From Pseudomonadota bacterium (lineage in GTDB: Bacteria > Pseudomonadota > Gammaproteobacteria > Burkholderiales > Burkholderiaceae_C): a stretch of 44,944 nucleotides of DNA. Location: contig JABBOE010000013.1 in NCBI GenBank assembly GCA_019351955.1, forward strand, positions 1-44,944, given 5' to 3'. Both the position numbers and the translations under genes were made by a program. A model generated the notes under the pieces. That model was not told the origin of the DNA. It did not search any database and saw nothing but the letters and a program-made list of their open reading frames with translations. This document shows positions 1 to 44,944 of this stretch, in pieces; position 1 is the first letter of the stretch, and each line of letters opens with the position of its first letter.

Positions 1-1999
1 GGCCAGGAACGAATAGCCACATGAATACGACCACACCGGCCACCATGGCCAACGCGTAGTAGTAAAGGAAGCCTGTTTGCAGCTGCCGAATCAGACCGGC
101 GGCGACATCGATCATGCGCGCGGTACCGTTGACCACGAGACCGTCGATAAAGCCTGCGTCGGCGCCCTTCCACAGCCCCTTGCCGACCAACCGGGTCCCT
201 GCCGCAATGACGTGCTCATTGAACCAGTCCATGTAATACTTGTGATCAAGCAAAATGTAGATCGGTTTAAACATGCGCTGCACCGCGGCCGGGAAGGCAA
301 GATTCACCATGTATGCGTACCACGCAACGGCCACACCTGCGATTGCCAACCAAAGCGGCAACGTGGTCACCGCGTGCAGCGCCATCTGTAGGGGACCGTG
401 GAAATGCTCGCGCAAATCGGTCATGGCCGGATGCGCTGCCGCGTTCACCACAATGGCTCCATTGAAAAACCCGCCATACAGCAGAGGCTGAATCGTCACG
501 TAGCCGATTACGGCAGAAGGGATCGCCAAAAGGATGAGCGGAAGCGTAATGACCCATGGAGACTCACGCGGCTCCAGGGCGCCGTGGTGGTGGGCATGAT
601 CGTGCCCGCCGTGCTCGTCATGCGCAGGTAGGTGGCGGAAGCGCTCTTCACCATGGAAGACCAGGAAATACAGCCGGAATGAGTAAAGCGCGGTGACAAA
701 CACGCTGGCCGTCACGGAAAACGTGGCGAAGCCGGATCCATACAGATGGCTGGCTGCCACCGCATCGATGATGCTGTCCTTCGAATAGAAACCGGCGAAA
801 AATGGTGTTCCGATCAGCGCCAACGACCCAATGAGGAACGTGATCCAGGTAATGGGCATGTACTTACGCAGGCCGCCCATGTGGCGGATATCCTGATCGT
901 GATGCATGCCGATGATGACGGAGCCCGCAGCCAGAAACAGCAGCGCCTTGAAGAAGGCGTGGGTCATGAGGTGGAAGATGGCCACCGAGTAGGCTGAGGC
1001 GCCCAAGGCCACAGTCATGTAACCCAGCTGTGAAAGCGTTGAGTACGCGATCACCCGTTTGATGTCGTTCTGGATGACCCCCAGGAAACCCATGAACAGC
1101 GCCGTGATTGCGCCAATCACCAAGATGAAGGACAGCGCCGTATCGGACAACTCAAACAGCGGCGACATACGCGCAACCATAAAGATGCCCGCAGTCACCA
1201 TCGTGGCGGCATGAATCAGCGCGGATATGGGGGTGGGACCCTCCATTGAGTCGGGGAGCCACACGTGTAATGGGAATTGCGCACTTTTCCCCATTGCGCC
1301 CACGAACAGGCTAATGCACATCACGGTCATGAGCATCCAGTCCGTGCCCGGGAAATGAAGTTTGGCAAGCTCTGGTGCCTTGGCGAAGATGTCGCTGTAG
1401 TTCAGGCTGCCGGAGTAGGCCAGCGCCAGCCCGATGCCGAGTATGAATCCAAAGTCACCTACGCGGTTAACGATGAAGGCCTTCATGTTGGCGAACACCG
1501 CGGACGGCCGCGTGTACCAGAAGCCGATCAGCAGATAGGAGACGAGCCCCACGGCTTCCCAGCCGAAGAACAGTTGAAGCATGTTGTTGCTCATGACCAG
1601 CATCAGCATGCTGAAGGTGAACAGGCTGATGTAGGAGAAAAAGCGCTGATAACCGGGGTCGTCGGCCATGTAGCCGATGGTGTAGACATGCACGCACAGC
1701 GAGACAAAGGTCACGACCACCATCATCAACGCCGAGAGGCTGTCAATCAGGAATCCGACATCCATCTTGAGCGCGCCAACCTGCATCCATGTGTAGACCG
1801 TCCCGCTGTAGTGGGCACCGCCGACCACCTGTATCAGGACCCATGCCGAAAGGGCGAAAGAAATCGCCACGCTACCTGTGGTGACCGTGTGTGCACCAGC
1901 GCGGCCGATTGCCTTGCCGAATAGGCCGGCGATGATGGCACCCGCCAGCGGCGCCAGCGCGATGACGAGCAAAAGCGTGGGATTGAGCGTGCCTGCCAT
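1..1999 (-). CDS. nuoL: NADH-quinone oxidoreductase subunit L (partial, runs off left edge)
   Basis: Minus-strand frame open from ATG at 1999 to the window edge; translation contains NuoL-like stretches such as VWLPDSMEGPTPISALIHAATMVTAGIFM; first gene after nuoK. Confidence 0.95.
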   Translation of the reverse strand, partial: MAGTLNPTLLLVIALAPLAGAIIAGLFGKAIGRAGAHTVTTGSVAISFALSAWVLIQVVGGAHYSGTVYTWMQVGALKMDVGFLIDSLSALMMVVVTFVSLCVHVYTIGYMADDPGYQRFFSYISLFTFSMLMLVMSNNMLQLFFGWEAVGLVSYLLIGFWYTRPSAVFANMKAFIVNRVGDFGFILGIGLALAYSGSLNYSDIFAKAPELAKLHFPGTDWMLMTVMCISLFVGAMGKSAQFPLHVWLPDSMEGPTPISALIHAATMVTAGIFMVARMSPLFELSDTALSFILVIGAITALFMGFLGVIQNDIKRVIAYSTLSQLGYMTVALGASAYSVAIFHLMTHAFFKALLFLAAGSVIIGMHHDQDIRHMGGLRKYMPITWITFLIGSLALIGTPFFAGFYSKDSIIDAVAASHLYGSGFATFSVTASVFVTALYSFRLYFLVFHGEERFRHLPAHDEHGGHDHAHHHGALEPRESPWVITLPLILLAIPSAVIGYVTIQPLLYGGFFNGAIVVNAAAHPAMTDLREHFHGPLQMALHAVTTLPLWLAIAGVAVAWYAYMVNLAFPAAVQRMFKPIYILLDHKYYMDWFNEHVIAAGTRLVGKGLWKGADAGFIDGLVVNGTARMIDVAAGLIRQLQTGFLYYYALAMVAGVVVFMWLFVPG

Positions 2000-2002
2000 G
2001 CC

Positions 2003-2317
2003 TTAGCCCTTGAGATGGTCGAGTTCATCCACGTTGATCGTGGACAGATTGCGAAATAACACCACCAGAATGGCCAAGCCAATGGCTGACTCGGCGGCTG
2101 CGACGGTGAGAATGAAGAACACGAACACCTGACCGGCCATGTCCTGCAGGTAGTGCGAAAAAGCGATGAAATTGAGGTTCACCGCCAAAAGCATCAGCTC
2201 GATGGCCATCAAGAGGACAATGAGGTTGCGCCGGTTGAGAAAGATACCGACCACCGAGATGGCAAAGAGGATGGCGCCGAGCACCAGGTAATGCGCGAGA
2301 CTAAGTGATCCCAACAT
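2003..2317 (-). CDS. nuoK: NADH-quinone oxidoreductase subunit K
   Basis: 104 aa [53 protein letters not shown], typical NuoK. Confidence 0.97.
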
Positions 2318-2320
2318 GGC

Positions 2321-2956
2321 TTACTCCTTGCCCTCGGGCTTCATCTGGACCAAACGCACGCGGTCTTGTCGCCGCACTTTGAGCTGCTCGGAGACTTGGA
2401 TGCTCTTCGTATCCTTGCGACGGCGCAGGGTCAGGGAAATGGCGGCGATGATCGCCACCAAGAGAATGACAGCTGCAACCTCGAGCGGGTACAGGTAATG
2501 CGTGTATACAACCAGCCCGAGCGCGTTCGTGTTGGGCATCTGTGCAAGGGCGCGCGCCGCTGCTGAAGCGGGCTGTCCGCCGATTTGCGCCGCCGCAGTC
2601 TGTCCCCCGATCTGAAACGCTTGCATCAGCACTGCAGCCATTTCCAGCACGATGAAAACGCCGACCAAGGCGGCAACCGGGAAGAATCGCCAAAAGCCCT
2701 GTCGCAATCGGTCGAGGTTGATATCGAGCATCATGATCACGAACAAAAACAGCACCATGACGGCGCCCACGTAAACCAGGACGAGCACGATGGCCAGGAA
2801 TTCCGCTCGCAGCAGTATCCAGATGGTGGACGCCTGGAAGAATGCCAAGACCAGATATAGCGCCGCGTGAACCGGGTTGCGCGAAGTAATGACGCGGAAC
2901 GCGGCAAAAAGAAGAACTGCGGCGAAGATGTAAAACAACGCGGTTTGGATGGTCAT
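2321..2956 (-). CDS. nuoJ: NADH-quinone oxidoreductase subunit J
   Basis: 211 aa membrane protein, NuoJ-like, between nuoK and nuoI. Confidence 0.95.
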   Translation of the reverse strand: MTIQTALFYIFAAVLLFAAFRVITSRNPVHAALYLVLAFFQASTIWILLRAEFLAIVLVLVYVGAVMVLFLFVIMMLDINLDRLRQGFWRFFPVAALVGVFIVLEMAAVLMQAFQIGGQTAAAQIGGQPASAAARALAQMPNTNALGLVVYTHYLYPLEVAAVILLVAIIAAISLTLRRRKDTKSIQVSEQLKVRRQDRVRLVQMKPEGKE

Positions 2957-3061
2957 AGCGAATTGAGAGTTCGACGCCGCACGCTGCCCGCATGCGAGGC
3001 AAGAGCGCGGTCAGGAGCCTGGCGCGTGAAGAGGCGGCATCCCGGACGGCCCCGAGAGCCT

Positions 3062-3550
3062 TCAGCGATATTGGGCGTCGGCCTCCTTGTTGGGCGCGAT
3101 TTCGTGTTCGTAACGGTCACCAACAGCCAGAAGCATTTCCTTCGTGAAGTACAGGTCGCCGCGCTGTTCGCCGTGATATTCAAAGATGTGGGTCTCCACA
3201 ATCGAATCCACGGGGCAACTCTCCTCGCAGAAGCCACAGAAAATGCACTTGGTCAGGTCAATGTCATATCGAGTGGTGCGGCGCGTGCCGTCAGCGCGCT
3301 GGTCACTTTCGATCGTGATCGCCAGCGCCGGGCACACGGCCTCGCACAGCTTGCAGGCGATGCAACGTTCTTCCCCATTCGGGTAGCGGCGCAGCGCGTG
3401 CAGGCCGCGAAACCGGGGTGACATCGGCGTCTTCTCTTCGGGGTATTGCACCGTGATTTTGCGTCGGAAGGCGTGCTTGCCGGTGAGGGCAAGCCCCTTG
3501 AAGAGTTCGACCAGGAAAAAGCTGTTGAAGGTGTCGCGCACGGCGGCCAT
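3062..3550 (-). CDS. nuoI: NADH-quinone oxidoreductase subunit I (2x 4Fe-4S ferredoxin)
   Basis: [12 protein letters not shown] and [12 protein letters not shown] motifs. Confidence 0.97.
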
Positions 3551-3563
3551 GTTCGTACTCCGT

Positions 3564-4625
3564 TCAGTGCCAAATCGACCAAGGGGTTTGCATCCACGCG
3601 CCGATCAGCACCAGCCACACCAAGGTGACGGGGATGAAGATTTTCCAGCCCAGACGCATGATCTGGTCGTAGCGGTAACGCGGAAATGTCGCACGCACCC
3701 ACAGAAAGATGGACACTACGAGAAAGGCCTTGATGCCGAGCCAGATCCATCCTGGGACGAAACCCAGGAACGAGAGTGGCGCGTCCCACCCACCAAGAAA
3801 CATGATCGTGGCGATGAACGAAACAAGGATCATGTTCGCGTATTCCGCCAGGAAGAACAGCGCGAACGACATGCCGGAATATTCGACCATGTGCCCGGCC
3901 ACGATTTCCGACTCACCCTCGACCACATCAAATGGGTGGCGATTGGTCTCTGCAATCCCAGAAATGAGGTAAACAACAAAGATCGGCAACAGCGGCAGCC
4001 AGTTCCACGAAAGAAAATTCAGTCCCATGAGGGCGAAACGGCCCTGTTCCTGCCCAGCCACGATCTGCGTGAGATTGAGGCTGCCAGACACCATCAACAC
4101 GACAACGAGGCAAAAGCCCATGGCGATCTCGTAGCTGACCATCTGAGCCGACGCACGCATGGCGCCCAGGAAGGCATACTTTGAATTGGACGCCCACCCC
4201 GCGATAATGACGCCGTAAACCTCCAGCGAGGTCACGGCCATGAGCAACAAGAGCCCGGCGTTTACGTTAGCGAGCGCTACATCCGGCCCGAAAGGCATGA
4301 CGGACCATGCAGCCAGAGCTGGCATGATCGTCATGATGGGTCCCAGAATGAACAAAAACTGGCTGGCCTGTGTGGGTACGATGATTTCCTTGAAGATGAA
4401 CTTCAGTCCGTCGGCTATCGGCTGCAAAAGTCCGTAGGGTCCGACGCGGTTAGGGCCGATTCGAACCTGAATCCACCCGATGAGCTTGCGCTCCCACAGC
4501 GTGAGGTAGGCGACCGCAATGAACAGCGGCAGCACGATAGCAACGATCTTGATGATGGTCCAAATCACGGGCCACGCGACTGGGCCGAGCAGGTTCAATC
4601 CACCGGAGTTGAAGGCTTCAAGCAT
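3564..4625 (-). CDS. nuoH: NADH-quinone oxidoreductase subunit H
   Basis: 353 aa; [32 protein letters not shown]. Confidence 0.97.
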
Positions 4626-4628
4626 GGG

Positions 4629-6983
4629 TCAGGCCTTGTGCACAGAAACTGCGCCGAACATGGGGCCGAGGCCAACGGTGGCGGGGTGCGCCGCGGCAAT
4701 ACGCACCACGCCCGTCGCCAAGCCATTGTCCAACCTCACCGATAACTCGGTGGTGACAGCCCCCTGCTGCACCTTCACACGGTCCCCGGACTGCAGCCCG
4801 AGCCGCTGCCATGCATCGGGTGCGAGTGCGATCTGCCCTGCGAAGCGAGCATCGCGGGTTTGCTGCAGCGAAGCCGCGCGCCTTACGATTGCATCGCTGG
4901 AATAGATCGGTACTTCAGCAAGGCGCTCAAAATCGCTCGAACCTCGCGCCTCGACCTGCAAGGCAAGGGTGGCGGGCAATTCCGTTGCGGCGTGCGACTG
5001 AAGGCGCTCCGCAATGTGCACGCCATGCAAAGCGGCATCGCGCACGGCCTCCACGGTATCGTACTCAAAACCCGGCAAGCCGAGCTGATCGGCCAAGACA
5101 CGCAGCACCTTCCACGCGGGCCGCGACTGTCCAACCGGTCCAACGACCGGGCTGTACGTCTGCAAACTCCCTTCACAGTTGACGATCGCGCCCGCGGTTT
5201 CGCTGAAGGGCGCAATCGGCAACAGAATCTGGGCGTAATCGGCGACCGTGCCACGGTAGGCGGATAGCGCCACAACAAAACCGCACGCGCGCATTGCCGC
5301 TGCTGCGGCAGCGCCGTCTTGCATGTCGAACTCGGGCTCGACGCCCAAAAGAAGCATGGCTGCCGGGGGCTGTTGCACCATTTGTGCCACATTCAGGCCG
5401 CCGGCCCCAGGTTTGGCGCCGACTAAATATGCCCCAACGGTGTTCGCCGCCTCCACTGTGTAGCCGAAGCTTGCACCGGTGCGCTCAGCGATCCAGCGCC
5501 CCAGGATGTCCAAATCACGTGCATGCGGATGCTGAGCCGCCGCGTTCCCGAGCAGAACCGCCTTGCGTTCGCCAGACAGAAGACTCTGCGCGATGCGTTG
5601 CGCATCCTCGGATGGCTGCATTCCCGCAAGAACTTGCGGACGAGCAACGCCGGCCTGGTCCGCCACGCACGCAGCCACCTCAGCAAGCCGGTTGACCCAT
5701 GCACTCGGCGGCGCGATGAGTCGGGCATGCAGCGGCATGAGGAGATCGTCGTCAGCGGCGTGCACCACGCTGATCTTGCCGCCGGATTTGCTTGCGCGCC
5801 GCAGCTTGGCGGCCAGCAGGGGATGGTCCTTGCGCAGCAACGATCCAACGATCAACGCCGACTGAAGATGGCGCACATCGGCGACAGGTAGGCCCAAAGA
5901 GGGAATGCGGTGGTCACTGTCTCCATCCTGCGAGAAGTCGGACTGACGCAGACGGAAGTCGACGCTTTCGCTACCAAGCGCGCGCACCAACTTGCTAACC
6001 AAAAAAAGCTCCTCGACCGTGCTGGCAGGGGACGCCAGCGCGCCCAGCTGCCCGGGCCCGCCGGCCTCAATGATGCGCTTGAGACCATTGGCCACAAAGG
6101 ATAGGGCGGTGGGCCAATCCACGTCCCGCCACTGTTCGCCGTCGCGGATCATCGGCTGGGTGAGTCGCTCGGAGCTGTTCAAACCTTCATAGCTGAACCG
6201 GTCGCGATCCGAAATCCAGCACTCGTTGATGTTCTCGTTTTCCTGCGGCACCACGCGCATCACGCGGTTGTTCTTCACCTGCATGACGAGATTCGTGCCA
6301 AGACTATCGTGGGGACTGACCGACGCACGCCGGGTGAGTTCCCACGTCCGCGCCGCAAATCGAAAGGGCTTGCTGGTCAGTGCGCCCACAGGACAAATGT
6401 CGATCATGTTGCCCGAAAGCTCCGAGTCGATGGAGCCTTCAAGGAATGTGGTGATCTCAGAATGCTCACCGCGCATGGCCATACCCAGTTCCATCACGCC
6501 GGCCACTTCCTGACCAAAGCGCACGCATCGGGTGCAATGAATGCAGCGGGTCATTTCCTCCATGGCGATAAGCGGGCCAGCGTTCTTGTGGAACACCACG
6601 CGCTTGTCCTCGTGGTAGCGAGACGTCGATGCCCCGTAGCCCACGGCCAAGTCCTGTAATTGGCATTCACCACCCTGGTCACAAATGGGGCAATCCAAGG
6701 GATGGTTAATCAGCAGCAACTCCATCACACCCTTCTGCGCCTGCAGAGCCTTGTCGGAATGGGTGCGAACGATCATGCCCTGAGCGACCGGCGTGGCGCA
6801 AGCGGGGAGTGGCTTGGGCGCCTTCTCGATATCGACCAAGCACATACGGCAGTTGGCCGCGATGGACAGCTTGGGGTGATAGCAGAATTGGGGAACATAG
6901 ATGTCAAGCTTGTGCGCCGCCTCCATAACCATGGAGCCCTCGGGCACCTCGACCTTTCGACCATCGATTTCCAGTTCAACCAT
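4629..6983 (-). CDS. nuoG: NADH-quinone oxidoreductase subunit G
   Basis: 784 aa; 2Fe-2S N-terminus (CYHPKLSIAANCRMCLVD), NHPLDCPICDQGGECQLQD. Confidence 0.97.
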   Translation of the reverse strand: MVELEIDGRKVEVPEGSMVMEAAHKLDIYVPQFCYHPKLSIAANCRMCLVDIEKAPKPLPACATPVAQGMIVRTHSDKALQAQKGVMELLLINHPLDCPICDQGGECQLQDLAVGYGASTSRYHEDKRVVFHKNAGPLIAMEEMTRCIHCTRCVRFGQEVAGVMELGMAMRGEHSEITTFLEGSIDSELSGNMIDICPVGALTSKPFRFAARTWELTRRASVSPHDSLGTNLVMQVKNNRVMRVVPQENENINECWISDRDRFSYEGLNSSERLTQPMIRDGEQWRDVDWPTALSFVANGLKRIIEAGGPGQLGALASPASTVEELFLVSKLVRALGSESVDFRLRQSDFSQDGDSDHRIPSLGLPVADVRHLQSALIVGSLLRKDHPLLAAKLRRASKSGGKISVVHAADDDLLMPLHARLIAPPSAWVNRLAEVAACVADQAGVARPQVLAGMQPSEDAQRIAQSLLSGERKAVLLGNAAAQHPHARDLDILGRWIAERTGASFGYTVEAANTVGAYLVGAKPGAGGLNVAQMVQQPPAAMLLLGVEPEFDMQDGAAAAAAMRACGFVVALSAYRGTVADYAQILLPIAPFSETAGAIVNCEGSLQTYSPVVGPVGQSRPAWKVLRVLADQLGLPGFEYDTVEAVRDAALHGVHIAERLQSHAATELPATLALQVEARGSSDFERLAEVPIYSSDAIVRRAASLQQTRDARFAGQIALAPDAWQRLGLQSGDRVKVQQGAVTTELSVRLDNGLATGVVRIAAAHPATVGLGPMFGAVSVHKA

Positions 6984-7042
6984 GTCGTATCAACCTCGTG
7001 TGCATACGATGCGGCAGGGCAATCAGGATTTCCTTCCCGTTC

Positions 7043-8377
7043 TTAAACATGCTCGTGCACCATGCAGGTCTTGTGTTCAATGTGATGTTCGAACTCAGCT
7101 CGAAAATGCTTGATGAACGATTTCACGGGCATGGCCGCCGCATCCCCAAGGGCACAGATGGTGCGTCCGGCGATGTTGTCAGAAACCGAGTTCAACACAT
7201 CGAGATCTTCGGGCCGGCCCTGGCCATGTTCGATTCGGTGAACCATTCGATAAAGCCAGCCCGTGCCCTCGCGACAAGGCGTGCACTGACCGCAGGATTC
7301 ATGCTGGTAGAAGTACGACAGTCGCTCGAGCGACTTGACCATGCAGCGCGTATCGTTGAGCACGATGACCGCCCCCGAGCCCAGCATGGATCCGGCTTTT
7401 GCGATTGAGTCGTAGTCCATGGTGCAGTCCATCACGATGCTTGACGGAAGCACCGGTGCCGACGAGCCGCCAGGAATGACCGCCTTCAGTGCCCTGCCCT
7501 CGCGCATACCGCCAGCCAGAGCCAACAGCTTTGCAAATGGGATGCCCATGGGCACTTCGTAATTGCCGGGATTGGCCACATCTCCCGAAACTGAATAAAT
7601 CTTGGTACCACCGTTATTCGGCTTGCCTACATCGAGATATGCTTGGCCGCCATTGCGGATGATCCAAGGCACCGCCGCGAAGGTTTCGGTGTTGTTAATG
7701 GTTGTTGGCTTACCGTACAAACCAAAGCTGGCCGGAAATGGCGGCTTAAAGCGGGGCTGCCCCTTCTTGCCCTCAAGCGATTCGAGCAGCGCGGTTTCCT
7801 CGCCGCAGATGTAGGCCCCAAATCCATGCGCGGCGTGGAGCTCAAAGCTGAAATCCGTACCAAGAATTCTGTCGCCGAGATATCCAGCGGCACGTGCTTC
7901 TTCAAGCGCCTCCGCGAAGCGCTCGTAGTCCTCAAAAATTTCGCCGTGGATGTAGTTATAGCCGACGCTGATTCCCATCGCAAAGGCTGCAATGGCCATG
8001 CCTTCAATGACGATATGGGGGTTGAATCGCAGAATATCGCGATCCTTAAAGGTGCCAGGCTCGCCTTCATCCGAATTGCACACCAAGTACTTCTGGCCCG
8101 GGAACTGGCGGGGCATAAAGCTCCACTTCAGCCCTGTTGGAAAACCAGCGCCACCGCGACCCCGCAGGGCTGAGAGCTTCACCTCAGCGATCACCTGCTC
8201 AGGCGTCATGCCAGGGTCGCCGTCCGCGCCGAGGATTTTGCGCAAAGCCTTGTAGCCATCCCGCTCCTCATAGTCGCGCAGAGCCCAATTCTTGCCATTC
8301 AGTCCCCGCAAGATTTGTGGGTCGACATGGCGACCGTGAAAGCAGGTTTCAAGGCCGGTAGAGGTCCCAAATTTCAT
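7043..8377 (-). CDS. nuoF: NADH-quinone oxidoreductase subunit F
   Basis: [17 protein letters not shown] and [15 protein letters not shown]; start at internal M ([12 protein letters not shown]) gives a 4-bp ATGA overlap with nuoE. Confidence 0.96.
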
Positions 8378-8874
8378 GCCACGCCCCCTTGCTTGGCCTC
8401 GTGGCACAGCGATTCAATTAAGCGGTCAATTTGCTCATTGCTGAGAAAACTGCACATCCGGCGATCGTTGACAAGGGCCACTGGAGCATCGCCGCAGGCG
8501 CCCAGACACTCGCTTTGCTGCAGCGTGAACATGCCGTCGTTGGTGGTCTCTCCAGGGGCGATCCCCAGCTTTGCACTGAGGTACTGCATGGCCCGCGCAC
8601 CGCCGCCCAGCTGGCACGGCAGATTGGTACAGACGTTGAGCTTGTAGCGCCCGACCGGCTTCGTGTTGAACATGTTGTAAAAGGTCGCCACCTCGTGCAC
8701 GGCAATTGGTGGCATCCCGATATACGCGGCAAGTTCGCTCTCGGTGTCCGGTGAAATCCATCCCCGTTCCTGCTGCAAGATGGAAAGTGCCGCAATGACC
8801 GCCGACTGCCTCTGGTCTGCGGGATACTTGGCCAGTTCGCGGTCGATGCTCTGGCGGGTGGATTCTGACAGCAT
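8374..8874 (-). CDS. nuoE: NADH-quinone oxidoreductase subunit E
   Basis: 166 aa thioredoxin-like 2Fe-2S protein; [11 protein letters not shown] and [17 protein letters not shown]. Confidence 0.97.
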
Positions 8875-8879
8875 GAGGT

Positions 8880-10133
8880 TTACCGATCGATTTCGCCAAA
8901 CACGATATCCATCGTGCCAATGATGGCCACGGCATCCGCGATCATGTGGCCGCGCGACATTTCGTCCATGGCCGCTAGATGCGGGAAACCGGGAGCACGG
9001 ATCTTCAGACGGAAGGGCTTATTCGCGCCATCCGACACGATGTAGATGCCAAACTCACCCTTCGGATGTTCCACCGCAGCGTAGGCCTGCCCCTCTGGCA
9101 CATGGAATCCCTCGGAAAACAGCTTGAAGTGGTGAATGAGATCCTCCATGCTGGTTTTCATCTCAACGCGCGATGGCGGCGCCACCTTGCGGTTGTCGGT
9201 GATGACTGGGCCAGGGTTTGCACGCAACCAGCTGACACATTGCTGGATGATTCGGTTTGACTGCCGCATCTCTTCCATGCGCACGAGATAGCGGTCGTAG
9301 CAATCGCCGCCCTTGCCCACAGGAATATCGAAGTCGACACGATCGTAGACATCGTAGGGCTGGTGCTTACGCAGATCCCACAAAATGCCGGAGCCACGCA
9401 GCATGGGGCCGGTAAAACCCATCTGCAGAGCGCGCTCAGGGGACACCACGCCAATACCCACCGTGCGCTGCTTCCAGATGCGGTTGTCGGTCAGGAGCGT
9501 TTCGTATTCATCAACGTATTTGGGAAAACGCTGCGTGAAATCGTCGATGAAGTCGAGCAAGGAACCTTGCCGGTTTGCGTTCAGGGCCTTCACATCACGC
9601 GGGCCGTGCACACTTGATTCACGGTATTGCGGCATTTGCTCAGGCAAATCGCGGTACACGCCACCGGGTCTGAAATAGGCAGCGTGCATGCGCGCACCCG
9701 AGGCAGCCTCATACATGTCGAACAGATCCTCACGCTCGCGGAACGCGTACAGGAAGATCGTCATCGCGCCGCAGTCGAGGCCATGCGCGCCAAGCCAGAG
9801 CAAATGATTCAGCAGTCGCGTGATCTCAGCAAACATCACTCGGATGTATTGCGCACGAATCGGCACGTCCACGCCCAGCAACTTCTCGATAGCCAGCACA
9901 TACGCATGCTCATTACACATCATGGACACGTAATCGAGACGGTCCATATAAGGCAACGCCTGGATGTAGGTGCGGGTTTCGGCCAGCTTTTCAGTCGCCC
10001 GATGCAAAAGCCCAATGTGCGGGTCGGCACGCTGTATGACCTCGCCGTCGAGTTCCAAGACCAGCCGCAGCACACCATGCGCGGCCGGGTGCTGGGGTCC
10101 GAAGTTGAGGGTGTAATTCTTGATTTCAGCCAT
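8880..10133 (-). CDS. nuoD: NADH-quinone oxidoreductase subunit D
   Basis: 417 aa; [22 protein letters not shown]. Confidence 0.98.
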
Positions 10134-10138
10134 GGCAT

Positions 10139-10765
10139 TCAGGTCGTGGAGGCTGCCGGATTAGCGGAGCCCAATCCACCATAACCGGCCTCGCGCACGA
10201 TGCGCGGGACGATTTCACGCGGTTCAATGCTCACGGGCTGATAGATGACACGCCTCTGCTCAGGGTCGTACCGCATTTCCACGGTGCCGCTGATCGGGAA
10301 GTCCTTGCGGAACGGATGGCCGATAAAACCATAATCGGTCAGGATACGGCGTAGGTCGTTGTGCCCGTCAAAGATGACACCATACAGGTCAAAAGCCTCG
10401 CGCTCGTACCAGTTGGCGCCGCTCCAGATGTCGCAAACCGAAGGCACCACGGGAAGGCTGTCATCAGCGCACCACAAACGCACGCGCAGGCGTTTGTTGT
10501 GACCAATGGAAAGAAGGTGCAACACCACGCAGAAGCGCGGCCCTGACCAAGCGCTATTCGCGTAACCTTGGTAATCCACCGCGCAGAGATCAATGAGTTG
10601 CTTGAACAGCAAGGCCTCATGGTCGCGGAGAATGTTGCATGCTTCCAGATAGGTAGCGGAATGTAAATCGACTGTCATTTCGCCGTTCCCCACAGACAAG
10701 AGCGCAATGCGCGCGCCCAATTGCTGCTGGAGATCGAGCTGAAGCTGTTCGAGTTTGCTGGGCAT
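10139..10765 (-). CDS. nuoC: NADH-quinone oxidoreductase subunit C
   Basis: [42 protein letters not shown]; start chosen at MPSKLEQL. Confidence 0.95.
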
Positions 10766-10799
10766 CGGGCAGTGGCGGTCGTGATGCAAAAGACTGCGC

Positions 10800-11276
10800 T
10801 CAGCGCGCAATGGTGTTCGTGCGGCGGATCTTGTTCTGCAACTGAATCAATCCATACAGAAGAGCCTCCGCCGTGGGTGGACAACCGGGCACATAGACGT
10901 CCACCGGCACGATTCGGTCGCACCCGCGCACCACTGAGTATGAGTAGTGGTAGTAGCCGCCGCCATTGGCGCACGACCCCATGCTGAGGACCCACCGCGG
11001 CTCTGCCATCTGGTCGTAGACCTTGCGCAGTGCGGGCGCCATCTTGTTACACAACGTGCCGGCAACAATCATCAGATCGGACTGCCGTGGGCTCGGGCGA
11101 AACACGATGCCGAAGCGATCCAAGTCATAGCGTGCCGCACCTGCATGCATCATCTCAACCGCGCAGCAGGCAAGCCCGAAGGTCATTGGCCAGAGCGAGC
11201 CTGTGCGCGTCCAGTTGATCAGCTTGTCAGCCGAGGTGGTGATGAAACCCTCGTTCAGTACACCCTCAATGCTCAT
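10800..11276 (-). CDS. nuoB: NADH-quinone oxidoreductase subunit B
   Basis: 158 aa; [29 protein letters not shown]. Confidence 0.98.
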
Positions 11277-11302
11277 AATTCATCCTTGGCTGCTGGCTCA
11301 GA

Positions 11303-11662
11303 TTACTCCCAGTCCAGCGCTCCCTTCTTCCACTCGTAGATAAAGCCCACCACCAGAATGGACAGGAAGATCATCATCGCCCAGAAACCCGTGGGACCAA
11401 CCTGCTTGATGACGACCGCCCAGGGAAAAAGGAAGGCAATCTCGAGGTCGAACAAGATAAAAAGAATCGCGACCAAGTAGTAACGCACGTCAAACTTCAT
11501 ACGCGCGTCCTCAAAAGCCTCGAACCCGCATTCGTAGGGGGCGTTCTTTGCACTATCAGGGCGACTCGGACCCAGAAGACGGCCCAGCGCTAAGGGACCA
11601 ATGCCCACACCGATACCGACCAAGATGAAGAGCAAAACCGGCAAGTACTGCTCGAGAAACAT
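11303..11662 (-). CDS. nuoA: NADH-quinone oxidoreductase subunit A
   Basis: 119 aa; [43 protein letters not shown]. Confidence 0.98.
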
Positions 11663-11788
11663 CAGGCTCTCCTCCTTGTGGCTTCGCCGATTAAAGCTGG
11701 CCGGCGTTTCGCGACCAACTCACCCACGCACTCCCGCTACACCATACGCGGGATCCGTTGCTCTTTCTTTGATGTACTGCAACAAATT

Positions 11789-11873
11789 TGGTGCCGACGG
11801 CGAGACTCGAACTCGCACAGCTTTCGCCACTACCCCCTCAAGATAGCGTGTCTACCAATTTCACCACGTCGGC
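11789..11873 (-). tRNA. tRNA-Leu(GAG), CCA encoded
   Basis: Reverse complement GCCGACGTGGTGAAATTGGTAGACACGCTATCTTGAGGGGGTAGTGGCGAAAGCTGTGCGAGTTCGAGTCTCGCCGTCGGCACCA; acceptor stem GCCGACG/CGTCGGC; anticodon loop TTGAGGG; GTTCGAGTC T-loop. Confidence 0.96.
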
Positions 11874-12045
11874 AAGACGCAATCGCATAAATCGTCTGTA
11901 ACCGGGCACTTATGCGACCAAACTCAGTATTTTAACGGCCTTGGGAAGGTTCAGGCAACGTCTGTTCCGATTCATTTGCTCGATGGCAAGTTTCCAACCC
12001 GCAAGGGGTTGACACTCCGCTAAAAACATGTTGTGCGCTGCACCA

Positions 12046-12498
12046 TCAAGGCCTCTTGACGTCGCTTGCGCGCGCGGCCGGCTTGACTACTGACGCCACC
12101 GGGGCCTTGCCCGCAGCTGGAACCTCGCCGGCGCCAGGAATCTCGGCAATGCCTGCGGGCGCACTGGCGGCCGACGGTCCAGGCCCAGCAGGAGCAGACG
12201 CGGAAACCAACGGCCTGCCCGCCCCCGCAAGTTTGCTCATTAACCCGCCACTATCGCCCGGTAGATTTCCGAAATACGCCAGCGCGAGGGTGCATGCGAA
12301 AAACACCGTAGCAGCGACCGCAGTACTGCGACTGAGGAAGTTCGCCGAGCCGGTGGCACCAAACAGGCTGCCTGAGGAACCGGAACCGAACGACGCCCCC
12401 ATGTCAGCGCCCTTACCGTGTTGCATCAAAATCAGGCCGACCATGGTCAGCGCCGCGAGGATTTGAATGATAAGAATTAGATTGAGAACGATATGCAT
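12046..12498 (-). CDS. secG: Preprotein translocase subunit SecG
   Basis: MHIVLNLILIIQILAALTMVGLILMQHGKGADMGASFGSGSSGSLFGATGSANFLSR; Ala/Pro-rich tail. Confidence 0.95.
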   Translation of the reverse strand: MHIVLNLILIIQILAALTMVGLILMQHGKGADMGASFGSGSSGSLFGATGSANFLSRSTAVAATVFFACTLALAYFGNLPGDSGGLMSKLAGAGRPLVSASAPAGPGPSAASAPAGIAEIPGAGEVPAAGKAPVASVVKPAARASDVKRP

Positions 12499-12530
12499 GA
12501 TGAAAATCAGGTGACGGACCGTGTGCAACC

Positions 12531-13283
12531 TCAGGTTGCAGCGCTTGCCGCGTTAGCAATGGCGAGAAACTCAACGGCGTTGAGTGACGCCCCTCCAATC
12601 AAGCCTCCGTCGATATCAGGCTGCGCAAATAGCTCGGCGGCGTTGGCAGACTTGACGCTGCCGCCATAAAGGATGCGCGTTTGGGCCGCGCCTTGGCGAT
12701 GCCTTTGAGCTCGCTGGCGGATGAATGCATGGACGTCCTGAGCTTGTTGGGGGCTTGCGGTGCGCCCCGTGCCTATGGCCCAAACCGGTTCATAAGCAAG
12801 AATCAGATCGTGCATACGATCGCCCAGAAGGTGCAGGATGGCATCAAGCTGCATACCCACCACGGCCTCCGTTTCGTCTCGCTCGCGTTGCTGCAAGGTC
12901 TCACCCACACAGACGATCGGCGTCATCCCGCTTGCAAGCACGCGCTGCGCCTTGGCCGCTACAGCGGAGTCGGTCTCCCCGTGATACGCCCGGCGCTCTG
13001 AGTGACCCACGATGACGTGTCCACAGCTGAATTCGTGCAACATTGCGACTGAGACTTCCCCGGTATAGGCGCCCTGCTCGTGCACCGAGCAGTCTTGTGC
13101 GCCAAGCCCGATCGCGCTGCCTGCAAGCCTTCCCTGCGCCTGTGCCAGATAGGGAAAAGGCACGCAGACCACGACATCGCAAGCGAGCCGTGCAGACGCC
13201 GCAGTGAGATCGCCGAGGAGAGCCTCATTGGCACCAAGCGAACCGTGCATCTTCCAGTTTCCAGCAACCATCTTGCGACGCAT
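12531..13283 (-). CDS. tpiA: Triosephosphate isomerase
   Basis: MVAGNWKMHGS, VGHSERR, AYEPVWAIGTG, ILYGGSVKSANA, DGGLIGGASL. Confidence 0.97.
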   Translation of the reverse strand: MRRKMVAGNWKMHGSLGANEALLGDLTAASARLACDVVVCVPFPYLAQAQGRLAGSAIGLGAQDCSVHEQGAYTGEVSVAMLHEFSCGHVIVGHSERRAYHGETDSAVAAKAQRVLASGMTPIVCVGETLQQRERDETEAVVGMQLDAILHLLGDRMHDLILAYEPVWAIGTGRTASPQQAQDVHAFIRQRAQRHRQGAAQTRILYGGSVKSANAAELFAQPDIDGGLIGGASLNAVEFLAIANAASAAT

Positions 13284-13316
13284 GTCTTATTGCTTCCTTT
13301 TGACAGCTTGTGTCTA

Positions 13317-14303
13317 TTAGGGCCAAGTCAGCACGATCTTGCCGATGTGCTCACCACTTTCCATCAATGCATGGGCATCGACGATCCGTTCGGCCGGCAT
13401 CACCGCATGTATGCGGGGCCGGACGCGACCATCAACAATCAACGGCCAAACCCTCTCGCGGAGAGCCCTTGCCACGCCAGCTTTGAACGCCACGCTGCGC
13501 GCGCGCAGCGTGGATCCCGTGATGGTTAAGCGACGGCGCATGAGCAGCGAGGCGTCAAACCCAGCTGCAGCCCCACCCTGAACTGCGATGATGACCAAGC
13601 GGCCGTCCTCGGCCAGACAACCGACCTCACGGGCAACATAATCGCCACCGACCATGTCGAGCACAACATCGGCCCCTCGCCCACCCGTATGCTCGCGCAG
13701 CTGCTCGGCGAAATCCTGCGAACGATAATTGATTGCGCGCTCGGCACCCAGCTCCAGGCAAACCTTGCACTTGTCATCAGAGCCTGCGGTAGCCCAGACT
13801 CGAGAACCCATGGCGCGAGCCAGTTGAATCGCCGTTGTGCCAATGCCGCTTGCCCCCCCTTGCACCAAAATCAGTTCGGTGGGTTTGAGCGCGCCGCGCT
13901 CAAACACGTTGTGCCAAACGGTAAAGAAGGTCTCGGGTATGGCAGCAGCTTCCGCGTCGCTCAGCCCTTCGGGTACAGGCAGACATTGCCCAATAGGGGC
14001 AACGCAAAATTCGGCGTAGCCTCCCCCTGTCAGCAATGCGCAAACCTTCTGGCCTGCGTACAGATCCGACCCGGCGAGATCGCCCTTGATCACCTCGCCG
14101 CAGACTTCTAGACCCGGGATATCCGAAGCTCCAGGTGGCGGCGGATAAAGCCCTTTGCGCTGAAGAATGTCGGGACGATTGATCCCGAACGCGCGCACGC
14201 GCAACAAAACCTCCCCAGGCCCCGGCTCGGGAACGGCGCGATCCACCCAGCGCAACACATCGGGCGCCCCAGGTTTGGTAATTTCGGCAACGAGCATGTT
14301 CAT
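13317..14303 (-). CDS. NAD(P)H quinone oxidoreductase / zinc-type alcohol dehydrogenase-like (MDR family)
   Basis: 328 aa; GINRPDILQRKGLYPPPPGASDIPGLEVCGEV; GGASGIGTTAIQLARAMGSRVWATAGSD. Confidence 0.9.
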   Translation of the reverse strand: MNMLVAEITKPGAPDVLRWVDRAVPEPGPGEVLLRVRAFGINRPDILQRKGLYPPPPGASDIPGLEVCGEVIKGDLAGSDLYAGQKVCALLTGGGYAEFCVAPIGQCLPVPEGLSDAEAAAIPETFFTVWHNVFERGALKPTELILVQGGASGIGTTAIQLARAMGSRVWATAGSDDKCKVCLELGAERAINYRSQDFAEQLREHTGGRGADVVLDMVGGDYVAREVGCLAEDGRLVIIAVQGGAAAGFDASLLMRRRLTITGSTLRARSVAFKAGVARALRERVWPLIVDGRVRPRIHAVMPAERIVDAHALMESGEHIGKIVLTWP

Positions 14304-14342
14304 GGCAAGCGCGCTAAGTGGCTATCCACACGTCGCTCAAGC

Positions 14343-16475
14343 TCAGGATTGCTGCGGCTCGACGCTGGCAGGCTGCGGCGCTGGTTCGCCATCCCCCAAC
14401 AATGCCTTGATCGACAAGCGAAAACGGCCCTTGTCATCCGTCTCGATGACCTTGACGCGCACCTTCTGCCCCTCCTGCAGATAATCGGAGACTTTGTTGA
14501 CGCGCTCATTGGCAATCTGCGAAATGTGCAGCAGGCCATCCTTACCGGGAAGCACGTTAACCAGCGCACCGAAATCGAGCAGCTTGACCACAGCACCTTC
14601 ATAAATCTGGCCGATTTCAACCTCGGCCGTAAGTTCGCCAATCCGGCGCATGGCTTCCTTGGCCTGCTTCGCGTCGGTAGCCGCCACGGTAATGGTGCCA
14701 TCTTCGGCGATATCAATTTGCGTGCCCGTTTCTTCGGTGAGTGCACGAATCACGGCCCCGCCCTTACCGATTACGTCGCGGATGCGTTCAGGATTGATCT
14801 TCATCGTGTACAGGCGCGGCGCGTAGGGCGAGACCTCGGTGCGCGCACCGCCCACGGCTTGCTGCATCAGGCCCAATATGTGCATACGGCCCTCGCGCGC
14901 CTGCGCCAGTGCCACCTGCATGATCTCGCGGGTGATGCCCTGAATCTTGATGTCCATCTGCAGCGCGGTGATTCCGATGGCCGACCCGGCCACCTTGAAG
15001 TCCATATCACCCAAATGGTCTTCGTCGCCGAGAATGTCCGTGAGCACCGCAAAACGGTTGCCATCCTTGATGAGACCCATCGCGATGCCGGCCACGTGTG
15101 CCTTCAATGGAACGCCCGCATCAAGCAGGCTTAGACACCCACCGCAGACTGACGCCATCGACGAGGAGCCGTTGGACTCGGTAATTTCCGAGACCAGACG
15201 CATCGTGTAGGCGAAATCCTCCTTCTTGGGCAGCACGGCGAGCAGCGCGCGTTTTGCCAAACGACCGTGCCCGATTTCGCGGCGCTTGGGTGAGCCCATG
15301 CGGCCCGTTTCCCCCGTGGCGAATGGAGGCATGTTGTAGTGAAGGAGGAAACGATCACGGTATTCGCCCCCAAGGGCGTCGATGATCTGGGAATCCTGAT
15401 CGGTACCTAGGGTCGCGACGACCAATGCCTGCGTTTCGCCCCGTGTGAACAGCGCGCTGCCGTGGGTACGCGGCAGCACCCCAGTACGAATCGTGATGGG
15501 GCGTACGGTGCGTGTATCACGACCGTCGATGCGCGGATCGCCGCTGAGGATTTGGCCGCGCACAATGTGCGCCTCCATGTCAAAAAGAATGGATTCCACC
15601 TTGGCGGCATCCACCAGGGTGCCGTCGGCAGCCAAGGCCTCGCGCACCCGAGCATAGACTTGGCGCAGCGCATCGGTTCGCGCCTGCTTCTGCGTGATCT
15701 TATAGGCGGAACGCAACCCCTCGCCCGCGACTGCGTCAATCCGGGCGATCAGTGCCTCGTCGCGCACCTCGGGCCTCCAGTCCCATGCCGGCTTGCCACC
15801 TTCACGCACGAGATCATGGATGGCGTCAATCGCCAACTGCATCTGCTGGTGGCCGTACATCACCGCTTCAAGCATGACATCTTCCGCAAGCTGCTCTGCC
15901 TCGGATTCCACCATCAGCACGGCTGCCTCGGTGCCCGCAACGACGAGGTCCAGCCGCGATTCAGCCATTTGCGCCTTGCTTGGATTAAGCACGTACGCAC
16001 CGTTGATATAGCCCACGCGGGCCGCACCGATCGGGCCGTCAAATGGGATGCCCGAAACAGACAGTGCGGCACTTGCCGCGATCATCGCCGGAATGTCCGC
16101 CTCGACCTCAGGGTTGAGCGACAGGACGTGGATGACCACCTGCACCTCGTTGTAAAAGCCCTCAGGGAAGAGCGGTCGGATCGGACGATCGATCAAGCGC
16201 GATGTCAGCGTCTCGCTTTCACTCAGTCGACCCTCTCGCTTGAAAAATCCACCGGGGATCTTGCCCGCCGCATAGGTCTTTTCGATGTAATCGACCGTGA
16301 GCGGGAAAAAATCCTGCCCCGGCTTCGCCGTCCTCGCCGCAACCACAGTAGCAAGCACCACGGTGTCGTCCATATTTAGCAACACCGCGCCGCCCGCCTG
16401 CCGAGCAATTTCGCCCGTCTCGAGGGTGACCGTATGCGCACCCCACTGAAAAGTCTTGGTTATTTTGTTGAACAT
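14343..16475 (-). CDS. pnp: Polyribonucleotide nucleotidyltransferase
   Basis: RNase PH-like domains, KH ([29 protein letters not shown]) and S1 domains; start at [12 protein letters not shown]. Confidence 0.97.
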
Positions 16476-16671
16476 CGTGAACTCCATTTCATAGGCAGGG
16501 GACAATTCCCGCGCCCCAGTCAGCACCCAACCTTTGCGGGGCTGGGCCAGGCGGGAAGCACAATGCCATTCCAGCGCAACTCTTCATCCGTGCAATTTGG
16601 CGAAAAGCTGTCCTGGAATGACACAGCAGTACCTCCCTCATCAAAACGGCACATGAAGGCCATGCGCCCCG

Positions 16672-16715
16672 AACAAAAACAGGGCGCCTGGGTCGAAAAC
16701 TCAACGCAGGCGCCC
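16672..16715 (-). terminator. Predicted Rho-independent terminator downstream of rpsO
   Basis: Minus strand GGGCGCCTG-(16 nt)-CAGGCGCCC followed by TGTTTTTGTTC, between rpsO and pnp. Confidence 0.75.
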
Positions 16716-16731
16716 AGACTCATCCACCACC

Positions 16732-17001
16732 CTACTTGCGCAGGCTCAGCTTGACGATCAGCGCCTTGTAACGCTCCGCATCCTTGGACTTGAGGTAATC
16801 CAAGAGCTTGCGACGACGGCTCACCATCCTGAGCAACCCACGGCGCCCGTGGTGGTCTTTCGCATGGGTTTTGAAATGCCCGGTCAATTCATTGATGCGG
16901 GCTGTCAGCAGTGCCACCTGAACCTCCGGGGATCCCGTGTCCTTGGGCGCACGCGCGTTGTCGGCGACGATTTGCGCCGTGTTGCTCTTGTCGAGACTCA
17001 T
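16732..17001 (-). CDS. rpsO: 30S ribosomal protein S15
   Basis: [71 protein letters not shown]. Confidence 0.98.
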
Positions 17002-17407
17002 CTGCAAAGTTTCCTGTAAAAAGACTAGCGAACGCAGAAGAAACCGTTCCGCGCCGTGAAAACCATAAGTCTACCTGATGACGGGAAATTGCCTCACCTG
17101 GCTCATGCTTTGTTGATGTCACGGCGTTGCCGCGCACACCTGCACCTTCATGAAGGCCGTATTTTGGCCCGGCGCACGTCGAGCCTCGGCCTTCAGGCCG
17201 AGGAAGGATGGTGCGCACGCTGTAGGCGTCGTGATTTACAAAGCGGGAAGGCGACACATTTTCCTGGCGCTTTGTGAACAACGTCACACCATCGCCTCAT
17301 TTCGAGCGAAGCCCCGCCGCTTCCCCTGCCATTGCCAACCATTTGCGGGTACATTGGCGGCGATCGAAAGCCTGCCCAATCCAACCACGCCGATCCGCGC
17401 TCCGGAC

Positions 17408-18175
17408 ATGCGCCTTCAACTCTTCTCTGACCTCCACCTTGAAACGCAAAGCTTCGCGCCCATGCCCGCGCCCACTGCGGACGCGCTAATCCTGGCCGGA
17501 GACATCGACGCCCACCACGACGGCCTGGAGTTGTTCGCCAACTGGCCCGTACCCGTCCTGTTCGTCGCCGGCAATCACGAGTTCGACAACAAGGATTTCG
17601 ACTCCACGCTGAAAGCTCTGCGCACGCGCTGCGAACGGCTCGGCATCACGATGCTCGAGCGCGACACCGTGGTCATGCGCTTCGGTGAGCAGCGGGTGCG
17701 TTTCGTCGGCACTACGCTCTGGAACGACTTCGACCTTTTTGGCGCTGCAGAACGTCAACGCTGCATGCGCGCCGCTCGGTATTTTATCGAGGAAGTCCAG
17801 CGCTCCTCGCGATACGGACTGCCAATGGACGCTGAAGCCCTGCGCCAAGAAGGCTTGCGCAATAAAGAATGGCTAACGAATGCGCTGCAAGCACCATCCA
17901 GCGTGGCTGGCGTGTATGACAGGACTGTCGTCGTTACCCATTTTGCGCCAAGCTTGCGAAGCACGGATGCTCGGTATCCGGTGAACGGCGCGACAGCCAG
18001 CTTCTGCAACGCCTACGATGATCTTATTGAACGTTGCCACCTATGGATTCACGGCCACTTGCATTGCCGACATGACTACCAGACTGGCAGCACCCGCGTG
18101 ATCTGCAATGCGCGCGGCCACGCCAGCAGTGGCGAAGACTACGATTTTCAGCCCCTGGGCGTGTGGGAAGTCTGA
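17408..18175 (+). CDS. Calcineurin-like metallophosphoesterase
   Basis: MRLQLFSDLHLE, LAGDID, VAGNHEFD, VTHFAPS, IHGHLH motifs. Confidence 0.9.
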   Translation: MRLQLFSDLHLETQSFAPMPAPTADALILAGDIDAHHDGLELFANWPVPVLFVAGNHEFDNKDFDSTLKALRTRCERLGITMLERDTVVMRFGEQRVRFVGTTLWNDFDLFGAAERQRCMRAARYFIEEVQRSSRYGLPMDAEALRQEGLRNKEWLTNALQAPSSVAGVYDRTVVVTHFAPSLRSTDARYPVNGATASFCNAYDDLIERCHLWIHGHLHCRHDYQTGSTRVICNARGHASSGEDYDFQPLGVWEV

Positions 18176-18200
18176 CGATCGCCCCGACCAGCGCCCCCAC

Positions 18201-19304
18201 TCAGTTTGTGGTTGCACGATGCTCAATGCCCGCGGGGGACACCAACTCTGCGAGGTCCCAGCGCGGGCGAACATCAAAGGCATACTCACGGCTCGCGCTC
18301 GCCAATCCAGCCTGCAACCTACGGCACGCAGCGTATGCAATCATCGGTCCATTGTCAGTGCACCACTGCAAATCAGGGTAGTACACATGCTTCCCGGCCC
18401 TCACGCAAGCCTGATCGAGCTTTTCCCGCAAACGACGATTTGCACCGACGCCCCCTGCCACCACCAAAGTCGACCGATTCGTGCGCCGCATCGCCTCCAT
18501 CGCCTTGCTCACCAGGACGTCGGTGATTGCCTCCTGGGTGGCGGCCGCGAGGTCTGCGCGGCTCTGCTCGCAGATATTGGCACCCAATTGCCTGACTTTG
18601 GTCAGCACCGCGGTTTTTAGCCCCGCGAAGGAAAAGTCCAGGTCGCCACTATGCAACTTGGGCCTGGGTAACGCGAAAGATTGCGAATTTCCGAAAGATG
18701 CCATACGGGCCAACTCTGGCCCACCCGGATAGCCCAGACCGAGAAGCATGGCTGATTTGTCGAACGCCTCGCCCGCAGCGTCGTCCACCGTTTCCCCCAA
18801 GAGCCGGTAATCGCCAAGCGCAACCACGTCCAGCAACATGGTATGGCCACCCGACACCAACAAGGCCACAAAAGGAAAGGTCAACCCGGAATCCGACAGC
18901 AAGGGCGACAACAGATGACCTTCGAGATGGTGGATGCCAATGAGGGGCTTGTCCGCCGCCATCGCCAAGGCGGTGGCGAGCCCCGCCCCCACCAGCAGTG
19001 CCCCTGCCAACCCGGGACCACGCGTGTAGGCAATGGCATCAAGGTCTGCCAGCGCGCAATCCGCCTCTTTGAGCGTGCGCTCAATCAACGGCAGCGTGCG
19101 CGCGATATGGTCGCGCGATGCCAACTCTGGTACGACACCACCATAGAGCCGGTGCATGGCTACTTGCGAATGCAAAGCATGTGCTAGCAGGCCGCGCTCG
19201 CTGTGGTAGACCGCAACGCCGGTTTCATCGCATGAAGTTTCGAGCCCTAAGATGCAAAGAGGTGCGTGGGACGAAGCCAATTTGTTGTTGTGCCCTGGAG
19301 ACAT
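18201..19304 (-). CDS. tsaD: tRNA N6-adenosine threonylcarbamoyltransferase TsaD
   Basis: [46 protein letters not shown]. Confidence 0.97.
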
Positions 19305-19467
19305 TGGTATGAGTCATGCCAGTATTGACGTGGTCGCCGGAATTAGTTCGACGTCTACTGGATGGATATTGGTATACTTTACCGGTTTTTTCACCCTCTC
19401 CTGATTACGCCGAGACTTGTAGTTCAGAAGTCCGCGCCCAGACTTCGCTGAAAGGTAGCTGTTTGCA

Positions 19468-19680
19468 ATGACCACGATTCGCATCAAAGAAAACGAACCC
19501 TTCGATGTTGCCCTGCGCCGCTTCAAGCGCACGATTGAAAAACTCGGCCTGTTGACGGATCTGCGCGCTCGCCAGTTTTATGAAAAGCCCACCGCCGAGC
19601 GCAAGCGCAAGAAAGCCGCTGCGGTCAAGCGCCATTACAAGCGCATTCGCAGCCACATGCTCCCTAAGCGCCTGTACTGA
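19468..19680 (+). CDS. rpsU: 30S ribosomal protein S21
   Basis: 70 aa; [59 protein letters not shown]. Confidence 0.98.
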
Positions 19681-19822
19681 TTCTTCTCGGGCCGGGCACA
19701 ACCGGCTCTGCGTGAGATCACGAGGGGCTTTATCTTCTGCTCGCCATCGTGAGTGACGCCATGCAAACATCATTTGTCCATCTTGCCCGCAAGTCATGCA
19801 TGGCTGCGGGCTTTTTCTCATC

Positions 19823-20272
19823 ATGAACCTCAAGACACGCATTCAAGACGACATGAAGGCGGCAATGCGCGCCAAGGAGGCTGAGCGTCTGGGCACGATA
19901 CGCATGCTGTTGGCCGCGATGAAGCAAAGAGAAGTCGACGAGCGCGTGGAGTTGGACGATCCTGCCATCGTTTCCATCATCGACAAGATGATCAAACAAC
20001 GGCGAGACGCGATCACGCAATTCGAAGCTGGCAACCGGCTCGATCTCGCCGCGAAGGAAGGTGCTGAAATCGCGGTACTGGAGCCCTATTTGCCTGAGCG
20101 TTTAAGTGGGGATGCGCTCGATGGGGAAATACGAGCCGCGATCAAAGACACTGACGCGAAAGGCCCACAGGAATTGGGCAAGGTGATGGGCATCCTCAAG
20201 TCTCGCCTGGCTGGACGGGCCGATATGGCACAGGCATCGGCACGCGCCAAAGCTCTTCTCGGACAGGCCTAA
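19823..20272 (+). CDS. YqeY/GatB-domain protein
   Basis: MNLKTRIQDDMKAAMRAKEAERLGTIRMLLAAMKQREVDER...; typical rpsU neighbour. Confidence 0.92.
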   Translation: MNLKTRIQDDMKAAMRAKEAERLGTIRMLLAAMKQREVDERVELDDPAIVSIIDKMIKQRRDAITQFEAGNRLDLAAKEGAEIAVLEPYLPERLSGDALDGEIRAAIKDTDAKGPQELGKVMGILKSRLAGRADMAQASARAKALLGQA

Positions 20273-20278
20273 TCAACC

Positions 20279-21088
20279 TCAGCGGAGGGCTTCCCTACGC
20301 GCATCACCCTCGATACGAGCGTAAGCCGAGTGGTTGTGGATCGACTCGAAGTTCTCCGCTTCAACCACAAAATGCTCGATGCGCAGATTCTTTTGCACGC
20401 GTGCTGCGACGTCGCGCACCAAATCCTCCACGAACTTGGGGTTTTCGTAGGCGCGCTCGGTAACGTATTTTTCGTCGGGCCGCTTGAGAAGGCCCCAAAT
20501 TTCGCAGGACGCTTCTTCCTCTGCAATGCGAATCAGTTGCTCAAAAGCCAGCGGCTCCAGAAGGTCAACCGCGATGGTGATATGTGACCGCTGGTTGTGC
20601 GCACCGTAATCCGAGATTTCCTTCGAACATGGGCACAGCGCCTTCACCGGAACCTGCACGCTTGCGGTAATTTGTGTCTTGGGGCCATCGACGCGCGCGA
20701 TCCAGACAGCCTCGTAGTCCATCAAGCTTTGTACCTTGCTCACGGGAGCTGTTTTGCGTATGAACAGGGGAAAACGAAATGCAATCTGCCCTGCGTCCGC
20801 CTGCAAACGTTGGCGCATCGTCTGCGCCAAGGCAACAAGCCCGGTATGGTCCAGCGGTTCGACCAACCCCTCGAGCACTTCGACGAAGCGCGACATGTGA
20901 GTGCCTTTCTTATTGGCCGGCAGTGCCACATCGGCATCGATCATGGCTACCGTTGCCTGCGCGCTTCCGTCAGCCATACGCACGACCAGTGGATAGCGCA
21001 GGCTTTTCACCCCTACACGCTGAATGGCGATACAACGGTCATCTGTGCCGCTCTGAATATCGGGAATAAGTTCGAAAGGTTTGTTCAT
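20279..21088 (-). CDS. folE2: GTP cyclohydrolase FolE2
   Basis: [62 protein letters not shown]; start at [12 protein letters not shown] likely. Confidence 0.95.
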
Positions 21089-21211
21089 GGTCGGGACCGG
21101 TCTCGTCCGCTCAGACATGGACGACAAATGTGGATGACTGAGTTTTGACCAATTATCGTGGCCAACCCTATTCCTTCGCTTGCCGGCGAGTAAGCCCCGC
21201 TCACACGAACC

Positions 21212-23125
21212 TTAAGCATTGGCCGCGCGTTGAATTGGTCCAGGTAGGTCACCCACGATGTCAGGAAATCGGGCATGAATGCTGTGCAGGAGACCCGCCG
21301 CGTCGAGGCCGATTGCGGCCGTAATTTGGACAGGGTCACCATGCTCGAGCCAGGCATCCGGCAAACCCAGGCTTAGGACGGGCGTGTGCGAATCCCGCGC
21401 CTGCAACGCCTCAATGCAAGCTGAACCTGCGCCCCCTAGTACCGCGCCCTCCTCCACCGTCACGAGGGCGTCGTGGGTCTGCGCCATTTGGTGTAACAAC
21501 TCGATATCCAGTGGTTTGATGAATCGCATGTTCACCACTGAAGCATCCAGTGACTCGGCAACTCTCAAGGCCGCATACAGAACTGGTCCAAAAGCGAGTA
21601 TGGCAATGCGCCGGCCGCTCGGAGCCTGTGATGCTCGCCGCAACTGGGCGCGGCCAACAGTCAGCGCGCCCATATCGGCGCGGTTAACCTGAGCCCCCAC
21701 CCCGGCACCACGCGGATAGCGCACAGCCGATGGTCCGTTCAGGCTGTACCCGGTACAAAGCATCTGTCGGCATTCCGCTTCGTCAGCTGGCGCCATCAGT
21801 GTGACATTAGGCAGGCAGCGCAGTGCCGGTATGTCAAATGCGCCGGTGTGCGTTGGGCCATCAGCCCCCACCACCCCGGCGCGGTCGATTGCGAAAAGGA
21901 CGGGCAAGTTCTGTATGGCGACATCATGGATCACCTGGTCGTAGGCTCTTTGAAGAAAGGTGGAGTAAATGGCGACGATCGGTTTGAGTCCCTCGCACGC
22001 CAGACCCGCTGCGAACGTGACGGCATGCTGCTCGGCAATGCCCACGTCGTGATAGCGGCCGGGGTACTTCTGGGAGAACTCAACGAGGCCGGACCCCTCG
22101 CACATCGCCGGGGTGATGGCGACCAAGCGATCATCCTTGGCCGCCATGTCGCAAAGCCATTGCCCGAAAACCTGCGCGTAAGTGGGTTTGGGTGCCACAG
22201 CGGGCGGCTTGATTCCCTCAACCGGGTTGAAGCGGCCTGGGCCGTGGTACGTGATGGGGTCGGCCTCGGCCAACTTGTACCCGTAGCCTTTCTTGGTCAC
22301 AACGTGGAGCAACCGCGGTCCGCTTCGCTCGCGCAGGTTTTGCAGCGTGGGCACAAGTGCGCTCAAGTCGTGGCCATCGATTGGGCCGATATAGTCGAAG
22401 CCGAACTCCTCGAACAGCGTGCCGGGCACCACCAGGCCCTTGGCATGCTCTTCTAGTCGTCGTGCCAGTTCGAACAGGGGCGGAGGAGCAACTTTGAGAA
22501 CTTGTTTGGCCGCATCTCGCGCGCTTGCGTAAAAGCGGCCCGACAGCAGGCGCGCCAGATAGCGATTAAGCGCTCCGACGGGAGCCGAGATCGACATGTC
22601 ATTGTCATTGAGCACCACGAGCAAGTCCGCCTCGGGGTGCACGCCGGCATTGTTCAACGCCTCGAATGCCATGCCACCCGTCAACGCGCCGTCGCCGATC
22701 ACGGCTACCACCTTGCGTCGTTCGCCTTTACTATGCGCAGCCAGCGCCATGCCAAGCGCTGCCGAGATCGACGTGGATGAGTGCGCTGTGCCAAACGTGT
22801 CATAGGGAGACTCTTCGCGGCGCGGAAACCCAGAAATGCCGCCATACTGGCGCAATGTTCCCATCTGCTCGCGCCGACCCGTCAGAATTTTGTGCGCATA
22901 GGTCTGATGGCCTACGTCCCACACCAAGCGGTCCTGCGGAGTATCGAACACGTAGTGCAGAGCTACCGTCAGCTCCACAGTGCCCAGATTTGATGACAAA
23001 TGCCCGCCAGTACGCGAGACCGTGTCAAGAATAAACTGCCGCAATTGCTGCGCCAGTTGCGGCAATTGATCGGGTTTGAGCCGGCGCAAGTCGTGCGGAT
23101 CTTGGATACGGCTGAGTAGTTCCAT
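21212..23125 (-). CDS. dxs: 1-deoxy-D-xylulose-5-phosphate synthase
   Basis: [54 protein letters not shown]. Confidence 0.97.
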
Positions 23126-23127
23126 GT

Positions 23128-24180
23128 TTAATGATTCCTGGACACGATGCGGTGCGCAAGTGCGGTTAGATGCCCAGCGCGCGCGCGCTGGGCAGGGGGC
23201 AGCGCCTCAATCGCACCTAACGCCTCGCCCAGCAGTTGCCGAGCCAGGGCCCAAGCCCGCTCCAAGCCCAAAAGTGTCACGAAGGTGGCCTTGCCCTGCT
23301 GCGCGTCTTTGCCAGCGGTTTTGCCCAGCGTGGCCGAATCGCTGCTGGCGTCGAGCACATCATCCACAACTTGGAAAGCCAGGCCAATTGCATCGGCATA
23401 GCGCCTGAGCAATTGCTCACAATGCGCGGTGACAGGGTCGATGAGGATCTCGGTGCTCCCGCATGCCAGTCCCATCAGCAGGCTTGCCTTGACCAACGCG
23501 CCCGTCTTGCGCCGATGCATGTTGGTCAGCGCGTTCGCACCAAGCATATGCCCAGTCGCGGCCAAATCAATAGCCTGCCCGCCTGCCATGCCATCGGCAC
23601 CAATAGCCCCTGCCAACAAGGCGCAAAGGCGCGCTTGTACCACGGGCGGCACCGCAGGGTTGGACGTAAGGACCTCAAATGCACGGCTTTGCAGCGCATC
23701 TCCAGCCAATAGTGCCATGGCTTGCCCGAATTGCACGTGCACCGTAGGCAACCCACGGCGAAGGATGTCGTTGTCCATGCAGGGCAAATCATCGTGCACT
23801 AAGGAGTAGGCATGAACGAGTTCGACCGCGCATGCCGCAGCGTCCAGCGCCGCGGGTGCACCATTGAAGCATTCGCCCGCTGCCCACACCAACAGGGGCC
23901 GTATACGCTTGCCCCCAAGGGCCGCCGCATAGTGCATTGCCTCGGCCAAAGCGGGGCTGACCGCAGAGTACCCGGGAACATGATGCTCAATCAACGACTG
24001 AATTCGCGCAACATGTGTATGCACCCAGGCGTCGAACGCAGGCTCTGCATCCTGCAATGCGGCTCCCGAATGATCCCAGTCTCGCATCATTGAAAGACTT
24101 GCGCTAGGCGCATCAGAATCCGGCATACCATCAATTACCGGAGGCGCGGTCATTTGCATAGGGCTTGAGCTCTGTTCCAT
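23128..24180 (-). CDS. ispA: Polyprenyl (farnesyl) diphosphate synthase
   Basis: [30 protein letters not shown]; start uncertain because the first ~45 aa are atypical and overlap xseB. Confidence 0.92.
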
Positions 24181-24391
24181 CCAGCATCTGGATCTGCTGC
24201 TCCACCGCTTGGAGCTTCTCGCGGCAATAACGCAACAGGCCGGCTCCGCGCTGGTACGACTTCAGTGTGTCATCAAGGCTCATCTGACCGGATTCGAGTT
24301 GCTGCACAAGTTGCTCCAGCTCCGCCGTGGCGTCCTCGTAACTGGCGGGCTGTGCATCGACCAGGGTCTGTTTGCGCGTAGTTGCATTCAT
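24131..24391 (-). CDS. xseB: Exodeoxyribonuclease VII small subunit
   Basis: [52 protein letters not shown]. Confidence 0.94.
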
Positions 24392-24589
24392 GGCTGTAGC
24401 GGGAATGCCGCCGTGAACCGAATCAACGGATGCGGCAGGGCTGGCTCAATCAAGGGAAAAGGTGATACGGCATTTTATCGGCTGGGGCGCAAGCCATACT
24501 GGCAGGCATAGCCAACCTCGGAATAGCCGGGGCGGTCTACAATTGACTTGCGTTATTTATTTGATTTTTCAGGAGATTTGAAGCCCATC

Positions 24590-25699
24590 ATGTCGGATTT
24601 GAGCGTGCATCTGGCCCCGAGCAAAACCCAACTGCCGGTCACGGCATATTTTGACGCCGAGCTTTATGCGAAGGAGAAACAGCTCATCTTCGATGGCGGG
24701 CCACGCTATCTCGGGCATGAACTCGCCGTGCCGAACGCCGGTGATTACTATGCGCTGCCCCACGAAGGCGACGGTCGCGTGCTACTGCGCAATGCCGCAG
24801 GGTCGGTTGATCTGCTCTCCAACGTGTGCCGTCACCGCCAAGCCGTCATGCTCAAGGGACTCGGTCAGACCGGCCGCAATATTGTTTGCCCTTTGCATCG
24901 CTGGACCTACAAGTTCGATGGCGAATTGATTGGCGCGCCCCATTTCGACGAAGACCCCTGCCTGCATTTACAGCGCTACGCCCAGCCACAAAGTTGGAAC
25001 GGGCTTCTTTTCGAATGCAACGGCTTCGATGTGGCACAAGCATTAGCGGGCTTGCAGGCGGGCGCGTACCTCGACTTCAAGGGTTATGTGCTTGACCACG
25101 TCGAGATGCACCAATGCGACTACAACTGGAAGACATTCATCGAGGTGTATCTGGAGGACTACCACGTCGCCCCCTTCCACCCCGGGTTAGGGCAGTTCGT
25201 GAGCTGCGATGATTTGCGCTGGCAGTTCGGGACTGCTTTCAGCGTGCAGACCGTGGGCATCAACAACGCATTGAGCAAGGCCGGAAGCAAGGTTTACGCG
25301 AAATGGCACGAAGCCGTGCTCAATTTCCGCCAAGGTGTGCCGCCCGAACATGGTGCGATCTGGCTTACCCTGTATCCCAACATCATGGTGGAATGGTACC
25401 CACATGTACTGGTGGTATCGGCCTTGTATCCGCAGGGCCCGCAGAAGACGCTGAATGTGGTTGAGTTCTACTACCCCGAGGAAATCGTCGCCTTCGAGCG
25501 CGCATTCATCGAGGCTGAACGCGCCGCCTACATGGAAACCTGCACGGAAGACGATGAGATCGCGGAACGCATGGATGCTGGACGCCGCGCCTTGATGGAG
25601 CGGGGCGATGATCAAGCCGGCCCCTACCAGACTCCTATGGAAGACGGCATGCGCCATTTCCACGAGTGGTACCGCAACAAGGTGAGCGCGGCTGCATGA
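24590..25699 (+). CDS. Rieske 2Fe-2S aromatic-ring-hydroxylating oxygenase-like alpha subunit
   Basis: Rieske motif CRHRQAVMLKGLGQTGRNIVCPLHRW; catalytic-domain-like YLEDYHVAPFHPGL. Confidence 0.9.
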   Translation: MSDLSVHLAPSKTQLPVTAYFDAELYAKEKQLIFDGGPRYLGHELAVPNAGDYYALPHEGDGRVLLRNAAGSVDLLSNVCRHRQAVMLKGLGQTGRNIVCPLHRWTYKFDGELIGAPHFDEDPCLHLQRYAQPQSWNGLLFECNGFDVAQALAGLQAGAYLDFKGYVLDHVEMHQCDYNWKTFIEVYLEDYHVAPFHPGLGQFVSCDDLRWQFGTAFSVQTVGINNALSKAGSKVYAKWHEAVLNFRQGVPPEHGAIWLTLYPNIMVEWYPHVLVVSALYPQGPQKTLNVVEFYYPEEIVAFERAFIEAERAAYMETCTEDDEIAERMDAGRRALMERGDDQAGPYQTPMEDGMRHFHEWYRNKVSAAA

Positions 25700-25736
25700 A
25701 GCCGCTTTGAGGACAAAGGCTGTAAATTTAGCCCCC

Positions 25737-25769
25737 CCCCCGCGACAACGCATGGCGTTGTCGCGGGGG
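25737..25769. repeat. Perfect 15-bp hairpin (CCCCCGCGACAACGC-ATG-GCGTTGTCGCGGGGG) next to a C10 run
   Basis: Direct reading; sits between the Rieske stop and the TnpB remnant. Confidence 0.95.
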
Positions 25770-26256
25770 TTTCGCACTTGACCGACCGGAGCGGGACGGC
25801 ATGACGGCCGTCCAGACTGCCCGTGTTCTCCATGGGCGCGCCTTCGGATCGTTCCAACCCTGGTCGGCCCTTGAACCGCGGGCGCATCGTGCGCTGGCGG
25901 TCGAGCTCTCGGTACGATCCCGCGAGAGCCTCATCCACGCCGCGCTGCGCAATCACGCGGGATGCGTTGGCGTCGGCGCTGACCGGATGCCCGCAGCGCG
26001 GACAGACAGAAGCGGCCTGCGTGGGCTGGTTGTCCGGGGGAAAGTGGCCACACGCCGCACGGTCCTGCGAGCTGTGCTGCGCTGGCACGGTCCGGCTCAG
26101 ATTGCCCGCTCGCAGCGCCTTGTATGTCGAATAGTCTTTCGTCTTGCCCAATGCTGAGCGCAGGATCGCGGCATTGAACTCCGATTTGGCGGATGCGCCG
26201 TTGCGCTGCCAGCGCCCCTGCTCGTCCTGCTTGGGCCTGGCACCGGCAGTACATCA
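25770..26256 (-). pseudogene. IS200/IS605-type TnpB (OrfB) C-terminal remnant
   Basis: Minus-strand translation KSEFNAAILRSALGKTKDYSTYKALRAGNLSRTVPAQHSSQDRAACGHFPPDNQPTQAASVCPRCGHPVSADANASRVIAQRG resembles the TnpB zinc-ribbon plus final RuvC Asp region; N-terminus absent, in-frame stop at 26254-26256, first zinc-ribbon Cys replaced by Arg. Confidence 0.8.
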
Positions 26257-26582
26257 CCCTGGTGAGACCGGCCCGCGCACGGCAGCGTGCATTGGGGGGA
26301 GTTCAGCCAAGGGACATCGGTCTGGCTGCGCCGCGACCCGTCGACAACGCCAGCGCGTGATCCTGAACGGTACTCGCCGGTCGAGCCCAACGGCGACGGT
26401 AAAAGGTTCAGGTTCAGGCCGTGCCGCAGTAGCTCGAAGCCAAACCCGCGAAGGCGACCGAAAGCCGCACCACCCGCAGCGGTTAATGTGCGTCGATAAA
26501 CGAGAGTACGGCCAACACGACGACGCTTTGGCCGTTGGCGTGGCGGCAATAGCGCGTCGGCACGCCAGGCCAAGGCGGTCAT

Positions 26583-26708
26583 ATGCAACGTCGTGCCTTC
26601 ACTTTCAATGACGGCACGGCGATGGAGTTGCTGGTGGAATGTGCGGTCGGAATGGCGACCATCCCAGAGGTTCGCGAGAACCCCCGGTTCGCCCTGAAGG
26701 CAGCGTAA
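26583..26708 (+). CDS. Small ORF of unknown function (41 aa)
   Basis: ATG..TAA: MQRRAFTFNDGTAMELLVECAVGMATIPEVRENPRFALKAA; no identified homology. Confidence 0.3.
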   Translation: MQRRAFTFNDGTAMELLVECAVGMATIPEVRENPRFALKAA

Positions 26709-26899
26709 GCCGTGCACGCGTCATGAACTGGGGATCGCGGACGTTCCCGATCGAGGGATGGGAAGATTTCTGTCCAGAGAGAATTTGGCGCTCCGGCTCA
26801 TAAACAGAGCGCATGAAATCGGCCGAAGCCTGCGGCCGAGCAATCCAAATACCTTTCGCGAAGGCATAATCAAGGACTCCTGACCGGTGTCACCCTTCC

Positions 26900-27769
26900 A
26901 TGACCTACCATCACACTCTGATTTCCGCGTCGCAGCTGCGGGATGTTCTCTCAGAGGCATTTGTCGCCGACTGCAGCCACGAGCTCAGCGACCCTGTTGC
27001 CGGGGCACACGACTACGCCAGTGGCCATATTCCGGGCGCGGTTCACTTTCATCTGGATCGCGATTTGTCGTCTTCGCCCGGCCCGCACAACGGTCGTCAC
27101 CCGCTTCCGGACCGGGACGCCTTCGCTGCTTTGCTGCGTGCACGGGGCCTACGCGACGGCCAACAGGTAATCGCCTACGATCGCGCACAGGGGCCTTACG
27201 CAGCACGCCTGTGGTGGCTGCTCCGCTGGCTGGGCCATGAGCGGGTTGCCGTGCTCGACGGCGGCTGGCAGGCGTGGATCGCAGCAGGCGGAACGTCCCA
27301 AGCCGAAACGCCTGCTCCACGACCCGTTGGAGATTTTCAGGCCCGACCCGCCCTTGTTGGATTCGTTAAGGTGGACGATGTACTGGCCAACCTGCGCCAT
27401 GGCCAGCGTCTGCTCGTGGACGCCCGCTCGCCAGAACGCTATGCCGGCCAAGGCGAGACCCTTGACCCCAGGGCTGGCCATATCCCCGGCGCTGTGTGCC
27501 GCTTTTTCCGCAGCAATTTGCACAGTGACGGACGTTTCAAGCCGGTCGACGCGCTGCGCGCGGAATGGCTGGCTGTGCTGGACAAGCGCAAACCCCATGA
27601 GGTCGTCAACCAGTGCGGGTCGGGCGTATCCGCTTGCCACAACATCCTGGCTCTGGATCACGTCGGGCTGGGAGGCTCGTTGCTCTATCCAGGTTCTTGG
27701 AGCGAATGGTGCGCCGATCCTGAACGCCCCATGGTGAGCGGCACACCAATCAAGGATCCGGCGGCCTAA
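26900..27769 (+). CDS. Two-domain rhodanese / 3-mercaptopyruvate sulfurtransferase-like
   Basis: Two rhodanese modules; active-site loop CGSGVSACHN; GHIPGA in both halves. Confidence 0.93.
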   Translation: MTYHHTLISASQLRDVLSEAFVADCSHELSDPVAGAHDYASGHIPGAVHFHLDRDLSSSPGPHNGRHPLPDRDAFAALLRARGLRDGQQVIAYDRAQGPYAARLWWLLRWLGHERVAVLDGGWQAWIAAGGTSQAETPAPRPVGDFQARPALVGFVKVDDVLANLRHGQRLLVDARSPERYAGQGETLDPRAGHIPGAVCRFFRSNLHSDGRFKPVDALRAEWLAVLDKRKPHEVVNQCGSGVSACHNILALDHVGLGGSLLYPGSWSEWCADPERPMVSGTPIKDPAA

Positions 27770-27893
27770 TCGGGCAATCGGCCCAAACTTAGTCATTTTC
27801 ACGCGCAAACGTTGCATCAGATCAAAGCCTGACGGCGCCGCTAGACGCAAGATATTCTTCCGTCTTGATCTTTCGCCAACTAAGGAGCATGTG

Positions 27894-28328
27894 ATGTACA
27901 GCAAGATTCTGGTTCCCACCGACGGCTCAGCGACAGCAACCAAGGCCATTGCGCCGGCCGTGCAACTCGCCAAGCAATGCGGCGCGGCTGTGGTGGGCGT
28001 GACGGTGACGGATCCTTATCCTTACTCAGGTCTGGCCGAATCCGTGCCGATCACGGCCGACGAATACCGCGCTAGCACCACGAAGGCGGCCGAGGCGGCG
28101 CTTCAACCGTTGGTGGACGCCTGCAAGGCAGCGGGCGTGGGCTGTGAATGCGTTGTGTCCGAGGACATTCATCCCTGGAAGGCTGTCCTTGAGGCGGCTA
28201 ACGAGAAAGGATGCGATTTGGTGGTCATGGCATCGCACGGCAGACGCGGCGTCCAGGCCGTGCTCCTGGGCAGCGAGACACAAAAACTTCTTACTCACTC
28301 CCAATTGCCGGTCCTAGTGGTGCGCTGA
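27894..28328 (+). CDS. Universal stress protein (UspA family), copy 1
   Basis: MYSKILVPTDGSATATKAI ... DLVVMASHGRRGVQAVLLGSETQKLLTHSQLPVLVVR. Confidence 0.95.
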   Translation: MYSKILVPTDGSATATKAIAPAVQLAKQCGAAVVGVTVTDPYPYSGLAESVPITADEYRASTTKAAEAALQPLVDACKAAGVGCECVVSEDIHPWKAVLEAANEKGCDLVVMASHGRRGVQAVLLGSETQKLLTHSQLPVLVVR

Positions 28329-28410
28329 GCATTAGACGCCGCTGCCTTTTCGTCGGCATTGCGTCACTCTGCCATCGTCGCCGGTTTTCCCCTGTTCTTT
28401 GGAGATTTTC

Positions 28411-28845
28411 ATGTTCAAACACATCCTCATTACGACAGACGGCTCGGAGTTCGCTGAGCGAGCAATTCCCATTGCCATTGAACAAGCGAAGGTGAATGGG
28501 GCCAAGGTGACGGCGGTTTCGGTCGTAGATCTCTATCCCTATATCGGCGCCATTGAAGTCATGCCCACCGGCATCGAGGGTTGGCAGGAAGCCATCCGTG
28601 CTCAGGCTGATGCAGCTGTGCAAAAGGTTGCAGATGCGGCCAAAGCCGCCAGCATCGCCTGCAACACTGCCGTGCAGGAAGACACGCTGGCTTGGCGCGG
28701 CCTGCTCGCGGTCGCTGAGCGCGACCACTGCGACCTGATCGTAATGTCCTCCCACGGCCGCGGAGGGTTGACCTCTGCCCTGCTGGGGAGCCAGACCGCG
28801 CGCGTACTCTCACACACCAAAATACCGGTGCTGGTGGTGCGCTGA
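28411..28845 (+). CDS. Universal stress protein (UspA family), copy 2
   Basis: MFKHILITTDGSEFAERAI ... DLIVMSSHGRGGLTSALLGSQTARVLSHTKIPVLVVR. Confidence 0.95.
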   Translation: MFKHILITTDGSEFAERAIPIAIEQAKVNGAKVTAVSVVDLYPYIGAIEVMPTGIEGWQEAIRAQADAAVQKVADAAKAASIACNTAVQEDTLAWRGLLAVAERDHCDLIVMSSHGRGGLTSALLGSQTARVLSHTKIPVLVVR

Positions 28846-29221
28846 CCCGATGCAGGACAAGCCCGGCCGTTCGGGGTGGGGAAGAATGGCGCGGACGGCG
28901 CAGGCATCGTTGAGGGCCTTGCGGTCGGTCTGCTCAATGCTGTCGATTTAACTTGGATTGAAGGCCGGGACACGCCCAGAGCGCCCGCGAAGTCAGTGGT
29001 GCAGCCATGCCGCAGCAGCAGGAACCCACCGAAGCGGCTCACCGCGGCTCGATGCCGGGGTGAGCGTCGTGGGAACCCCCGACCTTTTCCCGCACGCGGT
29101 GGCGAAAATCAAAGGCGGTGAGATCTCACTGTAAGCGCCCATTTCCTCCCCTCCTAGCCATGCGCAGCTCTCGCCGCCTGACTCACGCTACCGAAACTCC
29201 GAGTGCGAGTCGTGTCAGCAG

Positions 29222-29572
29222 GGATTGCAAGAGGCCAGCGGTCAAACGCAGCAGATCTACTGCGATGCCCACGGGCTGAGCGTGAAGACCTTCGCGCGGT
29301 GGCGCGGAGTCTTCAAACACGAAGTGGGGCATGACCGCCAGCAGTCACACGGGAAGGTCGCCAGCACGTCGCTGATGACGGCGGAATTCGTTCCGCTGCA
29401 AATCACTGAACCGCTGACGCACGTCCAACTTGAAAGGACTGCTCGGTTTGGAGCACCCTCGGGGTTTCAGTTGTTTCGGGGTATGCGCGCATTGATTTTG
29501 CAGTCGGCTTTGACGCATCGACCCTTATCGCCGCACTGACTGCGTTGGGCGCGCTGTGCTCGAGGTTCCTGT
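29222..29572 (+). pseudogene. IS66 orf1 (TnpA-like) remnant, frameshifted
   Basis: LQEASGQTQQIYCDAHGLSVKTFARWRGVFKHE in one frame; SVVSGYARIDFAVGFDASTLIAALTAL (IS66 orf1 C-terminus-like) in another frame from about 29464. Confidence 0.75.
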
Positions 29573-29660
29573 CGATGGCGTTTGGCTGGCGCCTGGCGCC
29601 ACCGACATGCGGAAGTCGATTGATGCACTGGCGGTCATGGCTCGCTACGTGATCGGCCAT
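29556..29660 (+). pseudogene. IS66 orf2 (TnpB-like) 5' fragment
   Basis: VPVDGVWLAPGATDMRKSIDALAVMARYVIG matches the IS66 orf2 N-terminal pattern; similarity stops after ~35 aa. Confidence 0.8.
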
Positions 29661-29680
29661 GCGTCGGGCCGGGCGAGGCA

Positions 29681-29725
29681 TGGGAACTGGCGAGCAAATG
29701 ATCAATGCGCCAGTTCCCAGTTTTT
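29681..29725 (+). terminator. Terminator-like inverted repeat overlapping the polA 3' end
   Basis: TGGGAACTGGCG (29681-29692) / CGCCAGTTCCCA (29708-29719), perfect 12 bp, followed by GTTTTT on the plus strand. Confidence 0.65.
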
Positions 29726-32485
29726 GCCCGTGCCGAGTTCTGCCAAGAGATGAACATCAAGTCTGGCCACGCCGGCCATCAACCGAGGAATCTCGGTGCG
29801 CACCCACTCGGTTTCGTCAAGCGGGACTTCAAGCACGAGTTCGTCGTGAACCTGCATCACCATGCGGGTCTGCAATCCTTCGCGCGCCAATGCGCTGTCC
29901 ACCGCAATCATCGCCATCTTGATAAGGTCTGCCGCGGTCCCCTGCATCGGCGCATTGATCGCGGCACGTTCAGCGGCAGCACGCCGAGGCCCATTTGGAG
30001 AGTTGATCTCGGGCAACCAAAGGCGACGCCCAAACACCGTCTCCACAAAGCCCGTGGCCTTGGCTTGAGCACGTGTGCGGTCCATATAGGCCGCAACCCC
30101 GGGGTAGCGCGCGAAGTAGCGGTCGATGTAGAGCTTGGCTGCATCGCGTTCCAACCCCAGATTACGCGCAAGACCGAATGCGCTCATGCCATAGATCAAA
30201 CCGAAGTTGATCACCTTGGCCATCCGGCGCTGGTCAGCATTAACTTCGATGGGCGTAACGCCAAAAATCTCAGAAGCTGTGGCGCGATGAATGTCCTCGC
30301 CGGCTGCGAATGCTGCCAGCAACCCCTTATCCTGTGACAGGTGCGCCATGATGCGCAACTCAATTTGGGAATAATCACTTGATGCAATCAACCAGCCTTC
30401 TGGCGCAATGAAGGCCTCCCGAATACGCCGACCTTCGGTTGTGCGCACCGGAATGTTCTGCAGGTTGGGCTCGTTCGACGCCAACCTGCCGGTCACAGCA
30501 GTGGCTTGCGAATAATTGGTATGCACGCGCCCGGTTTCCTCATTGACCATGAGGGGCAGTTTTTCGGTATACGTGCTCTTGAGCTTGGAAAGACCGCGAT
30601 GGTCAAGGATGACGCGGGGTAGCGGGTAATTTTCAGAAAGCTTTTCTAAGACCTCTTCGTCCGTGGACGGCGTACCCGATGCCGTTTTTTTCTGCACCGG
30701 CAGTTGCAAACGATCAAAAAGAATCTCGCCGATCTGCTTGGGGCTCGCCAAATTGAACGGCCCACTGGCCAGAGTGTAGGCACGCGCCTCAAGATCGTGC
30801 ATTTTGGCAGCCAATTCCGCGCTCTGCACATGCAGCGCCGCAACATCAATTAAGACCCCGGTACGCTCCATGCGCTGCAACACGCGGCTGACCTGGATCT
30901 CCAGTTCGTAGATGCGCGCCAACCCGGTGTCGGCCTCGATACGCGGGAACAAAGTGCGGTGGACCTGCATGCACAGGTCGGCGTCCTCACCGCTGTACCG
31001 GGTGGCAAGGTCAAGCGCGACTTGGTCGAAAGTAATCGCGTTAGCACCCTTGCCGCAGACCTGCTCATAGCTCAAGGTGTCGTTACGCCCGAGGTGCCGC
31101 ACCACCAGGCTGTCCAAGCTGTGCGTCTTGTGCGCCTCAAGCACATAGCTTTGCAGAAGCGTGTCATGGACGTAGCCCCGCACGGTGACGCCAGCATTTT
31201 GCAGCACATGGCGATCGTATTTGCTGTTTTGGCCCAACTTGGGCTTGGTCGCGCTTTCCAGCCAGGGCTTGAGACGCTGGAGGACCGCATCAAGGGGCAA
31301 CTGGGCAGGTGCTCCTGGGTAAGCATGCGCGAGAGGGATGTAGGCAGCGTGCCCTGGTTCGACGCATATCGACAACCCCACCAGCCGCGCGCGCATCGGC
31401 TCGAGCGAGTCTGTCTCCGTGTCCAAAGCCGTGAGCGGGGCGCTGTCAACGCGCGCCAACCATGCATCAAATTGCTCCCATGTACACACCGTCTCATAGC
31501 GCCCGGCGCGTTGGGCAGGTTGGGCGGGCAGATCGGCGGCGCCCTCATGGTTCAGCTCGCGGTCAGCAAGGAGGGAGCCCTGACGCGAGGGTTGTTGCGC
31601 TTGCAATTCGTGCAAGAACTTCTTGAGTCCGTAGCGCTGAAAAAACGGGATGAGCGCGGCCGCATCTTCGGGTTGCGGGCACAGATCGGCATCGAAATCC
31701 TGCACGTAACCATCGAGGCTGCAATCCGTAGCAATCGTGACGAGCTTGCGCGCCGTGGGCAGCCACGCAAGTGCCTCTCGCAGGTATTTCCCTGCCGCAC
31801 CTGGTATTTCCTCGGCATGCGCGACCACGCCCGCCAACGATCCGTATTGACTTAACCACTTCACGGCTGTCTTGGGGCCGACATTGCGGACCCCAGGCAC
31901 GTTGTCCACGCTGTCACCCACCAGTGCAAGGTAGTCGACAATCATCCGCGGCGGGACGCCAAATTTGGTCAGCACGCCCTCCTCGTCTAAAACCTCGTTG
32001 CTCATCGTGTTCACCAGACTGATGTGGTCGTTCACCAACTGTGCAAGATCCTTGTCCCCCGTGGAAATAAGTGTGCGCACACGCCTGGCATGCGCGCGTA
32101 CCGCCAGCGTGCCAATTACGTCGTCAGCCTCGACGTGCGGCACTTCGAGCAGCGGCCACCCCATGAGGCGCACCGCTTCGTGTATCGGTTCGATCTGCTG
32201 CACCAATTCCTCAGGCATCGGCGCGCGCTGGGCCTTGTAATCGGCGTACATGGCGTTGCGAAAGGTGGGACCCTTGGAATCAAAAACGCACCCCGCCAGG
32301 CGATAACCCTTGGTAGGAGGGTACTGTTCGCGCAGGCGCCGCAACATGGCAACCATGCCGTAAAGCGCGCCAATGGGCTCGCCCTGTGGGCCGCGCAGAT
32401 CGGGCATTGCGTGAAAAGCGCGGTAGAGGTAACTGGAGCCGTCGACCAGCAGCAAAGTCGGAGCGTTGTCGGATTGGTGTGTCAT
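29702..32485 (-). CDS. polA: DNA polymerase I
   Basis: 5'-3' exo (LLVDGSSYLYRAFHA), 3'-5' exo (LDTETDSL, NSKYDRHVL), polymerase (SDYSQIELRIMAHLSQD, VHDELVLEVP); 928 codons from ATG at 32485. Confidence 0.97.
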   Translation of the reverse strand: MTHQSDNAPTLLLVDGSSYLYRAFHAMPDLRGPQGEPIGALYGMVAMLRRLREQYPPTKGYRLAGCVFDSKGPTFRNAMYADYKAQRAPMPEELVQQIEPIHEAVRLMGWPLLEVPHVEADDVIGTLAVRAHARRVRTLISTGDKDLAQLVNDHISLVNTMSNEVLDEEGVLTKFGVPPRMIVDYLALVGDSVDNVPGVRNVGPKTAVKWLSQYGSLAGVVAHAEEIPGAAGKYLREALAWLPTARKLVTIATDCSLDGYVQDFDADLCPQPEDAAALIPFFQRYGLKKFLHELQAQQPSRQGSLLADRELNHEGAADLPAQPAQRAGRYETVCTWEQFDAWLARVDSAPLTALDTETDSLEPMRARLVGLSICVEPGHAAYIPLAHAYPGAPAQLPLDAVLQRLKPWLESATKPKLGQNSKYDRHVLQNAGVTVRGYVHDTLLQSYVLEAHKTHSLDSLVVRHLGRNDTLSYEQVCGKGANAITFDQVALDLATRYSGEDADLCMQVHRTLFPRIEADTGLARIYELEIQVSRVLQRMERTGVLIDVAALHVQSAELAAKMHDLEARAYTLASGPFNLASPKQIGEILFDRLQLPVQKKTASGTPSTDEEVLEKLSENYPLPRVILDHRGLSKLKSTYTEKLPLMVNEETGRVHTNYSQATAVTGRLASNEPNLQNIPVRTTEGRRIREAFIAPEGWLIASSDYSQIELRIMAHLSQDKGLLAAFAAGEDIHRATASEIFGVTPIEVNADQRRMAKVINFGLIYGMSAFGLARNLGLERDAAKLYIDRYFARYPGVAAYMDRTRAQAKATGFVETVFGRRLWLPEINSPNGPRRAAAERAAINAPMQGTAADLIKMAMIAVDSALAREGLQTRMVMQVHDELVLEVPLDETEWVRTEIPRLMAGVARLDVHLLAELGTGKNWELAH

Positions 32486-32578
32486 GGCTAGGATTATCAG
32501 CGCATGGCCGGACCTTTGGTACGACCCGTCTGGCCGCGCGCGACAGTGCTGCCTTGGCGCGCCGTTAAAATTGACTCC

Positions 32579-32932
32579 ATGAACTGTGCTCGATCCGTAC
32601 GCCGTGCCGCATGCTTGGTCCTGTCCATCTCTCTTGCATGGAGCGACGCGTGGGCGCAGGTTGGCTCGCCTGTTCGCCCTTCGCCCAAGAGCAGCTTGGC
32701 CGACACCCAGCCCAAATCCAAATATCCCGAACCTGTCGTGCGCAACCAGGTGACGCAGGATCGTGCGATGCGCATCCAAGAGCGGCAGGTCCGTGGCGCG
32801 ACCACCGTGATTCATGTGCAACCGCTTCACGGAGGCGCCGCCTACAACATCGTGCCACCCGATGTTTCGTCTAGCACAGACCCAGCAAACATGCAGGGCC
32901 GCGCGCAGTGGACTATCGGCACGTTCAAATGA
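32579..32932 (+). CDS. DUF2782-like hypothetical protein with signal peptide
   Basis: MNCARSVRRAACLVLSISLAWSDAWAQ... VRGATTVIHVQPLHGGAAYNIVP; position beside polA. Confidence 0.65.
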   Translation: MNCARSVRRAACLVLSISLAWSDAWAQVGSPVRPSPKSSLADTQPKSKYPEPVVRNQVTQDRAMRIQERQVRGATTVIHVQPLHGGAAYNIVPPDVSSSTDPANMQGRAQWTIGTFK

Positions 32933-33032
32933 TCTTGGCCCGCCCGCAGGGCCGCCTCCCACGTCAAACCCACACGCCAGTACACTGCGCGGCCTGCGCG
33001 CCACGCGCGTTGCGCCTGTCCTGACTTCGTCC

Positions 33033-33995
33033 ATGGCTGTCTTCACTCCACTCGAGGCAAACGACGTCCGAGCCTTCCTGACTGGCTTTGACCTCGGCTC
33101 ACTTACCGAACTGCAAGGAATAGCGAGCGGTATTGAGAACACCAATTACTTCGTCACGACTACGCGCGGATGCTTTGTCCTGACGCTGTTCGAGCGCCTC
33201 CGTTCCGAGCAGCTTCCGTTTTATCTGCGGTTGATGCACCATCTGGCCACACACACCATTCCCGTGCCGGACCCGATGGCTGACCGTGACGGCCGCATCC
33301 TGCATGAAATCAAGCACAAACCAGCTGCCTTGGTCACGCGTCTGCCCGGCCGCAGCGAATTGCAGCCGGACCCCACGCATTGTGCACAGATCGGTACCTG
33401 TTTGGCCCGCATGCACTTGGCAGCCGTGGATTTCCCCTTGCAACAACCCAACCTGCGCGGGTTGGCCTGGCAGCGTGAAACGATTCCACGGATCTTGCCC
33501 TACCTCAACGCCGAACAGCGAGCCTTGCTGGAGGCGGAACTTGCCTACCAGATCGCACTCGCAGAGGACCCCGCATTCAGCCGCCTGCCGCGCAGCGCGG
33601 TGCATGCCGACTTGTTCCGCGATAACGCGCTGTTCGACAATGGCATCCTGTCAGGCGTTTTCGACTGGTATTTCGCGGGGCGCGATACATGGGTATTCGA
33701 CTTGGCCGTCGCCTTGAACGACTGGTGCATCGTCCAGCCTTCCGGCGTCCTGGATGCTGAGCGCACCCAAGCCATGATCAACGCCTACGAACAGGTCCGT
33801 AGCCTGCACCCCGAAGAAATCACCCTGCTTCCTGCTGCTCTGCGCGCTGCGGCGCTGCGCTTTTGGACCTCTCGTCTGGCAGACTTTTATCTTCCGCGCG
33901 ATGCGCACCTGCTCCAACCCCACGATCCCGCTCATTTCGAGCGTGTACTACGCCAGCGCGTGCAGGCGGCGCAGGCCAAACACGCGCCAGTCTGA
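33033..33995 (+). CDS. thrB: Homoserine kinase (ThrB, APH-like type)
   Basis: MAVFTPLEANDVRAFL...LQGIASGIENTNYFVTTTRGCFVLTLFER; HADLFRDNALFDNG.LSGVFDWYFAG. Confidence 0.92.
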   Translation: MAVFTPLEANDVRAFLTGFDLGSLTELQGIASGIENTNYFVTTTRGCFVLTLFERLRSEQLPFYLRLMHHLATHTIPVPDPMADRDGRILHEIKHKPAALVTRLPGRSELQPDPTHCAQIGTCLARMHLAAVDFPLQQPNLRGLAWQRETIPRILPYLNAEQRALLEAELAYQIALAEDPAFSRLPRSAVHADLFRDNALFDNGILSGVFDWYFAGRDTWVFDLAVALNDWCIVQPSGVLDAERTQAMINAYEQVRSLHPEEITLLPAALRAAALRFWTSRLADFYLPRDAHLLQPHDPAHFERVLRQRVQAAQAKHAPV

Positions 33996-34045
33996 GCCAG
34001 GCACCGCCTGTTGTGCCCGGGTTCACCATATCACCCCCAACCACC

Positions 34046-34876
34046 ATGCAACTGCGTACTGTCCCCGCCCGCGAGGGCCTGAGTTGGGTCAAGCTGGGTT
34101 TCATCTGGCTACTGCGCCAGCCTTGGAGCGTGCTGCTCATGATGAGCAGCTACATCCTCGCGGTAGGCCTGTTCTCCATGCTGCCGGTGCTCGGTGGGCT
34201 GGTTCCACTACTGGTCGTGCAGATCGCCACTTTGGGCTTCATGCTTGCATCTCGAAAAATCGCCATGGGCGAAACGGTGTGGCCCACAGTCCTATTGGCT
34301 GGTTTACGCACGGATCGCCCACGTGTACGCGCCATGCTCTTGCTTGGCGTGCTCTATACGGCGGCCGTCGTTGGCGTCCTAGCGCTTGCATCGTGGGTGG
34401 ACGGCGGCGCGCTGTTGCGAATGCTACTGTTTGGCACCATGCCGTCTGCCGCGCTAGTCAAGAGCGGGGCCTTGCGCATTGCGGCATTACTGGCAACGCT
34501 AGCCTATGTGCCGGTGTCCATGGCGTTTTGGTTCGCCCCGCCCTTGGTGAGTTGGTGGGGAATGGGCCCTTGGCAGGCACTCTTCACAAGCTTCGTCATC
34601 GTGTTAGGCAACCTGCGCGCGTTCATGCTCTATAGCGTCCAGTGGTTCCTGCTCTTTTCCGCCGTCCCCATCATCATCGTGCTTTTGGCCCAGTTAGCCG
34701 GGGCAAGTCCGGAAGCCGCCACGTTACTAAGCCTGCCCGTGGCGCTGTTCCTGTTTCTCGCCTTTATCCTATCTTTCTATGCAAGCGTGCGCAGCCTGAT
34801 CCCTGACCCTGGTCCGGACGTCGCAGCCACCCTCCAAACGCCTCCCAACAATCGAACTGAGCGCGACGCAAAATGA
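34046..34876 (+). CDS. BPSS1780-like multi-pass membrane protein
   Basis: MQLRTVPAREGLSWVKLGFIWLLRQPWSVLLMMSSYILAVGLFSMLPVLGGL; hydrophobic segments. Confidence 0.7.
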   Translation: MQLRTVPAREGLSWVKLGFIWLLRQPWSVLLMMSSYILAVGLFSMLPVLGGLVPLLVVQIATLGFMLASRKIAMGETVWPTVLLAGLRTDRPRVRAMLLLGVLYTAAVVGVLALASWVDGGALLRMLLFGTMPSAALVKSGALRIAALLATLAYVPVSMAFWFAPPLVSWWGMGPWQALFTSFVIVLGNLRAFMLYSVQWFLLFSAVPIIIVLLAQLAGASPEAATLLSLPVALFLFLAFILSFYASVRSLIPDPGPDVAATLQTPPNNRTERDAK

Positions 34877-34927
34877 CACCGTATGCTTCGGTATGTCACA
34901 AATTCATACCGAACAGCGAGGCCCATC

Positions 34928-35554
34928 ATGCGACGACTCCGTCTAATTGCCGCCCTGATCCTTCTTGCTTCAAGTCTCAGTGGTTGCGGCTACAACGCTC
35001 TGCAGCGCCAGGACGAGCAGGTCAAAGCCTCGTGGGCGGAGGTCCTCAATCAATACCAACGCCGAGCCGATCTCGTACCGAACCTGGTTGCAACGGTCAA
35101 GGGGTACGCCAGCCATGAAAAGGAAGTTCTTACAGCCGTGACAGAGGCGCGCGCATCCGTTGGCTCCGTCAGTGCGACGCCTGAACTCGTGAACGACCCG
35201 CAAGCCTTTGCCAGATTTCAGGCGGCTCAGCAACAGATGACAAGCGCCCTGTCACGCCTCATCGCTGTGTCCGAGAACTATCCGCAACTCAAGGCCGATG
35301 CATCGTTTCGCGATTTGCAGGCGCAACTCGAGGGCACGGAAAACCGTATCACCGTTGCCCGCATGCGCTATATCGAGGCGGTGCAGGCCTACAACAACAC
35401 GGTACGTCAGTTCCCGAGCAACCTCACGGCCACGGCGCTCGGATATAAGGTCAGGCCAAGCTTCACTGTCGACAACGAAAGCGTGATCGCCACGCCCCCC
35501 AAGGTCGATTTTGGCTCTGTTGCGCCAAGACCAGAGCCCGCGGCATCGAATTGA
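34928..35554 (+). CDS. lemA: LemA family lipoprotein
   Basis: Lipobox LSGC; YNALQRQDEQVKASWAEVLNQYQRRADLVPNLVATVKGYASHEKEVLTAVTEARA. Confidence 0.93.
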   Translation: MRRLRLIAALILLASSLSGCGYNALQRQDEQVKASWAEVLNQYQRRADLVPNLVATVKGYASHEKEVLTAVTEARASVGSVSATPELVNDPQAFARFQAAQQQMTSALSRLIAVSENYPQLKADASFRDLQAQLEGTENRITVARMRYIEAVQAYNNTVRQFPSNLTATALGYKVRPSFTVDNESVIATPPKVDFGSVAPRPEPAASN

Positions 35555-35583
35555 GGGCAGCGTTGCCCTGCCAGAGTTCGATC

Positions 35584-36444
35584 ATGATGCGGCGCACTGC
35601 CTCTCACTTGCTATGTGGAGCGCTCCTGTGCCTTGCGTCGCTGGTACCTGCGTGGGCTCTGGTTGCCGTTCCGCCCCTCAACGCACCGGTGACTGATCTC
35701 ACAAGGTCACTGAGCACGCGACAAGTTCAACAGTTGGATGCACAACTCGCGGGCTTCTCGGCGCGCAAAGGAAGCCAGATTGCGGTGCTCATCGTGCCCA
35801 CCACGCTGCCGGAGAGCGTCGAGCAATACTCAATTCGCGTCACCAGTATCTGGAAGCTGGGCCGGAAGGGCGTCGACGACGGCGTGCTGGTGCTGGTTGC
35901 CAAGGATGACCATGCAGTCCGCATTGAGGTGGGCTACGGACTGGAGGGGGCGATTCCAGACGCCAGTGCCAAGCGCATCATCGCCGAGGACATCACGCCG
36001 CGATTTCGTCTTGGCGACTATGACGGAGGAATCCAGGCTGGGGTGGCGCGGCTGATGCAACTGATCGAAGGCGAAGCGCTTCCGCCCGCGCCTGCCCAAG
36101 TGCAGCGGGCGCAATCACCGCAGGCGTCACCGATCGAACTCGGCCTCTTCATCATATTTGGCGCCATCGTCCTCGGCCATGCGCTTAGCGCCGCGATCGG
36201 CCGGCTACTGGGTGCAGGCGCCTCAGCTACTGTTGCCGGCCTAACCGGCTGGTTGCTCGCCGGCTCAGGTTTGTTGGGGCTGTTGGCAGCTGTGGTTGCG
36301 TTTGTTGTCGTATTCAGCGGCATCCGCATTGGCGGCTGGCCCGGAGGCTTCGGCGGAGGCGGTTTTGGCGGGGGCGGTCTGGGCGGGGGCTATTCCGGCG
36401 GCGGTGGGGGCTTTGGCGGCGGCGGAGCATCGGGACGATGGTAA
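35584..36444 (+). CDS. TPM-domain (DUF477/YgcG-like) membrane protein with Gly-rich tail
   Basis: VTDLTRSLSTRQVQQLDAQLAGFSARKGSQIAVLIVPTT...; C-terminal GGFGGGGFGGGGLGGGYSGGGGGFGGGG. Confidence 0.9.
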   Translation: MMRRTASHLLCGALLCLASLVPAWALVAVPPLNAPVTDLTRSLSTRQVQQLDAQLAGFSARKGSQIAVLIVPTTLPESVEQYSIRVTSIWKLGRKGVDDGVLVLVAKDDHAVRIEVGYGLEGAIPDASAKRIIAEDITPRFRLGDYDGGIQAGVARLMQLIEGEALPPAPAQVQRAQSPQASPIELGLFIIFGAIVLGHALSAAIGRLLGAGASATVAGLTGWLLAGSGLLGLLAAVVAFVVVFSGIRIGGWPGGFGGGGFGGGGLGGGYSGGGGGFGGGGASGRW

Positions 36445-36953
36445 GTCGGGATCTGGCACGCTTTGTGCGCCACGCATTCTTTCCCGCCGCCAGGGTACAC
36501 GTGCTATTCCCCCGCCGCGCAATGCAGGCCATCACGCAGGCCGTGCATGGCGCCGAACGCCTGCACGGAGGCGAAATCCGCGTGGCGATCGAGGGTACGC
36601 TGGACTGGCCCGAGTTGCTTCGCGGTGTCACGCCCCGCCAGCGCGCAGTCGAACTGTTCTCGCTGCTGCGGGTATGGGATACCGAACACAATGACGGCGT
36701 GTTGATTTACCTTCTGCTCGCTGAGCACGCAGTGGAAATCGTGTGCGACCGCGGCCTCACGTCGAAGGTCGCGCCGGCGCAATGGCAGTCCGTATGCCAA
36801 GACATGGAAGAGCAACTCCGAGCGGGCCGGCATCTGGAGGCTGTCCTCCGTGGTATCGCTGGGTTGACCACACTGCTTGCCGAACATGCGCCTAATTTGG
36901 GCGGCGCCACGCGAAATGAACTGCCGGATTCCCCAGTCGTGGTCAAGCGCTGA
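36438..36953 (+). CDS. Second TPM-domain protein (putative membrane protein)
   Basis: RVWDTEHNDGVLIYLLLAEHAVEIVCDRGL; start overlaps the preceding stop. Confidence 0.8.
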   Translation: MVSRDLARFVRHAFFPAARVHVLFPRRAMQAITQAVHGAERLHGGEIRVAIEGTLDWPELLRGVTPRQRAVELFSLLRVWDTEHNDGVLIYLLLAEHAVEIVCDRGLTSKVAPAQWQSVCQDMEEQLRAGRHLEAVLRGIAGLTTLLAEHAPNLGGATRNELPDSPVVVKR

Positions 36954-36982
36954 GACGATGCTGACCTTCGAGAGGTCACGGC

Positions 36983-39262
36983 TCAATTGACCACTGTAAG
37001 CTTGGCAATGCTGAGCGCGAGCCACTTCGGGCCGTGCCGATTAAAGCGCACCTGGGCGCGGGCGTCGGCCCCCCGACCCTCAAGTGTCAGGATGACACCC
37101 TCACCGAACTTGGTGTGGAATACCGACTGACCCACGCGCAAACCGGGCGCCGATTGGTGTTGAAAGTCCTCCGCCGGTGTGAACGTCGGGGCCGGCGCAT
37201 CCTTCCATGGCGAGCGAATGCTCAAGCCAATGGATGGGCTGAATCCACCACCCACGGCCCGGCTTGAAAGCCACTTGAGCGTGCCTTCGGGCAGTTCCTC
37301 CAAGAAGCGGCTGCGCAGGTTGTACCGCGTTTGGCCATGCAAGATTCGGCTTTGCGCATGGCTCAGGTAAAGGCGCTTACGGGCGCGGGTGATGGCCACA
37401 TACATCAGTCTTCGCTCCTCCTCAATGCCATCGGCCTCGTTCATCGCGTTTTCATGAGGAAACAAACCCTCCTCGAGTCCTGTGATGAAAACAACGTCAA
37501 ACTCAAGGCCCTTGGCGGCATGCACAGTCATCATCTGCACTGCGTCTTGCCCGGCCTGCGCCTGATTGTCACCCGCCTCCAACGCGGCATGTGTGAGAAA
37601 AGCGGTTAGCGGTGAGAGCGTCTCACCCGTCGCGGGATCAACGGCCTGAAGGTTTAGCAGCGCCTGCTCCGACAGTGGCTGCAGCGCAAGTGCCACCGCT
37701 TCCAGCCCAAAGCCCTCCTGCGTGACGAAAGCAGCAGCAGCGTTGACCAGTTCCTCGAGGTTCTCTACCCTGTCCTGCCCATCGCGCTCGCTGCGGTAAT
37801 GCGCAAGCAGCCCGGAGAGTTCCAGCGCATGGCGCACAAGATTCGGAAGGGACAATGCTGCGCAATCCGCACGAGCTCTAGCCAACATCTCGACGAAAGC
37901 CTGGAGGCTCGCGGCTCCGCGCCCACCAAGCGCAGAAATGGCATCGGCAAGCGGAACCTGGCGTACTCGCGCGGCATCCTGCAACTGCTCCAGGGTACGC
38001 GCACCAATTCCGCGCGGAGGAAAGTTCACCACACGCAAAAATGCGTTGTCGTCATGTGAATTGTCGAGCAGGCGCAGGTAGGCAAGCGCATGTTTGACTT
38101 CAGCGCGTTCGAAAAAGCGCAGTCCACCGTAGACACGATAAGGAATCGCTGCATTGAACAGCGCCCCTTCGATCACACGCGACTGCGCGTTGGAGCGATA
38201 AAGAATGGCGATCTGGTCACGCGAAAATCCGTCGCGCAGCAGCAGACGGATCTCCTCGACAAGCCAAGCTGCTTCCTGCTGGTCCGTGGGCTGCTCGATC
38301 ACTCGGACCAACTCGCCTGCGCCGGCATCGGTCCTCAGATTTTTACCTAAGCGGCGGGTGTTGTGTGCAATGAGGTAGTTCGCGGCATCAAGAATGTTGG
38401 CTTGGGAGCGGTAATTGTGCTCGAGCTTGATGATGCGGTGCACATGGAACTCGCGCTGGTAGTCATCCATGTTGCCCACATTCGCTCCGCGAAAGGCGTA
38501 GATACTTTGGTCGTCATCACCCACAGCCACCACGCTGCTCGCTTGCTTCTCCCCCGGCCCGGCCAGCAGTTTGAGCCACTGGTACTGCAGACGGTTCGTG
38601 TCCTGGAACTCATCGACAAGGATATGGCGGAAACGGGTCCGATAATGCTCGCGGATGTCTGCATGATCGCGAAGCACCTCGTATGTGCGCAGCAGCAGCT
38701 CGGCGAAGTCCACCACCCCCTCGCGCTGACACTGAGCCTCGTAGGCCACATAGATCTCTACCAACAGGCGGCTCTGGGCATCGCGCACATCGCAGTCCTT
38801 CGCGCGCATGCCATCTTCCTTGCAGTCGTTGATGAACCAAGCCACCTGCTTGGGCGGCGCGCGCTGTTCATCCACGTTGAGGCTCTTAAGCAGTCGTTTG
38901 ACAGCCGAGAGTTGATCCTGCGCGTCAAGAATCTGGAACGTCTGCGGCAGGCCCGCCGCCTTCCAATGTGCCCGCAAAAACCGATTGCATAGGCCGTGAA
39001 ATGTCCCCACCCACATGCCACGCACGGGAATGGGCAACATGGCCGATAGCCGCGCAAGCATCTCCTTTGCCGCCTTGTTGGTAAACGTCACCGCCAGGAT
39101 CCCGGCCGGCGACACTTGCCCGGTTGAGATGAGCCAAGCAATACGGGTAGTCAAGACACGTGTTTTCCCGCTTCCGGCGCCCGCCAAAATTAGCGCGTTC
39201 TCCGGTGGCAGCGTGACAGCAGCAAGCTGCTCTGGATTGAGGTGAGCCAATAGATCGGACAT
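36983..39262 (-). CDS. UvrD/PcrA-type ATP-dependent DNA helicase
   Basis: [71 protein letters not shown]. Confidence 0.95.
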
Positions 39263-39332
39263 GGCGCCATTCTAGGTGTCGCGGTCCGCGTCTGGCCGCG
39301 GCACGGGCCTGCGCAGCAAGGTTGGCGGAGCC

Positions 39333-39338
39333 TACAAT
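39333..39338 (+). promoter_or_regulatory. Putative -10 element for the GMP reductase leader (TACAAT)
   Basis: TACAATGT about 7 nt before a structured leader; no clear -35 seen. Confidence 0.35.
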
Positions 39339-39345
39339 GTCTCAC

Positions 39346-39386
39346 CCGGGTTGCGCCCGAAATTTTCTGCGCGCGCCCGGTTTTTT
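39346..39386 (+). promoter_or_regulatory. Terminator-like hairpin plus U6 in the GMP reductase 5' leader (candidate attenuator)
   Basis: CCGGG-TT-GCGC / GCGC-G-CCCGG stem followed by TTTTTT, 43 nt upstream of the GTG start. Confidence 0.5.
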
Positions 39387-39429
39387 GCGTGCGCAAGGCC
39401 CCGCAATGGGGCTTGCATCGGAGTGCATC

Positions 39430-40407
39430 GTGGACATCTTCGATTACGAGAATATTTTGCTGCTTCCCAGGCGTTGTCGGGTGGCGAGCCGTGCTGAGTG
39501 CGACCCGTCCCTGACCTTTGGTGGGCGCACCTTCCGGCTGCCCATCGTGCCCGCAAACATGAAGACCGTGATTGATGCACACATCGCACGCTGGCTGGCC
39601 GCTCATGGTTACTTTTACATCATGCACCGCTTCGACGTTGACGCCGTGGCCTTTGCGCGTCAGATGCACGAGGCGAATCTGTTCACATCCATCTCGCTGG
39701 GGGTCAAGCCTGCGGACCGGGACGTCGTGGACAGGCTTGCTGCCGAGGGCCTCGGCGCTGACTTCATCACCATTGATATCGCTCACGGCCATGCTGACAG
39801 CGTGCAGCACATGATCGCCCATATCAAGCATCGCCTTCCGCGAACCTTCGTCATTGCCGGCAACATTGGCACGCCAGAGTCAGTGATCGACCTGGAAGGC
39901 TGGGGCGCGGACGCAACCAAGGTTGGCATCGGCCCGGGCAAGGTGTGCATCACTCGGATGAAAACCGGATTCGGCACCGGCGGCTGGCAACTCTCGGCTT
40001 TGAAGTGGTGTGCACGCGTAGCGACCAAACCAATTATTGCGGACGGCGGCATTCGGGAGCACGGCGATATTGCCAAGAGCGTGCGCTTCGGAGCCGCAAT
40101 GGTCATGATCGGATCCATGCTGGCCGGCCACGAGGAATCTCCGGGGCAGACCGTGGAAGTCGATGGCCAACTCTACAAGGAGTACTTTGGAAGCGCCTCG
40201 GAGTTCAACAAGGGCCAACGCCGCAACGTCGAGGGCAAGCGCATCCTGGAACCAATCAAGGGCCGGCTGGTCGATACGCTCAAAGAGATGGAAGAAGACC
40301 TGCAAAGCTCCATCTCCTATGCGGGCGGTACGCAGTTGGCAGATATTCGTAAGGTGAATTACGTCATCCTCGGTCAGAACAATGCAGGCGAGCATCTTTT
40401 GACGTGA
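39430..40407 (+). CDS. guaC: GMP reductase (IMPDH/GMPR family)
   Basis: GTG start after [82 protein letters not shown]. Confidence 0.88.
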
Positions 40408-40451
40408 CGCGCGCCCGCCGATTAATCGACCTCTTTGTATCTATTCCATCA

Positions 40452-43283
40452 ATGACAGAACTCGCTAAATCATTCGAGCCTAAAGACATCGAATCGCGCT
40501 GGAGCGCGCAATGGGAGCAGCGTGGCTGGTTTGAGCCCACACTGGATGCCTCACGTCCATCCTTCTGCGTCCAGCTTCCTCCACCCAACGTGACCGGCAC
40601 GCTTCACATGGGGCACGCGTTTAATCAAACAGTGATGGACGCGCTTACGCGCTACCACCGCATGCGGGGATTCAACACCCTTTGGGTGCCGGGAACTGAC
40701 CACGCCGGAATCGCAACCCAGATCGTGGTGGAGCGACAGCTGCAGCAAAATGGCACGAGCCGGCACGAACTGGGGCGGGACGCATTTGTGCGCAAGATTT
40801 GGGAATGGAAGGAGCAATCGGGCGACACCATTACGAGCCAAATGCGCCGCATGGGGGACTCGGTAAGCTGGTCCCATCAGTACTTCACCATGGATGACAA
40901 GTTGTCCAAGGCGGTAGTGGAGACCTTCGTACTGCTACACGAACAGGGCCTGATCTACCGTGGCAAGCGCTTGGTGAATTGGGATCCGGTGTTACGCAGC
41001 GCGGTCAGTGACCTGGAAGTGGAAAGCGCGGAGGAAGATGGTTTTCTCTGGCACTTGCGCTATCCCTTGGCGGATGGTTCGGGCTCGGTCCTCGTAGCTA
41101 CCACTCGGCCTGAGACGATGCTTGGCGACACCGCAGTGATGGTTCACCCGGATGACGCGCGTTACCGCAATCTGATCGGCAAGCACGTGAAGCTTCCCAT
41201 CACTGGGCGCCTGGTGCCCATCATTGCCGACGCCTACGTCGACAAGGACTTCGGCACAGGAGTCGTGAAAGTCACTCCAGCGCATGATTTCAACGATTAC
41301 ATGGTGGGGCAGCGGCATGATTTGCCCACGATTTCCGTTTTGAATCTGGATGCGACCATCAATGACCAGGCACCCGCCGCGTTCCGCGGCCTTGACCGCT
41401 TCGAAGCCCGCAAAAAGATCGTTGCTGAGTTCGAGGCTGAGGGACTGTTGGGGGAAGTGAAAAAGCACAAGCTGATGGTGCCGCGCTGCACGCGCACCGG
41501 GCAGATCGTCGAGCCCATGCTCACCGACCAGTGGTTCGTCGCCACAACGAAACCGGGGCCCGACGGAAAGAGTATCGCGCAAAAAGCCATTGATGTGGTC
41601 GAGAGCGGCGAGGTGAAATTCGTGCCCGAGAACTGGGTCAACACTTATAACCAGTGGATGCGCAACATCCAGGATTGGTGCATATCGCGCCAACTCTGGT
41701 GGGGGCACCAGATTCCCGCGTGGTACGGCGATGGTGGCGAGCTTTTTGTTGCGCGCAGTGAGGAAGACGCGCGCAACAAGGCCGCGGCTGCCGGATACGC
41801 AGGTCCTCTCAGGCGTGATCCGGACGTTCTTGACACGTGGTACTCATCAGCACTCGTGCCATTCTCCACAATGGGCTGGCCCGCCCAAACGCAGGAAATG
41901 GACCTGTTTCTACCGTCCTCGGTATTGGTCACGGGCTATGACATTATTTTTTTCTGGGTAGCACGCATGATCATGATGACCACCCATTTCACAGGCAAGG
42001 TCCCGTTTCGCCATGTCTATATCCATGGTCTGGTATTGGACGCCCACGGCAAGAAAATGAGCAAGTCCGAGGGCAATGTGCTCGACCCCGTGGACCTGAT
42101 GGATGGCATCGCGCTTGAGCCTCTGCTCGAAAAGCGTACGACTGGCCTACGCCGGCCTGAGACGGCACCTGTCGTGCGCAAAGCCACGGAGAAGGAATTC
42201 CCTGAGGGCATTCCAGCCTTTGGTGCAGACGCACTACGCTTTACCTTTGCGTCAATGGCCACCCTCGGGCGCAACATCAATTTCGATACCAAGCGCTGCG
42301 AGGGTTACCGCAATTTCTGCAATAAGCTGTGGAATGCTTCCCGCTTTGTGCTCATGCAAGTGCAGGCACTGTCAGATTTTGACCGCGGCTTGGGGGCGTG
42401 CAACGACTCCTGTGGACCCGAAGGCTACATGCATCTCTCAGCGGCTGACCGCTGGATCGCCTCGATCCTGCAGCGCGCCGAACAACAGGTTGCGCAAGGT
42501 TTCGCGGACTACCGTTTGGACTTTGCAGCACAGGCGATCTACCAGTTTGTATGGGACGAGTATTGCGACTGGTATGTCGAGATTGCCAAGGTACAGATCA
42601 CGACTGGAACAACCGCGCAGCAACGCGCGGCACGTCGCACGTTGGTGCGCACGCTTGAGACTGTATTGCGCCTAGCCCACCCGTTCATGCCCTTCATGAC
42701 CGAGGAGCTCTGGCAAACGGTAGCCCCGTTGGCCGGGCGTGAGGGTCCTTCAATCTGCATTGCGTCTTACCCGCAGGCCCAACCCGAGAAAATCGATGCC
42801 GTGGCGGAGGCGGAAATCGCAGCACTCAAACAGGTGGTTGATGCCTGCCGCAATCTGCGAGGGGAACTGGGCGTGTCTCCAGCGAAAAAGCTACCCCTTT
42901 TGGCTTTTGGCGACACCTCGCTCGTTGAACGCCACCGTGCTTCGGTCATGGCTCTTGGCAAGCTTTCGGACCTTTGCCTATTCACCGATGAAAACTCCTG
43001 GGCCGAGGCGGTGCAGGCGGCGCCGACCATGGTTGTAGGCCAGTGCAGGTTGGCCCTGTTCGTCGAAGTCGACATGGCGGCCGAGCGCGAACGTCTGTCC
43101 AAGGAAGTCGCGCGACTGCAAACCGAGATTGCCAAAGCACAAAGCAAGCTCGGCACGGCCAGCTTTGTCGAACGCGCGCCAACGGCGGTTGTCGAGCAAG
43201 AGCGCAGGCGCTTGAGCGACTTTCATGACCTTCTTGCCAAGGTGCAGGAACAACTCGACCGCGTGCCGCTGGCTGCGGCCTGA
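40452..43283 (+). CDS. valS: Valyl-tRNA synthetase
   Basis: [40 protein letters not shown]. Confidence 0.98.
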
Positions 43284-43351
43284 GCTGCTTGGACTCTTGC
43301 GCTTCACTTGCCCGAGCTATCCTGCGGCCATCCTTCTCAACCCATCTGACC

Positions 43352-44230
43352 ATGTCACAAGCCATCACCAAAGCTGTCTTCCCTGTTGCCGGTCTCGGCA
43401 CCCGATTCCTACCCGCCACGAAAGCCACGCCAAAGGAAATGATGCCTGTCGTGGATAAACCGCTCATCCAGTACGCAGTCGAGGAGGCCTATGCGGCCGG
43501 GATCACGGAGATGATCTTCGTCACGGGGCGCCACAAGCGGGCCATCGAGGATCATTTCGATACAGCGTATGAGTTGGAACACGAGCTCGTTGCGGCGAAC
43601 AAACAGGCGCTTCTGGACGTGGTACGCAGCGTCAAGCCGGCAGACGTGCAATGCGTGTTCGTGCGACAGCCTGTGGCCAATGGGTTGGGGGCCGCGGTGC
43701 TCTGCGCCGAGCGTCTCGTGGGCAATGAGCCGTTCGCCGTGCTGCTGGCCGATGATCTCCTGGTGGGAAGCCCGCCTGTGATGGCCCAGATGACTGAAGT
43801 GCATGGCCGCCACGGACGAAGCATCTTGGCTACCGAGGATGTGCCCCGCGAACAAACGCGTCGCTACGGTATCGTCAGCGGCCAGGAAATCCTGCCAGGA
43901 CTAACCTCGATATCCGGAATCGTGGAGAAACCTGCACCCGAGGTCGCGCCGAGCACCCAGGCGGTCGTCGGCCGCTACATTCTGAGCCCGCGGGTGTTTC
44001 ACCACTTGCGCCATGCCCAACCGGGAGCAGGCGGTGAAATACAGCTCACCGACGGCATTGCCGCGTTGCTTGCTGAAGAGGCGGTATATGCCTATCGATA
44101 CGTCGGCCGCCGCTTCGACTGCGGCAGCAAGGCGGGTTATCTCGAGGCGACTGTTCAGCTTGGCCTAGAGCACCCTGAGACCGGGCCGGCCTTCGCCGCC
44201 TTTATCAAAGGCTTGAATTTCTGTGCCTGA
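43352..44230 (+). CDS. galU: UTP-glucose-1-phosphate uridylyltransferase
   Basis: [40 protein letters not shown]. Confidence 0.97.
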
Positions 44231-44277
44231 AATTTGCGCGACGCCATGCCGAGCGCCTAACGCGGCCGGGCCGCTGC

Positions 44278-44526
44278 TTACCGTCGACGCATTACGTGGG
44301 CAAACGTTCCGGGCCCCTGGGTCTGCTCCACGAGTTCGTTGCCTGTTTGCCTCGCGAAGGCTTGGAAGTCTCGCACTGACCCGGGGTCGGTGGCCAGCAC
44401 ACGAAGCAACTGGCCGCTTTGCATGCCAGCCAACGCCTTCTTCGCCTTCAGTATGGGCAGTGGGCAATTTAAGCCGCGCGCGTCGACCTCCACATCCACC
44501 TTGTCCACCGTCGCGCCGTTGCTCAT
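44278..44526 (-). CDS. TusA-family sulfurtransferase
   Basis: DVEVDARGLNCPLPILKAKKALAGMQSGQLLRVLATDPGS, CPxP motif. Confidence 0.92.
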   Translation of the reverse strand: MSNGATVDKVDVEVDARGLNCPLPILKAKKALAGMQSGQLLRVLATDPGSVRDFQAFARQTGNELVEQTQGPGTFAHVMRRR

Positions 44527-44786
44527 GGGAATCCTTCGTAAATGTCTCGTTCCATCGACAATTGTAAAAGGTCAATCCAACGGCACCGCCCATCAGGGAA
44601 TCGCTACCCATGCGTAGCGCTGTTCGCGCAGTGATGGGCTTTGCTCCGCTCGCTTGCCATCCCTACGAGCGCGCCAACGCGGCCTTGATCGTCCGCCGTG
44701 AAACGCGAGACACGCAAATGAAACGGCGGGGCCCCACTTATGAAGGACCATCGCCATTCCCTGAATTCACAGATGTGCCATCGGAA

Positions 44787-44834
44787 AAGAGCGAAGTGCG
44801 CACTCCGGGGTTGCGCCCTGCGCGCTTCGCTCTT
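44787..44834. repeat. Inverted repeat, 15-bp arms with one mismatch/wobble, 18-nt loop
   Basis: AAGAGCGAAGTGCGC ... GCGCGCTTCGCTCTT. Confidence 0.85.
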
Positions 44835-44944
44835 GTGCCCCGCGAGTCTGTCGCAGCTGCCGTCCTTGGGGTCTGCCCTTGTATGTTTAAACCAGATCAG
44901 CGCGGTGCAGTCTAATCACCGTTGAGGTGACCGGACCGGATCGT

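Follow-up and report, generated by a model that had tools for sequence, protein, structure and literature searches.

A conserved start-site hairpin followed by a T tract before guaC in one Burkholderiales family: a candidate promoter-fused terminator

Why should a terminator-like hairpin lie between a promoter and the gene that this promoter is predicted to serve? The question is raised by a GMP reductase gene (guaC) in the 44,944-nucleotide stretch of Thiomonas-like (Burkholderiales) DNA analysed here, hereafter the window, whose leader a first-pass annotation had taken for a candidate transcription attenuator or purine-sensing element. GMP reductase converts GMP to IMP, connecting the guanine with the adenine nucleotides and draining guanine nucleotides.

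The gene (39430-40407, + strand, 325 aa) exceeds the cut-offs of the NCBIfam models TIGR01306 (515 bits) and NF003966 (566 bits), which identifies it as guaC, and all elements listed in the first-pass annotation were found in place on the + strand. A predicted -10 element, TACAAT (39333-39338), is followed by the hairpin P1 (39346-39380), whose arms are CCGGG (39346-39350) and GCGC (39353-39356) on the 5' side and GCGC (39371-39374) and CCCGG (39376-39380) on the 3' side. P1 runs directly into a T6 tract (39381-39386), 43 nt ahead of the GTG at 39430, with which it forms a putative intrinsic terminator or attenuator. A second hairpin, P2 (39393-39416, arms GCAAGGCCCC/GGGGCTTGC), lies between the T tract and the Shine-Dalgarno (SD) sequence GGAG (39420-39423, assigned from sequence) and ends 3 nt 5' of it, and a small hairpin, CGGGTTGCGCCCG, is present at 39347-39359. 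The upstream neighbour is a divergent uvrD-like helicase gene; P1 thus does not terminate a gene lying upstream of it, as the annotation had recognised, and since uvrD points away, no upstream transcript needs a terminator in leaders of the window type. Neighbour orientation was used only for clear uvrD cases, ORF length being unreliable in GC-rich DNA. At 39260-39274 on the - strand, exactly 6 nt separate a TAGAAT from the ATG of the window uvrD (TAGAATGGCGCCATG), a spacing from which the uvrD mRNA is probably leaderless; TANAAT-N6-ATG is retained in the relatives L002-L004, L006-L013, L038 and L083-L085.

Folded alone, P1 of the window reached -19.0 kcal/mol (z = -2.66), and single-sequence support for a terminator was modest; because a simple terminator scan of the window region gave no excess over shuffles, the significance of P1 comes from comparison with orthologs. 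In a first comparison, 80 guaC loci displayed TA[G/C/A]AAT, exactly 5 nt, ACCGGGCC, a variable loop and CCGGT, usually with a T tract. The block TANAAT-N5-ACCGGGC..loop..CCGGT, again usually with a T tract, was present in 65 of 73 evaluable orthologs from a motif-blind sample of genomes of the GTDB family, nearly all of different genera (four of the 65 have a variant -10 recognised by eye). A strict pattern matched 22 of 301 family genomes, once each and always directly before guaC, and the reversed pattern used as a control gave 0 matches in the same genomes; a looser pattern found 8 matches in 399 genomes of the order, all within the same family, and the block was not found in the other sampled families. 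With a single copy per genome, the block is no dispersed repeat, nor is it a general terminator. The genome-wide search relied on exact patterns; a covariance model applied to only 150 candidates per genome missed the window itself. With a score of 18.8 bits (E 0.06 in 140 kb), a model built without the window clade recovers the window element at 39333-39387.

Several loci fall outside this pattern. In L063/L187 a TACAAT ahead of guaC is followed at once by an unrelated hairpin with T7, the same architecture in another sequence, which speaks for the terminator reading; L065, L069, L071 and L078 lack P1 and share a guaC leader of another kind, GCGGTACCAT..GCCGG..CCGG..CACGGAG. In the genus of the window, a close guaC occurs in only 5 of 28 genomes, versus 74 of 91 family-wide, which points to repeated loss or gain.

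The -10 hexamer marks the onset of conservation in 127 distinct promoter regions; positions further 5' carry less than 0.5 bit, and no conserved -35 was detected in these regions. The hexamer and the start were required by the pattern used for selection; neither the discriminator nor the upstream region was. The predicted start is A in 99% of the regions, although the selection motif itself demands A or T there, and is preceded by C-1 in 97%. For the window this places the start at A39344 (C-1/A+1, + strand), as deduced from the constant distance of exactly 5 nt between the -10 element and the P1 block in relatives. There the hairpin begins with the predicted start A itself, and in the window clade one extra base separates this A from the P1 stem. 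The order predicted -10, P1, T6, SD, GTG is conserved, which upholds the proposal of a promoter-proximal, terminator-like hairpin within the guaC leader and sets the hairpin between promoter and gene, as in an attenuator.

The annotation had further proposed mutually exclusive folds, and this part did not hold up. The small hairpin is predicted at -7.1 kcal/mol against -19 for P1 and occurs only in the closest clade of the window. Folding the full leader of the window gave a structure in which P1 is open and the SD masked, with a predicted advantage of 3.5 kcal/mol over the P1 fold, and L002 has this structure as its best predicted fold; L003 and nine other Thiomonas-type leaders favour P1, with predicted probabilities of 0.76-0.997. 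No conserved antiterminator fold was found, the alternatives not being common to L003 and the other Thiomonas types. From the order of synthesis, P1 would be the first to form during transcription. As the small hairpin is limited to one clade, L003 and the nine others prefer P1, and P1 should form first, we do not accept a conserved two-state switch. The SD-proximal hairpin fared better: in all measurable Thiomonas-type leaders the P2 interval gave negative shuffle z values (-0.9 to -3.2), and in L004 the P2 arm is maintained through G-U pairs. The SD of the window does not lie within a conserved covarying helix.

Across the family, leader length separates two groups. Short leaders (Thiomonas, Tepidimonas and the window) mostly measure 42-86 nt, and long leaders have a median of 121 nt. 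A run of five or more Ts follows P1 in 23/23 short and 79/117 long leaders (Fisher p = 5e-4, uncorrected for phylogeny). In the other 38 of 117 the tract is interrupted or lost with P1 retained, and for this reason P1 probably has a role besides termination in long leaders that lack an intact tract. A second CCGG occurs in 108 of 117 long leaders (33.6 expected by shuffling); its candidacy as an antiterminator was rejected on timing, the copy being transcribed after the T tract, and it could act only on read-through RNA. Many long leaders place hairpins around the ribosome-binding site and SD, with covariation of CUGUU/AACAG versus UCGUU/AACGA. Using labels that are shorthand and no taxonomic result, the inner hairpin of the Acidovorax-like leaders covaries, and a Rubrivivax/Leptothrix-like hairpin has one covarying pair (UA 10, CG 9, GC 1); 24 of 30 pattern loci of the latter domain stand before guaC, and the other six score as chance. 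This domain, UCAAGCGCUCGCAGCC..NNGC-ACUGC-N(2-4)-AAC-GCNN, covaries strongly and stands before guaC in L153, L157, L160-L168, L171, L173, L176 and L178; it had no Rfam match, and a pseudoknot might form between its invariant GCAG and CUGC. The L030 and L077 leaders carry an extra element with CCGGCATAACAAGCCCTTCGGGCAGTTGTT between P1 and the 3' domain, both of which are retained.

Does the conserved block function as RNA at all? That it is a chance hairpin or the terminator of a neighbouring gene is scarcely credible: the scan without excess would suit chance, but recurrence in most orthologs at a constant -10 distance argues against it, the genome pattern searches refute it, and the upstream gene is divergent in the Thiomonas relatives as well as in the window. 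A repressor overlapping the start site and binding the inverted repeat as a DNA operator would account for the near-invariance of ACCGGGCC..GGCCCGGT at +1, yet we regard it as very improbable. Its half-sites lack fixed spacing, P1 varying in total length from 25 to 31 in 1-nt steps and reaching 38 in the window, and there is one site per genome. The 5' arm hardly changes in the 80 distinct P1 hairpins compared, and the +2/+3 pairs never vary; departures in the 3' arm at +4 to +6 comprise 29 G-U and 1 A-U pairs versus 2 mispairs, being C to U changes that retain pairing in RNA and would break a DNA palindrome. These G-U-keeping substitutions, together with the single-base variation in arm spacing, show a constraint on pairing at the RNA level and mark the element as an RNA hairpin. 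The first-pass annotation had let its case hang on conservation and covariation of the stems: conservation stood, whereas covariation in P1 alone is weak (2 pairs with a double change), the few double compensations being explained by the nearly invariant 5' arm.

The main rival of the terminator reading makes P1 chiefly a 5'-end stabiliser that, beginning at +1, hides the end from RppH/RNase E; the U tract would be bound by ribosomal protein S1 or used as a standby site, and termination would be incidental. Retention of P1 without a T tract in L036, L132, L140/L151, L164 and L173 would suit it, as would the minimal leaders L014, L018 and L158, in which no SD is recognised and the U tract sits about 9-17 nt ahead of the start codon. 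We nevertheless think it unlikely, as every short leader, those with a good SD included, keeps its T run, and stability alone needs no Ts directly after a GC-rich hairpin. Less probable still is a metabolite-sensing RNA (purine riboswitch) of which the window shows only the expression platform. The 3' domains of long leaders, structured, covarying, guaC-specific and with long invariant stretches, speak for this; however, the window lacks a domain of this kind as well as an Rfam match, and because its hairpin begins at about +3 it leaves no possible aptamer upstream of the terminator. The P1 loop was itself rejected as an aptamer, since it differs between lineages.

On balance, we favour a promoter-fused intrinsic terminator (start-site attenuator) that limits guaC expression as the probable reading, with real room for doubt. 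P1 and T6 have the make-up of an intrinsic terminator, a GC-rich hairpin (-19 kcal/mol) followed directly by a T-rich tract; against an attenuator stand the lack of a conserved antiterminator and, in the window, of a sensor upstream of the terminator. RNA polymerase would initiate at about A39344 from TACAAT, and the 5' end of the nascent RNA would be folded into P1 by about +37. The T6 tract would be met at once, and part of the transcripts would stop at about +40 to +43, yielding an RNA of roughly 42 nt; read-through would give guaC mRNA with the leader P1-U6-P2-SD, and the level of GMP reductase would be kept low. Long-leader relatives may have added a second layer, the hairpin around the ribosome-binding site, the T tract often being lost as if control had partly shifted from termination to translation. 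A broader view, which we put forward tentatively and hold to be rather doubtful, is that of a guaC-specific leader-RNA family in one Burkholderiales family, with an ancestral start-site terminator and lineage-added domains controlling the ribosome-binding site, one of them (the Rubrivivax/Leptothrix-like UCAAGCGCUCGCAGCC domain, hairpin loop ACUGC..AAC) a purine riboswitch of undescribed type.

The leader type had seemed unfamiliar to the annotation, and the searches agreed with this: Rfam 15, at gathering score and relaxed thresholds, gave no relevant match to the leaders of the window and 26 relatives, and no description of a guaC leader RNA or of RNA control of GMP reductase was found in the literature searched. 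Stabilising stem-loops of the ompA type place a hairpin at the extreme 5' end, as P1 does; P1, however, is followed directly by a T tract, and its gene is expected to be expressed at a low level. The xanthine riboswitch (NMT1 motif) is likewise a bacterial leader RNA of purine genes, but the text of the paper does not name GMP reductase among the genes (PMC7373994), and the guaC leader matches no Rfam family. The HMP-PP (thiS) riboswitch, with its aptamer embedded in the terminator (PMC6478431), is similarly compact, with little besides a terminator hairpin, whereas no aptamer is assignable to P1, whose loop varies between lineages. Closest in architecture are transcription attenuators with leader terminators of the pyrBI, pyrG and trp type, many of them surveyed in PMC2965389, which also place a terminator-like hairpin and U tract between the promoter and the start codon of a metabolic gene. 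The guaC leader is attenuator-like in this sense, yet its hairpin begins at the transcription start, and it has no leader peptide, no conserved antiterminator and, in the window, no upstream sensor. A terminator starting at +1 is about the smallest possible attenuator and offers a classical sensor no space; the covarying RNA domains of the long-leader relatives are suited to ligand tests.
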